From NCBI RefSeq assembly GCF_000381985.1, contig NZ_KB907340.1:124001-188000 (forward strand): a DNA stretch of 64,000 bases, read 5' to 3'. The stretch is from Novispirillum itersonii subsp. itersonii ATCC 12639 (GTDB lineage: Bacteria > Pseudomonadota > Alphaproteobacteria > Rhodospirillales > Rhodospirillaceae). Made by a program: the position numbers and the translations under genes. The notes below the pieces were generated by a model. That model was not told where the DNA came from. It saw only the letters and a program-made list of their open reading frames with translations, and made no database searches. Positions 1 through 64,000 of the stretch are shown here, piece after piece. How positions within the stretch are numbered: position 1 is the stretch's first letter; each line of letters opens with the position of its first letter.

Positions 1-882
1 GAGGCCATGTTGCCCGACCACGACATCTATATCACTGACTGGATCAATGCCCGTGATGTGCCGCTGTCGCAGGGGGAGTTCACCTTTGCCAGCTATGTGG
101 ACTACCTGCGCCAGTTCCTGACCTTCCTCGGCCCCAACACCCATATCATGGCGGTGTGTCAGCCCAGTGTGCCGGTGCTGGCCGCTGTATCGCTGATGAG
201 CGAGGATAAGGATCCCTGTCGGCCGACCTCGATGGTAATGATGGGCGGGCCGATCGACACCCGTCAGAGCCCGACGGCAGTCAACGAATTTGCCGACACT
301 CATGAAATGAGCTGGTTTGAAAGCAAGGTGATCCACACCGTGCCGATGACCTACGCCGGGCGCGGGCGCCGGGTCTATCCGGGGTTCCTGCAGCTGTCGG
401 GCTTCATGTCGATGAACATGGACCGGCATATGAATGCTCACCTGCATTACTACCGTCACCTGATCAAAGGCGATGGCGACTCGGCTGAAAAGCACCGTGA
501 ATTTTACGACGAATATCTGTCGGTGATGGATCTGCCTGCGGAATTCTACCTCGACACCATCCGCTGGGTGTTCAAGGAACATGCCCTGCCGGAAGGAACC
601 CTGACCCTCGGCGGACGCCGGGTCGATCCTGCCGCGATCACCGATGTCGCCCTGCTGACCGTCGAAGGGGAGCGTGACGACATCACCGGTGCCGGACAGA
701 CCATTGCCGCCCATTCTCTGTGCAGCAGCCTGCCGGATGACTTGCGCAAGCATCATCTTCAGCCCAAAGTGGGGCATTACGGTATTTTCAACGGGCGCCG
801 CTGGCGCGAGGAAATCCTGCCCCATGTCCGAGACTTCATCCGCGCCCACGGGGCGCGGGCCGAAAAGCAGCGCGCGGCCTGA
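1..882 (+). CDS. phaZ: Intracellular polyhydroxyalkanoate depolymerase (3' part)
   Basis: Cytosolic enzyme that hydrolyses stored poly-3-hydroxybutyrate. The reading frame is open from base 1, so the true start lies outside the window; 293 C-terminal residues are visible. The segment matches the C-terminal half of the alpha/beta-hydrolase family TIGR01849. A VCQPSVP segment near visible residue 53 probably holds the catalytic Cys that replaces the usual lipase Ser in this family. An Asp in GERDDITG and a His in [12 protein letters not shown] fit the rest of the triad. The triad assignment is by family knowledge, not by alignment. The next gene begins inside this gene's 3' end. phaB at 19547 is another PHB gene in the window. 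Confidence 0.9.
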
Positions 883-1369
883 CGCCGCCGCCCTTAAGAC
901 CACCACTGATGCCTCCTCCGGAGAGCTTCCGTTCTGGAAACGGAAATCTCTGGAGGAAATGGACCGCGCAGAGTGGGAATCCCTCTGTGACGGCTGCGGT
1001 AAATGCTGTCTGCACAAACTGCAGGACGAGGATGAAGACGGTGAACCCGGCGAAATCCACAATACCAACGTTGCCTGCCGCCTTCTTGACCTTGGCTCCT
1101 GCCAGTGCTCCGACTATGCCAACCGCTGGGACTTTGTGCCGGACTGTGTCCAGCTGTTCCCGCAGTTCATCGAAAAAGCGGTGTGGTTGCCGACAACCTG
1201 TGCCTACCGTCTGCTGCATGAAGGCAAGGACCTTGCCTGGTGGCACCCGCTGGTCTCAGGCAGCGCGGAAACCATTCATGAAGCAGGCATCAGTGTCCGG
1301 GGGCGGGTGATCTCTGAGCGCAAAGCCGGGCCGCTGGATCACCACATTGTTGACTGGCCGGACCTGTGA
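824..1369 (+). CDS. YcgN-family (UPF0260) cysteine-cluster protein
   Basis: A 181-residue protein of the YcgN/UPF0260 family, whose function is unknown. The core has the family signature [10 protein letters not shown], then [28 protein letters not shown] and CVQLFP, with many conserved cysteines that suggest metal or Fe-S binding. The conserved block begins upstream of the internal ATG at 959. The only upstream ATG in frame is at 824, inside the phaZ 3' end, preceded by GAGGAAA about 11 bases away. This gives a 59-base overlap with phaZ and a non-conserved N-terminal tail. A non-ATG start nearer 900 cannot be excluded. The stop overlaps the GTG of the next gene. Confidence 0.82.
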
Positions 1370-2082
1370 TCGGCACGCGGTCGCCTGTCACTGCCAGCCT
1401 GTCGGTGGAAGTCAGCGGGCGGGTCCTGCCGGTGCGGATCCGGGTTTCCCCCCGGGCTGTCCGGCTGACCCTGCGCTACCTGCCGCAGGAAGACTGCCTG
1501 ACGGTTACCGCCCCACCCGGAGTCTCGGCCCGGTTCATCCGGAAGTTCCTCAGTGATCATCATGACTGGATCGGGCGGCGGATTGCCACCGCCCCCGACC
1601 GGATCCCGTTTTTGCCCGGCCAGACGATCCCGGTTCTGGGGCAGATGCGGCTGATTACCCATACCCCGCAGGGACGGCGAGGTCTGCAGATGACGGACAC
1701 ACAGATCGTGCTGACCGGCCCGGTCGAAAAGCCGGAAAACCGGGTCAGGGATTATCTGGTCCGGCTCGCCCGCGACACCATCACCACCCAGTGCCAACGG
1801 CTGACCCCGCTGGTGGAAGGCCGGATCCGGCGCATCAGCGTGCGCGATACCCGATCCCGCTGGGGCAGCTGTTCGGCACTGGGGGATCTGTCGTTTTCCT
1901 GGCGGCTGGTGATGGCCCCGCCAGCAGTTCTGGGGTATGTGGTGGCCCACGAACTGGCCCATCTGGCGGAAATGAATCACTCCCCCCGCTTCTGGGCCGA
2001 GGTCGCCCGGCTGATGCCAGACTACCCGGCCCCCCGGGACTGGCTGAAACGGCACGGCAGCAGCCTGCACCGGTATGGATGA
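1366..2082 (+). CDS. YgjP-like (SprT/WLM-type) zinc metallopeptidase
   Basis: A 238-residue protein of the YgjP/DUF45 family. The zinc motif [16 protein letters not shown] is clear near residue 189, with HExxH followed by the second NHSPRFW box typical of the family. Before it lies a segment, [11 protein letters not shown], that is also conserved in the family. The GTG start at 1366 overlaps the TGA of the upstream gene (GTGA), which points to translational coupling. The substrate is not known. Family assignment is strong; the cellular role is not inferable here. Confidence 0.88.
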
Positions 2083-2235
2083 TGCCCCGGCCCTGCCCCC
2101 ACGGACGCAGAGCAGCCCGGTAACCGGGTGGTAACCTGAACCTCCCCACCCTGCCGGTTCGGGTGGTTTTATCCGCCGGTTGATACTGCCATAGTTACAA
2201 ATGAAACAAATAGCGCGGAAAGCCTCCCCTCCCCC

Positions 2236-3441
2236 ATGCTGACCAAACCAGACCCCCGGACCCCGACAGTTGCCGTTCTGCTGACCTTTCTGGTTGCCTT
2301 CGGACCGATCTCCACCGACCTGTATCTGCCGTCACTGCCGGATATGACGCGGGCCTTCGGCACCACTGTCAGTCAGGTGCAGATGACACTCTCGGCCTTC
2401 ACGCTCGGCTTTGCCTGCGGAATGCTGATCTATGGCCCCCTGTCAGACCGTTTCGGGCGGCGGCCGGTGATCATCGGCGGGATCGTGCTGTATCTGATCG
2501 CCTCTGTTGCCTGCCTGCTGGCCCCAACCATCGATACCCTAATTCTCGCCCGCTTCGCCCAGGCATTCGGGGCCTGCGCCGGGCCGGTTCTGGGCCGGGC
2601 CATTGTACGCGACGTCTATCACCGTGATGAGGCGGCACGGATGATGTCCTACATGGCATCCGCCATGGCTCTGGCCCCGGCGGTGGGGCCGATTATCGGT
2701 GGCTGGCTGCATGGCAGCTTCGGCTGGCGGTCGAACTTTGTGGCGCTCGTGGTGTTCGGGACCTGCGTACTGGCCGCAACCCTGCTGTTACTGCGGGAAA
2801 CCAATGCCCATATGGATCCGCAGGCCACCCGTCCGGGGCGGCTGCTGCGCACCTACGGCAATCTGCTGAAATCACCGGTCTTCATGGGCTATACCCTGAC
2901 GGTCGGCTTCGGCTTCGGCGGCCTGTTCAGCTTCATTTCCGGCTCGTCCTTCGTCATTATCGACGTGCTGGGCATTGACAGTGCCCACTTCGGTTTTGCC
3001 TTTGCCTGCGTGGTGATCGGCTATATCTGCGGGGGGTTTCTCGCCGCCCGGCTGACCGGGCGCTACGGCCTTGACCGTGTGCTCGGCTTCGGCACGCTGG
3101 GTATTGGGGCCGCGGGGCTGCTGACCGCCGGTATCGCGCTGGCCGGAATCCAGACACCCGCCGGTGTGATTGCCCCGATCTCTCTCTACTTCTTCTTCTG
3201 CGCCCTGACTTTGCCCAACGGCACTGCCGGCGCCATCGCTCCGTTCCCGAAAATAGCCGGATCCGTCAGCGCCCTGCTTGGCTTCCTGCAGATGGGCTGC
3301 GGGGCTATTGCCGGGTATCTGGTCGGGATGCTGCATAATGGCACCACCCTGCCGATGTGCCTGAGCATCGGCATCATGGGCAGCCTGTCGATGGCAACGT
3401 ACTGGATTCTGGCCCGCAGCGCCCGGAAGGCCAATCCCTGA
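2236..3441 (+). CDS. Bcr/CflA-family multidrug efflux MFS transporter
   Basis: A 401-residue major facilitator with about 12 hydrophobic segments. The N-terminus contains FGPISTDLYLPSLP, and the loop 2-3 motif GPLSDRFGRRPVII marks the Bcr/CflA drug:H+ antiporter group. Members export drugs such as bicyclomycin or chloramphenicol, and sometimes sulfonamides or cysteine; the substrate cannot be told from sequence. It sits alone on the plus strand and ends at a terminator shared with the convergent folC. Confidence 0.88.
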   Translation: MLTKPDPRTPTVAVLLTFLVAFGPISTDLYLPSLPDMTRAFGTTVSQVQMTLSAFTLGFACGMLIYGPLSDRFGRRPVIIGGIVLYLIASVACLLAPTIDTLILARFAQAFGACAGPVLGRAIVRDVYHRDEAARMMSYMASAMALAPAVGPIIGGWLHGSFGWRSNFVALVVFGTCVLAATLLLLRETNAHMDPQATRPGRLLRTYGNLLKSPVFMGYTLTVGFGFGGLFSFISGSSFVIIDVLGIDSAHFGFAFACVVIGYICGGFLAARLTGRYGLDRVLGFGTLGIGAAGLLTAGIALAGIQTPAGVIAPISLYFFFCALTLPNGTAGAIAPFPKIAGSVSALLGFLQMGCGAIAGYLVGMLHNGTTLPMCLSIGIMGSLSMATYWILARSARKANP

Positions 3442-3452
3442 CAGGCATAGAG

Positions 3453-3477
3453 AAAGGGGCTCCCCAAAGCCCCTTTT
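3453..3477. terminator. Intrinsic terminator between MFS gene and folC
   Basis: AAAGGGGCT (3453-3461) pairs with AGCCCCTTT (3468-3476) around a six-base loop. A short T run on the plus side and an A run on the other make it usable in both directions. It lies in the convergent gap between the exporter and folC. Confidence 0.75.
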
Positions 3478-3502
3478 ACCTCTTCTCTGTTCCTATGATC
3501 TC

Positions 3503-4807
3503 TCAGCCGTTTTCAGCCAGAACATCCCCGGCCAGATACAGCGACCCACAGATCATAATCCGCCGAGGAGCGGTCTGTCCGGCAACCAGAGCCGTAACTG
3601 CGGCTTCAACACTGTCACAGGGGAGCACATCCCCGGCCCCAAGCCCTCGCGCCGTCTCTGCCACGGCCTGCGGCGGACGTCCGGCAGCGCTGGACAGCAC
3701 CGGCACCGTTCGCACCCGCTGGACCAGCGGCAGCAGGGGGCGCAGGAAGCCAGCCTCATCTTTCGTATCAATCATCCCGACGACCAGATCCAGCGGGCGA
3801 GCCTCGGTCTGCTGCTGCAGATAGGCAGCCAGCCGCACCCCGGCATCCGGGTTATGACCGCCATCCAGCCACAGATCCCAGCCAGCAGGCAGGGCCGAAA
3901 CCAACGGCCCGTGGGTCAAGTGCTGCAGACGGGCGGGCCAGTCCACGGCAGGCAACCCCTGACGCAGCGCCTGCTCCGGAACGTTCAGCGCCGGGACCAG
4001 CGTCAGCACCGCCAGTGCCAGACCGGCATTCTGGATCTGATGATCGCCCGGCAACCGCGACCTTGGCAGGGTCAGGTGGGTTTCCCCGGCCCTGAAGGAC
4101 AAAACACCGGCACCACCGGCGTCCGCTGAGAAGTCACGGCCCTCGCGCAGCAGCAGCGCCCCGATGCGGGCAGCCGCGGCCTCAACCACGGCAGCGGCCT
4201 CCGCCGGATGGGCGGCGGCGATACACGGCACACCGGGGCGCATAATTTCGGCCTTTTCGGTGGCGACGGAGGTCAGCGTATCCCCGAGATACTGCTGATG
4301 ATCGAGGGAAATAGAGGTCAGCACTGTCGCTGCCGGACGGGTCACCACATTGGTGGCGTCCAACCGCCCGCCCAGCCCGGTTTCCAGCAACACCACATCA
4401 GCGGGTGTGCGTGAAAACGCCAGAAGCGCAGCACAGGTGGTCACTTCAAAAAAAGTGATCGGCTGGCCGCCATTGGCGGCCTCCACCTCCTCCAGCAGAG
4501 CCACCAGCGCCGAGTCGCTGATGATCTGTCCGGCAAGGCGGATCCGCTCGTTGAAGCGGACCAGATGCGGCGAGGTGTAGACATGGACCGTCTTCCCCGC
4601 GGCTTCCAGACAGGCCCGCAGGGTGGCGACGGTCGACCCCTTGCCGTTGGTCCCGGCAACATGGACGACCGGCGGCAACCGGTCCTGCGGATTGCCCAGC
4701 GCCGCCAGCAGACGCCACACCCGATCCAGCGACAGATCGATGATCTTCGGGTGCAGCGCCGTCAGGCGGTCAAGCGCGGCGGACGGATCAGCCGGGACGC
4801 CCGTCAT
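3503..4807 (-). CDS. folC: Bifunctional folylpolyglutamate/dihydrofolate synthase
   Basis: Adds glutamate to dihydropteroate and to folates, using ATP, in the cytosol. The 434-residue protein has the ATP-binding loop HVAGTNGKGST near residue 50, TSPHLVRFNERI, and the LETGLGGRLDATN block, all diagnostic of FolC. The Mur-ligase-like C-terminal domain contains WLDGGHNPDAG. I chose the ATG at 4807 rather than an upstream extension. It gives a normal FolC N-terminus and begins one base after the accD stop, with GGCGGAA as ribosome binding site. accD-folC is a common operon order. Confidence 0.95.
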   Translation of the reverse strand: MTGVPADPSAALDRLTALHPKIIDLSLDRVWRLLAALGNPQDRLPPVVHVAGTNGKGSTVATLRACLEAAGKTVHVYTSPHLVRFNERIRLAGQIISDSALVALLEEVEAANGGQPITFFEVTTCAALLAFSRTPADVVLLETGLGGRLDATNVVTRPAATVLTSISLDHQQYLGDTLTSVATEKAEIMRPGVPCIAAAHPAEAAAVVEAAAARIGALLLREGRDFSADAGGAGVLSFRAGETHLTLPRSRLPGDHQIQNAGLALAVLTLVPALNVPEQALRQGLPAVDWPARLQHLTHGPLVSALPAGWDLWLDGGHNPDAGVRLAAYLQQQTEARPLDLVVGMIDTKDEAGFLRPLLPLVQRVRTVPVLSSAAGRPPQAVAETARGLGAGDVLPCDSVEAAVTALVAGQTAPRRIMICGSLYLAGDVLAENG

Positions 4808-4808
4808 T

Positions 4809-5705
4809 TTATTCCGCCGGGATCCGGGCCCGCAGCGGCACGACCTGACCGGCCGGGCCACGGTTCCGCAGCAGATCAAGAATATTGACCAGCGTTTTGC
4901 GCAGATCATGGCGCTTGGCCACCACGTCGACCATCCCATGGTCGCGCAGATATTCCGCTTTCTGGAAGCCTTCCGGCAGCTTCTGACGGATGGTGCTCTC
5001 GATCACCCGGGCCCCGGCGAAACCGATGGTCGCGCCCGGCTCAGAGACATGGATATCCCCCAGCATGGCAAAGCTGGCTGTGACGCCGCCGGTGGTCGGA
5101 TCCGTCAGCAGCACGATGTAGGGCAGGCCATGTTCCTTGACCTTCTCCACCGCCACGGTGGTACGGGCCATCTGCATCAGGGACAGAATCCCTTCCTGCA
5201 TCCGTGCCCCGCCGGAAGCCGGGATTACGATCAGCGGTGCATCCTGCACCACGGCCAGCTCGGCTGCAGCAACCAGACCCTCACCGACCGCCATCCCCAT
5301 CGACCCGCCCATATAGGAAAAGTCAAAGGCGGCGATCACCACGTCAATCCCCCCCATCGCGCCATGGGCGACGATGATGGCATCCTGTTCGCCGGTCTTG
5401 GACCGGGCTTCCTTGATGCGGGCCGGATACGCCTTGAGGTCTTTGAACTTCAGCGGATCTTCGGCCACCTTCGGCAGCTCGATCCGCTTGTAGTTGCCAT
5501 CATCAAACAGCAGTTCCAGCCGCTTTTTCACCGGCAGGCGCATATGATGACCGCAGTGGGTGCAGACCTGCAGGTTCTTCTCCAGCTCCCGGTGGAAGAT
5601 CATCTGCTCGCAGGCGCCGCACTTGATCCAGAGGTTATCAGGAACCTCCTTCGGGCGGACAAGCTGCTGGATCTTGGGGCGGACGAAGTTGGTCAGCCAG
5701 TTCAT
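4809..5705 (-). CDS. accD: Acetyl-CoA carboxylase carboxyltransferase beta subunit
   Basis: With AccA, transfers carboxyl from biotin to acetyl-CoA to make malonyl-CoA for fatty acid synthesis. The 298-residue protein has the N-terminal zinc ribbon (CGAC near residue 33, CTHCGHH near residue 52). It continues through the crotonase-like fold with GGSMGMAVGEG and PLIVIPASGGARMQEG. The length is typical. It is followed directly by folC. The trpA gene often found upstream in alphaproteobacteria is absent here; an AEC permease gene lies upstream instead. Confidence 0.96.
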   Translation of the reverse strand: MNWLTNFVRPKIQQLVRPKEVPDNLWIKCGACEQMIFHRELEKNLQVCTHCGHHMRLPVKKRLELLFDDGNYKRIELPKVAEDPLKFKDLKAYPARIKEARSKTGEQDAIIVAHGAMGGIDVVIAAFDFSYMGGSMGMAVGEGLVAAAELAVVQDAPLIVIPASGGARMQEGILSLMQMARTTVAVEKVKEHGLPYIVLLTDPTTGGVTASFAMLGDIHVSEPGATIGFAGARVIESTIRQKLPEGFQKAEYLRDHGMVDVVAKRHDLRKTLVNILDLLRNRGPAGQVVPLRARIPAE

Positions 5706-5823
5706 CGGTGGGGCAACCCCATACTGTCAAAAAGATGCCAATACATGCACCGCTCCGCCCCGGATGTCCAGTGCGGGGTGAACAGAGCAGGCAGGCGATT
5801 GCCCGTGCGGGAACGGTCCAGCC

Positions 5824-6705
5824 TTAAAAATCCATCACCGTCATCAGAATAAACGGCAGCAGGACAAAGGACATAAGGGTCGACATCACGGCAATGCCCG
5901 CCACTTCTTCCGGGCGGTTGTTGAACCGGACCGCGAACAGATAATTGAACATGGCAACCGGCATGGCGCTCTGCACCACCACCACACCACGGGCGGCCCC
6001 CTCCAGCCCCAGCAGCCATGCGACTGCCCAGCCGATCACAAACCCCATGACAATCCGCAGCAGGGCAATCCCGAAGCTGCGGCGGATGCTGGTGATCTTC
6101 AGCCGGGACAGAGAAACCCCCAGCGCGATCAGCATCAGCGGAATCATCACCCCGCCCAACAGCTTCAGGGTATTGGCGGCCCAGACCGGCATCTGGATAC
6201 CGGTAATAATCATCAGCAGCGCCACCGGCACGGCATAAACAATCGGCGTACGGGCCAGATCGGTCAGAGAGGCTTTCCCCGATGCCAGCTGCGATCCCAG
6301 CGTGAACAGAAAAATCGAATTGAGGGTAAAATATCCGATCGACAGCGCCAGCCCATGATCACCAAAAGCAAACAGGCACAGCGGAATACCCATGTTGCCG
6401 GTATTCCCGAACGCCAGAGAGGGCAAAAAGGCCGAAATCGGTTCCTTCGCCGCTTTCAGGATCAACCAGCCGACAACGACAAACGCCACATGAGTCAGCA
6501 GGGCAGCCAGCATCATTTCTAACAGAACCGAGAGATCAAGGTTCACCCGCAGCAGGGTTTCCACGATCAGGGCCGGGGCGCCCAGCGCTGTCACCAACAG
6601 GGTCATTGCCGGGGTATCAAACGGCAGTTTCCGCAGGGCCCAGACATATCCGATCAGGGCCAGAATCATGACCGGTGCGATAACGTTGAACAGAATCAGC
6701 AGCAT
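5824..6705 (-). CDS. AEC-family (auxin efflux carrier-like) permease
   Basis: A 293-residue inner-membrane protein with about ten hydrophobic segments in two halves. The central FGNTGNMGIPL motif is the characteristic crossover region of the AEC family (TC 2.A.69). Bacterial members move dicarboxylates such as malate or malonate; nothing in the sequence tells which. The start ATG is at 6705. It is separated from accD by about 118 bases, so it may be transcribed separately. Confidence 0.87.
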   Translation of the reverse strand: MLLILFNVIAPVMILALIGYVWALRKLPFDTPAMTLLVTALGAPALIVETLLRVNLDLSVLLEMMLAALLTHVAFVVVGWLILKAAKEPISAFLPSLAFGNTGNMGIPLCLFAFGDHGLALSIGYFTLNSIFLFTLGSQLASGKASLTDLARTPIVYAVPVALLMIITGIQMPVWAANTLKLLGGVMIPLMLIALGVSLSRLKITSIRRSFGIALLRIVMGFVIGWAVAWLLGLEGAARGVVVVQSAMPVAMFNYLFAVRFNNRPEEVAGIAVMSTLMSFVLLPFILMTVMDF

Positions 6706-6792
6706 CGGGAAGATCCGTACCGGTCAGAAAGGGGAGGAGAAGCACCATGACCGCACACCCCCCGGCACGCAAGCCGGAACCTGCCCCGGCTG

Positions 6793-7371
6793 TCAGCCAA
6801 AGGGGTTCATGACCGCCCGGCGCTCTTCCGGCCGCATCGATTTCAGCACGGCTTTGGCGTTTTCCTTGGCATTGGCGATGCCCAGCGCATCTGCTTTCAC
6901 ATACAGGTCAAAGGCCTGCGTCAGATCACGCTTGACCCCAACCCCGTTGGTGAACATCCACGCCAGCAGTTCAATCGCCTGAGGGTCACTCCGTTCCGCC
7001 CGGCGGCGGACCGCATCAACGGCAAAGGGGCTGGGGGATCCCCCGGCGATGCTTTTCAGCACCTCGTTCCACGCCATCGGAGTATTCAGCGGCATTTCCA
7101 CCACCCCTGCCCCCACCCGCCCTTCCCCGGATCCGGGAACGGGGGGTTTCGGCTCAGGGTAAGGGGGCAACCCACGGTTCAGCACATAACCCGGCAAAAT
7201 CCCGGCGTTCTCTTCCCGCAGGGAGTCCCGGTAGATCTGGTCGAGGCTGACCGCCTGCGCCCACACCGGCCCCAGTGCCGCCAGCCCCCCCAGCACGCAG
7301 CAGGCCGCCGCCGCCCGGTGAATACCGCGGCGCAGCATATGCAGCGTCAAAGAGGAAAACCGGGGAGTCAT
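6793..7371 (-). CDS. Secreted Sel1-like repeat protein
   Basis: A 192-residue protein with an N-terminal signal-like segment (hydrophobic stretch ending about PVWAQA), then a proline-rich linker. It has one clear Sel1-type repeat near residues 130-175 (AIELLAWMFTNGVGVKRDL, then AFDLYVKADALGIANAKENA). Sel1 repeats form alpha-helical solenoids that bind partner proteins. It is likely periplasmic. No enzymatic motif is visible. It is divergent from the hprK operon. Confidence 0.72.
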   Translation of the reverse strand: MTPRFSSLTLHMLRRGIHRAAAACCVLGGLAALGPVWAQAVSLDQIYRDSLREENAGILPGYVLNRGLPPYPEPKPPVPGSGEGRVGAGVVEMPLNTPMAWNEVLKSIAGGSPSPFAVDAVRRRAERSDPQAIELLAWMFTNGVGVKRDLTQAFDLYVKADALGIANAKENAKAVLKSMRPEERRAVMNPFG

Positions 7372-7567
7372 GCGCGGTCGGGATCCGGGACAGGGGACAA
7401 CAGAGAAGAAAGCAGGATACGGAAGGCTGACTATTTTGCTGCAGTGTGGCAGGACACCCTTACTAAAGCATGAAAGTCAGGCTGACGAGGGGGATATACG
7501 GACCATAAAAGCGAATGGACCGGTCCGCCGGTTGACTTTCGAACGGGTCAAACACACTCTCTGACCC

Positions 7568-8014
7568 ATGATGATGATCCACGCCACCTGCGTCTCGATT
7601 GATGGTCATGGGGTTCTCCTGCGCGGCCCTTCCGGTAGCGGTAAGTCAGATCTGGCCCTGCGTCTGATTGATGCCGGTGCACATCTGGTCGGCGATGACT
7701 ACTGCCGGTACCACACCGAATCCGGATGGGCCGGTGACGTCCTGATCGCCTCCCCCCGTCCGGAACTGGCCGGGGTGCTGGAAGTGCGGGGGCTGGGCCT
7801 GATCCGGGTCGGCCATGTACAGGACGTCCCGGTCCGCCTGCTGTTTGACCTGTGTCCGGGGCAGATCCCGGAGCGGATGCCGGTACCGGAAACGGTCGAA
7901 CTGTCCGGCGTGGCCGTACCCCGGCTGTTTCTTGACCCTTTTCATGCGTCCGCTGCGGCAAAAGTCAGGCTGGCCGTGCGGGTAATCACCGGCGATGTGG
8001 TGCTGCTGTCATGA
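7568..8014 (+). CDS. hprK: HPr kinase/phosphorylase, short alphaproteobacterial form
   Basis: Phosphorylates and dephosphorylates HPr on its regulatory serine. The 148-residue protein is the short form lacking the N-terminal domain of Firmicutes HprK. Walker A GPSGSGKSDLAL is at residues 20-31, followed by GADD-like LVGDDYC and the EVRGLGLI signature. The target HPr lies downstream at 9520 and has a matching serine. The stop overlaps the rapZ start (ATGA). The usual neighbours chvI-chvG are absent upstream; a Sel1 gene faces it instead. Confidence 0.93.
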   Translation: MMMIHATCVSIDGHGVLLRGPSGSGKSDLALRLIDAGAHLVGDDYCRYHTESGWAGDVLIASPRPELAGVLEVRGLGLIRVGHVQDVPVRLLFDLCPGQIPERMPVPETVELSGVAVPRLFLDPFHASAAAKVRLAVRVITGDVVLLS

Positions 8015-8943
8015 CAACCTCCCTTCCGCCCCCCTCTCCCGCCGCCCGGGTCATTATCGTTACCGGCCTCTCCGGTGCCGGAAAGTCAACGGCCCTGAAG
8101 GGGTTCGAAGACATGGGTTATGAGGCCGTGGATAACCTGCCCCTGAGCCTGCTGGAACGTCTGGTCGGAGAAGCCGCCCCCGGTGTGCGCAAACCGCTGG
8201 CGGTGGGCATTGACATCCGCACCCGGGATTTTGATGTCAGCCGCCTGCTGGCCGCAGTCGATACCCTGCGGACCCACCCGGACCTTGATGTAGATCTGCT
8301 GTTTCTCGATGCGGATGAGCATGTTCTGGCCCGGCGGTTCACCGAAACCCGGCGGCGGCACCCGATCGGCGGCGATCTGCCGCTGACCGATGGCATTTTG
8401 CTGGAACGCCAGATGCTGTCGATGCTGCGCGACCGCGCCGACGCCGTGATCGACACCTCCCGCCTGCCGGTCGCCGATCTCAGGGGGCTACTGGAAAAAC
8501 AGTTCGGTACAGAGGCCAACCCGGGCATGAGCGTGGTGGTGATGTCCTTCGGATTCCGCAACGGATTACCGCGTGAAGCCGATCTGGTCTTCGATGTCCG
8601 GTTTCTCCGCAATCCGCATTATATCGACGCCCTGCGTCCCCAGACCGGCCAGTCGGCTGACGTCGGGGCCTATATCGCAGCCGACCCCGCGCTGGCAGGG
8701 TTCCTTGACAGCCTCAAAACCCTGATCGGGCCGCTGCTGCCCCGCTATGAGGAAGAAGGAAAGTCCTATCTGACCATTGCCATCGGCTGTACCGGCGGCA
8801 AACACCGGTCCGTCTATGTCGCCGAACAGCTTTTTCACTGGCTGAGTACGCTGGGACGACGTCCGACCTTGCGGCATCGTGATATGCCGGGCACACTCAC
8901 CGCTTCCGCTGCGGACGTGCACCATCCGGCGGCGGGCTGCTGA
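8011..8943 (+). CDS. rapZ: RNase adapter protein RapZ (nucleotide-binding)
   Basis: A 310-residue P-loop protein of the YvcJ/RapZ family. Walker A TGLSGAGKST is near residues 18-27, and the C-terminal signature AIGCTGGKHRSVYVAE is intact. In E. coli RapZ hands the sRNA GlmZ to RNase E and senses glucosamine-6-phosphate; in this group the role is less clear. It overlaps hprK by four bases (ATGA) and lies ahead of the PTS genes, a usual alphaproteobacterial order linking it to nitrogen and carbon PTS control. Confidence 0.94.
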   Translation: MTTSLPPPSPAARVIIVTGLSGAGKSTALKGFEDMGYEAVDNLPLSLLERLVGEAAPGVRKPLAVGIDIRTRDFDVSRLLAAVDTLRTHPDLDVDLLFLDADEHVLARRFTETRRRHPIGGDLPLTDGILLERQMLSMLRDRADAVIDTSRLPVADLRGLLEKQFGTEANPGMSVVVMSFGFRNGLPREADLVFDVRFLRNPHYIDALRPQTGQSADVGAYIAADPALAGFLDSLKTLIGPLLPRYEEEGKSYLTIAIGCTGGKHRSVYVAEQLFHWLSTLGRRPTLRHRDMPGTLTASAADVHHPAAGC

Positions 8944-9023
8944 GCCCGGCACCGCTGCCGGGAGAACCACAAAAACAGCACAGATCTTAAAGAAAACGGA
9001 TCTTACTGAGGGGAAATGCGCGG

Positions 9024-9422
9024 ATGATTGGAATGGTACTCGTCACCCACGGTCGGCTGGCGGATGAACTGATCGCTGCGCTGGAGCATGTGGTCGGCCC
9101 GCAGGCAGGGGTGGCATCGGTCTGCATCGGACCCGATGATGATATGGAACAGCGGCGGGCCGACATCCTCGACAACGTCGGCCGGGTTGAGGACGGCAGC
9201 GGTGTTGTGGTCCTGACCGACATGTTCGGCGGCACCCCGTCCAATCTGGCCATCTCGATCATGGGCAAGGCCAAGGTCGAGGTGATCGCCGGGGTCAACC
9301 TGCCAATGCTGATCAAGCTGGCCAGTGTCCGCAACGACATGGCCCTCGCCGATGCCGTTCTGGCGGCGCAGGATGCCGGGCGCAAGTACATCAACGTTGC
9401 GTCCAAGCTGCTGAACAAATAA
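9024..9422 (+). CDS. PTS system EIIA component, mannose family (regulatory)
   Basis: A 132-residue EIIA of the mannose/fructose type. The phosphorylated His is His9 in MIGMVLVTHG, and VVLTDMFGGTPSNLA is the family's second conserved block. In alphaproteobacteria lacking sugar EIIC/EIID this protein takes phosphate from HPr and acts in regulation rather than transport. An 80-base gap separates it from rapZ. No IIB, IIC or IID gene is found in the window. Confidence 0.93.
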   Translation: MIGMVLVTHGRLADELIAALEHVVGPQAGVASVCIGPDDDMEQRRADILDNVGRVEDGSGVVVLTDMFGGTPSNLAISIMGKAKVEVIAGVNLPMLIKLASVRNDMALADAVLAAQDAGRKYINVASKLLNK

Positions 9423-9519
9423 CAACAGGTCGCAGGAACAGGGGCACAGGCCCCTGCTGTCCCCGGTGGCGGGCCCGGCCCGTCATCCAAAGACAAAAAC
9501 CGTCCGGGAGGAACCCGTT

Positions 9520-9834
9520 ATGTCTGATACTGCCCTTCAGCCGATGATCACCGAGGAAGCCGACGGATCGGTGTTCCGTACCGCCACCATCACCAACAGC
9601 CGCGGCCTGCACGCCCGTGCCGCCGCCAAGTTTGTCAAACTGGCTGAAACCTTTGATGCCGATGTCCGCGTCACCAACCGGGGGGAGACCGTTTCCGGCA
9701 GATCCATCATGGGTCTGATGATGCTGGCCGCCTCACCCGGCACCACCATCGAGCTGCGGGCCAGCGGCACCCAGGCCCGACAGGCCCTGGAAGGACTCGG
9801 CAAACTGGTGGATGATAAATTCGATGAGGAATGA
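9520..9834 (+). CDS. Phosphocarrier protein HPr
   Basis: Small PTS carrier of 104 residues. It accepts phosphate from EI on His31 in SRGLHARAAA, and carries Ser62 in GRSIMGLMML, the site expected for HprK. The ATG at 9520 is preceded by GGGAGGAA eight bases upstream, a strong ribosome binding site. The N-terminus is about 15 residues longer than E. coli HPr. It overlaps the EI gene, which starts before this gene's stop. It could be called ptsH or ptsO (NPr); the sequence alone does not settle this. Confidence 0.94.
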   Translation: MSDTALQPMITEEADGSVFRTATITNSRGLHARAAAKFVKLAETFDADVRVTNRGETVSGRSIMGLMMLAASPGTTIELRASGTQARQALEGLGKLVDDKFDEE

Positions 9835-11602
9835 CCCACCCCCCGGCCGCTGCGGCCCCGGCGGCCTCCGCGAGGAACAGTGCTTCCGGGGGCTGGCCGT
9901 CGGCCCCGGGGTGGTGATCGGCGTCGTTCATCTGCATGACCCCGGCGATGTCCGCGCTCCGGAATACCGGATTGCCGCCAACCGGGTCAGTGCCGAGAAG
10001 AAACGGTTTGCACAGGCGGTCGCCGCTGCCCAGCGCCAGATCGGCGTCTTGCGCGGAAAAGCTGAGAAACTGCCCGCGCATGCCGGGGAAGAACTCGGCT
10101 TCATGCTTGATGCTTACAGTCATATGCTGCAGGGATCGCGGCTGGTCCGGGGGGTGGACCTGCGGATCGAGCAGGACCGGATCAACGCCGAAGCGGCGGT
10201 GCGCACCGTCATTGCCGATCTGGCCGAAGCCTTTGCGTCGATGAACGACGCCTATCTGGCCGGGCGCGCCGACGACATCCGCGAGGTCGGTCACCGGCTG
10301 ATCCGCAATCTGACCAAAACCACGGTCAAAGCCTTCGACAATCTGCCGCGCCGGGCCGTGGTGATCAGCCGGGAACTGACCCCGGCTGATACCGCCATGT
10401 TTGACCCGCAGTACGTCCACGGCTTCGCCACCGAGTCGGGCGGCGCCCAGAGCCACACCGCCATCATGGCGCGGTCCCTTGACCTGCCTGCCGTTCTGGC
10501 GGTGCCGGATCTGGTGCGGTCCGTCCGGGGTGGCGAAACCGTCATCATTGACGGTATCGACGGACAGGTGATCCTGAATCCCTGCACGGAAACACTGGCC
10601 GCCTACCGCATCAAACGGGCTGATTTCCTGCGGGCCCGCCGCGCCCTGACCCGGCTGAAAGATCTGCCCGCCGTCACCAGCGACGGCGTCACCGTACGGC
10701 TGCTCGCCAACATCGAACTGCCGACGGAAGCCGAAGCGGTGCTTCAGGCCGGGGCGGAAGGAATCGGCCTGCTGCGTAGCGAATTCCTGTTTATGAACCG
10801 CCCCGACTGGCCAACCGAAGACGAGCAGTATGCCGTACTGCGGTCTGTGATTGAACGGATGCAGGGCCGTCCGGTGACGGTCCGCATTCTCGATGCCGGT
10901 GGCGATAAACTGACCTCCGCCAGTGGCACCAGTCTGCCGGATAATCCGGCCCTTGGGCTGCGGGCGGTCCGGTTCCTGCTGTCAGCCCCGGATGTTCTGG
11001 AAGCCCAGCTGGCGGCGATCCTGCGGGCTGCCGTTCACGGACCGGTGCGAATTCTGGTGCCGATGGTTTCCAACTGCGATGAGATTCAGGCGGTCCGGCA
11101 GGCCGCTGAGACGGTCCATGCCCGTCTGAAAGATCAGGGCATTCCGGTGCCGGACGCCCTGCCACCGATCGGTATCATGATCGAGATCCCCGGTGCCGCC
11201 CTCGCCGCCGATGCCCTCGCGCCGCTGTCAGACTTTTTTGCCATCGGCACCAATGACCTGACCCAGTATACGCTGGCGATCGACCGCACAGACGAGACGG
11301 TTGCCCACCTGTACAACCCACTGCACCCAGCCGTCCTGCGGCTGATCCATTTTGCCACCGGCGCCGCCCTGCGGGCCGGGATTCCGATCAGTGTCTGCGG
11401 GGAAATCGCCGGGGATCCCCGGCTGGCACCGCTGCTGCTGGGCATCGGCATCCGCGAACTGTCGATGGCGGCAGGCAGTCTGCCCCGGGTCAAACAACGG
11501 ATCCGCAGAATCAGCCATATGGACGCCGAAACCTTTGCCCGACGGGTGATGGCAGAATTCGATCCGGCCCGGATCACCGAACTGGTGAACGCCTTCAGCT
11601 GA
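9812..11602 (+). CDS. ptsI: Phosphoenolpyruvate-protein phosphotransferase (Enzyme I)
   Basis: Takes phosphate from PEP and passes it to HPr. The 596-residue protein lacks a GAF domain, so it is PtsI-like rather than the longer PtsP. The phospho-His is about His215 in GGAQSHTAIMARS. The PEP-binding barrel carries GIGLLRSEFLFM, ILDAGGDK, MIEIPGAAL, FAIGTNDLTQY and SVCGEIAGDP. The start is either 9812 or an ATG at 9824. Both overlap the HPr gene, giving translational coupling. It is the last gene of the hprK-rapZ-EIIA-HPr-EI run. Confidence 0.94.
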   Translation: MINSMRNDPPPGRCGPGGLREEQCFRGLAVGPGVVIGVVHLHDPGDVRAPEYRIAANRVSAEKKRFAQAVAAAQRQIGVLRGKAEKLPAHAGEELGFMLDAYSHMLQGSRLVRGVDLRIEQDRINAEAAVRTVIADLAEAFASMNDAYLAGRADDIREVGHRLIRNLTKTTVKAFDNLPRRAVVISRELTPADTAMFDPQYVHGFATESGGAQSHTAIMARSLDLPAVLAVPDLVRSVRGGETVIIDGIDGQVILNPCTETLAAYRIKRADFLRARRALTRLKDLPAVTSDGVTVRLLANIELPTEAEAVLQAGAEGIGLLRSEFLFMNRPDWPTEDEQYAVLRSVIERMQGRPVTVRILDAGGDKLTSASGTSLPDNPALGLRAVRFLLSAPDVLEAQLAAILRAAVHGPVRILVPMVSNCDEIQAVRQAAETVHARLKDQGIPVPDALPPIGIMIEIPGAALAADALAPLSDFFAIGTNDLTQYTLAIDRTDETVAHLYNPLHPAVLRLIHFATGAALRAGIPISVCGEIAGDPRLAPLLLGIGIRELSMAAGSLPRVKQRIRRISHMDAETFARRVMAEFDPARITELVNAFS

Positions 11603-11642
11603 CCTGCGCCTGTGGTATGCAGCCCAGTTCGCCCAGTGTCAT

Positions 11643-11706
11643 ACCGGACAAAATCCGGCTTCCGGCCCTGCCGGAGGGGGGCTATTGTCGGCGCTCCCCC
11701 CTCCGG
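11643..11706 (+). other. Two strong hairpins between ptsI and the TauE/SafE gene
   Basis: CCGGA/TCCGG (11644-11658) is followed by an 11-bp stem, CCGGAGGGGGG (11671-11681) with CCCCCCTCCGG (11696-11706). No U run follows, so it may be a Rho-independent terminator of weak type, an attenuator or a transcript stabiliser at the end of the PTS operon. Confidence 0.5.
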
Positions 11707-11765
11707 GGATCTGCACTGCCCCTGCGGAGCCACCCCGGACTCCTGCGGAACTGGCGAGGACTGCC

Positions 11766-12530
11766 GTGGATCTGACTTTGGGTTATGACGTGCTGGCGAT
11801 GCTGTTCGCCATCGCACTGGTTGCCGGCTTTCTGGACGCGATGGCAGGCGGGGGCGGACTGATCACCATTCCCGCCCTGCTGCTGTCCGGTGTCCCGCCT
11901 CTGATCGCCCTTGCCACCAACAAAGTCCAGGGCTGCTCCGGCAGCCTGACCGCAAGCATCGCCATGATCCGTATGGGGATGCTGCGGCCACAGGACGTCG
12001 GGTGGCCCTTCCTCGCCGCGCTGATCGGATCCGTCCTCGGGGCAATCGCCATCCATTATGTGGATGCCAAAGCCCTTGATATCATCATCCCCGCCGTGCT
12101 GATCGGCATCGCGGTCTATTTCATTCTGGCCCCCAAAGCGGGGGAGGTGGATGGGAAACCCCGGATGGGGCGGATGGCATACCGGACCACGGTGATCCCG
12201 GCAATCGGCCTGTACGACGGCATGTTCGGCCCGGGAACCGGCTCTTTCTTTGCTTTGGCCGGGGTCGCCCTGCGCGGCCAAAATCTGGTTCGCGCCACAG
12301 CCCATGCCAAAGCCATGAACTTTGCCAGCAACATTGCTGCGGTTGCTGTCTTCATCGCCAGCGGAAAAATCCTGTGGATTGTTGCCCTGTCGATGGTCTG
12401 CGGACAGGTGATCGGCGCCAGTCTGGGATCCGTGGCGGTGGTCAAGGGGGGATCGAAGTACATCCGCCCCCTGATCGTCACCATGTGCATGATCATGATC
12501 GGCCGCTATTTCTGGCAGTACTTCCGTTAA
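11766..12530 (+). CDS. TauE/SafE-family (TSUP) membrane exporter
   Basis: A 254-residue inner-membrane protein with about eight hydrophobic segments. DAMAGGGGLITIPALL near residue 20 and MFGPGTGSFFALA in the second half are the duplicated TSUP signatures. Related proteins move sulfite, sulfonates or other organic anions; the substrate is not determinable. I chose GTG at 11766, which has GCGAGGA five bases upstream and starts just before the first membrane segment. A longer frame from 11685 runs across the hairpin region and looks non-conserved. Confidence 0.82.
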   Translation: MDLTLGYDVLAMLFAIALVAGFLDAMAGGGGLITIPALLLSGVPPLIALATNKVQGCSGSLTASIAMIRMGMLRPQDVGWPFLAALIGSVLGAIAIHYVDAKALDIIIPAVLIGIAVYFILAPKAGEVDGKPRMGRMAYRTTVIPAIGLYDGMFGPGTGSFFALAGVALRGQNLVRATAHAKAMNFASNIAAVAVFIASGKILWIVALSMVCGQVIGASLGSVAVVKGGSKYIRPLIVTMCMIMIGRYFWQYFR

Positions 12531-12550
12531 GGCCGTTGCGGCCCCGGCTC

Positions 12551-12588
12551 AAAAAAACCGGCCAGCCTGAGCTGTGCCGGTTTTTTTT
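12551..12588. terminator. Bidirectional intrinsic terminator after the TSUP gene
   Basis: AAAAAAACCGGC (12551-12562) pairs with GCCGGTTTTTTT (12576-12587), with a further inner CAGC/GCTG stem. The T run on plus and A run on minus suit the convergent TSUP and GST genes. Confidence 0.88.
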
Positions 12589-12628
12589 GAAGGAAAAGAC
12601 CTGAAGCAGGCAGGCTCACGCCTAAGAA

Positions 12629-13297
12629 TCAGAAATCCAGATCAGCATAATGCTTGGGCGGCAGTACACCGGGGATCACCTCCCGCAGCAGTGGCCGGAA
12701 GCAGGGACGGCTCTTGATCCGAACATACCAGTCCTTGGCGAATGGATGGTCATCCCACGGAACATCCCCGATATAGTCAATCAGTGACAGATGGGCAGCC
12801 GCTGTAATATCAGCCAGCGTCATCGCCCCACCGGCCAGCCATTTGCGACGCTCGGTCAGCCAGGTGATATAAGCGAGGTGATTGTGGATGTTGGTACGCC
12901 CGACCCGCACCCAGCGGGAATCCGGCGGATCACCACCCAGCATCCGCTTCATCAGCTTTTCACTGACCAGTGGATGGGTAACCTCCTGCTGAAATTTACG
13001 GTCAAACCACGCCACCAGACGCCGGGTTTCCGCCCGCTCCGGCACCTGACGCGGCAGCAGCGGCACCTCGGGATAGGCTTCCTCAAGATATTCACAGATC
13101 GACTGAGAATCGCACAGCACAAGGCCGTTCGGTTCAATCAGAACCGGAACTTCCCCAGCCGGGTTCAGGGCCAGAAACTGGTCACTGCGATCCCAGTCAG
13201 CCTGAAGGTTTTCGGTCACGTCCAGGCGTTTTTCGCCTAGAACCAGCCTGACTTTCCGTGCGAACGGCGACAGCCAGTGATGATACAGAATCCGCAT
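12629..13297 (-). CDS. Glutathione S-transferase family protein
   Basis: A 222-residue cytosolic GST. The thioredoxin-like N-terminal domain (residues 1-80) contains SPFARKVRLVLGEK and the cis-proline glutathione site NPAGEVPVLI, followed by DSQSICEYLEE, where the Ser-type contact is usual. The C-terminal helical domain has the LADITAAAHL N-capping box motif. The class is uncertain, close to FzlA-like alphaproteobacterial GSTs. The substrate is unknown. It is divergent from the HugZ-like gene. Confidence 0.88.
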   Translation of the reverse strand: MRILYHHWLSPFARKVRLVLGEKRLDVTENLQADWDRSDQFLALNPAGEVPVLIEPNGLVLCDSQSICEYLEEAYPEVPLLPRQVPERAETRRLVAWFDRKFQQEVTHPLVSEKLMKRMLGGDPPDSRWVRVGRTNIHNHLAYITWLTERRKWLAGGAMTLADITAAAHLSLIDYIGDVPWDDHPFAKDWYVRIKSRPCFRPLLREVIPGVLPPKHYADLDF

Positions 13298-13392
13298 GCG
13301 CCCTATTTACCGAATCAGGAAAGTTATTCAACCTTCCTCACCATATGGTCCTTCTGCCCGTCGGACCTGTGTGCTGTGTCACGGATGGCATC

Positions 13393-14187
13393 ATGACCCG
13401 CGAAATTCCACAAATCAAACCCTCTGATACCCATCGCCGCACCGTGCGGGCCCTGCTGCGCGCCAGCCGCTGCGGCAGCCTTGCCACCACGCAGGCATCA
13501 GGACCGTCAGAAGCGGACGGGGCACCCGGCGGCCCTTACGCCTCACTGGTCACCCACGCCACCCTGCCGGATGCCTCGCCGGTCTTTTTACTCTCAGAAC
13601 TGGCTGAACACACTCAAAACCTTCTGCGGGATCCCCGGGCAGCCTTTCTGGTCGAACAGGCGTCCGTCCTGCCCAATCCGCAGACCGGTCCGCGCGCGAC
13701 CCTGACCGGGACCCTGCGACGGGTCAGTGGAGCAGAAGCCGACCGGGCCCGTGCCCGCTTTCTGGCCCGCCACCCCGGCGCGGCCCTTTATGCCGGGTTC
13801 GGGGACTTCTCTTTCTGGGTAATGCAGATTGAGCGCATCCATTTTGTCGGCGGATTTGCCCGTGCCGTGTGGATCGAAGACGGCCCGGGTCTGCCCCCTG
13901 CCCTGTGCGCCAATCTCGAGGCACGCGCCGGATCGGCCTGCGACCATATGAACACCGATCATGCCGATGCCGTTGCCCTGCTGGCCCGTCATCATCGGGC
14001 CGACAACGACGCAACCGATACCCCCACCAGTGTATGGAAACTGCTCGCCCTCGATGCCGACGGCATGGATATCGGCACCGATGCCCTCAGCCTGCGGATC
14101 CCGTTCCCGACCCCGCTGTCAGCACCGGATGACCTCCAACCCACTTTGGTGGCGATGCTCCGCGCTCTTCGTGCTGCACCGCAGTAA
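13393..14187 (+). CDS. HugZ-like heme-utilisation / PNPOx-fold protein
   Basis: A 264-residue protein with an N-terminal pyridoxamine-phosphate-oxidase split-barrel domain (about residues 20-165, with GSLATT, LVTHATLPDASPVFLLSELAEH and ARFLARHP). The C-terminal domain is DUF2470 (CDHMNTDHADAVALLARHH, residues about 185-260). This architecture is shared with HugZ heme oxygenases and with flavin-binding relatives. Heme degradation is possible but not shown. The ATG at 13393 was chosen because upstream residues look non-conserved. Confidence 0.82.
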   Translation: MTREIPQIKPSDTHRRTVRALLRASRCGSLATTQASGPSEADGAPGGPYASLVTHATLPDASPVFLLSELAEHTQNLLRDPRAAFLVEQASVLPNPQTGPRATLTGTLRRVSGAEADRARARFLARHPGAALYAGFGDFSFWVMQIERIHFVGGFARAVWIEDGPGLPPALCANLEARAGSACDHMNTDHADAVALLARHHRADNDATDTPTSVWKLLALDADGMDIGTDALSLRIPFPTPLSAPDDLQPTLVAMLRALRAAPQ

Positions 14188-14670
14188 TCCGCCGCTTTGC
14201 GGGGATTTTGTATCCAACCCATCCGGGTAGGCGCGGTTTTCCGGTCCGGAATCCCCGGAAAGCGAAACAAGCGGTTGCGGGGCACCCTCCGGGCCTTTAT
14301 TGTCCCTTTCGGGACTGTCCGGAGGCCATGCCGGACAGGGATCCCAAACAGGCCCAGAGCCAGACACACCCCTTGCCCGTCCGGGCCGGGGGACCGTGCC
14401 GCGCTTAAGGAGAGCATTTCAGCGATGCAAGAGGGACCGAAACGGCCCGAGGCTCGTAAAAACAAAAATGCCCCTGACACCCGGTCTATGACCCGGGTGA
14501 ACCCCCGTTCTGTCCGCTCCGGGGTTGTGACCTGTTGTGTGAAACCCGGATGGCCCGCCGGGCCGGTCCGTGTTTCTTCCCCAAGACTGACCGCCGTTCG
14601 CGCCCCTGATGCCCTTACCGCTTTCAAGCCGGAAGGACCGGGCGCGGATCGTCCACTGGAGATCCGTTAA
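14188..14670 (+). other. Structured 483-base gap upstream of the PEP carboxykinase gene
   Basis: No convincing gene. Inverted repeats occur at CCTCCGG (14286-14292) with CCGGAGG (14319-14325), enclosing GTCCC/GGGAC (14302-14306 and 14311-14315), and at CACCCGG/CCGGGTG near 14477-14500. A strong Shine-Dalgarno-like AAGGAGA (14407-14413) precedes an 81-codon frame from 14425 whose TAA touches the pckG ATG; its product has no recognisable family. The gap probably contains the promoter and leader of pckG. Confidence 0.5.
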
Positions 14671-16500
14671 ATGACCGCTGCCCCGACGAAGAACGCCAAG
14701 CTTCTCGCTTGGGTCGATGAAGTTGCCAAGCTGTGTAAACCAGACAGCGTTTACTGGTGCGATGGCTCCGACGCCGAGTATGACCGCCTGTGTCAGGAAA
14801 TGGTCGACGCGGGCACGTTCATTCGCCTGAACCCGGAAAAGCGCGCCAACAGCTATCTGTGCCGCTCCGACCCGTCTGACGTCGCCCGTGTTGAAGACCG
14901 CACCTTCATCTGCTCGGAAGAGAAGGATGATGCCGGTCCGACCAACAACTGGGTCGATCCGGCGGAAATGCGCAACACCCTGCACAACCTGTTCGACGGC
15001 TGCATGAAGGGCCGCACCATGTACGTGGTGCCGTTCTCCATGGGTCCGCTCGGCTCCAACATCGCCCAGATCGGCGTCGAGATCTCTGACAGCGCCTATG
15101 TCGCCGTCAACATGAAGATCATGACCCGCATGGGGACCAAGGTGCTGGACGTGCTGGGTGAAAACGGCTCGTTCGTGCCGTGCATCCACTCCGTCGGTGC
15201 CCCGCTGGCCGCGGGCCAGAAGGATGTGGCCTGGCCGTGCAACGACACCAAGTACATCGTCCACTTCCCGGAAACCCGGGAAATCTGGTCCTACGGCTCC
15301 GGTTACGGCGGCAACGCCCTGCTCGGCAAGAAGTGTCTGGCCCTGCGCATCGCCTCGGTGATGGCCCGCGACGAAGGCTGGCTGGCCGAACACATGCTCA
15401 TCCTCGGCGTGAAGAACCCGCAGGGTGAAAAGACCTACGTGTCCGCCGCCTTCCCGTCTGCCTGCGGCAAGACCAACTTCGCCATGCTGATTCCGCCGGC
15501 CGGCTTTGATGGCTGGGAAGTCACCACCATCGGCGACGACATTGCGTGGATCAAGCCGGACGCCAATGGCCAGCTGCGCGCCATCAACCCGGAAAACGGG
15601 CTGTTCGGCGTTGCCCCGGGCACCAACACCAAGTCCAACCCGAACGCGATGGCGACCCTGACCGCCAACTGCATCTTCACCAACGTCGCGCTGACCGACG
15701 ATGGCGATGTGTGGTGGGAAGGCATGACCGATGAAGCCCCGGCTCATCTGATCGACTGGACCGGCCGTGACTGGACCCCGGACTGCGGTCGCCCGGCTGC
15801 CCATCCGAACAGCCGCTTCACCGCCCCGGCCTCGCAGGTGCCGTGCATCGACGCCGAGTGGGAAAACCCGGCTGGCGTGCCGATTTCGGCCTTCCTGTTC
15901 GGTGGCCGCGTGTCCAAGAACTTCCCGCTGGTGTTCCAGTCCTTCAACTGGAGCCATGGCGTCTATCTGGCCGCCACCATGGGCTCCGAAGCCACTGCCG
16001 CTGCGGTCGGTCAGGCCGCCATGCGCCGTGACCCGATGGCCATGCTGCCGTTCTGCGGCTACAACATGGGCGACTATTGGGATCACTGGCTGAACGTCGG
16101 GCGCAAGCTGCCGAATCCGCCGCGCTTCTTCCGCGTCAACTGGTTCCGTAAGGACGAGAACGGCAAGTTCGTGTGGCCGGGCTTCGGCGAAAACATGCGC
16201 GCCCTGAAGTGGATCGTCGACCGCGTCCATGGCCGCGCCGCCGCCACCGAAAGCCCGATCGGCTGGATGCCGCATTACTCTGACCTGCACTGGGCCGGTC
16301 TTGATTTCCCGCAGGCCAAGTTCGACGAGATCATGAAGATCTACAAGGGCGCGGCGATGGCGGAAGCCATTGATCAGGAAGTCATGTTCAGCAAGTTTGG
16401 TGATCGTCTGCCGAAGGAACTGGAACTGCACCGTCAGATGCAGATCGCCCGTCTGGAACGCAGCCCGGAAGTGTGGTCGCTGTCCGAAGCGGCTGAATAA
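14671..16500 (+). CDS. pckG: Phosphoenolpyruvate carboxykinase (GTP)
   Basis: Converts oxaloacetate and GTP to PEP, the first committed step of gluconeogenesis. The 609-residue protein is clearly of the GTP type. It has the P-loop and active-site Cys in [12 protein letters not shown] (Cys about 265), [10 protein letters not shown] for metal binding, [21 protein letters not shown] near the C-terminus, and YWCDGS near the N-terminus. Codon use is strongly biased to G/C-ending codons, as in highly expressed genes. Many alphaproteobacteria use the unrelated ATP-type enzyme instead. It is followed by two terminator-like hairpins. Confidence 0.96.
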
Positions 16501-16512
16501 TCAGGCAACAGG

Positions 16513-16592
16513 GAAGGGGGACACCCAACGCCCCCCTTCTCCGTTCCGTCATAAGAAAACCGGGCTGCCCCGTTGCAGCCCGGTTTTCTTAT
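16513..16592. terminator. Tandem terminators after pckG
   Basis: GAAGGGGG (16513-16520) pairs with CCCCCTTC (16532-16539). A perfect 17-bp stem, 16551-16567 with 16576-16592, follows around an eight-base loop; it contains AAAACCGGGCTG and CAGCCCGGTTTT. The second serves both pckG and the convergent DUF4175 gene. Confidence 0.88.
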
Positions 16593-16616
16593 GCTCCAGT
16601 CCCTGAACAGTACTTC

Positions 16617-19106
16617 TCAGAACAGTTTCAGCAGGCGCTCCAGATACTCGCGCTCCTCCTGCGGACGGGACCGGTCACTGGCCCGGCGTCGCAGTTCCTG
16701 CAACAGATCCCAGGCTTTTGCCCGCTGGGGTTTATCGGGGATCGCCTGCCCTGCAGGCCCAAGGCTTTCTCCCCCGCGTCCGGTGGGATCTTCAGACAGA
16801 CCAGTGCCGCCGGGCATCAACAGAAGAGGCATCCCCCCTCCCTGCAGCAGCGACTCCAGCGCCTCTCCCTGCCCCTTTTTCAGGGCAGACAGAGCCTCGG
16901 CCTCCGCCTCCATCGCCGCGTCCCAGCGGGCAGTCCGCAACGCCGCCTCGGCCTGCCCCATCGCTACCCCCGCTGCCGTCAGGGATGGGGACTGCGCCGC
17001 AGGATCAGGCGACAGCGTTGCTGACAGGGCTCGCAGACGGGCAGCAAGCTGCTGCTGCGATTCCGCTAGCTCCTGCCCACGCCCGGCATATCGGGACGGC
17101 GTGTTCTTACGGCGGATCGGCTCATCCTGACGGACGCCAAAGGTTTCCTGCAGCAGCCCTTCCTGCTCGCGCACAATCTGCTTCAGAGCTTCGACTGTCC
17201 GCGCCACAGCCTGCATCTGCCCCACATCCGGGGTTGCCGCCTGCAGGCGCGACAGCGCCCGGGAAAGCTGCTCCATCATCTGCTGGGCCGCTTCCGCTGA
17301 CCCAAGACGGGTCAGCTCCTCCAGAGCCTGTGCCATACGGTCGATGCTGTCAGCAGACAGAGCCAGCCCGGACAGGGCAGGCAACGGAGTGCCATCACTT
17401 TCCATCCGGGTGAGCAATTCATTGATATAGGCGCTGGCGGCCTGCCGCACAGCAGCAATTGCCGCCTGTAGCTCAGCGGGCGAGACTTTTGACGCCACCG
17501 CATCCGCCAATGCCTGACGGGCCTGCTCCAGAGTCTCCCGCGCCCCACTCAGCCCACCATCTTCGACCCGGATCGCAAGATTCCACAACAGACCGGCAAG
17601 ACCGCGCCGGTCTGGGGGGCTGATTGCAGCCCCCGCAGCAAAGGCAGTCCGCAGCGCCGCAATCCGCAGGCCAAGAAACAACACCGGATCCTGCCCGAAA
17701 TCATCCGGCTGGCTGCTTAGATGGGCCAGCCCGATACCGACCGCCGCCAGACCGGTCGGCCCTTCCGTCATCAGCGCCTTCCGCAACAGAATGATCTGCC
17801 GGGCCACCGGATGAGTGAAGGCCCGCTCCGGCAGCGTCACCGGGGCCCATTCCGTCACCTCTTCCTGCCCGGCCCCGTCACGCCCCCTGACCCGGACCTG
17901 TACCTCCAGACCGGCCCAGGGGTGACCGGACAGCATCAGCGAAAGGGCTGAACGCAAGGCACGCGGCTGCCCGGACAGCGGCAACGGCAGGGCCTCACCC
18001 GCTTCGCCCGCCCGCTGCATCTCCAGCAGCAGGGCGGTAAACCCCCAGTCATCATCCCCTTGTAAAGGCAAGAGCAGCGCCCCATCCCCCCCGGAGCGGG
18101 CACTCACAGTCGGGGGGGCCGTCCACGCCAAAGACGGCGGCTGATCCGGCAGAACCTTTACCGGCCAGCGTAGCCAGGTTCGCCAGTACGATCCGATCGC
18201 AATCTCAGCCACACCCGGAGCAGACAGGACGCCATCCCAACGCACGACACCGGCATCAAGATGCTGCACCGGCACGTCCTGCCCTGCCATCTGCAGGCTT
18301 AGACTCCCCCCGGAGCGAACCAGCATCTGCACCGCCGTTCCCGCCGGGATCACGGCAAACAGATCCTGCCATGCCTTGACGGCCTCCTCTTCGCCCACCC
18401 CCGGCCTCTGCACTGTCAGGCTACGGGTCAAAGGGGGCAGGCCGGTGTATGACGGCGGCGTCAGCCAGACATCCAGCGTCACCGGATCTCCCGACACATT
18501 CAGGGCCGGTGCCATCCCTTCGGTGATTCGCCGCAGGGGATCATGCCAGCCCGCCACCAACGCCACCACAAGCGCCAGCACAGGTATCACCCGTAACCCG
18601 AGCGGGTCCCGGACGGCAATCTGTGGATCGGGGAATGACAGCGACAGAGACGCCACCTGTCTGCGGGCAGCCACCTTATGCGCAACCCACAACGCTTCCG
18701 TCAGAGGGTCTCCACCCTGACTGAGCCGGTCAAAGCTGGCTGTCAGCGGCCGGTGCCGAGCCCGGCCTTCCCATCGCCGGATGGCATCGATCTGGCCCGG
18801 CCAGCACAGTCGCTGCCCCATCCGCCAGACGGCACCCAGCAGCAGACCAGCCGCTACAAGCAGTAGAGTCAGATGAATCCATCCCGGCAGCAGCGGCAGC
18901 CATCCCGACAGTAAGACCGCCAACCCCATCACCAACATCGCCCGGACCGCCCAGCTTTCCAGCCAGAAGCGCTCAAGTGCGATCAAAAGTTGCAGGACTG
19001 GCAGGCGGCGGGACAACGACTCGCGGGGCGGCACCGTTTGTCCCGGGTCGGCTCCGGCATCCGTCATCATACCGGACGGATCTGGCGGCATCTCCGGTAC
19101 TGTCAT
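16617..19106 (-). CDS. DUF4175 / TIGR02302 family membrane protein
   Basis: An 829-residue alphaproteobacterial family of unknown function. Two adjacent hydrophobic segments lie near residues 55-95 and a third near 170-185 (VIPVLALVVALVAGW). A long extracytoplasmic region follows, with an Ala/Gln/Glu-rich helical part (residues about 560-700) likely to form coiled coil. The C-terminus has the conserved LLQELRRRASDRSRPQEEREYLERLL segment in two pieces. A proline- and Gly-rich linker precedes it. An envelope role is an inference from topology only. Confidence 0.85.
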   Translation of the reverse strand: MTVPEMPPDPSGMMTDAGADPGQTVPPRESLSRRLPVLQLLIALERFWLESWAVRAMLVMGLAVLLSGWLPLLPGWIHLTLLLVAAGLLLGAVWRMGQRLCWPGQIDAIRRWEGRARHRPLTASFDRLSQGGDPLTEALWVAHKVAARRQVASLSLSFPDPQIAVRDPLGLRVIPVLALVVALVAGWHDPLRRITEGMAPALNVSGDPVTLDVWLTPPSYTGLPPLTRSLTVQRPGVGEEEAVKAWQDLFAVIPAGTAVQMLVRSGGSLSLQMAGQDVPVQHLDAGVVRWDGVLSAPGVAEIAIGSYWRTWLRWPVKVLPDQPPSLAWTAPPTVSARSGGDGALLLPLQGDDDWGFTALLLEMQRAGEAGEALPLPLSGQPRALRSALSLMLSGHPWAGLEVQVRVRGRDGAGQEEVTEWAPVTLPERAFTHPVARQIILLRKALMTEGPTGLAAVGIGLAHLSSQPDDFGQDPVLFLGLRIAALRTAFAAGAAISPPDRRGLAGLLWNLAIRVEDGGLSGARETLEQARQALADAVASKVSPAELQAAIAAVRQAASAYINELLTRMESDGTPLPALSGLALSADSIDRMAQALEELTRLGSAEAAQQMMEQLSRALSRLQAATPDVGQMQAVARTVEALKQIVREQEGLLQETFGVRQDEPIRRKNTPSRYAGRGQELAESQQQLAARLRALSATLSPDPAAQSPSLTAAGVAMGQAEAALRTARWDAAMEAEAEALSALKKGQGEALESLLQGGGMPLLLMPGGTGLSEDPTGRGGESLGPAGQAIPDKPQRAKAWDLLQELRRRASDRSRPQEEREYLERLLKLF

Positions 19107-19546
19107 GACAAATCCCGCACGGCCATCACTGCTGCCGGAAAGTCTACCGCAGGGACATCACTGGCGGGAGACTCTTTTCCGCCATCCGATGGTTTCCCCG
19201 GTCCCGCGATCAAATCCGGTTACGCAGCTTTGTTTCCGCAACCAGAGATGTTACCCTTACGGAACCCGGCTGAAACCGATCCCCCTGCCCCGTTCGCCAT
19301 GGATAAAGCCGCTGAAGTCGCGCCACAAGGTTGGAATGCGACACACTTTCTCTTGTCATCTTGAAATTTTGTTACAGAAATATCGGTTTATTTATCCATA
19401 AATTTCATTACACTGACTCTCATGACGCCGAAAGAGCGCTGTCAGGCCTTCGCGGTCTGGCCCTGCCGTGGGCTCCAGCCTGCCGGGATAATTATCAGTA
19501 CAGATCCATTCATATGCAAAATTTTTGATGCAAGGGGAGTTCAAGA
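19107..19546. promoter_or_regulatory. 440-base divergent promoter region, DUF4175 gene and phaB
   Basis: No gene seen. The stretch 19355-19415 is distinctly AT-rich (TTGAAATTTTGTTACAG, then TTTATTTATCCATAAATTTC) against a GC-rich background and is the best place for the phaB promoter. A good ribosome binding site, AGGGGAG (19533-19539), lies seven bases before the phaB ATG. Exact -35 and -10 boxes could not be fixed. Confidence 0.5.
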
Positions 19547-20275
19547 ATGTCTGAAGGTCGTGTGGCGGTTGTGACCGGTGGAACCCGTGGGATTGGCCGT
19601 GCCATCTCCGAAGCCCTGAAGAACAAGGGCTACAAGGTGGCGGCCACCTATGCCGGTAACGATGACGCCGCCAAAAAGTTCAGCGAAGAAACCGGTATTG
19701 CTGCCTACAAGTTCGATGTCGCTGATTTTGCCGCCTGCGAAGCCGCAGTGAAAAAGATCAACGAAGAGCTGGGGCCGGTTGACGTGCTCGTCAACAATGC
19801 CGGGATCACCCGCGACACCACCATTCACCGGATGGATTACCAGAAGTGGGACGAGGTGATTCAGACCAATCTGACCTCCTGCTTCAACATGTGCCGGTGC
19901 GTGATCGATTCCATGCGGGACCGTAACTTCGGTCGCATCGTCAACATCGGCTCCATCAACGGGCAGGCCGGTCAGTACGGTCAGGTCAACTACGCCGCCG
20001 CCAAATCGGGGATTCACGGTTTCACCAAGGCTCTGGCCCAGGAAGGGGCCAGCAAGGGCATCACCGTCAATGCCATCGCCCCCGGCTATGTCGATACCGA
20101 TATGGTCCGCGCCGTCCCCCCGAACGTGCTGGAAAAGATCATCGCTAAGATTCCGCGCGGCCGCCTCGGCAAGGCTGACGACATTGCCCGCGGCGTGCTG
20201 TTCCTGGTCGCTGACGATGCCGACTTCATCACCGGCTCGACCCTGTCGATCAACGGCGGTCAGCATATGTATTAA
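19547..20275 (+). CDS. phaB: Acetoacetyl-CoA reductase (NADPH)
   Basis: Reduces acetoacetyl-CoA to (R)-3-hydroxybutyryl-CoA, the monomer for PHB. The 242-residue short-chain dehydrogenase has the nucleotide loop TGGTRGIGRA near residue 10, NNAGITRD, a catalytic Ser in NIGSINGQAGQ, and the Tyr-x3-Lys pair in NYAAAKSG near residue 150. GYVDTDMVRAVP is typical of PhaB/FabG. The ribosome binding site is strong and codon use suggests high expression. phaA is not adjacent. A FabG-like role cannot be excluded, but the sequence is closest in pattern to PhaB. Confidence 0.92.
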   Translation: MSEGRVAVVTGGTRGIGRAISEALKNKGYKVAATYAGNDDAAKKFSEETGIAAYKFDVADFAACEAAVKKINEELGPVDVLVNNAGITRDTTIHRMDYQKWDEVIQTNLTSCFNMCRCVIDSMRDRNFGRIVNIGSINGQAGQYGQVNYAAAKSGIHGFTKALAQEGASKGITVNAIAPGYVDTDMVRAVPPNVLEKIIAKIPRGRLGKADDIARGVLFLVADDADFITGSTLSINGGQHMY

Positions 20276-20388
20276 GACCCGGCCCGGTCCCGGGGGAGAC
20301 GGAGTGTTTTCAGCGACAGGCGATCCCTGCTTCTGCTGATGCTCCCTCCCGCCCCCCGGTGGCAGACCAAGCCAACAGATGCCTTTAA

Positions 20389-20423
20389 GACCGGCTTTCC
20401 GACAGGATGGCCGGTCCTTTTTT
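20389..20423 (+). terminator. Intrinsic terminator after phaB
   Basis: GACCGGC (20389-20395) pairs with GCCGGTC (20410-20416) and is followed by CTTTTTT. The position about 115 bases after the phaB stop and just before the convergent V4R gene end fits. Confidence 0.8.
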
Positions 20424-20454
20424 CGGCACATCCTGTTTTGGCACACCGGACTGG

Positions 20455-20901
20455 TTATCCCAGCCGGACCTCGTACTCACAATGCTCATGCCCGGCGACA
20501 TTGCACTTGGTCTCGCGCACACGGACACTTTTGCCAGTCACTTTTGCAACCGCCCCTTCAAGAATCGCCCCTTCCAGATCACAGACCGATGTCCCGCTGG
20601 CCGGAAGGCCGTCACAGAAACAGTCTTCAACCACCACCCGGATCAGGGTTTCGTCCTGATGCACCACTTTCGGCATACCGATTTTAAGGTCGACAAAGAT
20701 CTTAAGGATATCGTCGAGGGATCTTACCGGCAGGCTGTCACCAATCTTGCGGCCAACCGTGAGGGTGGTGGCTTTGCCCCCCATTGGCAGCCCCTGATGC
20801 AACCCGATCAGCCGGATGGTGCGGAAAAGCTCCAGCGGCACATCGCCCCCCAGCGTCTTCCGGTCAATTTTGCGCATATCGTCAAAGGTAAACGCGGTCA
20901 T
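20455..20901 (-). CDS. Stand-alone V4R (4-vinyl reductase) domain protein
   Basis: A 148-residue protein. The C-terminal 60 residues fit the V4R domain: Cys107 in SVCDLEGAILEGAVAKVTG, Glu130, Cys133 in RETKCNVAG, and Cys141 in HEHCEYEV, with further cysteines 94 and 96 in EDCFCDG. V4R domains occur in bacteriochlorophyll vinyl reductase, in phenol/heteroaromatic-sensing regulators and in methanogen proteins, and probably bind small hydrophobic molecules or metal. No DNA-binding or catalytic partner domain is present, and the function is unknown. The ATG has AAGGAA about eight bases upstream. Confidence 0.7.
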   Translation of the reverse strand: MTAFTFDDMRKIDRKTLGGDVPLELFRTIRLIGLHQGLPMGGKATTLTVGRKIGDSLPVRSLDDILKIFVDLKIGMPKVVHQDETLIRVVVEDCFCDGLPASGTSVCDLEGAILEGAVAKVTGKSVRVRETKCNVAGHEHCEYEVRLG

Positions 20902-21011
20902 TCTGCCAATTCCTTGTCACATCGGGCGGTCATATCTACCCGCCACTTTGGAATGGCTGAAAATCGCAAATTTCAGGTCCGCCGCCCTTGATGGCCGACA
21001 AGGACAGTCAA

Positions 21012-22175
21012 CTATAGGCCATTCTCCTGCGTGCGATGCCGGTTGCTGGTCACCAGACGCTCACACAGCATCCGCGACAGATTGAACAGCAACTTTGACG
21101 CCATCGTCGGCGAGGTCCGCATCAGGCGGCGCAGGAAGTTCTGACTAAGAGCCAGAACACGGGCATCAGAAACCGCAAGCACATCAGCGGACCGGGTCGT
21201 ATCGGCCAAAAAGGCAATCTCGCCAAACACCTGCCCGGTATCCAGCACCGCCAGAGGGGCCTCCTGCCCCGGCAACCGGACCTCCACCAGACCGGACAAC
21301 ACCACGAATACCTCTTTCCCCACCGTCCCGGTGGTGATGATGCGATCCCCCCGGCGACAGTCGAGAACTGTCCCGCTCCGGAACAGGCGCTTCTGCTCGT
21401 CTTCATCCAGATCGGTCAGGATTGAAGCCTGCCCGGCAGCGCTGTTCCAGACTTTTTCTGTCAGGAAGCGCCAGTAAAGATCCTCATCCTCGACCCAGTC
21501 ACGGACCACCGATTTCACCGGGAACGTCTGGCGCAGCCATTCCGCCACCGGGCCGCCATCCCCGGCGTTACGGTGATGGCGCAGAATCCGCAGCAGGGGG
21601 GAGCGGATCGCCTCCAGATGTTCGGTATCCCGCAGCACCAGCACCAACGGCACCTGATACCCAATCACCGGATCAACCACGTTGGTGGTAAACCGGCGGT
21701 AGCCCAGATGCTCATACAGATCGACCAGACCTGGGGCACAGGTGCAGAAATCAAACTGGGTGCCCCGGTTGAGGCCATCGCCATAGGCGCAGGCCACCAG
21801 AGCATTCAGGGCCGGGGTTCCGCGCAGGCCCGGGGCAACCATCAGGCGGGCACTGAAGGACAGCTCCTCCGGCCTGAAGGCCCGGAACCGCTGAAAATCC
21901 GGCATCTGAGCAAAGCGGGCCGGGATGCCGTTCTCACCGGACAGAACACGCAGGGTGCCGGCAATTTTTCCGGTTGAACGGGCAATGTAAAGGCGGGCCT
22001 CCGCATCCTCGACATCCCGCAGCAGACCGTTGGCATGGTCAGCCTCCACCATTCCAAGCTTTCCCATCTCGCGGACGTAGATGTCGTAGCGGAAGCGGAA
22101 GATCTCATCCCGCTCGGCGGCATTCACCGCTTCGGTCACGGTCAGGGACAGGGAGGAGGACAGACTGTCAGACAT
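21012..22175 (-). CDS. GNAT/FeeM-like acyltransferase fused to a cyclic nucleotide-binding domain
   Basis: A 387-residue two-domain protein. Residues about 15-195 resemble the FeeM/LuxI-like GNAT group: an early FRFRYDIYVREMG segment, then RSTGKIAGTLRVL, LSFSARLMVAPGLRG, and a late LYEHLGYRRF. Residues about 255-370 form a Crp-like cyclic nucleotide-binding domain with LFRSGTVLDCRRGDRIITTG and the phosphate-binding cassette FGEIAFLADTTRSADV, which keeps Gly-Glu and the Arg. No DNA-binding helix-turn-helix follows. The protein may be an acyltransferase gated by cAMP or cGMP. Substrate unknown. Confidence 0.8.
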   Translation of the reverse strand: MSDSLSSSLSLTVTEAVNAAERDEIFRFRYDIYVREMGKLGMVEADHANGLLRDVEDAEARLYIARSTGKIAGTLRVLSGENGIPARFAQMPDFQRFRAFRPEELSFSARLMVAPGLRGTPALNALVACAYGDGLNRGTQFDFCTCAPGLVDLYEHLGYRRFTTNVVDPVIGYQVPLVLVLRDTEHLEAIRSPLLRILRHHRNAGDGGPVAEWLRQTFPVKSVVRDWVEDEDLYWRFLTEKVWNSAAGQASILTDLDEDEQKRLFRSGTVLDCRRGDRIITTGTVGKEVFVVLSGLVEVRLPGQEAPLAVLDTGQVFGEIAFLADTTRSADVLAVSDARVLALSQNFLRRLMRTSPTMASKLLFNLSRMLCERLVTSNRHRTQENGL

Positions 22176-22287
22176 ATCGGGGGAGCCAGAAACAGCGGGA
22201 GGGGGAAGAAAACATCATTACCCTGAACCGAAAAAAGGGCCACCGAGAAACATCATGGGCAAACAAATCTGCCCCCATAAAGCGCAA

Positions 22288-22310
22288 CAGGGCCCCAGTC
22301 CGGGGCCCTG
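22288..22310 (-). terminator. Hairpin downstream of the Bax-inhibitor-1 gene
   Basis: CAGGGCCCC (22288-22296) pairs with GGGGCCCTG (22302-22310), extended by GCGC/GCGC outside. The following minus-strand sequence has only a short T run, so strength as a terminator is moderate. Confidence 0.6.
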
Positions 22311-22363
22311 CGCGAAGCATTAAGATGCAAAAAGCTAAGCCTTCGCCTCTTGCGGTGCCGGGA

Positions 22364-23110
22364 TCATTCGCGGCTCTGACCGAAGAAGCGCAGCAGCATC
22401 AGGAACAGGTTGATGAAATCGAGGTACAGAGTCAGCGCACCCATGATCGCCTTCTTGGAGGCAACATCGGCACCATCAGCCTCAAAATACATTTCCTTGA
22501 TCTTCTGGGTGTCATAGGCGGTCAGACCGGCAAACACCAGCACACCCACCGCAGACAGGATCCAGTCCATCATGCTGCTCTGCAGGAAGATGTTGACCAC
22601 GCTGGCGATCAGCATCCCGATCAGGCCCATCATCAGGAAGGAGCCCAGACCATCCAGACTGCGCTTGGTGGTATAGCCGTACAGGCTGAGACCGGCAAAC
22701 GCGGCAGAGGTGATGAAGAACACCCGGACGATGGAGGTGTCGGTATAGGTCAGGAAGATGGTGGACAGCCACACACCGTTCAGACCGGCATACAGCCAGA
22801 ACAGAGCCTGCGCCGTCGCCGCCTGCATCTTGGCAACCCGGAAGGACAGGAAGAACACCATGCCCAGCGAGGCAAACAGGGCAACCCACATCAGCAGACC
22901 CGGCTGGGTCTTGCCATTGGCGGCAACGGTGTAAAACACCTTGCTCAGGCCGGTGTTGGCGACCAGCCACGAGACGATACCGGTCAGCAGCACGCCCGAG
23001 GCCATGTAGTTGTAGACCCGCAGCATATACGCGCGCAGGCCTTCATCAATCTGAACCGCTTCGGCGGCCGAACGCGCCTGGGTCCAGGTGGAACGGTCTT
23101 CGAAAGCCAT
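22364..23110 (-). CDS. Bax inhibitor-1 / YccA family membrane protein
   Basis: A 248-residue inner-membrane protein with seven hydrophobic segments after a charged N-terminus (about 30 residues with FEDRSTWTQARSAAE). It ends in the family's conserved ALTLYLDFINLFLMLLRFF. TAYDTQKIKEMY is the family's Asp-bearing signature linked to pH-dependent calcium leak in BsYetJ. In bacteria related YccA modulates FtsH. It is monocistronic. Confidence 0.93.
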   Translation of the reverse strand: MAFEDRSTWTQARSAAEAVQIDEGLRAYMLRVYNYMASGVLLTGIVSWLVANTGLSKVFYTVAANGKTQPGLLMWVALFASLGMVFFLSFRVAKMQAATAQALFWLYAGLNGVWLSTIFLTYTDTSIVRVFFITSAAFAGLSLYGYTTKRSLDGLGSFLMMGLIGMLIASVVNIFLQSSMMDWILSAVGVLVFAGLTAYDTQKIKEMYFEADGADVASKKAIMGALTLYLDFINLFLMLLRFFGQSRE

Positions 23111-23257
23111 AGTGTCCTCTCTGTTTTCGCGAAAGAGCGATGGTGTGATTCAATATGGCATGAAATTCACGCTCTGCAATGGGGCAGACAAAAGAATCTG
23201 CCTGCCCCGGCGGCATGCCGTCAGACCACCAACAGTTTGCACGTGGGCGGAAAACGA

Positions 23258-25885
23258 TTATTCCGCCCGCAGGACCCGGCCCGCCTTCTCCGACAGCGCC
23301 CGCAGGGTACCCAGTGCCCCCCCGGTCAGGGTCAGGACAATACAGGCCAGACTGACTGTCGCCGTCAGGCCGGGCATCGATTCCCACGGCAGTTTCATCA
23401 CTCTGGTGACAATCACCCATGCCGCCCCGGTCCCGACGGCAGCCGCCAGCAGGGCGGTCGCCCCACCGATCAGCCCATATTCCAGCAGCCACGCCCGGGC
23501 CAACAGCATGCGGGGGGCCCCGAGGACCTTCAGAACCACCGCATCATAGACCCGGCGACGGTGCCCGGCGGCAATCGCGGACGCCAGCACCAGAACCCCG
23601 GCCAGAACCGTCAGCGCCGTGGTCACCCAGACAGCCTGTGCCGCCGCCCCCATCACCTGCTCCACAGCCTGCAATGCCTGCCGGACCGGAATGGCCGACA
23701 CATTGCGCAGAGCCTTCCCCACAGCCCTCTCCACCGCCAGCTCGTCTGCGGGCGGGGCCGCCACCGTCGCAATCCAGGTCCGGGGGGCGCCTTTCAGGGC
23801 ATCAGGAGAAATAATGAAAGCAAAATTCAAGGACAGCGACGACCAGTCAACCTGACGCAGGTTGGCCACCGTGGCGGTAATATCCCGCCCCAGCACATTC
23901 AGGGTGATGCGGTCACCGACGGTCACCCCCAACCCCTTGGCCAGATCAGCGGTCACGGAAACCATCGGCGGGCCAGCGTGGTCCGCCGCCCACCATGCGC
24001 CATCCACAATGACCGCATCAGCCGGGGCCTGTGCCGCTGAGGTCAGGGCCCGTTCCCCACGGACGGCCCATTCCGATTCTTTACTGACACTCTCTGCCGT
24101 CACCGGCTGATCTTTCAGCCGTACGACACGGCCCCGGGTCATATCCGCCGCCCCCAGAACCTGTGCCTGCGGTACGGAGGCGACCGCCTGCCGGAACGTC
24201 TCCAGCTGGCGCGGCTGAATGTCGATAAAGTAATAGGCCGGGGCCGTTTCCGGCAGGCGCTCCTGCACCTGTCGGGTCAGATTGGCCTGAATCAGCACTG
24301 ACGCCACCAGCACCGAAACACCGAGCCCCAGCGACAGCACCACCGGGGCCGTCGAGGCCCCCGGACGGTAAAGATTGGTCAGGGCCAGCCGCAGCACCGG
24401 CCGGTTCCGAACCACCACTCCTTTGGTGACAGAGCGCCGCGCCAGACCCATCACCAACGCGGCCATCCCGCGAAACACCCCAACCGCCAGCACAGCAGCC
24501 ACCACAAACCCGGCAGCAATATCCTTCCGGTCTGCTGTCAGAACCGTCACCGCCACCAGCGCCAGAACCGCCAACAGAATCCCGATGGCAAACCGCCCTC
24601 GGGGCCAGCCCGACGCCGGGGCCAGTAAAGACCGGAATAACGCTGTCGCCGGCACGCGGTATGCCTGCGCCAGTGGCCACAGCCCGAACACCAGCGTCAC
24701 CAGAATGCCAAAAGCCCCGGCAGTGATCAGCGGCAAGGGGTAAAGCCCGAGTGCCATCTGAGTCGGCAGCAGATCAGCCAGCACCGTCCCTAACCCCCAC
24801 GGCAGAACCGCCCCCGCCAGCAGACCGATACCGATACCAATCGATGCCAGAGTCAGGATCTGTAGCAGACTGATCCGGAACACCAGAGACCCCGATGCCC
24901 CAAGGGTTTTAAAGATCGCCACCGTCTGACGGCGGCTGTCCATGAATGCCGTCACCGCATTGGCCACACCAACCCCGCCGCTGAGCAGCGCGGTCAGACC
25001 GACCAAGGTCAGGAACAGCGTGATATTCCCCAGAAACCGATCAAGTCCGGGGGCTGCAGCATCCACCCCGCGCAGATCCCACCCAGCTTCAGGGAAGCGG
25101 GCATTGAGATCCGCAATCAAGGCTGGCACAGCCGAGCCGTCCTCGATCCGCAGCTTGGTGACATTGCGGATCAGCGCCCCCGGCAAATCAAGGCCGGAGG
25201 CCTCAATGGTGCCGGGACCAACCAGAAGACGCGGGCCAAAGGCCATCACGGACGCCACCCGGTCAGGCTCCTTCACCAGAACGGCACGGATCAGCACCCG
25301 CGCCTCCCCCACCATCACCTCGCTGCCAGCCTCAACCCCAAGGCGGTCCAGAAGGCCTTTTTCGGCAACCGCGCCTGTCAGAACACTGCCGTCAGCCCGG
25401 GTTTCCGTCCGCAGGGCTTCGGCCAGCGACAACGGCGGGTCCAGCTGCACCGTGCCATACAACGGGTAAGTTGCCGGATCGACCGCCTTCAGTTCGCTGA
25501 ACGCCCGCTGCTCGACATCCCCGGCGCCACTGCGAACCGTGGTTCGGAATTCCCGCAGGTCAGTCAGGCGACCATGACGGCTCAGGGCCTCGCGCTGTGC
25601 GTTATCCAGCACCCGGTAGGTCATGCGGATATCAATGTCGCCCCCCAGCAGAACAGTGGCATCGCGGGTCATCCCCGCCTCCACTGCCGCCCGCAGGGAC
25701 CCTGCGGCGGCAATCGCAAAGACGCCCAGCGCCAGACAGGCAATCAGCACCCACAGACCGCGCAGATTGGCAGCCAGACCGCCACGCAGGTCACGCCATG
25801 CAAGGCGCCATGCAAGGCCCCAGCCCGGCGGCTGGAGAACGGGGGACGGAACGGGGTGCGGAACGGGGTGCGGCGACGGTGTCAT
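23258..25885 (-). CDS. ABC transporter permease, FtsX-like (YbbP type)
   Basis: An 875-residue permease with about ten membrane segments. One is N-terminal, followed by a large periplasmic domain, FtsX-like blocks near residues 270-420 and 480-520, and a final FtsX block after residue 740. Proteins of this size and layout pair with a YbbA-type ATPase and are often found with the TesA esterase, as here. They are thought to act on envelope lipids or to extract substrates from the membrane; the substrate is unknown. Its ATG overlaps the methyltransferase stop by one base (TGATG). Confidence 0.9.
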   Translation of the reverse strand: MTPSPHPVPHPVPSPVLQPPGWGLAWRLAWRDLRGGLAANLRGLWVLIACLALGVFAIAAAGSLRAAVEAGMTRDATVLLGGDIDIRMTYRVLDNAQREALSRHGRLTDLREFRTTVRSGAGDVEQRAFSELKAVDPATYPLYGTVQLDPPLSLAEALRTETRADGSVLTGAVAEKGLLDRLGVEAGSEVMVGEARVLIRAVLVKEPDRVASVMAFGPRLLVGPGTIEASGLDLPGALIRNVTKLRIEDGSAVPALIADLNARFPEAGWDLRGVDAAAPGLDRFLGNITLFLTLVGLTALLSGGVGVANAVTAFMDSRRQTVAIFKTLGASGSLVFRISLLQILTLASIGIGIGLLAGAVLPWGLGTVLADLLPTQMALGLYPLPLITAGAFGILVTLVFGLWPLAQAYRVPATALFRSLLAPASGWPRGRFAIGILLAVLALVAVTVLTADRKDIAAGFVVAAVLAVGVFRGMAALVMGLARRSVTKGVVVRNRPVLRLALTNLYRPGASTAPVVLSLGLGVSVLVASVLIQANLTRQVQERLPETAPAYYFIDIQPRQLETFRQAVASVPQAQVLGAADMTRGRVVRLKDQPVTAESVSKESEWAVRGERALTSAAQAPADAVIVDGAWWAADHAGPPMVSVTADLAKGLGVTVGDRITLNVLGRDITATVANLRQVDWSSLSLNFAFIISPDALKGAPRTWIATVAAPPADELAVERAVGKALRNVSAIPVRQALQAVEQVMGAAAQAVWVTTALTVLAGVLVLASAIAAGHRRRVYDAVVLKVLGAPRMLLARAWLLEYGLIGGATALLAAAVGTGAAWVIVTRVMKLPWESMPGLTATVSLACIVLTLTGGALGTLRALSEKAGRVLRAE

Positions 25886-26607
25886 CAGGTTTCCAGCGTG
25901 CGGTGGCAGAGATATCCGGTAAACAGCAGCCCGCCGAAAAACCGCTCAGGCGGGGTAAATCCAGCCTCCGTCAGCAAGGCGGAAAACCGGGACTCCGGGA
26001 CGAAATGAATATCGCGCTCGATATGGCGCAGGCCTTTTTCGATTTCCTGCCGGTCAATACCGGCCTCTTCCTGCCAGTGGGTCCAGGCTGTCAGAAGGTG
26101 CCGGAACCGCGGGCTGCCCGGATCTTCCGCCATATCAGCGATCACCAGCGGAGCCCCCGGCCGCAGGCGGCGGGCCATGGACTGCAACAGGGCCAGCTTA
26201 CTGCCATCATCAGGCAGAAAATGCAGCACCAGCAGACAGGTGGCGGCATCAAACGGGGCCTGCGGCGGCAGACTGTCGGTAATCCCGACATGCAGGCTGA
26301 CCTGCTGATCAAGACCGGCTTCTTCCAGCCGGGTCCGGGCCACGGCGAGCATCCCTTCCGCCGGATCACAGGCCACCAGATGCCAGCCGGGATTCCGGCG
26401 GGCCATCACATCCAGTTCGGTTCCGGTCCCCGCCCCGGTCACCAACACCCGGGCAGCGGCCCCGGCCCCGGCGGTCTCCAGCATCACCGCCGACAGAGCA
26501 TGCAGGGTGTCATACCCCGGCAGCACCCGGCGGATGGTCTCGTCGTAGCGGCGGGCGCGGTCAGCATGAAAGGTATCGCGGCGCGGGGCGGTGGTGTCAG
26601 CAGTCAT
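25885..26607 (-). CDS. Class I SAM-dependent methyltransferase between ABC subunits
   Basis: A 240-residue methyltransferase. Motif I is VLVTGAGTGTELDVMA near residue 57, motif II is HLVACDPAEGML, and FDAATCLLVLHFLPD is a later Rossmann strand. Small-molecule or lipid methylation is possible, with no substrate motif seen. Both ends overlap neighbouring genes: ATG with the ATPase stop (ATGA) and TGA with the permease ATG. It is therefore translated as part of the ABC operon. Confidence 0.87.
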   Translation of the reverse strand: MTADTTAPRRDTFHADRARRYDETIRRVLPGYDTLHALSAVMLETAGAGAAARVLVTGAGTGTELDVMARRNPGWHLVACDPAEGMLAVARTRLEEAGLDQQVSLHVGITDSLPPQAPFDAATCLLVLHFLPDDGSKLALLQSMARRLRPGAPLVIADMAEDPGSPRFRHLLTAWTHWQEEAGIDRQEIEKGLRHIERDIHFVPESRFSALLTEAGFTPPERFFGGLLFTGYLCHRTLET

Positions 26608-27392
26608 GCGGGCAATCCTGAGGGGACGGAAGGGACGCCGCTCATCACCGCCGGGGCAACAGCCGCCGGATCCGGAACAATCCGGCCATCCTGTACCCGG
26701 ACCACCCGGTCACAGCGGGCCGCCAGCGCCGGATCGTGGGTGATCAGCACCAGCGTCGATCCGGCTGCCGCCCGACGGTCGAACAGCAGATCCATGATCG
26801 CCGTACCGGTTGTGCCGTCAAGATTTCCTGTCGGCTCATCCGCCAGCAGCAGGGCCGGACGGGGGGCAAAGGCCCGGGCCAGCGCCACCCGCTGCTGTTC
26901 CCCGCCGGACAGATGCGGCGGATAGTGGTGCAGCCGGTGCCCCAGACCGACCGACCGCAGCTCGGCCTCAGCCCGGTCGAAGGAATCCCGGTGCCCGGCC
27001 AGCTCCAGCGGCACTGCAACGTTTTCCAGCGCGGTCATGGTCGGGATCAGATGAAACGACTGGAACACCACCCCGACATGGTCACGCCGGAACACCGCCA
27101 GCGCATCTTCCCCCATCACAGTAAAATCCGCGCCACAGACGCGGACCTGCCCGGCGGTGGCCTGCTCCAGACCCGCCATCACCATCAGCAGCGTACTTTT
27201 GCCCGACCCGGAAGGACCGATAATCCCCACTGCCTCGCCGGTCCGGACCGTCAGGTCAACGCCCCGGAGAATATCGACCGTACCGGAAACACCGCTCAGG
27301 GTCACTTCCACCGCCGCCATCTCGACCCTATAGTCAGGGGCCGGAGACACCTGTGTCACCCGGTTGGTCATTGGAAAGGAAAGATCAGACAT
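26604..27392 (-). CDS. ABC transporter ATP-binding protein (YbbA type)
   Basis: A 262-residue ATPase subunit. Walker A GPSGSGKST is at residues 59-67, the Q-loop is in VVFQSFHLIPTMTAL, the signature is LSGGEQQRVALARAF, Walker B is LLLADEPTGNLDG, and the H-loop is LVLITHD. It fits the LolD/YbbA/MacB group. I chose the ATG at 27392, which has GCAGGAG four bases upstream. Its start codon shares CATG with the divergent tesA ATG. Confidence 0.93.
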   Translation of the reverse strand: MSDLSFPMTNRVTQVSPAPDYRVEMAAVEVTLSGVSGTVDILRGVDLTVRTGEAVGIIGPSGSGKSTLLMVMAGLEQATAGQVRVCGADFTVMGEDALAVFRRDHVGVVFQSFHLIPTMTALENVAVPLELAGHRDSFDRAEAELRSVGLGHRLHHYPPHLSGGEQQRVALARAFAPRPALLLADEPTGNLDGTTGTAIMDLLFDRRAAAGSTLVLITHDPALAARCDRVVRVQDGRIVPDPAAVAPAVMSGVPSVPSGLPA

Positions 27393-28158
27393 GACGCTCC
27401 TGCGGCCCTGGCAGTGGCCTTCTCGGATTACGGAACGCCTGCGGCGGCAGGCTCTGTGGGCATATGCGGCGGCTTTCGCCATTGTCAATGTACTGATCTT
27501 CTGTCTTCCCGGCGCACAGGCGCAATCTGCCGGGGGGGCGACCGCCACGGGAAAACCGTCACCGACCCTTAAAATTCTGGCCCTCGGCGACAGTCTGACC
27601 GCAGGCTATAATCTGCCCAACGGCCAGTCCGTGCCTGATCATCTGGCCCGCCTTCTGGCAACCTCCCCGGTGATCCGTGACAACCATTTGACCGTCGCAA
27701 TGACCAACGGGGGCCTCTCCGGCGATACCTCTGCCGGGGGGCTGGCCCGGCTGGACTGGATGCTGACGGACCGGCCGGATCTGGTGATCATTGAACTCGG
27801 GGCCAACGACGCCCTGCGCGGTCTGTCGCCGGACGATACCCGACTGAACCTGATCGCCATCATCCAGACGCTGCAGGATGCCAAAATCGGCATTCTCCTG
27901 ACTGGCATGCTGGCCCCGCCCAACGTCTATTCCAAAGACGATATGACCGAGTTCAACGGCATTTACCCCGAACTGGCGGCTGAGTTCGGGGTGCAGCTTT
28001 ACCCCTTCTTTCTGGAGGGAGTGGCCGGAAATCCGGCCCTGCTGCAGAAGGATGGCATGCACCCGACAGAAAAAGGCACCGAGGAAATCGCCCGCCGCCT
28101 GCTGCCGGATGTCGAAAAGGCCGTACAGGACGTGATCGACCAGCGCGGCAAGTCCTGA
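27391..28158 (+). CDS. tesA: Arylesterase / acyl-CoA thioesterase I-like GDSL hydrolase
   Basis: A 255-residue SGNH hydrolase with an N-terminal hydrophobic segment (about residues 25-45, ending PGAQAQS) that suggests export to the periplasm. The four blocks are present: I LALGDSLTAGYN, II GGLSGDTSAGG, III ELGANDALRG and V DGMHPTEKG. It hydrolyses esters and thioesters. The ATG at 27391 has AAAGGAAAG just upstream. It is divergent from the YbbA-type ATPase, a common genomic pairing. Confidence 0.92.
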   Translation: MTLLRPWQWPSRITERLRRQALWAYAAAFAIVNVLIFCLPGAQAQSAGGATATGKPSPTLKILALGDSLTAGYNLPNGQSVPDHLARLLATSPVIRDNHLTVAMTNGGLSGDTSAGGLARLDWMLTDRPDLVIIELGANDALRGLSPDDTRLNLIAIIQTLQDAKIGILLTGMLAPPNVYSKDDMTEFNGIYPELAAEFGVQLYPFFLEGVAGNPALLQKDGMHPTEKGTEEIARRLLPDVEKAVQDVIDQRGKS

Positions 28159-28162
28159 TGCC

Positions 28163-28708
28163 ATGGTGCGCCTGTTCCTTGGTCTGGCCCTGCCTGCCCC
28201 GTTACGCGACCGGATCGCCACCGTCCTGAACGGACTCCCGGAGGCCCGCTGGATCCATCCAGCGGATGCCCATATCACCCTGCGCTTCATCGGCGAGGTA
28301 CAGGAAGACGTGGCGGATGATCTTGACGGCCTGTTGCGCCAGTCCCGTTTGCCCGGCGGCCCCCTGACCCTGCATGGCTTCGGGGCGTTCGGAAACCGAC
28401 GCGGGGTCCGGGCGCTGTATATCGCCGTTCTCCCGACCCCGGCCCTTCTCGCCCTGCATGACCGCTGCGAAACGATCTGCCAGCAGGCAGGGCTGCCCGC
28501 CAGCCAGGAACGCTATCATCCTCATGTGACGCTGGCCCGGTTTTCGCCCCCGGCATCCGGCCGTGTGGAGCAGGTGGTGGCCGCCAATACCGACTGGCCC
28601 GGCGGGACCTTCCTGCCCACTCACCTGACCCTGTTCAGCAGCCACCTTGGCCGCTCTGGCCCGCTTTACGAGGAAGTCGCCGCGTATCCCCTCACCCTCT
28701 CTCCTTAA
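28163..28708 (+). CDS. thpR: RNA 2',3'-cyclic phosphodiesterase
   Basis: A 181-residue 2H-phosphoesterase. It has the two His-x-Thr motifs, HITLRFIGE near residue 40 and HPHVTLARF near residue 128. It opens 2',3'-cyclic RNA ends, and E. coli homologues also ligate tRNA halves. It follows tesA by four bases, so is probably co-transcribed. Its 3' end overlaps the convergent methyltransferase by four bases. Confidence 0.93.
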   Translation: MVRLFLGLALPAPLRDRIATVLNGLPEARWIHPADAHITLRFIGEVQEDVADDLDGLLRQSRLPGGPLTLHGFGAFGNRRGVRALYIAVLPTPALLALHDRCETICQQAGLPASQERYHPHVTLARFSPPASGRVEQVVAANTDWPGGTFLPTHLTLFSSHLGRSGPLYEEVAAYPLTLSP

Positions 28709-29397
28709 ATCGGCTCCCGCGGATCAGGAAAACGGACAAACAGGGTAAAATCGTCTTCGAGGTAGTCCTCCCGACGCCAGACGGTGCCGCCACGATCGGC
28801 GACCTCAGCCTCCAGCCAGCGCTGCCAGCGGTCCGGGTTGGCATAATACATCGGGCGCTCCGTCCGCCGCCGCTGATGGAGCAGGTTAAAAGCCATGCCT
28901 TTCCGGCACTGTGACAGAAAATGGCGGAGGGACTCTTCCACATAGGGTTCCCAGATACTGTCCGCCGTTCCGTCACTGAAATTATAGGTCCCGGAGACAA
29001 AGCCGTAATCGGCGGGTTCTTCAGCCGTCGCCGACACCACGAAACGGGCCCGCAGACCATCCCCCGGGTAGGTGCGGCGGGCCGTCTGAATCATGTCCGG
29101 TGTAATGTCGTAGCCGGTATAATGAGAAATCAGCGGAGCTGAGCGCTCTTTCAGCAGCCCCCACAGCGCCCCCCAGCCACAGCCAAGATCATGGACTGTC
29201 ACCGGTGCTGCCGGATCAGCCGCGTCCAGCAGATCACAGAGCACCGACAGGCGCAGCATCTGCACTTCCGCCGTTGACCACCCCACCCCCAGCGAGGTGG
29301 CCCCACGGGCCCGGACCGCCGCCCCATAACTGTGGGCGATCAGATCAACCTCCAGCGGAAGATCAGGCACCGGGAGCGGATCACGGGACTCCTTCAT
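28705..29397 (-). CDS. Class I SAM-dependent methyltransferase
   Basis: A 230-residue methyltransferase with motif I VHDLGCGWGALWG near residue 68, motif II YTGYDITPDMI, and VSGTYNFSDG near the catalytic region. The substrate is unknown. It is the last gene of a minus-strand pair with the low-molecular-weight phosphatase (11-base gap). The TAA overlaps the thpR TAA on the other strand. Confidence 0.84.
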   Translation of the reverse strand: MKESRDPLPVPDLPLEVDLIAHSYGAAVRARGATSLGVGWSTAEVQMLRLSVLCDLLDAADPAAPVTVHDLGCGWGALWGLLKERSAPLISHYTGYDITPDMIQTARRTYPGDGLRARFVVSATAEEPADYGFVSGTYNFSDGTADSIWEPYVEESLRHFLSQCRKGMAFNLLHQRRRTERPMYYANPDRWQRWLEAEVADRGGTVWRREDYLEDDFTLFVRFPDPREPI

Positions 29398-29407
29398 CAG
29401 CAGACCA

Positions 29408-30013
29408 TCAGGAAGACGCAGCGGCGGACGCAGCCGCCACCTGCGGATAGCGCTGCCGGAGATAGTTCAGCAGTCCGGCGCAACCGTTTTCAATCAGATC
29501 GAGAACGTATTCAAAGCCGGTTTCCCCACCATAGTAAGGGTCTGGCACATCAAGCATCGGCGGATTGTCGAGATAACTCAGAAACAGCGTCACCACTCCC
29601 GGCGGCTGTTCCGCCGGAACCATCCGCTGCAGAGCGGTCAGATGCCCCTGATCCATGGCAATGATCAGATCAAACCGCCGGAAGTCGGCCAGTTCGACTT
29701 TTCTGGCCCGCAGTTCCGCCAGCTCCACCCCGCGCCGCCGGGCCGCCGCCTGTGACCGCCGGTCAGGCGGTTCGCCCACGTGCCACGCCCCGGTCCCGGC
29801 GGAGTCGGTCTCAATCACACCCGACAGACCCTCCCGCTCCACCAGCGCCCGGAAGAACCCTTCTGCCGAAGGTGACCGGCAGATATTCCCGGTGCAGACA
29901 AACAAAACCCGGACCGGCTGGTCCGCTCCGGCGGCTGTCGCCCCGGATGAAGGAAAAGAGTCAGTCGCAGGCACTGTAAACCCCGGCGTTGTGATCTGAT
30001 GCCATGGTCCCAT
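29408..30013 (-). CDS. Low molecular weight protein-tyrosine phosphatase
   Basis: A 201-residue phosphatase. The P-loop C-x5-R is CTGNICRS at residues 40-47, and the general acid loop is DVPDPYY near residue 150. The length exceeds the usual 155 residues because of an N-terminal extension of about 33 Ala/Pro/Ser-rich residues; a later GTG or other start may be the true one. It dephosphorylates tyrosine in proteins, often those that control exopolysaccharide export, though none lies nearby. Confidence 0.9.
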   Translation of the reverse strand: MGPWHQITTPGFTVPATDSFPSSGATAAGADQPVRVLFVCTGNICRSPSAEGFFRALVEREGLSGVIETDSAGTGAWHVGEPPDRRSQAAARRRGVELAELRARKVELADFRRFDLIIAMDQGHLTALQRMVPAEQPPGVVTLFLSYLDNPPMLDVPDPYYGGETGFEYVLDLIENGCAGLLNYLRQRYPQVAAASAAASS

Positions 30014-30089
30014 GAGAGGCTGTGTCGGAAAACCCCTTTTCTTCAGATATCATGCTCCTCTGTCTGCAAAACAATGAAGGCCTCCCCCC

Positions 30090-30824
30090 ATGACCGCCGC
30101 AGCCCCACCGTCGATCGTCATCCTGACCGGAGCCGGAATATCCCGCGAGTCCGGCCTCGACACCTTTCGCTGTGCAGGCGGGATCTGGTCACAGGTCCGG
30201 CTGGAAGATGTCGCGACACCGGATGGTTTCCGGCGTGATCCTGCCCGGGTCCATGCGTTTTACAATGCCCGGCGGGCACAGCTGGCCGATCCGGCAGTAC
30301 AGCCCAATCCCGCCCATCAGGCGCTGGCCCGGTTGGAGCAGGAGTATCCCGGCGAGGTGCTGCTGGTAACCCAGAATATTGATGACCTGCATCAGCGGGC
30401 GGGCTCACAGGCCATTATCCCAATGCATGGAGAACTGCGGAAAATACGCTGCGACGCCTGCGCAACGGTTCTGCCGTGGGATCAGGACTGCTCACCCCAA
30501 AGCCTCTGTCCGGCCTGTGGCAACGGCGGATCCCTGCGGCCACATGTGGTGTGGTTCGGTGAAATGCCGCTGGAGATGGACCGGATCTATGCCGCGCTGG
30601 ATGACTGCGGACTGTTTCTGTCGATCGGCACGTCCGGCACTGTCTATCCGGCAGCCGGGTTTGTCTCCCACCTGTCAGATATCGGTCTGGCTCATACGGT
30701 GGAACTGAATCTGACCCCCAGCGACGGGGCAGGACTGTTCGATGACGGCCTTTATGGTCCGGCGGGCGAACAGGTCCCCGCGCTGGTCGACCGGATTCTG
30801 CGCGGGGATATTCCGGGATGGTAA
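30090..30824 (+). CDS. cobB: NAD-dependent protein deacylase (sirtuin, CobB type)
   Basis: A 244-residue sirtuin. TGAGISRESGLDTFR near residue 12 binds NAD, QNIDDLHQRAGS follows, and the catalytic His is in PMHGEL. The zinc ribbon is CDAC with CPACG. FYNARRAQL provides the Tyr-x2-Arg pair of class III sirtuins, which remove succinyl and malonyl as well as acetyl groups. It overlaps the next gene by a few bases. Confidence 0.94.
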   Translation: MTAAAPPSIVILTGAGISRESGLDTFRCAGGIWSQVRLEDVATPDGFRRDPARVHAFYNARRAQLADPAVQPNPAHQALARLEQEYPGEVLLVTQNIDDLHQRAGSQAIIPMHGELRKIRCDACATVLPWDQDCSPQSLCPACGNGGSLRPHVVWFGEMPLEMDRIYAALDDCGLFLSIGTSGTVYPAAGFVSHLSDIGLAHTVELNLTPSDGAGLFDDGLYGPAGEQVPALVDRILRGDIPGW

Positions 30825-31441
30825 TGCCCGCCGACCCTGCAGCAGAAACCACAGAATCCGTCAAAACCGCAGCCCGCGCCTGTACGGTCTGCACCGGGGT
30901 GCTGCCGCTGGGGCCCCGCCCGGTTCTGCGCGGCAACGCCTCTGCCCGATTGCTGATCGTCGGACAGGCACCGGGGACGAAGGTCCACGCCAGCGGGATC
31001 CCGTGGGATGATGCCTCCGGGGCGCGGCTGCGTCAGTGGCTGGGCCTGCCGCCGGATCTCTTCTATGACGAGGACTGTGTCGCCATCGTTCCGATGGGGC
31101 TGTGTTATCCCGGTGCCAACCCGAAAGGCGGGGACAACCCGCCGCGCCCTGACTGCGCCCCGCTGTGGCAGGCCCGGATGCGGGCCGCGCTGCCTGCTAT
31201 TCAGCTGACCCTGCTGATCGGACAGTATGCCCAGCACTGGTGGCTGGGAAACCGCCGCCAGCCGACCATGACCGCCACGGTCGCCCACTGGCTGACCTAC
31301 GGACCCGCCTTCTTTCCGCTGCCGCATCCAAGCTGGCGCAACACCGCCTGGCTGAAAAAGAACCCGTGGTTTGAAGAGCTGGCCCTGCCGGCTCTGCGTC
31401 AACAGGTGAGGGGGGCTATACATTCTGTCATGACCTCATGA
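30818..31441 (+). CDS. Uracil-DNA glycosylase family protein
   Basis: A 207-residue member of the UDG superfamily, with motif 1 LLIVGQAPGTKVH near residue 50, GAR-LRQWLG, and a late HPSWRNTAW block that corresponds to motif 2. Cysteines in ACTVCTG near residue 25 hint at an Fe-S or zinc site, but only this pair is obvious. Removal of uracil from DNA is likely but untested for this subgroup. Start 30818 overlaps the cobB stop; an in-frame ATG at 30824 is the alternative. Confidence 0.85.
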   Translation: MVMPADPAAETTESVKTAARACTVCTGVLPLGPRPVLRGNASARLLIVGQAPGTKVHASGIPWDDASGARLRQWLGLPPDLFYDEDCVAIVPMGLCYPGANPKGGDNPPRPDCAPLWQARMRAALPAIQLTLLIGQYAQHWWLGNRRQPTMTATVAHWLTYGPAFFPLPHPSWRNTAWLKKNPWFEELALPALRQQVRGAIHSVMTS

Positions 31442-31542
31442 CAAAAAGGCGGCATCGGCAGGCCGGCTGCCGTCTGGACGGCACCTGCGGGAACCGGCTA
31501 CGCTCCCCCTCCTTGTCTCAGCGTCCGCCGTGAGTGATCCCC

Positions 31543-32733
31543 ATGCTGCATCTCAACAGCCGCCCCGATCTTCTGACCGACTATCCGTTCGCCCGTCTGA
31601 ACACCCTGCTGGAGGGGATCACCCCCGGTCAGGATCCGCTGATCTGCTCCATTGGTGAACCGCAACATCCGGTCCCGGCGCTGGTCGCCCCGGCGCTGGC
31701 CGCCGCCAATGCCCTGTGGAGCAAGTATCCGCCGGTCAACGGCACCCCCGAATACCGGGCGACGCTGGCCCGCTGGCTGACCAACCGCTATACCCTGCCC
31801 GACGGCATGATCGAGGCCGACCGTCACCTGCTTCCGGTCTCCGGCTCCCGCGAAGGGCTGTACATGATCCACGAGATCATTGTGCCGGAGCTGAAGAACG
31901 GCAAGCGCCCGACCGCGATCATGCCGAACCCGTTCTATCAGGTGTACTATGCCGGGGCCCTGATGGCCGGGGCCGAACCGGTGCTGGTCGATGCCACCGA
32001 GGAAACCGGGTTCCTGCCCGATTTCGACAGCCTGCCGGAAGAAACTCTGGCCCGCGCCGCCGTCGTCACCCTGTGCTCTCCGGCCAACCCACAGGGCGCC
32101 GTAGCGACACTGGATCAGTGGAAACATATGATCGAGCTGGCCCGGAAGCATGATTTCGTACTGATCGCCGATGAATGCTATTCCGAAATCTACTCCGACA
32201 CCCCGCCGCCGGGGGCGCTGGAAGCCTGCCGTGACCTCGGCGGTTCGCTGAAGAACGTGCTGGTCTTCAACTCCCTGTCGAAACGGTCGAGCGTGCCCGG
32301 CCTGCGGTCCGGTTTCGTTGCCGGGGACCCGGACCTGATTGCCCGCTTTGCCAAGCTGCGCTCCTACGCCTGCGCCGGGATGCCGCTGCCGGTCGTTGCC
32401 GCCGCCACCGCACTGTGGGGGGATGAGGCCCACGCCATCGAAAACCGCACCCTGTATCAACAGAAGCTGGATCTGGCGCAGGACCTGCTCGGCCCCCGCT
32501 TCGGCGCGGTCAAACCGGCAGGCGGCTTCTTCCTGTGGCTGAAGACCGGGGACGGTGAACAGGCCACCCGCCGCCTGTGGCAGGACGCGGGCGTCAAAGT
32601 GCTGCCGGGGGCCTATCTGGCTCAGGCCAGCGCCGATGGCAGCAACTGCGCCACCGATTACATCCGCGTGGCGCTGGTGCACGACCTCGAGACCACCCGC
32701 AAGATCCTGACCCGGATCGCCGCAGCGGTGTGA
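31543..32733 (+). CDS. dapC: Succinyldiaminopimelate transaminase
   Basis: A 396-residue PLP enzyme of aminotransferase class I/II, fitting TIGR03538. It acts in the succinyl branch of lysine and diaminopimelate synthesis. The PLP lysine lies in NSLSKRSSVPGLRSGF near residue 245, and substrate motifs include SKYPPVNGTPEYR and MPNPFYQVYYAG. I chose ATG 31543; the GTG nine bases upstream is less likely. dapF is elsewhere in the window at 61352. An LL-diaminopimelate aminotransferase role is less likely. Confidence 0.9.
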   Translation: MLHLNSRPDLLTDYPFARLNTLLEGITPGQDPLICSIGEPQHPVPALVAPALAAANALWSKYPPVNGTPEYRATLARWLTNRYTLPDGMIEADRHLLPVSGSREGLYMIHEIIVPELKNGKRPTAIMPNPFYQVYYAGALMAGAEPVLVDATEETGFLPDFDSLPEETLARAAVVTLCSPANPQGAVATLDQWKHMIELARKHDFVLIADECYSEIYSDTPPPGALEACRDLGGSLKNVLVFNSLSKRSSVPGLRSGFVAGDPDLIARFAKLRSYACAGMPLPVVAAATALWGDEAHAIENRTLYQQKLDLAQDLLGPRFGAVKPAGGFFLWLKTGDGEQATRRLWQDAGVKVLPGAYLAQASADGSNCATDYIRVALVHDLETTRKILTRIAAAV

Positions 32734-32752
32734 TAACCGGCACCTGAAGCAT

Positions 32753-32786
32753 AAACGGCGGGACCTGCGCGGGTCCCGCCGTTTTT
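32753..32786. terminator. Terminator between dapC and the LonB-like gene
   Basis: AAACGGCGGGACC (32753-32765) pairs with GGTCCCGCCGTTT (32772-32784) around a six-base loop, then TT. The symmetrical A and T runs suit both convergent genes. Confidence 0.88.
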
Positions 32787-32805
32787 CATTACCTGTCCGG
32801 TCCCG

Positions 32806-35292
32806 TCACCAGCGGCGGCGGCGGGCGGCCTCCTCCTCCACCCGCAGACCACGGCGCGGTGGGGGCTCGTCTCCCCCCATGCCGTGGTCATCCAGCGCCC
32901 CGATTCTGGCAAAGGCCCGCAACCGCGCCTGAACCCGACGGTTGACGCTGCCGCTGGTCCACTGGCCGTCCTCCTCCTGCTCACCGGCAGCGACCCCGGT
33001 CAACAGGGTGATCCCTTCATCAATGTGCCGGACCGGCCAGATATGGAACGCCCCATCGGCACAGGCTTCCACCACGTCATCGCGCAGCATCAGATGGGCA
33101 ACGTTCGAGGCCGGGATCAGAACGCCCTGCTCTCCGGTCAGTCCCCGGCTGACGCATAGATCAAAGAAGCCCTCAATCTTTTCGTTCACCCCACCGATCG
33201 CCTGTACCCGCCCAAACTGATCGACCGACCCCGTAACGGCCAGAGACTGCCGGATCGGGACCTCGGCCAGAGCCGACAGCAGGGCATACAGTTCCGTCGA
33301 GGAGGCGGAGTCCCCATCCACCATCCCATAAGACTGTTCGAAGGTCAGCGTCGCGGTCAGCCGCAGCGGCTCCATGGTGCCGAAGCGGTGAGCGAGAAAT
33401 GAGGACAGGATCAATACGCCTTTGGAATGGGTCGGCCCGCCCAGATCGACCTGACGCTCAATATCGATCACCTCACCGCGCCCGGCCCGGACCCGGGCAG
33501 AAATCCGGCTGGGCTTGCCAAAGGCATTCGGTCCGACCTCCAGTACCGCCAGCCCATTGATTTCGCCGATTGCCTCACCATCGGTCTCAATGCGGATGAT
33601 GTCACGCGTGATCTCATCCTGAATGGCCGCCGGAATGCGCCCGAACCGCCGCCGCCGCCCGTCAATGGCCTGCGCCACATGATCGGCGTTGATCAGATCC
33701 TGCCGGGCGCCACGGGCGAAATGATCGGCCTCACGGATCAGGTCGGCCAGATCCCCCATATGGGTGGTCAGCCGCTCCGCATCCTCGGCCAAACGCGAGC
33801 CGTATTCGACGATCTTCGCCGCCGCCAGACGCCCCAGAGGAAGCGTACCCTTCTGGCGGGCCATTTCGGCCAGAACCAAAGCGAAATCGCGGACCGTCTC
33901 CGGGGTACGGTCAATGTGGGTGTTGAAATCCGCCACCACCTTGAACAGACCGCTGAAGTCGGGGTCATATTCCGACAGCAGATAGAAAGTCATCGGCTCG
34001 CCGATCAGAACCACCTTCACCTGCAACGGGATCGGTTCCGGCTCCATCGCCTGCGTTGACCACATCCCCCACGAGCCACCGGGCACCTCTATCCGGATCT
34101 CCCCCTTCCGCAGGGCCCGCTTGAGATCATCATACGCGAACGAATTCTGCAGCAGCTTGCGGGCCTCCAGCATCAGGAAGCCGCCGTTGGCCCGGTGCAG
34201 GGCCCCGGCCTTGATCAGATGGAAATCGGTGATCAAGGCCCCCAGCTGCTGACGGTATTCAATCCGCCCCAGCAGGGCAGGCTGGGTCGGGTGATCCTCC
34301 ATCACCACCGGGGCAACCGTTGCACCGTCGTGATCAATCAGCACATTGACCCGATACCGCCGGAACCGCGCCTCATCACCGACCTTGCGCAGATAGGGCG
34401 GGACCCCGTCCTGCTGATCCTGCTCCTGCGGATCAGTGAGAAACAGGCTCGCATTGTCCTTCAGGTCAGCATGCACCTGATCGAGGTATTCCAGCACCTG
34501 CGGGCAGTCCGCGTAGATCTCCTTACGCTCGGCAATTTCCAGCTTCACCACCCGGTCGGCGGTGTCGGCATCCAGAGCCCGGATTTTTTCCCGCTTCTCC
34601 CGCTCCCACTGTGGGGCCTCCCGCAGGGCTTCCTCCAACCCCTTCTGAAGCTCCCCCATCGCCTCCTTCAGGCGCTGCTGTTCCTCCTCCGGAAGCTTAT
34701 GGAAGTCATCCGGCGTCAGCACCTCTCCCTCTTTTTCCGGGGCCAGCGCCAGCCCCATCGGGGTGCGGACCAGCGCGATGCCTTTGGCCTCAGCCCGCCC
34801 GCGATGCTCTTCCAGAGCCTGTTCCTGCCGCTGCTTAATAGCCTCTTCCAATGCCTTGCGCTGCTGACGGTACTCATCGGCCTCAAAGGCGGCAGGCAGA
34901 GAATGACGCAGCTCTTCAACCAGAGCGTCCATATCGCGGGCGAACTGGCGGGCCCGGCCCGCTGGCAGGGTCAGGGCCCGCGGACGGTAGGAGTCCGAGA
35001 AGTTATAGACATAAACCCAATCCTGCGGCACCGGCAGGGCGGCGGCGGCCTCCGCCAGATAGCGCCTGACCAGACTGGACTTTCCCGTCCCCTCCGGCCC
35101 CATGCAGAACAGGTTATAGCCCGGCCCGTTCATTCCCAGAGCAAACCGGACCGCCTCAATCGCCCGCTCCTGCCCGATTGGCCGGTCAAAGGGCGGGGCC
35201 TCGGACGAACGCTCATAGGGCACCAGAGCCGGATCAACCCGGCGGGCCAGAAGGTCGGTCGGTAACGGGGCGGGGCAAAGCGGCTGGGTCAT
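32806..35292 (-). CDS. LonB-like ATP-dependent protease
   Basis: An 828-residue AAA+ Lon-type protease. Walker A GPEGTGKSS is at about residues 65-73, followed by a long coiled region (residues about 130-260, Glu/Arg/Lys rich). Next come Walker B-like blocks and the C-terminal Lon protease domain with the catalytic Ser in DGDSASSTELYA and Lys in GGVNEKIEGFF. The family is widespread in proteobacteria; in E. coli the homologue is YcbZ. The ATG at 35292 was chosen because the upstream extension starts with TTG. It follows a small zinc protease gene by 45 bases. Confidence 0.92.
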   Translation of the reverse strand: MTQPLCPAPLPTDLLARRVDPALVPYERSSEAPPFDRPIGQERAIEAVRFALGMNGPGYNLFCMGPEGTGKSSLVRRYLAEAAAALPVPQDWVYVYNFSDSYRPRALTLPAGRARQFARDMDALVEELRHSLPAAFEADEYRQQRKALEEAIKQRQEQALEEHRGRAEAKGIALVRTPMGLALAPEKEGEVLTPDDFHKLPEEEQQRLKEAMGELQKGLEEALREAPQWEREKREKIRALDADTADRVVKLEIAERKEIYADCPQVLEYLDQVHADLKDNASLFLTDPQEQDQQDGVPPYLRKVGDEARFRRYRVNVLIDHDGATVAPVVMEDHPTQPALLGRIEYRQQLGALITDFHLIKAGALHRANGGFLMLEARKLLQNSFAYDDLKRALRKGEIRIEVPGGSWGMWSTQAMEPEPIPLQVKVVLIGEPMTFYLLSEYDPDFSGLFKVVADFNTHIDRTPETVRDFALVLAEMARQKGTLPLGRLAAAKIVEYGSRLAEDAERLTTHMGDLADLIREADHFARGARQDLINADHVAQAIDGRRRRFGRIPAAIQDEITRDIIRIETDGEAIGEINGLAVLEVGPNAFGKPSRISARVRAGRGEVIDIERQVDLGGPTHSKGVLILSSFLAHRFGTMEPLRLTATLTFEQSYGMVDGDSASSTELYALLSALAEVPIRQSLAVTGSVDQFGRVQAIGGVNEKIEGFFDLCVSRGLTGEQGVLIPASNVAHLMLRDDVVEACADGAFHIWPVRHIDEGITLLTGVAAGEQEEDGQWTSGSVNRRVQARLRAFARIGALDDHGMGGDEPPPRRGLRVEEEAARRRRW

Positions 35293-35337
35293 CGGCGGCA
35301 CCTGCGGAGCATAGGCGGACAGAGCAAAGAGCAACGG

Positions 35338-35745
35338 TCAGGCAATACTGGTCTCAATCCGATCCATATCGTCATCGGACAGACCGAAGTGGTGACCAAT
35401 TTCATGGATGATCACATGGCGGACCAGATGCCCGAGATCCTCGCCGGTCTCACACCAGTAATCGAGGATCGGGCGACGATAGAGGAAGATCATGTCCGGC
35501 TGGGTGGAAACCGTCCCCACGCTTTTTTCCGCCAGCGAAATACCGTGATACAGACCCAGCAGATCAAACGGGGTTTCAAGCCCCATCTCCCGCTCCACCT
35601 CCGCATCGGGGAAATCCTCGACCTGCACCACCAGCTGGGTGACGTGATCGGCAATTTCAGCCGGCAGGGTCAAAATCGCATCCCGGGCGATCATATCGAT
35701 ATCGGCCAGAGACGGGGCGACAGTAAAAGACGGGGCTGAAGACAC
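35338..35745 (-). CDS. Small zincin-like metallopeptidase (MMP-like domain)
   Basis: A 135-residue protein with HEIGHHFG at residues 114-121, a clear HExxH zinc site near the C-terminus, matching the DUF1025/MMP-like family. EMGLETPFDLLGLYHG and MIFLYRRPILDYW are the family's other blocks. I chose GTG 35745, which has GGGAG six bases upstream; upstream residues look non-coding. Substrate unknown. It lies just before the LonB-like gene on the same strand. Confidence 0.85.
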   Translation of the reverse strand: MSSAPSFTVAPSLADIDMIARDAILTLPAEIADHVTQLVVQVEDFPDAEVEREMGLETPFDLLGLYHGISLAEKSVGTVSTQPDMIFLYRRPILDYWCETGEDLGHLVRHVIIHEIGHHFGLSDDDMDRIETSIA

Positions 35746-35951
35746 GCGAAACTCCCTGAGCGGCAGACAGATCAGGCGGTGCGGGACAGGCCCCACCCGA
35801 TCCCCCCGTTGCAGCCACGGGGCGGATCCGTCATCTTCCCGGAGATGGGGAGGAAACACCAGAGTTTCCAGCCCTTTCCACAGGGCTGACCGTGCTGCGG
35901 CGCACGCACAGGACCGCAGGGGCGGACCGGCCGGACAGAGAGGTCCATACA

Positions 35952-36281
35952 ATGGCAAACGACACCAAAGCCAGCTGCCCCCAACCGCTGACCCTTGCGG
36001 AACGCGAGGCCCTGCCCCGGATTCTCCCCCTCTGGGCCGTGTCTTCAGACGGAAAAACCCTGTGCCGCGGCCTGCGGTTCAGCGATTTTTCCGCTGCCTT
36101 CGGGTTCATGACACGGGTGGCGCTGGAGGCGGAGCGGATCAATCATCATCCCGACTGGCAGAACGTCTATGCGACCGTCACCATCCGACTGACCACCCAT
36201 GATGCGGAAACCCTGACCGTAAGGGATATCCAGCTGGCCGCCGTCATTGACCGTCTGGCCCGTGAGGGTGACGCTTCCTGA
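35952..36281 (+). CDS. phhB: 4a-hydroxytetrahydrobiopterin dehydratase
   Basis: A 109-residue pterin-4a-carbinolamine dehydratase (PCD/DCoH). The active-site motif INHHPDWQNVY is near residue 68. It recycles the pterin used by phenylalanine hydroxylase. The ATG at 35952 gives the family's normal length, with AGAGG ten bases upstream. No phenylalanine hydroxylase gene is adjacent. Confidence 0.93.
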   Translation: MANDTKASCPQPLTLAEREALPRILPLWAVSSDGKTLCRGLRFSDFSAAFGFMTRVALEAERINHHPDWQNVYATVTIRLTTHDAETLTVRDIQLAAVIDRLAREGDAS

Positions 36282-36307
36282 CCGGTCAGGGCCGGGCGGG
36301 AACCGGA

Positions 36308-37009
36308 TCACCCGGCCTTCCGCAGCATTTCCATCGCAGCGTTCAGCTGGCTCATCCGGTTGTGATTGCCATAAGAACTGTCCGGGTGATGGACCGTCGC
36401 CAGCATCCGGAACCGGGCCCGTATTTCCCGAGCACTGGGGTCGGAATAAGGGGAAAAACCAAGGATGTGCAGAGCCTCGGCACGGGTGGTTACCCCATTC
36501 GGCAGCGGATCGAAGGACAGGACACTGATCACGGTGCGCAGGCGGTCGATCTCTTCCCGCAGGCCCATCAGCTCACGCTGCTTCTGGGCCCGCTCCTCCT
36601 CCCGGGCACGGTCGGCTTCCGCTGCGGCAAGCTCAGCCTGACGGGCATCAAAGGCATCCGGGTGATCGACATCCAGCGACATCGTTCCGCCATCGAGCGC
36701 AAGAGCCAAATTCAAAGCTTTACGGATAAAAGGCACGGTCAGACCGGGCGGAAGACGGACCTGAAGCCGGGGCTTCCGCTTCCACGGGCGGCCTTCAGCC
36801 CGTCCTGACTTCAGCACCACTGTTTCGCGGTCGTCCTCCGGTGGTTCCCCCGGGTCGGCAAAGGCTTCGATAACCGCCTCAGGAATCACCAGCATGACAG
36901 ACCGGGCCACATCACCGGCATTGACATGACGGCGTTCCGCCAAAGCCAGAATGGCATCCCGAAAAGCCGATGAGCACGATAGGGTATAAGAGTCTTTCAG
37001 CGTGGCCAT
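36308..37009 (-). CDS. J-domain (DnaJ-like) protein with N-terminal helical domain
   Basis: A 233-residue protein. The C-terminal 60 residues form a short J domain (ALHILGFSP, then FRMLATVHHPDSS with His-Pro-Asp, then LNAAMEMLRKAG), so a DnaK co-chaperone role is likely. Residues 1-60 hold a helical segment, SAFRDAILALAERRHVNAGDV, that resembles ribbon-helix-helix proteins but is not conclusive. A coiled-coil (residues about 120-165, Glu/Arg rich) joins the two. Target protein unknown. Confidence 0.78.
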   Translation of the reverse strand: MATLKDSYTLSCSSAFRDAILALAERRHVNAGDVARSVMLVIPEAVIEAFADPGEPPEDDRETVVLKSGRAEGRPWKRKPRLQVRLPPGLTVPFIRKALNLALALDGGTMSLDVDHPDAFDARQAELAAAEADRAREEERAQKQRELMGLREEIDRLRTVISVLSFDPLPNGVTTRAEALHILGFSPYSDPSAREIRARFRMLATVHHPDSSYGNHNRMSQLNAAMEMLRKAG

Positions 37010-37461
37010 GACGGTAAAACTGACACCTGTATTGGATCAACCAGAAGCCCTGCCGCCAAAAACCAGCCGGAATCATCACCCTACCGTACCGATTTCGCAA
37101 CGGACTGCCCTGCGGATGCAGCATTTCAACTACATTTGCAGACCAAAACCGGCTTTGCAACCCCGTTTTCCCTGATTGCCTCGCGGTCTAGCGTGCCTTC
37201 GTCGATCATGCCCCAGCCCATCTCTTATAAATCAGATGAGATTTTCTGATTAATGCATTGATATAAAAATAATTTATCATGCGACTACAGAAGCAGGCCA
37301 TTTTTGGGAAAATACGTAAAATTTACCCCCCATCTGCCGAAATCCACTGCGCTTCCGAAATGTCTGGGAGGGGAGATAATAAAAAAATGCGCGAAAAACG
37401 CGCATTTCAAGCTAAACAAAAATATTAGAAAATCACATTATACATTTGATTTTATTCAGAT
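37010..37461. other. AT-rich 452-base gap between the J-domain and GGDEF-EAL genes
   Basis: No gene supported. The stretch 37220-37460 is markedly AT-rich. It holds an AATCAGA/TCTGATT hairpin (37230-37236 and 37245-37251). The 37010-37200 part, upstream of the J-domain ATG, is the likely promoter zone for that gene. A terminator for the upstream EAL gene is listed separately. Confidence 0.5.
37382..37407 (-). terminator. Intrinsic terminator of the PAS-GGDEF-EAL gene
   Basis: On the minus strand AAATGCGCG pairs with CGCGCATTT (37385-37393 and 37399-37407) around a five-base loop, followed by a T run (seven A on plus at 37381-37387). It is about 55 bases after the stop. Confidence 0.85.
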
Positions 37462-40344
37462 TTATAGCGGAAGAACCTGCCCCAACAGAGAGGCAACCGC
37501 ATCCCCGCACACAGGTCTGGAGAACAGATAGCCCTGCCCCTGATCACACCCCTCCCCCCGCAGAAAGTCCCACTGCGCCCGCGTTTCGATCCCTTCGGCG
37601 ACAACAGACAGGCCCAAAGCCCGGGCCATCGCAATCACAGCCCGAACGATCGCGGCATCTTCCCCGCTGTCCGACACCCCATGGATGAAAGAGCGGTCAA
37701 TCTTCAGGTGTTGAATCGGAAAACGCCGCAAGACGGACAACGAGGAATATCCGGTCCCGAAGTCATCAATTGCACAGATAATTCCCATATCTTTCAATTG
37801 GGTAACAACAGAGATGGCCTGTGCCGGGTCTGCCATTGCCGACGTTTCCGTCAGCTCCAGCTCCAGCGCAGCCGGTAACAGCCGCCAGGTCTCAAGGGCT
37901 GTGCGGATTCCTGCCATCAACTGACGGCTATTCTGGAACTGCCGCCCGGAGATATTGACCGCAACCGGCACCGTCGGCAGGCCCCGATCCTGCCAATGCC
38001 GGATCCAGCGACAGGAGTCCTGCATCACCTGCTGGCAAATCGCATCAATCAGACCATAATCTTCAGCGATTTCAATAAATTCTGACGGGGGAACCATGCC
38101 CCTGTCCACGGTCTGCCAGCGGGCCAGAGCCTCCAGCCCGACGATCTGGCCCGTCGCCGTCTGAACCTTCGGCTGAAAGTGGGCAATAAACTGCCCGGCA
38201 TCCAACCCACGGCGGATCTTCTGGCGCATTGTCAGCATCTGGCTGGCCCGGCGACCCAGCGCTTCGGTGTAGATCTCAACCCCACCCGGCCCCTGACCTT
38301 TTGCCCGGTGCAGCGCTGCTTCCGCATGGCGGATCAGGGTATCTGCATCCAGACCATCCTGCGGATACATCGAGACGCCTGCCGAGACAGACAGATCAAA
38401 CTCTGACGGCCCAACGCTCACCGGGCTGATAAAGGCCTCGGAAATCCGTGCGATCACCGCCAGCAGGGCATCGCGGTCCCGCAACCCCGGCACCAGCAGC
38501 AGGAACTGGTCTCCCCCCGTCCGGCAGGCCAGCATCTCTTGCCCGGCCAGCGCCTGTAACCGCCCAGCCACCTGACGAAGCACCTGATCCCCGACGTCAT
38601 GCCCGCAGGTGGTGTTGATCATGGTGAAACGGTCAACCCCCAGCATCAGGACCCCCACCATACTGCGGGACCGGTCAGCGTCGGCCCGCGTGCCGGGAAA
38701 ACGGTCGAGAAACAGAGCCCGGTTCCCCAGACGGGTCAACGGGTCGTAATAAGCCAGAAAGGTCAGTTCATCCTCGACCCGCTTTCGGTCGGTGACATCC
38801 AGGGCCACACCATCCCATATCAGCCGCCCGGCCTCGACAGCACGGGGCGTACCCAGAAACCGAACCCAATGACCGATACCACTGCGGGCCCGCAGATACA
38901 GATCAAGCTCCAGCGGATCCATCCGATCCGCCGATTGCGCCAAGGCCTGCCGCAGGGTCTGGCACTGGGCCAGATCCATCAGCCCCGTAAAAACCTGCGG
39001 ATCAGCCGTCAGATCTGTGGGCAGAACCCCCAGAAGATCGCGGCACCCATCGCTGGCATACGTGAAAACCGCCCCACATGCCGCCGTCTCTTCCGGGACC
39101 GACAGGATCTGAAAGACCATCCCCTGCAAATTACCGGTAATGCTCAACAGGCGGTGCTCGCTGGCATGCAAACGGGCCTCGGTTTCGCGCCGCCGGGTGA
39201 TGTCACGGACCACGGCGATAAAGGTACGATGCCCGTCAGAGACCACTTCGGATACGGTCAGCTCCACCGGGATCAGACGCCCGTCAGAGCGACAGACGTC
39301 CATTTCATGCGGACCGGCCCCGATAATCCATCCCCCGCCCAGCTCATTATGCCGGGCCAACGCCTGCCGGTGCTCTTCGGCCTGATGATCAGGCATCAGA
39401 GAAAACACCGATTGCCCCTGCAAGGCCCCGGGGGACAGGTCGAACACCCGGGCAGCGGCGGCATTGATCAGCTCAATCGTCCCCAGATCATCAAAGGTCA
39501 GGATCCCGTCCGCCGCATGATCCATGATCATGCTCAGCCGCTGCTCGGCCAGCATCCGGTCACTGACATCAATCAGCACACAGTCCCAGCGGATATCCCC
39601 ATTCTCCATCCGCTCCGGTCTGGCGGTTCCGGACAACCAGCGGACCCGCCCGTCCCGCGTCACCGCCCGGACAGTCTCACTATAAGGGGTCAGATCAACG
39701 GCAGACCGGCGGATGCGGTCCATATAATCATCACGGTCCGCCCAGTGGAGACACCCCAGACAACCATCAGGGGTCACCCGCATGTCTGCCGGAGCATAGC
39801 CCAATGCATCCTGCACACCCCCGGAGAAGAACGGATAGTCTATCTGTCCGGTGGAGCGCATCACCCGATGGAAGACCAGACCGGGCAGGCCGGTGGCGAT
39901 CATACCGAGGCGGTCCTCCGCCTCAGCCCATCCAGAGGACGGGGCCTCGACCGGATCGGCAGGGCCGAAACGGCGCAGACTGAAAACCCGGACAGCATCG
40001 CTGCCCAGCCCCTGCGTCTGGATCGAAACTTCAAGAACCTGCCCGCCCCCACCCGAGGATGCCGGAAGGGTAACGGTCCCACGCGCCTTTTCCCCATCAA
40101 GACGGGTCATGAGCGTAAACAGATCCCGCTCAGTATCCGGCAGGTCGGCAATCTGATGACCAAGAACCCGCGCCGGATCAACGCCCAGCAGGCGAGCCGC
40201 CTGCGGGTTAATCAACGTCACGGTCTGGGCATCATCAATCACCACCAGACCAACGGACACCACAACCCCAGCCGCCTGAAAAATTTCAGCCACACTGGCG
40301 TGTCTCAGAAATTCCGCTGACTGAGGGGACAGGCCTGCACTCAT
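37462..40344 (-). CDS. PAS-GGDEF-EAL signalling protein, degenerate GGDEF
   Basis: A 960-residue c-di-GMP turnover protein. Several PAS-like domains lie in residues 15-540, followed by a GGDEF domain (about 540-700) and an EAL domain (about 715-960). The GGDEF site reads GGDQF, so cyclase activity is doubtful. The EAL side keeps LEALARW, ELTETS, AIDDFGTGYSSL, KIDRSFI, AEGIET and QGYLFSRP, as in active phosphodiesterases. No membrane segment is evident, so it is probably cytosolic. I chose the ATG at 40344 over a longer frame. It likely breaks down c-di-GMP in response to a PAS-sensed cue. Confidence 0.9.
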   Translation of the reverse strand: MSAGLSPQSAEFLRHASVAEIFQAAGVVVSVGLVVIDDAQTVTLINPQAARLLGVDPARVLGHQIADLPDTERDLFTLMTRLDGEKARGTVTLPASSGGGGQVLEVSIQTQGLGSDAVRVFSLRRFGPADPVEAPSSGWAEAEDRLGMIATGLPGLVFHRVMRSTGQIDYPFFSGGVQDALGYAPADMRVTPDGCLGCLHWADRDDYMDRIRRSAVDLTPYSETVRAVTRDGRVRWLSGTARPERMENGDIRWDCVLIDVSDRMLAEQRLSMIMDHAADGILTFDDLGTIELINAAAARVFDLSPGALQGQSVFSLMPDHQAEEHRQALARHNELGGGWIIGAGPHEMDVCRSDGRLIPVELTVSEVVSDGHRTFIAVVRDITRRRETEARLHASEHRLLSITGNLQGMVFQILSVPEETAACGAVFTYASDGCRDLLGVLPTDLTADPQVFTGLMDLAQCQTLRQALAQSADRMDPLELDLYLRARSGIGHWVRFLGTPRAVEAGRLIWDGVALDVTDRKRVEDELTFLAYYDPLTRLGNRALFLDRFPGTRADADRSRSMVGVLMLGVDRFTMINTTCGHDVGDQVLRQVAGRLQALAGQEMLACRTGGDQFLLLVPGLRDRDALLAVIARISEAFISPVSVGPSEFDLSVSAGVSMYPQDGLDADTLIRHAEAALHRAKGQGPGGVEIYTEALGRRASQMLTMRQKIRRGLDAGQFIAHFQPKVQTATGQIVGLEALARWQTVDRGMVPPSEFIEIAEDYGLIDAICQQVMQDSCRWIRHWQDRGLPTVPVAVNISGRQFQNSRQLMAGIRTALETWRLLPAALELELTETSAMADPAQAISVVTQLKDMGIICAIDDFGTGYSSLSVLRRFPIQHLKIDRSFIHGVSDSGEDAAIVRAVIAMARALGLSVVAEGIETRAQWDFLRGEGCDQGQGYLFSRPVCGDAVASLLGQVLPL

Positions 40345-40483
40345 TCCACCCCCTTTTCCGGGCTGAAGCGCCATCGCACGCCAGCCCCCATTCCCTACCC
40401 TGCATTTCTGTCCGCTCATCTCGGCGGATTAAGGGAAATGGTAACGCCGCCCGGGTGGTGACACAATACGCCGATCAGCGAAA

Positions 40484-40511
40484 GCCCCTCCGCCCGATGA
40501 ACGGGCGGGGC
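40484..40511 (-). terminator. Terminator downstream of tRNA-Thr
   Basis: On the minus strand GCCCCGCCCG pairs with CGGGCGGAGGGGC (40511 to 40484, one bulged base) around five bases, followed by TTT. It lies about 25 bases after the tRNA 3' end. Confidence 0.75.
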
Positions 40512-40536
40512 ACAAGAGAGAATATTATGAAGAAAA

Positions 40537-40612
<76 letters not shown>

Positions 40613-40811
40613 ACACCGTGGATAAGTAAGAGAGCTTATCCTGAGTTTTCCGGCATTTTCCTTCTCTTGCGAAGGAGAACCGGACCGGCTAATCAGAGGC
40701 ACCCTGTCTCGGGAGCTGGCTATCAGCCGGTGTGGCGCGCAAGATAGACGCCGAAGGACGGTTTTGCAAGCCCCGTTTGACAGGCGCCTTTCAACCTGTG
40801 GAACCCGCCCC

Positions 40812-41378
40812 ATGCCTTCTGCCGCTGCGTCTTCTGGTGCCCGTTACATCCTTCTCGATCGGGACGGCACCATCAATGTGGATACCCACTATCTGTCCGA
40901 CCCCAACGATCTGCGGCTTGAAACCGGGGTGGCGGACGGTCTGCGGCATCTGCGGGATATGGGGTTCCGGTTTGCGGTCCTGACCAACCAGTCCGGCATT
41001 GCCCGTGGCTATTTTACCCGGGAACGGCTGGACGAAATTCATCAGCGCCTGTCCGAGATCCTCGCGGCAGAAGGGATCCATGTTGACGGATACTTCCTGT
41101 GCCCGCACGGCCCCGATGAAGACTGCCCGTGTCGGAAGCCTCTGCCCGGTCTGGGGGAACAGGCCCGCACTGCGCTGGGGTTTGATCCCACGCAGGCATG
41201 GATGATCGGCGACAAGGATGCTGACGTCGGACTGGGGCAGGCACTGGGGGCGCGGACCGTGCTGGTCCGTACCGGCAAAGGGGCCAAAACCGAAGCCGCC
41301 CAAACCTGCACCCCAACCCTGATTGCCGACACGCTGGCCGACGCAGCCCGACAGATCGCCGCTTTTGAAGCCCAGTGA
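40812..41378 (+). CDS. gmhB: D-glycero-beta-D-manno-heptose 1,7-bisphosphate 7-phosphatase
   Basis: A 188-residue HAD phosphatase in ADP-heptose synthesis for LPS core. LLDRDGTINVD near residue 13 holds the catalytic Asp pair. VLTNQSGIARG provides motif II. CPHGPDEDCPCRKP is the zinc-binding loop of GmhB, and MIGDKDADVGLGQ is motif IV. The ATG at 40812 gives the family's normal length; a longer frame starts at 40764. Confidence 0.93.
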   Translation: MPSAAASSGARYILLDRDGTINVDTHYLSDPNDLRLETGVADGLRHLRDMGFRFAVLTNQSGIARGYFTRERLDEIHQRLSEILAAEGIHVDGYFLCPHGPDEDCPCRKPLPGLGEQARTALGFDPTQAWMIGDKDADVGLGQALGARTVLVRTGKGAKTEAAQTCTPTLIADTLADAARQIAAFEAQ

Positions 41379-41388
41379 GGACATTGCC

Positions 41389-42204
41389 CTACGCTGGATC
41401 TGACGCAAGATCAAGCAGCAGCGGCGCATGATCGGAGGGGGGATCCCAGTCCCGCCCTTCGGTCAGTACCGTATAGCCGGACAGGCGGGGTTTCAACGCC
41501 GGCGTCACCCAGACATGGTCAAGACGACGCCCTTTGTCGGCAGCCCGCCAGTCAGCGGCGCGGTAGCTCCACCACGTGGAGAGGCGCTGCTGAGAGGGTA
41601 CAAATTCGCGGGCAGCATCCACCCAGCCACAGCTGTCCTGCACCCGGCGCAGGTGATCGACCTCGACCGGAGTATGGGTGATGACCCGCAGCATCTTCCG
41701 ATGATCCCAGACATCGGACGGCAGCGGGGCAACATTGAAATCCCCCATCAGAACAGCCGGATCCTCCGGCCGATGTAATGCAGACAGGCCCGACGCCACC
41801 GCCGTCAGGTACCCCAGCTTATAGGCAAATTTCGGATTCTTCTCCGGGTCAGGCTCATCCCCTCCCGCCGGAATATACAGGGAATGAACCGCGACGCCGC
41901 AGACACGGGCAGAGATATGGCGGCAATCCTGACGGTTGCCCCAGTCATGAACCCGGATTTCCTCCAGCGGATAGCGGGACAGGATCGCCACCCCGTTATA
42001 CCCCTTCATCCCGGCCAGCGCCTGATACGGGTACCCCAGCGCGGCACAATCCAGCGCCGGAAACAGCGGGTCAGGACATTTGGTTTCCTGCAGGCAGATA
42101 ACATCGGGGCCCGCCGCCTGCGCCAGCCGCTGGAGCAGCGGCAGACGCAGGCGGACCGAGTTGATATTCCAGGAGCAAAGCCGCAGGGGTGAGGTCGCTG
42201 CCAT
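41389..42204 (-). CDS. xth: Exodeoxyribonuclease III
   Basis: A 271-residue AP endonuclease/3' exonuclease that repairs abasic sites. Motifs include LCSWNINSVR, ICLQETKC, GDFNVAP, TWWSYRAADWRAADKG-type active-site residues, RLDHVWVTPAL and PPSDHAPLLLDL. Its ATG overlaps the stop of the FAH-family gene by one base (TGATG). Confidence 0.94.
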   Translation of the reverse strand: MAATSPLRLCSWNINSVRLRLPLLQRLAQAAGPDVICLQETKCPDPLFPALDCAALGYPYQALAGMKGYNGVAILSRYPLEEIRVHDWGNRQDCRHISARVCGVAVHSLYIPAGGDEPDPEKNPKFAYKLGYLTAVASGLSALHRPEDPAVLMGDFNVAPLPSDVWDHRKMLRVITHTPVEVDHLRRVQDSCGWVDAAREFVPSQQRLSTWWSYRAADWRAADKGRRLDHVWVTPALKPRLSGYTVLTEGRDWDPPSDHAPLLLDLASDPA

Positions 42205-42902
42205 CAGACCAGCGTAAACTCCAGAACCGGCAACCCTTCCACTTCGGCCCGCACCGCATCCCCCGGCACCAAAGCAGCCACCCCTTCCGGAGTTCCGGTA
42301 AAGATCAGGTCTCCAGCCGCCAGCTCCACCACCTGCGACAGGTGCGCAATGATTTCCAGCGGAGACAGGATCATTTCATCCAGCCCGCCATCCTGCCGCA
42401 CAGAGCCATTTACCGAAAGGCGGATCCGGGACGACGGCGGCACTACCTGATCCAGCGGGGCGGTCAGCGGCAGAAGCGGGGCCAACGGCGCAGAACGGTC
42501 AAAGCCCTTGGCCATATCCCAGGGACGCCCGGCCTTTTTCGCCTCAGCCTGCAGATCACGCCGCGTCAGATCAACCCCAACCCCAATGCCGTAAAGGGTT
42601 TCAGCCGCCTGCTCGACAGTCAGGTCCGTCCCGCCGCCCTTCAGCGCCAGAACCAGTTCGACTTCATGATGCAGATCCTTGGTCGCCTGCGGATACGGCA
42701 ACACCGCCCCGGAGGGAACAACCGCGTCAGCCGGCTTGCAGAAGAAAAACGGCGCCTCTTTGCTCGGATCCCCACCCATTTCCCGGGCATGGGCGGCATA
42801 ATTCCGTCCGACACAGAAAATCCGGCGCACCGGAAACACAGCATCCGTACCGGCGACAGCAACAGTCGCAGCGGGCGGCGGAGCAATAACGGTGGAGGTC
42901 AT
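42204..42902 (-). CDS. Fumarylacetoacetate hydrolase (FAH) family protein
   Basis: A 232-residue enzyme of the FAH family, with FCVGRNYAAHAREMG near residue 25, the metal-binding Glu residues in HHEVELVLALKG, DLTRRDLQ, KGFDRSAPL and LIFTGTPEGVAAL. Members hydrolyse acylpyruvates or decarboxylate oxaloacetate; a fumarylpyruvate- or acylpyruvate-hydrolase role is most likely. I chose the ATG at 42902. The xth gene follows with overlapping stop and start. Confidence 0.9.
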   Translation of the reverse strand: MTSTVIAPPPAATVAVAGTDAVFPVRRIFCVGRNYAAHAREMGGDPSKEAPFFFCKPADAVVPSGAVLPYPQATKDLHHEVELVLALKGGGTDLTVEQAAETLYGIGVGVDLTRRDLQAEAKKAGRPWDMAKGFDRSAPLAPLLPLTAPLDQVVPPSSRIRLSVNGSVRQDGGLDEMILSPLEIIAHLSQVVELAAGDLIFTGTPEGVAALVPGDAVRAEVEGLPVLEFTLV

Positions 42903-43131
42903 GACGGCAAAATCCTGTACAGACAAAACACGGTATGCCACCGGTTGTCGCACAGTTTTGGCATCTGTTGAAGAACGGGCTGTCGAAGCACGGAGAAAAC
43001 GCTGGCCCGGAAATATGGAACGCCCGGTCAGGGGGGGACCGGGCGTTCGGCTCCGTGAGGAGCGCCGGACAACGGTAGGGGAAACCGTGTTCCGGAGTAG
43101 GACAGGCATTTCGCACTGTCCGTGTCGGGAT

Positions 43132-43145
43132 TTGATTTAAGTCAA
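43132..43145. promoter_or_regulatory. FNR/FixK-like box
   Basis: TTGATTTAAGTCAA fits the TTGAT-N4-ATCAA consensus with one mismatch. It is 230 bases upstream of the FAH-family gene and next to the hairpin cluster. Binding by an FNR-family regulator is inferred only from the sequence. Confidence 0.5.
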
Positions 43146-43235
43146 AACCGTCCTCGCCGCCACCCCCGTAAAAGCATGACAGATATGCGACAGACGCATG
43201 ACGGTTGTATTATAAAGAAAGATGATCATCCACGG

Positions 43236-43251
43236 GGTGATCTTGATCACA
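43236..43251. promoter_or_regulatory. CRP-like palindrome
   Basis: GGTGATCTTGATCACA fits the TGTGA-N6-TCACA pattern with one mismatch. It lies 17 bases after the lolA stop. Assigned by pattern alone. Confidence 0.4.
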
Positions 43252-43267
43252 CTTCCATGAGTGAATA

Positions 43268-43936
43268 TCAGCGGTTATCACCGGGAAGATCTGTGTACAC
43301 GAACAGTTCGTTCTTGAACTTCACATCCGTCCGGGCATTAAACAGCGAGACCATCGTCTCAATCCCCTGCGCATCCGTCACCCGCCACTGCCGCAGCTCG
43401 AACGGAGAGTCAGCAAACACCAGTGTCAGCGATCCTGCCGCCGGATCAGAGGCCATGACAAGATCGACCTCACTCACCCCTTTACTGCGGCGGATCCCGG
43501 TCATGATGATATCAGGGTCAGAAAACCGTACACTTTCCCGCAGCAAAATGCCCGCAGGAGTCGAATCCAGCGGCAGATGCGTCACCTGCCCGCTTTCCTT
43601 ATCGACATAAATCAGCCAGGTCCCGTCAGCGATGATTTTGACCTGAGACGGTGCGTCGTAGGACAGATTCATCTTGCCCGGACGCTTGATCGACACCATG
43701 CCTTCCTGCGACGACCCTGAGGAGGTGATCTGCAGAATGCGGGCCTGCAACGTTTTCAGGGCCGACATGTAGGATTCGGCCGCCTTCAGGAAAGCCTGAT
43801 CCTCCGCTGTCGGAGTATAGGCCGCCGGACCGGAAGACGTCGCTGCCTGCACTGCCGACGGAGCAAAAACCCCCGCGCCGGTCAGCAACGGCAGGGCTAC
43901 GGCAGCGGCAGATAACAGGATACGGCACGACAGCAT
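43268..43936 (-). CDS. lolA: Outer-membrane lipoprotein carrier LolA
   Basis: A 222-residue periplasmic chaperone carrying lipoproteins to the outer membrane. An N-terminal signal peptide of about 32 residues (MLSCRILL..APSAVQAA) precedes the fold. The body contains GMVSIKRPGKMNLSYDAPSQVKIIADGTWLIYVDKE in pieces and a late DARTDVKFKNELF-like end. The ATG at 43936 starts directly with the signal sequence. It lies downstream of ftsK, a usual alphaproteobacterial order. Confidence 0.9.
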   Translation of the reverse strand: MLSCRILLSAAAVALPLLTGAGVFAPSAVQAATSSGPAAYTPTAEDQAFLKAAESYMSALKTLQARILQITSSGSSQEGMVSIKRPGKMNLSYDAPSQVKIIADGTWLIYVDKESGQVTHLPLDSTPAGILLRESVRFSDPDIIMTGIRRSKGVSEVDLVMASDPAAGSLTLVFADSPFELRQWRVTDAQGIETMVSLFNARTDVKFKNELFVYTDLPGDNR

Positions 43937-44042
43937 TGGGCAGACTTCCTCGAACACAGGCACGGATCTCAGTGCGGGATCCGGCAACAGACATAATCAC
44001 CGATCATGGCTAAAGCATGGCTGCAACCGCGATCACAGGCTC

Positions 44043-46610
44043 TTAAAAGCCTTCCTGCGGCGGCGGCAGAAGCACCTCTCGCTTTCCGGCGGAATTCGCC
44101 CGGGAAATCATCCCGTCCTTTTCCATCCGCTCGACCAGACGGGCTGCCCGGTTATACCCGATTTGCAGATGACGTTGAATAAAGCTGGTCGAGACTTTGC
44201 GCTCCCGCGCAATCAAGGCCACTGCCTGATCGAACAGGGCATCTCCCCCTGTTCCGTCATCACCGCCCCCCGTAAGCATATCCAGGATGCTGGACTGCCC
44301 CTGCTCCTCTTCATCAATCACCGCCTCGATATAATCCGGCGTGCCCTGATCTCGCAGGAAGGAGGCAACATCCTCAACCTCCTGATCCGAGACAAACGGA
44401 CCATGCACGCGGCTGATCCGGCCCCCGGCCGCCATATACAGCATATCCCCCTGCCCCAGCAGCTGCTCTGCCCCCTGCTCGCCCAGAATGGTCCGGCTGT
44501 CAATCTTACTGGTGACCTGGAAAGAGATCCGCGTCGGGAAGTTGGCCTTAATCGTGCCAGTAATCACATCAACGCTGGGGCGCTGGGTTGCCATGATCAG
44601 ATGAATCCCGGCGGCACGGGCCATCTGGGCAAGGCGCTGGATCGCTGCCTCGACATCCTTGCCCGCAACCAGCATCAGGTCAGCCATTTCATCGACAATG
44701 ACCACAATGAAGGGCAGCGGCGTCATATCCAGCTGCTGCTCTTCATACTCCGGCTTACCGGTTTCCGGGTCAAAACCGGTCTGCACCAGACGGGTCAGGG
44801 GCTGCCCTTTGGCACTGGCATCCCGCAGTTTCTGGTTATAACCGGCAATATTGCGTACCCCCATCTGGCTCATGGCGCGATAGCGGCTTTCCATTTCCTT
44901 CACCGCCCACTTCAACGCCACAACGGCCTTCCCGGGGTCAGTCACCACCGGCGTCAGAAGATGGGGTATACCGTCGTAAACGCTGAGCTCCAGCATCTTC
45001 GGATCAATCATGATGAAGCGACAGTCGGCGGGACTCAGGCGGAACAACAGCGAGCAGATCATGGTATTGACCGCGACCGACTTGCCTGACCCGGTGGTAC
45101 CCGCGATCAGCAGATGGGGCATACGGGCCAGATCAACGTAAACCGGCGCCCCGCCGATATCCTGCCCCAACGCCAGCGTCAGGGTCCCCGGCTGGCGGGG
45201 CATGGCATCAAGCGACAGCAGGCCCCGGAAGTTCACCATCTCGCGCTTACTGTTGGGCAGTTCGATCCCGATGGTGGACTTACCGGGCACAACGGCAATA
45301 CGGACGCTGATCGCGCTCATGGAGCGGGCAATATCGTCGGCAAGACCGACAACGCGGCTGGTCTTGGTGCCGGGGGCGGGCTCAAGTTCATACAGGGTCA
45401 CCACCGGACCGGGCCGGACTTCGACAATCCGGCCATTCACCCCAAAATCATCCAGAACCCCTTCCAGAAGGCGGGCATTCTGGGCAAGTGCCTCTTCATT
45501 AAACGCCGAGACTCCGCTGCCCTTCAGAGGGTGCAACAGATCCAGCGGTGGCAAACGGAAGGCAGGCGCCCCCTCTTCCGGCAGCAGCGACGCCTGCCGG
45601 GCCGCCAGATCTTTTCGCGACACCGGCTTCGGCGACACCGGAGCAGAGGGTGGGGTAATGACCGGATCCGGACGGGATGGCGGCAAAGGCGACACCACCT
45701 TAACAGTCTCCGGCGGGGTTTCATCCGACGCAGGCATCGCCGGGTTCGCCGCAGCCTTCTGCAACGGTCTCTCGGGTTCGGGTCCAGCGGTCATCACTGG
45801 CTCCTGACGCCCCTCGTCGACGACAGATGGCCCCTCCCGACGCAGAGTATCCCGCAGTTTTCCGCCAAAACGCCAATGCCGACGCCCGCTCCGTACCGTC
45901 TCTGACGGATCTGGGTTCCCGGCACCGGTTTCCTCCTGCAAGGTTTCAGGAGCATGGCCGGAAAGCGACGTCTGCCGCACGGCCTGCACGACCGTGAATA
46001 CCCGGAAAACGGCCCGCCACTCCCGCCACCGCAGCATCGCCACCCATAGATATAGCACCCCGCCGAGAATCCCGCCGCCCAGCTGGCCGAGCTGAACCAC
46101 GGACGGGGACAGACCATTTTCGCGCACCATCAGGCGCAAAGTATTGACCAACATCGTACCACTGACGCCGCCCAGACTGACCGGAGCGGTCCAGAATGCT
46201 GGCGGGGGAAACAGCAGAGCAATGCCGCTGGCCAGAATCAAGGCCGCCACCAATGCAACCAGACGCAACCAGATCCAGCGGATTGGTGAGGCAAACAGCA
46301 GCCGCACCCCCCAAAAAACAAGCAGTGCCAACGGGCCGATGGCCAAAATGCCAAAGCCCTGAAACAGGGTATCCGCCATCAGCGCCCCCGGTAACCCCAG
46401 CAGGTTATCCACCTGCTTTGGCCCGGCCGTATTGAGAGAGGGATCGGAGGGAGAATAGCTCCACAACGCCACAGCCAGCGCACCGGACGACAGGATCAGA
46501 CACAGTCCGATCAGACGGCGGCACAGCCGGGTCAGGGCTTCTTTCGCCTCAGGCGGAAGAAGACGGGTCCGGTCTTTAACGGGCGGGCGGGGGGCTTTTT
46601 TCGTCGACAT
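44043..46610 (-). CDS. ftsK: DNA translocase FtsK
   Basis: An 855-residue septal DNA pump. It has four membrane segments in the first 200 residues and a Pro/Glu-rich linker (residues about 220-340). The alpha/beta motor has Walker [14 protein letters not shown] and Walker [11 protein letters not shown]. The C-terminal gamma winged helix contains [24 protein letters not shown] and recognises KOPS. The linker is short compared with E. coli. The ATG at 46610 was chosen over a GTG nine bases upstream. lolA follows. Confidence 0.95.
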
Positions 46611-46712
46611 GCGCGGCACTATAAACGGAACAAATCAGGGACGGAATGGCCCGCATCACAGAACCCGGCCAAATGCCCTCATCGCCAGAGCAGGCAGCCC
46701 CCCTCGCGGCGA

Positions 46713-47210
46713 TCAGGGCGACAGCAACGGCCCGAAACGATCACAGACCTGCTGATAAATATCCCGCTTGAAGGGCACAATCAGCCGCGGAACATCGGCC
46801 AGCGGTACCCACTGCCACGCATCAAATTCAGGGTGCTCGGTTTCCAGCGTGATGTCGTGGTCCTGACCGGTGAAACGCATCAGGAACCATTTCTGCATCT
46901 GCCCCCGGTACCTGCCTTTCCAGACTTTCCCGATCAGATCCTGCGGCAGGTCGTAATACAGCCAGTCGTCCGTTTCGGCCAGCAGGTCAGCGGCGTTGGT
47001 TCCGATTTCCTCCAGCAGTTCCCGCCGGGCGGCATCCCGCGGATTTTCGCCCGAATCGATCCCTCCCTGCGGCATCTGCCAGGCGTCCTGATCCGTATCG
47101 ATCCGACGGGCGACAAACACCTTGTTGTCGGCATTCACCAGCATGATCCCGGCGCAGGGACGATAGGGCAGCGACTCGCGGTCAATCAACGGGGCAGACG
47201 GATGAGACAT
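46713..47210 (-). CDS. rppH: RNA pyrophosphohydrolase
   Basis: A 165-residue Nudix hydrolase that removes pyrophosphate from mRNA 5' ends and starts decay. The Nudix box lies near residues 50-72 and reads GGIDSGENPRDAARRELLEE followed by IG. WQMPQGG precedes it, and QKWFLMRFTG follows. The ATG at 47210 gives the family's usual N-terminus, LPYRPCAGIML near residue 15. It is the last gene of the gpmI-envC-ctpA-deacetylase run. Confidence 0.95.
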   Translation of the reverse strand: MSHPSAPLIDRESLPYRPCAGIMLVNADNKVFVARRIDTDQDAWQMPQGGIDSGENPRDAARRELLEEIGTNAADLLAETDDWLYYDLPQDLIGKVWKGRYRGQMQKWFLMRFTGQDHDITLETEHPEFDAWQWVPLADVPRLIVPFKRDIYQQVCDRFGPLLSP

Positions 47211-47305
47211 GGTGCATCCTGATGTCAGTGTGTTAGGCCAAGCCCCCTCTTGCCCCAACAGACCACAGGACTGTCAGAAGCGGGAGCAGGCAGGCAGGAC
47301 AGAAA

Positions 47306-49189
47306 TCAGCCTGCCGGAATACCTGTCGTCGCGGAAACCGGCGCAAACACCACACCCTGCGCCTGCAGGGTTGCCATCCACGCCAGCAGACGGTCATAGG
47401 CCATCGGCGACGGATTGGTCACACCGACGGCAGTGCCCCGCTGCTTGGCCACAGTGACCAGATAGCTGAGGCGGGCGTCAAAGGCGTCCCGGAACGGCCT
47501 GTCATCCACCATGACAATGTTCTGCACCACCGGCACGGCAATGCCGCGCATATCCCCCAGTCCTTTCGGACTCGCGGTATGGACATACATCACGCCATAC
47601 TTTGTCATTGCCTCAAGCACCGGCCGCATATGCACCGGAGACGCACCGAACTTCCCCCCCATGCGCCCGAGCAGGCCGACATAGCCGGTGGTTTTGCCCA
47701 GAATGGTTTCCAGGCGGGTCAGGTTATCAATCTGCGGCAAAATCGTCAGCAGCCCAAGCGGGCCGGGATCCTGACTCGGAAAATTCTCAGGCTCCAGCGG
47801 CAACTCAAGCATCACCTCGTGGCCATTAGCCCGGGCTTTTTTCACAAATTCGTCGAGTCGCGGCGAATACGGCGAAAACGCGAGCGTCACTTCCGGCGGC
47901 AGCTTACGGATTGCCGTATCTGTGGCGTCGGGGTTCATCCCCAGCCCACCGACGATTACCGAAACCTTCGGGGCCGAAGCCGGCAGAGGCGGCTGCACCT
48001 TGAAGGGATGGGCATAAGCCTGCCATGAAGCCCGGCCATCCCGGCCAAGAATCGGCAGAATACCAAGCGGACTGCGCTTGGCCAGATCCGGGTCGGGGGC
48101 TTCCTTCAACGGAGCGGGCGGCACTTTCAGATCCGGCAGACCGGCATAGCTCGGAGTCTTGCCACCGGCAGCCCGCAGAGTCGGCCCCAACGGATCGACC
48201 AACATCGGCAGGGCAGCCATCGGATCAACCACTTTAGGCTTCCCGGCATTCGGGTCAGCCGGGGGCGCGGTCGGCTCCGTCGGCTTTTCAGCCTGTGCGG
48301 CAACCGCTGCCTCAGCCGGAGCAGCCTCGCCCGGAGCAGCAGGGGCATCCTGCCCCGATTGCAGCCAAGGGCGGCGGGCTGTTGACTTCTCAGTGCCTAA
48401 TGCAGAGGCCGGATCCGTCTTCGCCTGCAGCGGTGGCTTCGGCGGTGGCGGCATTGCCATGGTCACACGCGTCCCCGACACCACCGCCTCAGCAGGCGGC
48501 ACTGCGATCGGCACGCCTTTTTCATTGAGAACGGTCAGCCCTTCCGCAACCCAAGGCTCAGGCTCAGAGGAACCGAACAACCAGAAAAGGCCAGCCCCCA
48601 GAACCAGAACCAGCGCAGCAGTGGAAATCAGCCCCATCACCGTCCGGCGACGGCGGCGGTTGCGGTAGATCTCGTCAGCCTCATCTGTGGCAAACGGATC
48701 TTCCGGGCTAACTCCCCCCAGAGCCGAAAAATCGTCTTCTGCGGGGTAGCCAGGGTCTTCAGTGGTCGCCCGGAGAACCGGCTCTTCGGAAACAGAAAAG
48801 GGGTCAGCAGCCCGCGCCGAAGAGGGAGGGGACTGCGATAACGGATCGGACGCAAAATCATCCGCAGGCGGGACCGAGACCTCCGGCGGCGGCAGGGCCT
48901 CCAGCTCAGAGGCGATCAGGGCCAGCAACTGCGGATCATCAAACGGGTCGGGCCCGGCAGCCACAACACCCTTGGCTTTCAGAAACGGGATCTTCCCGAG
49001 AAGCGATTGCAGTCCACCGCCAGAAGCCGCAGCGCCAGAAGACGCGGGCTTCTTTTTTCCGGAAGGCTTTTTCCCAGGAGATTTCCGGCTCTTCTCTGCC
49101 TTCGGCGCGAACGAGTCGTCATCGTCGGCATCATAAGCCGCCGAATCTTTCTCTTTCCGCTTGAAAAGGGATTTAAGAGAAAAAGCCAC
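47306..49189 (-). CDS. Divergent polysaccharide deacetylase family protein
   Basis: A 627-residue protein. The first 190 residues are charged, disordered and Pro/Ser/Ala rich, then one membrane segment (VMGLISTAALVLVLGAGLFWLFG, in two pieces) anchors it with a long Pro/Ala-rich periplasmic linker. The C-terminal 250 residues form the divergent polysaccharide deacetylase (YibQ) domain with VSVIVGGLGMNPDATD and EVMLELPLEPENFP. The GTG at 49189 is preceded by AGGGGAG. Together with ctpA and envC it suggests a role in envelope remodelling. Confidence 0.86.
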   Translation of the reverse strand: MAFSLKSLFKRKEKDSAAYDADDDDSFAPKAEKSRKSPGKKPSGKKKPASSGAAASGGGLQSLLGKIPFLKAKGVVAAGPDPFDDPQLLALIASELEALPPPEVSVPPADDFASDPLSQSPPSSARAADPFSVSEEPVLRATTEDPGYPAEDDFSALGGVSPEDPFATDEADEIYRNRRRRRTVMGLISTAALVLVLGAGLFWLFGSSEPEPWVAEGLTVLNEKGVPIAVPPAEAVVSGTRVTMAMPPPPKPPLQAKTDPASALGTEKSTARRPWLQSGQDAPAAPGEAAPAEAAVAAQAEKPTEPTAPPADPNAGKPKVVDPMAALPMLVDPLGPTLRAAGGKTPSYAGLPDLKVPPAPLKEAPDPDLAKRSPLGILPILGRDGRASWQAYAHPFKVQPPLPASAPKVSVIVGGLGMNPDATDTAIRKLPPEVTLAFSPYSPRLDEFVKKARANGHEVMLELPLEPENFPSQDPGPLGLLTILPQIDNLTRLETILGKTTGYVGLLGRMGGKFGASPVHMRPVLEAMTKYGVMYVHTASPKGLGDMRGIAVPVVQNIVMVDDRPFRDAFDARLSYLVTVAKQRGTAVGVTNPSPMAYDRLLAWMATLQAQGVVFAPVSATTGIPAG

Positions 49190-49370
49190 CCTGCTCCCCT
49201 GTCTCTGTCTGGGCCGCATTATCGCTGAACGTCTGACCGGGCGCCCTTTCCGGGCACACCGCTCAGCCCCATATCGCCCGAACTATGCAGAACGGCCCGT
49301 TAAAGAAGCGTTAGGGGGACCGCCACACCGCCCTGTCCGGCACCCGGCATAACCCTATAAAACAAAAAGA

Positions 49371-49392
49371 GAAGCCCGCACAAGCGGGCTTC
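49371..49392 (-). terminator. Terminator after ctpA
   Basis: GAAGCCCGC (49371-49379) pairs with GCGGGCTTC (49384-49392) around a four-base loop. On the minus strand it is followed by TCTTTTTG. Confidence 0.85.
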
Positions 49393-49408
49393 CCCCTCTG
49401 ATCTGTAT

Positions 49409-50806
49409 TTACTGCACCGTCGTCTGACGTTCCCGGAAGATCGCAACCCCCCGCAGAATATCAAGCGCACGGGACAGCTGATAATCCTCGACCTTTCCGT
49501 CAGGGCCCGGAGCCGGAGCAACATCGACTCCATCATCCTCGGCCTCAGGAGCAGGCTTTGCGTCTTTCGCCTTCGGATCCGCATCCTTCTTATCAGAGGC
49601 CGGGGCATTCGGGTTCTTCAGGGCCTTCGGCAGATCGGCCTCAGCACGGCGATGCGGCTCGGGGCTGCCGTCCGCAAGCTTCAGCTGACGGACCTCTATA
49701 TCCGGCTCAATCCCGACAGCCTGAATCGACCGACCCGACGGCGTGTAGTAACGCGCCGTGGTCAGGCGCATCGCCCCATGACCGGCCAGCGGAATGATCG
49801 TCTGCACCGAGCCTTTCCCGAAGCTCTTGGTGCCGACAATGATCGCCCGGCGGTGATCCTGCAGGGCCCCCGCGACAATTTCAGACGCCGACGCCGACCC
49901 GTCGTTGATCAGCACCACCAGCGGCAGGCCGTCAATCAGGTCACCCTTACGGGCATTATAGCGCTGGGTATCCTCAGCATTCCGGGACCGGGTCGAAACG
50001 ATTTCCCCGGCATCGAGGAAAGCATCAGACACCGAGATCGCCTGATCGAGCAGCCCACCCGGATTGTTCCGCAGATCGAGAACGAAACCGCGCAACTTGT
50101 CGTTACCGATTTCCTTCCGCATCTTCTCGACGCCTTCCTTCAGGCCGTCATACGTCTTTTCGTTGAAGGCCGTCAGGCGGATATAGCCGATATCCCCTTC
50201 GCGGTGCCACCGGGCCGACTTGATCTGGATGACGTCGCGGGTCAGCGACACGTCAAACGGCTGCTTCCCTTCCCGGCGGATCGTCAGCTTGATCGCCGTG
50301 CCGACCTTACCGCGCATCTGCTCAACCGCATCCTGCAGACTCAGGCCCAGAACCGGCTTGCCATCCAAATGAGAGATCAGATCGCCCGGCTGCAGCCCGG
50401 CCCGGAAGGCAGGCGTGTCGTCAATCGGCGACACCACCTTCACCAGACCGTTTTCCATCGATACTTCAATGCCCAGACCGCCGAACTCGCCTTTGGTCTG
50501 AACCTGCATGTCCTTGTAATTATCCGCATTCAGGTAGGACGAATGCGGATCAAGGCTGCTGAGCATGCCATTAATGGCAGCTTCAATCAGCTGCTGGTCG
50601 GTCACCGGCTCCACGTAGTCGCGACGGACCCGTTCGAAAACGTTCCCGAACAGATCAAGCAGACGGTAGATGTCCTCGTTCGATCCGTTCTCGGTTCCCT
50701 TGGTTTCGGCCAGCGCCGGTGCAGACACCGTGGTTTGAAATGCAACCCCCGCCCCGAAGGAGAGAGCCGCCACGGCACACGCCGCAATCAGAGACTTCCG
50801 CATCAT
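49409..50806 (-). CDS. ctpA: S41-family C-terminal processing peptidase
   Basis: A 465-residue periplasmic protease with an N-terminal signal sequence (residues 1-30) and a PDZ domain near residues 85-170 (GGLGIEVSMENG, GLQPGDLISHLDG). The S41 protease domain has the catalytic Ser in NDGSASASEIVAG and Lys in GTKSFGKGSVQT. The C-terminus has an acidic Ala/Pro/Lys-rich tail. I chose the ATG at 50806, 12 bases after the envC stop. CtpA-type proteases often trim murein hydrolases and their regulators, which fits the envC neighbour. Confidence 0.93.
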   Translation of the reverse strand: MMRKSLIAACAVAALSFGAGVAFQTTVSAPALAETKGTENGSNEDIYRLLDLFGNVFERVRRDYVEPVTDQQLIEAAINGMLSSLDPHSSYLNADNYKDMQVQTKGEFGGLGIEVSMENGLVKVVSPIDDTPAFRAGLQPGDLISHLDGKPVLGLSLQDAVEQMRGKVGTAIKLTIRREGKQPFDVSLTRDVIQIKSARWHREGDIGYIRLTAFNEKTYDGLKEGVEKMRKEIGNDKLRGFVLDLRNNPGGLLDQAISVSDAFLDAGEIVSTRSRNAEDTQRYNARKGDLIDGLPLVVLINDGSASASEIVAGALQDHRRAIIVGTKSFGKGSVQTIIPLAGHGAMRLTTARYYTPSGRSIQAVGIEPDIEVRQLKLADGSPEPHRRAEADLPKALKNPNAPASDKKDADPKAKDAKPAPEAEDDGVDVAPAPGPDGKVEDYQLSRALDILRGVAIFRERQTTVQ

Positions 50807-50817
50807 GTTCGCAGTAT

Positions 50818-52161
50818 TCAACCTTTGCGAGCCGTTAGCCAAGGCAGGGGATTCACCGCCTGTCCGTCCTGACGCACTTCGACATAAAGGGCCGGATCCT
50901 CAGACGATCCCATAAGCCCGACCGGTTCGCCAGCCTTTAAACGCTGACCCACCGAGACGTCGATGCGCCCCATTCCCGACAGAAGCGTATGATATCCCCC
51001 ACGATGTTCGATGATCAAGAGAAGGCCATAACCCCGGAAAGGGCCAGAAAACGCAACAGTCCCCGAAACCGGGGCAACAACCTGCGCTGAAGAACGGGTC
51101 CGGATCACCACACCCTTGGACGTTCCGCCTTCAACCGCATCACCATATCGGGTCGTCACGGCCCCACGGGCAGGCAGGCCAGCCCCTGACACCTCTTCGG
51201 CCCGTTCCGCCGGAACCGGCTTGTCTGGGGCCTTGGGTTTCCCCAGTGCCGCCAGACGTTTCGCTTCCGCTTCTTTCGCCTGACGCTCCGCCTCCAGACG
51301 GTTCCGTTCCTCTTCCTCGCGCTGTTTGCGCTCCACTTCCAGACGGACCATCAGGTCACGCAGGGAACTGGCGTCTTTGGCCAGAGCCTGTGCCCGCTCC
51401 GCTGCCGCCTGTCGCTCCTTATCCGTCGATTTAACCAACGCGGCCTTGCGTTCAAACAGCTTACTCAGTTTATCATTCTGCCGGTCAAGGCGGGTTGATG
51501 TCTCGCCGATTTCTTTCCGGCGGCTGGTGATCTCCTGCCGGACCTGCGCCAGCTTCTGCAGTTCCTGCCGCAAGGTGGCAGCACGGTCCTGCAGGGCCGG
51601 GATCGCCGATCGCAGCAGAATGGCGCTGCGAAGCGCATCATCAGGATCCCCCGGCTGCACCAGAACCGTTTCTGGCGGACGGATCGCCAGACGCTCCAGC
51701 CCGGTCAGCACCTGCAGCATGCTCTGATCCTGCGCGCTCAACTGATCCTTCAGATTTTTTTCGCGGCGACGGAGATCGGCAACTTTTGTTTCGAGTTCGG
51801 AAAGCTGCTCTTCATAGTCCTGCGAAGACCGGGCAGCCTTGACGATATCATCGCGCAGGCTGTCCAGTTCCTTCTGCAGGGCTTCTGATTTTTCCTGAAG
51901 TTGCCGCTCTTTCTCGCGGCTTTCCTCCAGCTGCTTTTCGACCTTTTTCAGTTCTGCATCCGGGGCTTTCGGGGCCTGAGCCAACGCGGTCACCGGTGCG
52001 GACACAATCATTCCGGCAATCAACCCGGCAATCAGGTGCGGCGCTGTCGCAGGGCCCGGGCACAGAAGAGCATACCGGACAAGAGTGCGGACCACTCCGT
52101 TCCGGGTTTCATGCCCGACCTGCCCCGCCTGCAGTATCCCCCCGCGCCGGAGTCGTTGCAC
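50818..52161 (-). CDS. envC: Murein hydrolase activator EnvC-like (M23 peptidase fold)
   Basis: A 447-residue protein. A signal or anchor segment (LIAGLIAGMIVSAPVTALAQA, in two pieces, near residue 45) is followed by a long coiled coil (residues about 65-300) and a C-terminal LytM/M23 domain (residues about 325-445). The M23 zinc ligands look partly replaced, as in EnvC, where the domain activates amidases rather than cutting peptidoglycan. The GTG start at 52161 is nine bases from the gpmI stop; a later start would be possible. Confidence 0.87.
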   Translation of the reverse strand: MQRLRRGGILQAGQVGHETRNGVVRTLVRYALLCPGPATAPHLIAGLIAGMIVSAPVTALAQAPKAPDAELKKVEKQLEESREKERQLQEKSEALQKELDSLRDDIVKAARSSQDYEEQLSELETKVADLRRREKNLKDQLSAQDQSMLQVLTGLERLAIRPPETVLVQPGDPDDALRSAILLRSAIPALQDRAATLRQELQKLAQVRQEITSRRKEIGETSTRLDRQNDKLSKLFERKAALVKSTDKERQAAAERAQALAKDASSLRDLMVRLEVERKQREEEERNRLEAERQAKEAEAKRLAALGKPKAPDKPVPAERAEEVSGAGLPARGAVTTRYGDAVEGGTSKGVVIRTRSSAQVVAPVSGTVAFSGPFRGYGLLLIIEHRGGYHTLLSGMGRIDVSVGQRLKAGEPVGLMGSSEDPALYVEVRQDGQAVNPLPWLTARKG

Positions 52162-52169
52162 TGCCGGTC

Positions 52170-53741
52170 TTACTCCGCTGCCTGCTGCAGGACTGAGACA
52201 CCGCCCAGCAAAGATGCACCGGTCATTTCCGACGGCTGCGGAACCCCCATCAGAGCCAGCATGGTCGGAGCCAGATCGGCAAGGCGGCCATCGCCCAGCG
52301 TCGTCACTGTCTGCGGACCATTCACCAGCACCGCATGGACCTTACCAACCGTGTGCTGGGTGTAGGGCTCGCCGGTTTCCGGATCTTTCATCAGCTCGGC
52401 GTTGCCGTGGTCAGCCGTCACCAGCATGACGCCGCCAACGTCCTTCAGCGCCACCTCCAGACGGGTGAGGCAGGCATCAATGGTTTCCGCCGCCGTGATC
52501 GCCGCAGCCATGATACCGGTGTGGCCGACCATATCGCCGTTGGCATAATTGACAACAATCAGATCAAAGGCCTGATCCCGGATCGCCTTCTCCAGATGAT
52601 CGGTCACCTCCTTGGCCGACATCTCCGGCTGGAGGTCATAGGTCGCAACCTTGGGGCTGGGGACCAGAATCCGTTCCTCCCCCGGATAGACCGTCTCTTC
52701 CCCGCCATTGAGGAAGAAGGTGACATGCGCATACTTTTCCGTTTCGGCAATCCGCAGCTGGGTCAAACCCGCTTTGGAAACCACTTCGCCCAGAATCCCG
52801 CTCAGGGTCTCCGGCGCGAACAGGGTATCCAGCCAGCGGGTATGGGCCTTGGAATATTCGACCATGCCCAGCGCTTTGGCAAAGGGGACCACCTTCGAAC
52901 GGGCAAAGCCGTCAAAGTCGGCATCCAGCAGCGCCTGAGTGATTTCCCGGGCCCGGTCGGCCCGGAAGTTCGCCATCAGCAGACCGTCGCCGGTCTTCAT
53001 CCCCTCAAAACCACCGATCACGGTCGGCAGCACAAACTCATCGGTCTTTTCGGCAGCATAAGACGCGTCCATGGCAGCAATGGCGTTCGGGGCCTCCTGC
53101 CCCTTGCCCGACACCATGGCGTCATAGGCAAGCTGGACACGGTCCCACCGCTTGTCGCGGTCCATCGCGTAATAACGCCCGGAAACCGTTGCCAGTTTCA
53201 GCTTCGGCAGATCCCGGGTCGCTTTCAGAAACTCTTCCAGATAGCCTTTGCCCGACTTCGGGGCGGTATCGCGGCCATCCATGAACGCATGCACGCAGAC
53301 CGGAATGCCATGGACATTCAATGCCGCAGCCAGTGCCGCCATCTGGTCCTGATGGCTGTGCACCCCGCCGGGACTAAGCAGCCCCATCAGATGCACCGCC
53401 CCACCACTAGCCTTCATCGCTGCCACGAAAGACTGGAAGGTCGGGATCTGTTCAAGCCCCCCTTCCGCCAGACAGGCATCAATGCGGGGCAGATCCTGCA
53501 TAACCACCCGGCCAGCCCCGATATTCATGTGGCCGACCTCGGAATTCCCCATCTGGCCGCCCGGCAGGCCGACATCCAGACCGGAGGTCTCAATCAGGCT
53601 GTTGGGATACTGCCGCAGCAGCCGGTCCCACGTCGGGGTATTTGCCTGGGCAATCGCATTATCTTCGGTCTCGGGGCGATACCCCCAGCCATCAAGAATG
53701 CACAGAACGGCGGGCTTCGGGCGGTTGGACACAGCGGTCAT
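52170..53741 (-). CDS. gpmI: 2,3-bisphosphoglycerate-independent phosphoglycerate mutase
   Basis: A 523-residue manganese enzyme of glycolysis. LCILDGWGYR near residue 15 binds metal, GNSEVGHMNIGAGR carries the phospho-Ser, HAFMDGRDT and VTADHGNAE are later metal motifs. The ATG at 53741 was chosen; a longer TTG frame starts 12 bases upstream. It heads the gpmI-envC-ctpA run on the minus strand. Confidence 0.95.
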   Translation of the reverse strand: MTAVSNRPKPAVLCILDGWGYRPETEDNAIAQANTPTWDRLLRQYPNSLIETSGLDVGLPGGQMGNSEVGHMNIGAGRVVMQDLPRIDACLAEGGLEQIPTFQSFVAAMKASGGAVHLMGLLSPGGVHSHQDQMAALAAALNVHGIPVCVHAFMDGRDTAPKSGKGYLEEFLKATRDLPKLKLATVSGRYYAMDRDKRWDRVQLAYDAMVSGKGQEAPNAIAAMDASYAAEKTDEFVLPTVIGGFEGMKTGDGLLMANFRADRAREITQALLDADFDGFARSKVVPFAKALGMVEYSKAHTRWLDTLFAPETLSGILGEVVSKAGLTQLRIAETEKYAHVTFFLNGGEETVYPGEERILVPSPKVATYDLQPEMSAKEVTDHLEKAIRDQAFDLIVVNYANGDMVGHTGIMAAAITAAETIDACLTRLEVALKDVGGVMLVTADHGNAELMKDPETGEPYTQHTVGKVHAVLVNGPQTVTTLGDGRLADLAPTMLALMGVPQPSEMTGASLLGGVSVLQQAAE

Positions 53742-53871
53742 GACAGCGGACAAGGCTCCGGAACGGCACAGAGAAAAAGTATGATCCCGTGACTATAAGG
53801 ATTCCCCGCCAAAAAGCGAAGGCGGCAAACACCAGAAATTATGCTGCCACCCCGGCATTCCCGCAGCACTG

Positions 53872-56202
53872 TCACTTCCGCCCAATCGCCTTGTCCGGAT
53901 CAAACAAAGTCCAGCGGCCCTTTCCGGCCATCTTGGCGGTATACATGGCATCATCAGCATGGGACAGAAGTTCATCGGCGGTGTCGCCGTGTTCCGGGTA
54001 CAGAGCAACACCGATACTGACGCCGACCTGCAGGAAATGATCCATCCAGGGAATGGGTTCCTGCATCACGGTCAGCAGTTTTTCGGCAACATGCGCTGCC
54101 GTAGCGACAGCCTGCACATCGGGGAGCAACACCACAAACTCATCCCCGCCGATCCGGGCCGGGGTATCCGATTCCCGCAACGTCTGCCGCAGCCGCTGAC
54201 CGCTGACAGCCAGCACTTCATCCCCTGCATCATGACCGAAACGGTCGTTGACCGCTTTGAAACCGTCAAAATCGAGGAACAGAAGCGCAAGCTGGCCGGA
54301 GGTCCGGCGGGCCTGACGGATTGCAGTCATCAGCCGGTCTGATAGCAGAGAGCGGTTTGCCAGCCCGGTCAGCTGATCATACAGGGCCAGATACCGGATC
54401 CGGTCAACCGTCCGCCGCCGCTCAATGCTGATTGCAACGATGTCACAGATCCGGCGTTGCAGATCCAGTTCGCTGTCGGTCGGTGCCCGCTCGATCGTGA
54501 AATAAATCCCGATCGTCCCCAGAACACCACCGCTGGAGGCCAGAATCGGCTGGGACCAGCAGGCACGGAATCCAAACCGTTCCGCCAGCGGACGGTAATC
54601 CGCCCAGCAGGGATCGCGGATCAGATCGGTACTGATAACGGCCTCCCCGGTATACGCCGCCCGGCCACAGGAGCCGACGGACGGGCCAATATCGATCGCC
54701 CCCAGCACCGAGGAATAGTCCGGCGCCAACCCCGGTGCCGCAACGGTGCTCAACTGTTTCTGTTCTGACAGCACCATCAGGCTGCTGCGGGCCCCGGGAA
54801 TCTGGGAGTCCAGAAGGCGGCAGGCGCGGGCCGCCACCACCGGAAGATCCTCATCCCGACTGATCAGCTCCATCAGTTCGCGCTCGCCACGCAGCAGCGC
54901 TTCCGCCCGGCGGCGCTCCGTAATGTCAGTCCCGGCGCAGACCACATGACTGACGGTTCCGCCCCCGGTCTGAAGCAAGGGCGACATGGCCCAGCGGATC
55001 AGCCGCTGCTCACCGTTGGCAGCGGTCAGGGTTGATTCGAGTGTCCGCCCCGATCCTTCCGTTAAAACCGCATGAACTGCGGTCTCCACATCAACGCTGG
55101 CCCCAAAGTCCGCCAGTGCGGCACCCGTCATGTCGGCTTCGGCATAACCGGTTATCTGCTCACAGGCGCGGTTAAAGGTGACAACCCGCATTCTACGGTC
55201 AACCACCACCACCAGCGCGGCGACAGTCCGCAAAACTGTCGAAACGAAAGACTGCTCACGGTTCAGACGGGCGTTCGTCGCCTGCACGTCACTTAAAGCA
55301 CGCTCCAGCATCGTTTCGGCCATCCGGCGGGCCGTCACATCCCGAAGGAATAACGCAAAATGGGAAACGCGGCCTGTGGTGTCGAAAACCGGCGAGACCG
55401 ACAGCTCAAGCCAGTATTCCTCACCGCCAGCACGGCGGGCCAGAAGATCACAGGCAGCATCCCGCTTGGCTGACAGGGCCTGACGGATCCGGTCCAGCTC
55501 CGGCCCGTCTTCACAGTGTGACAGGAGGCGGTCGATCCCGCTCCCCAGAACCATATCATCCGTCAGCCCCGTGACAGAGGCGAAGGCCGGATTGGCATAC
55601 TGGATTTCAAAATCAGGGCTGCTCGCATTGACAATCAGGATGCCCTGACCGGATGCCACCAATGCCCCGTTCCGCAGCCGGAGCTCGCCTTCCCGCTCCC
55701 ACATTTTCCGTTCACGCCGGACAACGGCACTGACGTCGGAGATCTGGATCACGCAGCCGATATCCCCGACAGCCACCGGGCGGATCTGCACACTGATATC
55801 CAACAGCACACCGGGCTCATCCAGCGGGCGATGCAGCGGGATTGGGTGGTGGTGCAGCTTATTGGACAACAGACGGGACACCCCCAGCGACAGAGCATCA
55901 TTGATGCCGTCAAGCAGGCCGGGGGCCAACACATCCTCACCGAAAACCTGTTCCAGACGGCGCCCCGTGGCATGTGCCACATCAATACCGGCCATCCGGG
56001 TCATCCACGGATTCCAGTACAGAACCCGCCGCTCCCGGTCGAGCAGGATCACGCCCGATCCCATCGCATCGAGTACGGGGTACCCGATACTGTGCGCCCC
56101 CGGAACGGACAGATCTTCCCCACGGCTGCGGAGTCCGGTCTGTTCACTTAAAGACTGCATGGCTTCTTCGCTCGCCTTTTCCTGCCCCGCCGCATGTCTC
56201 AC
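53872..56202 (-). CDS. PAS-GAF diguanylate cyclase
   Basis: A 776-residue protein. Three PAS-like domains lie in residues 40-440 (such as YWNPWMTRMAG, QYANPAFASVTG and TFNRACEQITGY), followed by a GAF domain (about 450-600) and a GGDEF domain (about 610-770) with the intact catalytic site RIGGDEFVVLL. An inhibitory RxxD motif upstream is not apparent. The GTG start overlaps the stop of the CheC-like gene (GTGA); an ATG at 56160 is an alternative start. It makes c-di-GMP, probably under control of the two upstream genes. Confidence 0.88.
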   Translation of the reverse strand: MRHAAGQEKASEEAMQSLSEQTGLRSRGEDLSVPGAHSIGYPVLDAMGSGVILLDRERRVLYWNPWMTRMAGIDVAHATGRRLEQVFGEDVLAPGLLDGINDALSLGVSRLLSNKLHHHPIPLHRPLDEPGVLLDISVQIRPVAVGDIGCVIQISDVSAVVRRERKMWEREGELRLRNGALVASGQGILIVNASSPDFEIQYANPAFASVTGLTDDMVLGSGIDRLLSHCEDGPELDRIRQALSAKRDAACDLLARRAGGEEYWLELSVSPVFDTTGRVSHFALFLRDVTARRMAETMLERALSDVQATNARLNREQSFVSTVLRTVAALVVVVDRRMRVVTFNRACEQITGYAEADMTGAALADFGASVDVETAVHAVLTEGSGRTLESTLTAANGEQRLIRWAMSPLLQTGGGTVSHVVCAGTDITERRRAEALLRGERELMELISRDEDLPVVAARACRLLDSQIPGARSSLMVLSEQKQLSTVAAPGLAPDYSSVLGAIDIGPSVGSCGRAAYTGEAVISTDLIRDPCWADYRPLAERFGFRACWSQPILASSGGVLGTIGIYFTIERAPTDSELDLQRRICDIVAISIERRRTVDRIRYLALYDQLTGLANRSLLSDRLMTAIRQARRTSGQLALLFLDFDGFKAVNDRFGHDAGDEVLAVSGQRLRQTLRESDTPARIGGDEFVVLLPDVQAVATAAHVAEKLLTVMQEPIPWMDHFLQVGVSIGVALYPEHGDTADELLSHADDAMYTAKMAGKGRWTLFDPDKAIGRK

Positions 56203-56852
56203 CCGGACAGGTTCTCCAGATAGCGGTCAATCAACGACAGGAAAATCTGTGCCGCATTCATATCAATCAGAAACGCCAGATAGCCACGCAGATTTCTCGA
56301 CCGCAGCGTGAAGTCGATCTGCACCAGCATCACCAGCGTGTCTTCCTGATCTGCCCCAGCCGGAACCGGCGGGACCGGGGTAATCCGGTGAAAGGCCTCA
56401 AACATCTCCGGCCAGAGCCCGCGGTAGGTCTCCGGTAAGGACGCCCTGACCTCAGCCTGCAGAGTGTTCCCAATCGTGGCCAGACAATGGTTGAGAATGA
56501 TATTTCCCAGCTCCGCCAGCGTCTCCTGCTCCAGCTCGGAGATATCTTCCGCAGGCAGATCATCGCCGACCACCAGCCGCACCAGCTCCATACTGCGCGG
56601 ACCGGGGAAAATCAGGGCGGCCGTACCGGTGGCGAAACCGCTGAAAGTCTGCATCACCCCGGCCATCTGGCCACTGTCGGTCGCCTGAAGATGGGTCTGC
56701 GCCTGTTCCTGTGAACAGAACAGAACGTCGGGAACAGACAGCAGCACCTCATCCCCGACCAGACGGGAGAAAGCATCCGCAGCCCGCCCGACACCCAGAT
56801 TCATCAGCTCAGTGACCACATCCTGCTGATCTGGCGTCAAGGTGACCGTCAT
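56199..56852 (-). CDS. CheC-like phosphatase
   Basis: A 217-residue protein of the CheC/CheX/FliY phosphatase group, which dephosphorylates response regulators. The motif [DS]-x3-E-x2-N-x22-P is present in the first half: Asp11, Glu15, Asn18, Pro41. A second copy in the C-terminal half is Glu114, Asn117 and Pro140, with Glu110 in place of Asp/Ser. This two-site layout fits CheC. It lies between a response regulator (ATGA overlap) and a diguanylate cyclase (GTGA overlap). No receptor-linked chemotaxis gene is nearby, so it may serve the adjacent regulator. Confidence 0.86.
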   Translation of the reverse strand: MTVTLTPDQQDVVTELMNLGVGRAADAFSRLVGDEVLLSVPDVLFCSQEQAQTHLQATDSGQMAGVMQTFSGFATGTAALIFPGPRSMELVRLVVGDDLPAEDISELEQETLAELGNIILNHCLATIGNTLQAEVRASLPETYRGLWPEMFEAFHRITPVPPVPAGADQEDTLVMLVQIDFTLRSRNLRGYLAFLIDMNAAQIFLSLIDRYLENLSG

Positions 56853-57211
56853 TGTCCCGCCCCCGTCACAAACTGCTGCAACTGAGCCACCGAGGCCGGC
56901 TTGGCAATAAAAGCCATCCCGAGATCCGTGGCCCGGCGAGACACCGCATCCTGAATATTGGCCGTCACCAGTGCCATCCGTAAGGCGGGAAGGCTATCTT
57001 TCAGAACCCGCGCCAGCTCTAACCCATCATGACCGGGCATATTGAAGTCAATCAGGGCCAATGCAGGCGTATGCGTCTCAATCTGGGTCAGAGCCTCATC
57101 GTAGGATCCGGCCTCGACAATCGAGGCATCCGGTTCAATCTCCAGCAACTGACGGCGCAGCGACATGCGGGCAACCCGGCTGTCATCGACAATCAGAACG
57201 CAAAGACCCAT
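56849..57211 (-). CDS. Single-domain response regulator (CheY-like)
   Basis: A 120-residue receiver domain. Asp9 and Asp10 bind magnesium, Asp55 (LIDFNMPG) is the phosphorylation site, Thr83 and Lys104 complete the active site. There is no output domain, as in CheY. Its stop overlaps the ATG of the CheC-like gene by four bases. No histidine kinase gene lies nearby, so its kinase is elsewhere. Confidence 0.92.
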   Translation of the reverse strand: MGLCVLIVDDSRVARMSLRRQLLEIEPDASIVEAGSYDEALTQIETHTPALALIDFNMPGHDGLELARVLKDSLPALRMALVTANIQDAVSRRATDLGMAFIAKPASVAQLQQFVTGAGQ

Positions 57212-57484
57212 TCCAGCAACTCCCCTCGGCAGAAAGACAGGGGCTTACAGCCCTGTCCCCGGTGCAGCTCTCTGTCTGTATTAGCATGGGGATCCTGCGG
57301 GGATGCAATCGTTCAAAAGACCCAATATCCACAAATTTTATAATTTCAACATCCGCCCTCTGACCGCACTGTCCCCTCCCGCCCCGCTTAACGCTTTCTT
57401 TCCCCGGTCAGGAGCGGCATCCTGCGGCGATCAGGCCGGGCTGTGTCCCGCCCCGCTCTTTTCTGTATGATAACGAGGCTGACC

Positions 57485-58810
57485 GTGTCCCACTCCTGGC
57501 GCGATGCCCTGACCGTTTACCGCGACCGCCGGGTCCTGATCATCCTGATGCTGGGCTTTGCCTCCGGCCTGCCGCTGCTGCTGGTCTACGGCACCTTGTC
57601 GACCCGGCTGGCGGAAAGCAACGCCAGCCTCACCACCATCGGCCTGTTTTCATGGGCAACCACGGCCTATGCCATCAAATGGATGTGGTCCCCCCTGACC
57701 GACCGCCTGCCTCTGCCGGGGCTGACCCGCTGGCTTGGCCAGCGGCGCGGCTGGCTGCTGGCCAGTCAGGCAGTCACGGCCCTGACCATGATCGGTCTGG
57801 GGGCCAGCAACCCGGAAACAGCCCTGTGGCAGACCGCCCTGTGGGCCGTGGCTCTCGCCTTCGCCTCAGCCACACAGGATATCGTTATTGATGCCTACCG
57901 GGTGGAGAGTCTTGAACACTGGCAACTGGGAGCCGGGGCCGGAGCCGTCGTGCTTGGCTACCGGATCGGCATGATCGCCGCCGGGGGCGGAGCCCTGATT
58001 CTGGCCGATCAGTTCGGATGGTTTACGGCTTATGCCGTGATGGCGGCCCTGATTGCCCTGACAATGATCATCACCTTGCTGATGCCAGAGCCGGAACGGC
58101 CTGCGATGCCGGAAATCCACACCCCGGCACGTGATGGGGCAACACGGCTGGGCCATTGGTTCCGGTCCGCCGTGATTCTGCCGATGCAGGATTTCACCCA
58201 ACGGCAGCACTGGGTGATGATCCTGCTGTTCATCGCCCTCTATAAATATGGTGATGCCCTGTTGGGCGTGATGGCCAATCCGTTCTACCTGTCGATCGGG
58301 TTCACTAAAACCGATATCGGATTGGTCTCGAAGTCCTATGGGGTGGTGATGACCATTGTCGGCGGGCTTCTGGGCGGGGTGGTGGTGGCCCGGCTTGGGA
58401 TCATGCGCTCGCTGCTGCTGTGCGGTGTGTTGCAGGCCGCATCCAATCTGGTGTTCGCCATACAGGCAATGGTGGGCCCCAGTCTGCCCATGCTGATGGT
58501 GACCATCAGTGTTGAAAACCTGACCGGCGGCATGGGGACTGCCGCCTTTGTGGCCTACCTGTCCAGCCTGTGTAACATTGCCTATACGGCGACACAGTAC
58601 GCGCTGGTCAGCAGCTTTATGTCGTTTGCGCGCACCTACTTTGCCTCAATCGGCGGCTGGCTGGCCGATCAGGTGGACTGGATCAGCTATTTCCTGATTT
58701 CCACCTCTGCCGCCGTGCCCGGACTCCTGCTGCTGCTGTGGATGATGAAAACATTCCCCCGCCAGACAGAAGACGTGCGCGTCTCCGCCCTCGCTGAGGA
58801 CGGAGACTGA
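57485..58810 (+). CDS. AmpG-like MFS muropeptide permease
   Basis: A 441-residue transporter with about 12 membrane segments. MLGFASGLPLLLVYGTLSTRL near the N-terminus (in two pieces), AIKWMWSPLTDRLPL, and ATQDIVIDAYRVE are AmpG signatures. AmpG imports anhydro-muropeptides for cell-wall recycling. I chose GTG 57485, with GAGG six bases upstream. The gene is divergent from the response-regulator operon and convergent with ftsY. Confidence 0.88.
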   Translation: MSHSWRDALTVYRDRRVLIILMLGFASGLPLLLVYGTLSTRLAESNASLTTIGLFSWATTAYAIKWMWSPLTDRLPLPGLTRWLGQRRGWLLASQAVTALTMIGLGASNPETALWQTALWAVALAFASATQDIVIDAYRVESLEHWQLGAGAGAVVLGYRIGMIAAGGGALILADQFGWFTAYAVMAALIALTMIITLLMPEPERPAMPEIHTPARDGATRLGHWFRSAVILPMQDFTQRQHWVMILLFIALYKYGDALLGVMANPFYLSIGFTKTDIGLVSKSYGVVMTIVGGLLGGVVVARLGIMRSLLLCGVLQAASNLVFAIQAMVGPSLPMLMVTISVENLTGGMGTAAFVAYLSSLCNIAYTATQYALVSSFMSFARTYFASIGGWLADQVDWISYFLISTSAAVPGLLLLLWMMKTFPRQTEDVRVSALAEDGD

Positions 58811-58824
58811 AAACACTCTGACGG

Positions 58825-60000
58825 TCAGGACAGCCCCATCAGACTACGGGCAAAGTCATCGGCAGCAAACGGCTGAAGATCTTCAGCCGTTTCGCCAACC
58901 CCGATGAAATGCACCGGCAGACCAAACCGCTCCGCCAGCGCAACGACAACACCACCCTTGGCGGTTCCGTCCAGCTTGGTCATCACCAGACCGGTGACAT
59001 CGACCATTTCCTTAAACACATCCACCTGCTGATGGGCGTTTTGTCCCACAGTCGCATCCAGCACCAACAGCGTGGTGTGGGGGGCGGTGGGATCCAGCTT
59101 CTGGATGACCCGGCGGATTTTCCGCAGCTCTTCCATCAGCACTCCCTTGTTGTGCAGACGGCCGGCGGTATCAATCATCAGCACATCATCCTGCCGGGCG
59201 ATCGATTCCTGAAGGGCATCGTACGCCAGACCGGCAGCATCAGCGCCGGTATCCCGGGCAATGACCGGGCAACCGGTCCGTTCACCCCAGACCTTCAGCT
59301 GCTCCACTGCAGCGGCCCGGAACGTGTCCCCCGCGGCCAGAGTCACCGACAGGCCCTGCTCGCGGAACTGGCGGGCCATTTTGCCAATGGTGGTGGTTTT
59401 GCCTGCCCCGTTGACACCAACGACCAGAATCACATGCGGCTTGCGCGTCGCGTCCAGGACCAGCGGCTGCGCCACAGGTGCCAGCAGACGGGCGGCTTCC
59501 TCGGCAAGGGCAGTCCGGACTTCCTCGGCTGTCACATCTTTGCCAAACCGCGACTTCGCAAGCCCCTGCGTCAGCTTAGAGGCCGTGCTCACCCCGAGAT
59601 CAGCTGTGATCAACAGCTCTTCCAACTGCTCCAGCGCCTCATCATCCAGCTTCCGCTTGGTGAAAAGGTCAGAAATACCGGTGGTCAGGCGGGATGACGA
59701 CCGCGACAGACCGTCCCGCAGTCGCTGGAACCAGCTTTTCTTTTCTGTCGGCTTTTCAGGGGCAGAGGACACCGCCTCTTCCGGGATCTCCTCACCGGAC
59801 AACGGCTCATCAGGGACGGGGGCCACGACCGGCTCAACCGTGTCCACAGGCTCAGCATCTCTGACCGGATCCTCAGGCGCTGCCACAGGAGCTTCCGCCG
59901 GAGCGGCCCCACCCCCGAACAGACGGCGCAACCAGCCTTTTTTCTGCTCCGGGGCCGGAGCCCCGTCACCGGAACCGGGGGAAGAAACGGGATCACTCAT
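58825..60000 (-). CDS. ftsY: Signal recognition particle receptor FtsY
   Basis: A 391-residue SRP receptor GTPase. The N-terminal acidic A domain (about residues 1-90) is followed by the N domain and the G domain with P-loop VGVNGAGKTTTIGKM, DTAGRLHN, TKLDGTAKGG and the C-terminal GVGETAEDLQPF. It directs membrane-protein synthesis to the Sec translocon with Ffh. The ATG at 60000 overlaps the mtaB stop. The start could be a GTG six bases upstream. Confidence 0.95.
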   Translation of the reverse strand: MSDPVSSPGSGDGAPAPEQKKGWLRRLFGGGAAPAEAPVAAPEDPVRDAEPVDTVEPVVAPVPDEPLSGEEIPEEAVSSAPEKPTEKKSWFQRLRDGLSRSSSRLTTGISDLFTKRKLDDEALEQLEELLITADLGVSTASKLTQGLAKSRFGKDVTAEEVRTALAEEAARLLAPVAQPLVLDATRKPHVILVVGVNGAGKTTTIGKMARQFREQGLSVTLAAGDTFRAAAVEQLKVWGERTGCPVIARDTGADAAGLAYDALQESIARQDDVLMIDTAGRLHNKGVLMEELRKIRRVIQKLDPTAPHTTLLVLDATVGQNAHQQVDVFKEMVDVTGLVMTKLDGTAKGGVVVALAERFGLPVHFIGVGETAEDLQPFAADDFARSLMGLS

Positions 60001-61355
60001 CAGCACACAGTCCCCAAAAGCTCAGTCTCTGTTGCACCCGTCAGGCGCACGCTGCGCAGCGTACCTTCCTGCACCGGCACGTCAACCCGTACGGTGGCGT
60101 AATCAGGGGCATGCCCTGCCGTTGTAGTTTCAAACAGAACCGTAACGGTCTGCCCGACCTGTGACCGCAGGTGCGCCTGGAGTTGACGGGCACCGGCGGC
60201 CCGCAGCTCCGCCGCCCGCGCCTTGGCAATCTCTGCCGGAACCGGCGGAATCTTCGCCGCCGGCGTCCCCGGACGCGGGGAATAGGGGAAGACGTGGAGG
60301 TATGTCAGCCCGGCCTCTTCAACCAACCGCAACGTATTGGCGTGCATTTCATCCGTTTCCGTCGGGAAACCGGCGATCAGATCGGCGCCGAAGACCACAT
60401 CCGGACGACGCTGCCGCAGATCCTGACAGAGATCCACGACATGGTGGCGCAGATGGCGCCGCTTCATCCGCTTGAGAATCATATCATCCCCCGCCTGTAC
60501 CGACAGATGTACATGCGGCATCAGACGGGGCTCACGGCCAAACAGGTCGAGAAGGTCGGCATCAATTTCAACCGGATCCAGCGAGGTCAGCCGCAGACGC
60601 GGCAGATCCGGGACCAATTGCAGCAGACGGCGCACCATCTGCCCTAGCGGCGGCTGCCCCGGCAGATCGTGCCCATAAGAGGTGATATCGACCCCGGTCA
60701 GGACTACTTCCTGATAGCCATTCTCCACCAGAGTCCGGACCTGTTCCACCACCGGCCCCAGCGCCACCGAACGGCTTGGACCACGGGCAAACGGAATAAT
60801 ACAGAAAGTACAGCGGTGGTCGCAGCCCTGCTGCACCTGAATGAAGGCCCGGTCCCGCCCCTCAAAACCACTCAGCAGGTGTTCGGCGGTTTCCCGCACG
60901 GTCATGATATCCTGCACCAGCACCGGCTGATTGCTGCCGACCCGCCAGCTGTCAGCCTGCAGCTTTTCAGCATTGCCGATCACCCGGTCAACTTCCGTCA
61001 TGGCTGCGAAACGGTCAGGATCCAGCTGCACGGCACAGCCGGTGACAATAATTTTTGCCTGCGGGTTATCCCGCCGGGCTTTCCGGATCGCCTGCCGGGC
61101 CTGCCGCTCTGCCTCTTTGGTAACAGCGCAGGTATTGATGATGATGGCATTATCGAGCCCGGCAGCGCGGGCATGATCGCGCATCACCTCAGACTCATAG
61201 GTATTCATCCGGCACCCGAATGTCAGGAGCCGGGCCTCCCCCGCGCGGGTCTCGAGCACCGGATCAAGGACCGGCTGCTCGCCTTCGGCTTCCGTCCTGA
61301 TTTCCGGAACGTCGGGGGTGAGAGAAGAAGAAGGAGTTGGCCGGGATTGCGTCAT
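60000..61355 (-). CDS. mtaB: tRNA t6A methylthiotransferase MtaB
   Basis: A 451-residue radical SAM enzyme that converts t6A to ms2t6A at position 37 of tRNAs. It has an N-terminal UPF0004 domain with three Fe-S cysteines (FGCRMN, NTCAV, TGCAVQ). The radical SAM motif is QGCDHRCTFCIIPFARGPSR, and a TRAM-like C-terminus follows (about residues 370-450). The ATG at 61355 overlaps the dapF stop by four bases. The MtaB assignment over MiaB or RimO rests on the FGCRMN motif and the dapF-ftsY context. Confidence 0.93.
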   Translation of the reverse strand: MTQSRPTPSSSLTPDVPEIRTEAEGEQPVLDPVLETRAGEARLLTFGCRMNTYESEVMRDHARAAGLDNAIIINTCAVTKEAERQARQAIRKARRDNPQAKIIVTGCAVQLDPDRFAAMTEVDRVIGNAEKLQADSWRVGSNQPVLVQDIMTVRETAEHLLSGFEGRDRAFIQVQQGCDHRCTFCIIPFARGPSRSVALGPVVEQVRTLVENGYQEVVLTGVDITSYGHDLPGQPPLGQMVRRLLQLVPDLPRLRLTSLDPVEIDADLLDLFGREPRLMPHVHLSVQAGDDMILKRMKRRHLRHHVVDLCQDLRQRRPDVVFGADLIAGFPTETDEMHANTLRLVEEAGLTYLHVFPYSPRPGTPAAKIPPVPAEIAKARAAELRAAGARQLQAHLRSQVGQTVTVLFETTTAGHAPDYATVRVDVPVQEGTLRSVRLTGATETELLGTVC

Positions 61356-62185
61356 GCCAGCAGGGATCCATCGAAGATACCGGTGAAACTGGTGGCGGTC
61401 GGACCACTCATCAGCACATGCCCGTCGCTGTCGCGCCATTCAATCGTGAGGACGCCACCATCCAGAACCACTTCAGCCCGGCGGTCTGACAGTCCCCGGC
61501 GTACGGCGGCAACCAAGGTGGCACAGGCCCCGGACCCACAGGCCTGAGTAATCCCCGCGCCACGCTCCCACACCCGCATCCGCAGACGGTCACGCGCCTC
61601 GACCTGAACAATTTCAATATTGCAACGCTTGGGAAACAGGGTGTGGGTCTCCAGAACCGGGCCCACTTCCGTCAACGGAACCGCCGCCACATCCGGCACG
61701 AAGAATACCGCATGCGGATTCCCCATCGAGACGCCGACCGGGTCCTGCAGATCCCCCGCTCCAATCCCCAGATGCAGGGTATCCCGGGCCTCAGACAACG
61801 GCAGATCCTGCCAGTCCAGACGGGCCGGCCCCATGTCGACCGTGACGGTCCCATCCGCCGCGCGGCAGGCGGGCAGAAGACCGGAAACCGTTTCGACCAC
61901 GGCCGTATCAGTCCCGGCCTCTGTCATAAGCAGGGAGGCGATACAGCGGGTCGCATTGCCGCAGGCCCCGGCAACCGATCCATCGGGATTGCGGATCCCC
62001 ATGAAGGCCGTCGCACCGGGCTGGTGCGGCGGCTCGATCGTGATGAACTGATCGAAGCCGATCCCCCGGCGACGGTCGCCGATCCGACGCACCTGCTCCT
62101 CCGTGAAGACGACGCCGTTCTGGCGCACATCAACCACCACAAAGTCATTGCCTAACCCGTGCATTTTGCGGAATGAGACCGTCAT
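61352..62185 (-). CDS. dapF: Diaminopimelate epimerase
   Basis: A 277-residue enzyme that turns LL- into meso-diaminopimelate for peptidoglycan and lysine. The two active-site cysteines are in GACGNATRC near residue 75 and QACGSGACA near residue 220. KMHGLGNDFVVVD begins the fold. It heads the dapF-mtaB-ftsY operon. dapC in the same window is an earlier step in the pathway. Confidence 0.96.
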   Translation of the reverse strand: MTVSFRKMHGLGNDFVVVDVRQNGVVFTEEQVRRIGDRRRGIGFDQFITIEPPHQPGATAFMGIRNPDGSVAGACGNATRCIASLLMTEAGTDTAVVETVSGLLPACRAADGTVTVDMGPARLDWQDLPLSEARDTLHLGIGAGDLQDPVGVSMGNPHAVFFVPDVAAVPLTEVGPVLETHTLFPKRCNIEIVQVEARDRLRMRVWERGAGITQACGSGACATLVAAVRRGLSDRRAEVVLDGGVLTIEWRDSDGHVLMSGPTATSFTGIFDGSLLA

Positions 62186-62410
62186 GGCAACTCCAGCGGA
62201 TCAGCCCTAAAGAGTATTTTTCGATCAAGTGAGACCCGCTTAATCGAGAGAAGGGCTCTTTATTGTAAAGTGTCAGAACATTTTCAGCAAAACAGGTGCC
62301 CACTTTTGCGGAACACGCTCCAGCCTGTCGCCGCACTGTCGTGGATGTCCCCGGGAAAGGCAAGAGCCCCCCACAGGGCCGAACGGACGGATCATGGCGG
62401 AATACAACAC

Positions 62411-62443
62411 AAAACGCCCGCAGCCATCAGGCTTACGGGCGTT
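62411..62443 (-). terminator. Terminator after carD
   Basis: AACGCCCG (62413-62420) pairs with CGGGCGTT (62436-62443), with an inner AGCC/GGCT stem. On the minus strand a TTTT run follows. It lies 38-70 bases after the carD stop, and the rest of the gap to dapF holds its promoter zone. Confidence 0.85.
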
Positions 62444-62480
62444 CTGGACTTTACGGAAGACCGGAAACCACGCAGCCAGA

Positions 62481-62975
62481 TCAGGCGGCGCGCAGCAGTT
62501 TTTCCAGCTTGGCAGTGGCGGCGTCGGTTTCAATCTGCTCGACAGCCGCCAACTCACAGGACAGACGCTCCAGCGCCTGTTCATAGATCTGCCGTTCAGA
62601 ATAAGACTGCTCCGGCTGGGTGCTGCTGCGGTACAGATCACGCACCACTTCGGCAATCGCCACCGGGTCACCGGAATTGATCTTTTGTTCGTATTCCTGG
62701 GCGCGGCGGCTCCACATGGCGCGGCGCACCTTAGCGCGGCCCTTCAGGGTAACCAGAGCCGATTCCATGATCTTTTTGGTCGACAGACGGCGCAGACCGG
62801 ATGTCTTGGCCTTGGCCACCGGAACGCGCAGGGTCATCCGTTCCCGGTCAAAGGTAATCACGATCAGTTCCAGCTCGTGGCCACCGATCACCTGCTTTTC
62901 AATATCGACGATCTGACCGACCCCGTGGGCCGGATAGACAACATATTCGCCGGGACCAAAAGACAGAGTGGACAT
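62481..62975 (-). CDS. carD: CarD-family transcriptional regulator
   Basis: A 164-residue RNA polymerase-binding protein (CdnL/CarD). The N-terminal RID domain (residues 1-70: GEYVVYPAHGVGQIVDIE) contacts the beta subunit. The C-terminal helical domain contains SRRAQEYEQKINSGDP and contacts promoter DNA. It stabilises open complexes at rRNA and other promoters. fdxA lies upstream on the same strand, a usual pairing in this class. Confidence 0.95.
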   Translation of the reverse strand: MSTLSFGPGEYVVYPAHGVGQIVDIEKQVIGGHELELIVITFDRERMTLRVPVAKAKTSGLRRLSTKKIMESALVTLKGRAKVRRAMWSRRAQEYEQKINSGDPVAIAEVVRDLYRSSTQPEQSYSERQIYEQALERLSCELAAVEQIETDAATAKLEKLLRAA

Positions 62976-63734
62976 TTCTTTTCGCTTTCTCGTCGGTAAG
63001 TCGCACTACGGCAACAAGACCGGAACCGGTAAGGGGGTGAACCGGTGCCGGAAAAACTCTCTCTCCCCCCTGCCCGCAGAACAGAAAGGTGTGCTGTGTC
63101 ATAGAGACCCTCCGCTCAACCATCGACCGTTATTCACGGGTCAGGAGCAGGCGTCTCTGAGGCGTTCTGTGAAGAAAAACGCTCGACCAAGAAGGCCGAG
63201 CGACGAGACAGTGTGTATCATAAAAATAGGATACCGTCAGGTAAAAAAACCGTAATGAGCCCATGCTAAAACAGCATAGGTCATAAACGTTCCAGTGATC
63301 AGGCTCGGGAAACACCGGCAGCAAAAAGCTACACCCAGATGCCGCTTAAAAAACGATCCGCTAAAACAAAACCTTAGAATAAGACCGCGATAAACCGCAT
63401 CACCCCTGCGGCCGCACCAGCCTGACCCCGCACAGAAACCCCGGTTTAGATCACAGCAGTCAAAACCCATATTTTTTGCCGTGGCTGTGACGGGCATCAC
63501 CGTTAAACAGATCAGATTTGACGTATATCGACTGCGGGGCAGGCCGTTTCCGGCAGCGACACCGCGCTGATTCGGCCTCGGGGGCTCCCGCCCTGTCATG
63601 GTGCACGTCATCCTGACAGGGCGGGGCAACCTGCAAACCACAACACCCAGCGATCCCCAAACACCGACAGCCGCCCCGGTCCCGGAGCGGCTGTCGGTGT
63701 TTTCACATTAACTCATCCCGATACCCGGGATGGG
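62976..63734. other. 759-base gap between fdxA and carD
   Basis: No gene is supported. A 134-codon minus-strand frame (63237-63641) lacks family signatures and has an odd composition. The region near carD, with AT-rich stretches at 63210-63260, is the likely carD promoter zone. A strong hairpin at 63659-63702 ends the fdxA transcript and is listed separately. Confidence 0.5.
63659..63702 (-). terminator. Hairpin terminator downstream of fdxA
   Basis: AAACACCGACAGCCGC (63659-63674) pairs perfectly with GCGGCTGTCGGTGTTT (63687-63702), a 16-bp stem around a 12-base loop. The only T run on the minus strand is inside the stem, so strength is moderate. Confidence 0.75.
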
Positions 63735-64000
63735 TCAGCCACCCGGCTTGGTGCTGACCAGATCACCCTTGCCCGGCTTGTTCTGCCAGTCATCAGCACC
63801 CGGCATCGGGGCTTTCTTGCGGGTGATGTTCGGCCACTGGGTCGAATAAGTGCGGTTAAATTCAGCCCACTTCGCCGCCAGCGCTTCGGAGTCGGGGAAG
63901 ATCGCTTCCGCCGGGCATTCCGGTTCGCACACACCACAGTCGATACATTCATCCGGATTGATGACGAGGAAGTTTTCCCCTTCATAGAAGCAATCGACAG
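63735..64000 (-). CDS. fdxA: Seven-iron ferredoxin FdxA (3' part)
   Basis: The C-terminal 88 residues of a ferredoxin; the start is beyond the window end. [16 protein letters not shown] holds ligands of one cluster, and DCFYEG before it provides part of the other, fitting the 3Fe-4S/4Fe-4S FdxA family. The tail of about 60 residues (with [16 protein letters not shown]) is typical of alphaproteobacterial FdxA. It is upstream of carD on the same strand. Confidence 0.93.

Follow-up and report, generated by a model that had tools for sequence, protein, structure and literature searches.

Gene content and layout of the locus

The window, the whole 64-kb stretch of DNA that was analyzed, carries on its minus strand the genes of a CheY-like regulator, a CheC-family protein and a protein with a GGDEF domain (Table 1). 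All three ORFs of the original prediction were found intact at their places. The ATGA overlap between the regulator and cheC genes is genuine and typical, the identical 4-bp overlap being present in 62 of 104 relatives. A second overlap, GTGA, had been taken to couple cheC to the cyclase gene; it is present as letters in the window sequence but is probably not real. In N. itersonii, which was compared with the window, cheC ends with TAA and does not overlap the cyclase gene, and the downstream ATG corresponding to position 56160 is the only start common to both sequences. The cyclase is therefore more likely a protein of 762 amino acids, with translation probably beginning at this ATG. A promoter-like element upstream of the regulator gene is kept in N. 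itersonii, where its flanks diverge. It was absent from the output of the consensus scan, in which the spacer was limited to 18 (the element has 19), and its role as the promoter of the regulator gene is a suggestion only.

Table 1. Features of the three-gene locus, in window coordinates.
Feature	Position	Strand	Evidence or remark
Promoter-like TTGCAT-19-TAATAC, TG one base ahead of second hexamer	57278..57308	-	Upstream of regulator; kept in N. itersonii, flanks diverge
CheY-like single-domain response regulator, 120 aa	56849..57211	-	Pfam Response_reg 69.2 bits
Codon of D55, phosphorylatable aspartate	57047..57049	-	Invariant, 91/91
Regulator signature T83-A-N-I-Q87, [TS]A[ND]xQ	56951..56965	-	104/104 cassette regulators
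ATGA stop/start overlap, regulator/cheC	56849..56852	-	Sequence; 4-bp overlap in 62/104 relatives
Two-site CheC-family phosphatase (by sequence and fold), 217 aa	56199..56852	-	Pfam CheC and CheX above cut-off
CheC phosphatase motif 1, D11..E15..N18..P41	56730..56822	-	E15, N18, P41 invariant in 19 homologues and 15/15 REC-CheC fusions
CheC phosphatase motif 2, E110..E114..N117..P140	56433..56525	-	E114, N117, P140 invariant in 19 homologues
Diguanylate cyclase, cPAS-PAS-PAS-GAF-GGDEF	53872..56160	-	762 aa from ATG 56160; 776 aa if GTG 56202
cPAS, cassette-specific N-terminal PAS	55678..56091	-	Residues 38-175 from GTG 56202; profile, pLDDT 93.6, PAS fold Z 13.5
Second PAS domain	55324..55653	-	Residues 184-293; PAS_4 match
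Third PAS domain	54913..55236	-	From residue 323, end approximate; PAS_10 323-394 and third PAS_4/PAS stretch
GAF domain	54421..54849	-	Residues 452-594; GAF_2 52.4 bits
GGDEF domain	53917..54387	-	Residues 606-762; 165.9 bits
RESD I-site and GGDEF active site, RESDTPARIGGDEF	54136..54177	-	Sequence

The regulator has Response_reg as its sole domain, and with D9, D10, D55, T83 and K104 all present its phospho-acceptor site is complete, in line with its earlier description as a CheY-like protein with a full active site. D9, D10, D55, K104 and P105 were invariant among 91 regulators of the cassettes described below. The [TS]A[ND]xQ signature, common to all 104 cassette regulators, was missing from 99 of 106 other receivers nearby. 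The regulator does not belong to the flagellar chemotaxis operon, since the che operon lies on a different contig with its own receiver protein beside CheA. CheY-like effectors of the Cle type possess arginine-rich c-di-GMP-binding residues; inspected by eye, the regulator shows no stretch comparable to theirs.

The CheC protein is the only PF04509 match in its genome and scored above the cut-off with both Pfam CheC (35.0 bits) and CheX (38.4 bits); against NCBIfam CheC_Thtogales it reached 46.6 bits (cut-off 250). One exact and one near-exact phosphatase motif had been claimed, and both were seen: D11-x3-E15-x2-N18-x22-P41 is exact, and E110-x3-E114-x2-N117-x22-P140 differs in having E instead of D/S at its first position. 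As the E-x2-N and P of both motifs are invariant in the 19 homologues, the motifs are not chance matches. The AlphaFold model (pLDDT 88.6) superposed on Thermotoga maritima CheC, 2f9z_A (Z 24.4, rmsd 2.3, 191 aligned), and on 1xkr (Z 23.9), whereas FliM gave about 17. CheC of T. maritima and Bacillus subtilis functions in flagellar chemotaxis with CheD as its partner. The window protein shares with them the fold and the two E-x2-N motifs, but its genome gave no match to CheD (PF03975), which was detected in the control genomes. Since CheZ is present and CheD absent, flagellar chemotaxis need not depend on the CheC of the window.

Judged by its sequence, the third protein is a diguanylate cyclase with intact signature and I-site; the GGDEF letters, R676 and D679 were invariant in 23 cyclase-type relatives. 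Its description as a PAS-GAF-GGDEF protein holds for the intact GGDEF domain, whereas the GAF domain is preceded by three PAS domains, not one. The Pfam scan found no Response_reg domain in this protein, so no receiver is fused to GGDEF.

A conserved cassette with exchanged outputs

CheC homologues were searched for in genome contigs with a 10-row alignment, and 113 CheC loci were gathered for comparison. The regulator gene lies immediately upstream of cheC in 104 of these loci, so the proposed gene order is strongly conserved, contrary to the lack of conservation that would have told against the original prediction. The third gene encodes GGDEF in 37 loci, an MCP signalling domain in 13 and a histidine kinase in 50, this comparably frequent kind having been missed by the original prediction together with the swapping of outputs, the fusions and the versions behind CheA described below. 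The well-supported branches of the CheC tree force at least five switches of the GGDEF label. The cassettes of Azospirillum and two Acetobacteraceae-type loci end in a gene whose product is MCP-like and lacks cPAS. An 'mcp' label on kinase proteins was an artefact, produced by training on a mixed alignment, and was disregarded. CheC relatives also occur on large plasmids, in Azospirillum and others, and nothing in the window points to a mobile-element origin.

The part of the third protein that stays constant is cPAS, also overlooked originally and a likely contact point. A cPAS profile built from cyclases only and then run on kinase-type third genes gave 30-118 bits on their N-terminal PAS domain, while none of the remaining PAS domains exceeded 12 bits. 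In a broad sample of Pseudomonadota, cPAS was present in 113 of 369 genomes (about 30%). A CheC homologue adjoined it in 47 of the 49 loci read from this sample; two loci had no CheC, and one adjacent CheC had lost the motif (L232). Among 385 alphaproteobacterial genomes, cPAS was found in 11, CheC in 15 (one weak) and both in 10 (Fisher p 6e-16, with genomes counted as if unrelated). The PDB neighbours of the cPAS model are generic PAS domains and suggest no ligand.

Distances among regulators, CheC proteins and cPAS domains correlate (0.86-0.91). The closest kin of the regulator and CheC beyond the window's own family are gammaproteobacterial cyclase-type cassettes. The window, with a [TS]A[ND]xQ regulator, CheC and an N-terminal cPAS in order, fits the REC-CheC-cPAS cassette as defined here. 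With these three parts constant and the output exchanged, the cassette resembles a plug-in signalling unit, widespread and so far unnamed.

Of 20 loci chosen for the purpose, 15 encode the regulator and CheC as one fused protein, followed either by cPAS-GGDEF or by a stand-alone cPAS of 145 amino acids. The receivers of these proteins carry S[GA]DxQ (15/15), and their second CheC motif is degenerate. Genuine fusions were found only in loci of the phylum-wide sample outside Alphaproteobacteria; read-through fusions suspected in alphaproteobacterial loci were rejected, as the long CheC ORFs proved to be upstream extensions in another frame. Pfam detected just a receiver in the fusions that were scanned. 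The cassette is common yet easily overlooked, because only the receiver of a fusion is recognized and the members look generic.

CheA is encoded just upstream of 30 of the 50 kinase-type cassettes, often inside full chemosensory operons, and of none of the 37 cyclase-type ones. This position indicates CheA as the phosphodonor in the kinase-type branch. The window agrees with the earlier remark that no chemotaxis operon is adjacent: a search of the 64 kb gave no histidine kinase, no MCP and no receiver gene besides that of the cassette, and the genome's single CheA is on another contig.

Proposed mechanism and alternatives

We lean towards reading the locus as a stand-alone copy of the three-part cassette, in which CheC would reset the regulator and the pair would control the cyclase through cPAS. 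An unlinked kinase, CheA or any orphan histidine kinase, would phosphorylate the regulator, and CheC would strip the phosphate, as its catalytic residues, the constant pairing and the natural fusions suggest. The phosphorylation state would be conveyed to the N-terminal cPAS by free regulator-P or by a regulator-CheC complex, and thereby set c-di-GMP synthesis, with the remaining PAS and GAF domains adding further inputs and the I-site providing product feedback. The resetting step is supported indirectly by the 104/113 pairing, the invariant catalytic residues and the REC-CheC fusions. Control of the third protein by the regulator or CheC is likewise supported indirectly, by the constancy of regulator, CheC and N-terminal PAS with varying output, and from this constancy cPAS is the likely, putative contact point. 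The third genes without cPAS, the two cPAS loci without CheC and the adjacent CheC with the lost motif speak against this reading. The original interpretation, in which the phosphatase resets the regulator and one of the two controls the cyclase, thus appears largely right and fits the conservation, apart from the GTGA coupling.

A tentative variant makes CheC the direct messenger, which, bound to regulator-P, would dock on or leave cPAS, its phosphatase activity being mainly a timer; CheC of Bacillus and Thermotoga binds CheD in such a CheY-P-dependent manner. CheY-P is known to affect CheC-CheD binding (PMC3513319), and CheD, the known partner of CheC, is absent from the genome. A stand-alone cPAS behind fused REC-CheC suggests a REC-CheC : cPAS pair, and the distance correlation is highest between CheC and cPAS (0.91), but the differences between the correlations are small and confounded by kinship. 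More speculatively still, REC, CheC and cPAS may constitute a distinct general-purpose switch of Pseudomonadota, with CheC as part of a phosphorylation-gated complex docking on cPAS. If so, any output behind cPAS (GGDEF, histidine kinase) could be controlled by a chemosensory or other kinase, and the switch would be a portable connector from CheA-type sensing to c-di-GMP. Were cPAS the docking site, outputs would be predictable and could be rewired by domain exchange.

We consider it unlikely that the regulator and CheC act elsewhere, for example at a chemosensory array or on the motor of the flagellum, with the neighbouring cyclase or kinase as an uncontrolled parallel branch under a shared promoter. 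The kinase-type cassettes frequently located behind CheA in full chemosensory operons would suit such an arrangement, as would the Burkholderia cenocepacia REC and CheC gene, which lies beside cyclase and kinase genes and is required for swarming (PMC3296584). Parallel branches leave unexplained, however, why one PAS domain is kept with the regulator and CheC despite the change of output, and why a lone cPAS lies beside REC-CheC. Improbable, too, is a regulator acting as a phosphate sink for CheA with the cyclase incidental, in the manner of DifD with DifG of Myxococcus, the known regulator/CheC pair whose regulator diverts kinase phosphate (available text of PMC4671073). CheA precedes many kinase-type cassettes (30/50) but adjoins no cyclase-type one (0/37), and a sink would not account for the constancy of cPAS. 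Very improbable is an alternative with c-di-GMP binding by the regulator or CheC, as in the CheY-like effectors CleA and CleD of Caulobacter (PMC11481889), and phosphotransfer from third-gene kinases. One half of the relatives have a kinase gene, which would suit it, but the cyclase-type cassettes have none, so that a kinase is not possible as the common rule, and by eye the regulator shows no arginine-rich stretch like that of Cle proteins.

Relation to known systems

Little is known of how chemosensory or other phosphorelays act on c-di-GMP when the cyclase carries no receiver of its own. The cassette would be a recurring and testable answer, in which a separate regulator is combined with its own predicted phosphatase and one conserved PAS domain with varied outputs. 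In PleD and WspR, phosphorylation of a receiver controls the GGDEF enzyme to which it is fused. The window receiver is instead a separate protein, and the cyclase bears cPAS in its place.

A literature search found no description of the three-part cassette, though an earlier one is possible; the nearest was a remark on B. cenocepacia BCAM2837, which combines REC and CheC in one protein and whose gene seems to share a transcript with genes for diguanylate cyclase and histidine kinase (PMC3296584). By this description, its region probably belongs to the same cassette class. BCAM2837 is fused, unlike the separate regulator and CheC of the window, and its description covers one locus and the effect on swarming but gives no mechanism (PMC3296584).

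Myxococcus xanthus DifD-DifG likewise pairs a single-domain regulator with a CheC homologue, whose phosphatase activity was shown there and is predicted from sequence here. DifG speeds the dephosphorylation of DifD, which is phosphorylated by DifE and serves as a phosphate sink (available text of PMC4671073). The pair has a non-classical role, other than flagellar chemotaxis, as proposed for the window cassette, but belongs to the Dif chemosensory system, and the available text describes no cyclase or cPAS partner (PMC4671073). The Che3 system of Rhodospirillum centenum, CheA3-CheS3-CheY3, controls development; it differs in having a kinase output and no cyclase, with no CheC named in the available text (PMC3868531). 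It resembles the cassette in its chemosensory-like character, in having a single-domain CheY and in an additional histidine kinase that perhaps senses through a PAS domain (PMC3868531).

The cassette in the window

Three consecutive minus-strand genes of the window encode a CheY-like receiver protein, a CheC protein, and a PAS-PAS-PAS-GAF-GGDEF protein. The original prediction of these genes, of a full receiver active site, and of one exact and one near-exact CheC phosphatase motif was borne out: motif 1 is exact, motif 2 has E in place of D/S at one position, and 19 homologues all keep the key E, N, and P of the two motifs. The third protein, predicted as PAS-GAF-GGDEF with an intact GGDEF, does carry the GGDEF active site but has three PAS domains instead of one. 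The model of the window CheC (pLDDT 88.6) was superposed on T. maritima CheC with a Z of 24.4. This CheC is 94% identical to that of the same-genus genome (N. itersonii, G001) and is the sole PF04509 match in its own genome.

The predicted ATGA overlap of the regulator and cheC genes is the usual arrangement throughout the group, being present in 62 of 104 loci. The GTGA overlap of cheC with the cyclase gene is not conserved, as N. itersonii cheC stops at TAA, and all that the two genomes have in common for the cyclase start is an ATG, at 56160 in the window. Upstream of the regulator gene lies a promoter-like element that is conserved with N. itersonii; it was absent from the output of a consensus scan, whose spacer limit is narrower than the element's spacer.

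Features of the window and of the gathered loci
Feature	Location	Strand	Remarks
CheY-like receiver protein, 120 aa	window 56849-57211	minus	full active site
CheC protein, 217 aa	window 56199-56852	minus	two phosphatase motifs
PAS-PAS-PAS-GAF-GGDEF protein	window 53872 to 56160 or 56202	minus	active site and RESD I-site in GGDEF domain
Promoter-like element	window 57278-57308		
PAS, GGDEF, and EAL protein, 985 aa	window 37462-40419	minus	second c-di-GMP protein
Histidine phosphotransferase gene	L188 9433-10140	minus	HPTransfase, ChpT-like
Azospirillum chemosensory operon	L112 6582-14269		
Tandem CheC genes, cPAS protein	L171 3883-7734		
Tandem CheC genes, cPAS protein	L236 770-5297		
CheC homologue	L232 3908-4522		
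Stand-alone cPAS	L220 3299-3736		
Stand-alone cPAS	L223 3334-3777		
Stand-alone cPAS	L231 3399-3836		
Operon with HEAT-repeat protein gene	L076 13-9950		

Conservation of gene order and exchange of the output

We collected 113 CheC loci by searching whole genomes and scanning genome contigs; since they were gathered by similarity to the window CheC, their counts are not a census. The predicted three-gene order recurs elsewhere in its first two genes, a receiver gene lying directly upstream of cheC in 104/113 loci, while the output of the third gene varies. The third protein carries GGDEF in 37 loci (Novispirillum, Insolitispirillum, Caenispirillum; Zobellella, Oceanisphaera, Marinobacterium, Aliikangiella; Comamonadaceae, among others). 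In 50 loci it has a histidine kinase (Bradyrhizobium, Ancylobacter, and Reyranella among many), and in 13 it has an MCP signalling domain (Azospirillum plus two Acetobacteraceae-type genomes; a few of the 13 were assigned by position in the Azospirillum clade). The remaining 13 have another output or none. On the CheC tree, a quick tree with many open forks, the GGDEF label needs 10 changes, of which at least five are forced by well-supported branches. The window CheC clusters with cyclase-type members from Gammaproteobacteria (SH-aLRT 99), and the window regulator has the same nearest kin, which suggests that the two genes were moved by transfer as a unit.

In Azospirillum (L109-L122), the regulator and CheC genes come first in a chemosensory operon that lacks cPAS, the cassette-specific N-terminal PAS of the third protein; they are followed, in this order, by genes for a soluble MCP-like protein that has two signalling stretches, CheB, a HEAT-repeat protein, CheR, and CheY. 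Two tandem CheC genes precede the cPAS protein in L171 and L236, with the regulator upstream, and in L190, L191, L195, L200, L203, and L218. Next to a cPAS-kinase in L232, the CheC homologue no longer has the site-1 E-x2-N motif and may have an adaptor role without catalysis.

cPAS and the REC-CheC fusions

A cPAS profile trained solely on the N-terminal PAS of cyclases scored 83-118 bits with the N-terminal PAS of 27 of the 31 kinase-type proteins tested and 30-41 bits with the four most distant, compared with at most 12 bits for their remaining PAS domains. High-scoring ORFs beyond the first list of third genes proved to be third genes, missed earlier or duplicated. Of 385 alphaproteobacterial genomes, 11 have cPAS, 15 have CheC (one of them small and with only a weak match), and 10 have both (Fisher p 6e-16, uncorrected for kinship). 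Across the whole phylum (Pseudomonadota), cPAS was found in 113 of 369 genomes drawn, and a CheC homologue immediately adjoins it in 47 of 49 loci read. cPAS is modelled with confidence as a PAS fold (pLDDT 93.6, Z up to 13.5); the model and its structural matches give no hint of a ligand.

Twenty cPAS loci were selected deliberately, most of them from genomes in which no strong CheC match lay nearby. Fifteen encode receiver and CheC as a single protein of 327-372 aa; next comes either cPAS-GGDEF (about 320 aa) or a stand-alone cPAS (about 145 aa), a PAS domain without its own output (L220, L223, L231). Pfam sees only the receiver in three fusions scanned and likewise in a fourth, L231. Phosphatase motif 1 is intact in 15/15 fusions and motif 2 is degenerate. 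The receiver motif is S[GA]DxQ in the fusions versus [TS]A[ND]xQ in the separate regulators (104/104), the latter being absent from 99 of 106 other receivers nearby. The sampling of the phylum and the company of the matches suggest that the fusion-bearing genomes are Gammaproteobacteria. The strongest support for the predicted action of CheC on its paired regulator comes from these fusions, and the existence of stand-alone cPAS shows that it is cPAS, rather than the output, that goes with the pair.

Proposed mechanism and chemosensory context

Most likely, CheC resets the regulator in a putative phosphatase step, and cPAS would sense whether the regulator, either by itself or complexed with CheC, is phosphorylated and would set cyclase output accordingly. 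The reset is proposed from family knowledge (CheC, DifG), the pairing, and the fusion; the readout is proposed because regulator, CheC, and cPAS stay constant under changing outputs. The signal direction could in principle be reversed. As a kinase is missing from the cyclase-type and cPAS-only versions, phosphorylation of the regulator by the third protein cannot hold in general.

Outside flagellar chemotaxis, a regulator paired with CheC has a precedent in DifD-DifG (PMC4671073). BCAM2837, a REC and CheC protein noted once, with a swarming defect, has cyclase and kinase genes alongside (PMC3296584). For the cassette, cPAS, and the output exchange, no description turned up in the accessible open literature, which does not cover key reviews.

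CheA is encoded just upstream in 30 of the 50 kinase-type loci, with the order CheW, CheB, HEAT-repeat protein, CheR, CheY, CheA, regulator, CheC, cPAS-kinase in Bradyrhizobium. Among the 37 cyclase-type loci, no CheA adjoins the cassette. A single CheA is encoded in the window's genome; its operon is a separate one and includes a receiver protein of its own and, by sequence, CheB-like and CheR-like ORFs. The genome also has a CheZ, and no CheD was found in it. Therefore, the window CheC probably neither serves as the general phosphatase of CheY nor works in CheC-CheD adaptation.

The window encodes a second c-di-GMP protein, for which no link to the cassette was seen. In the flagellar che operon of its genome (L188), a histidine phosphotransferase gene lies just upstream of CheA. 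A HEAT-repeat protein gene lies between CheB and CheR in chemosensory operons ending with regulator-CheC-cPAS-kinase (L076), and also in Azospirillum L112.
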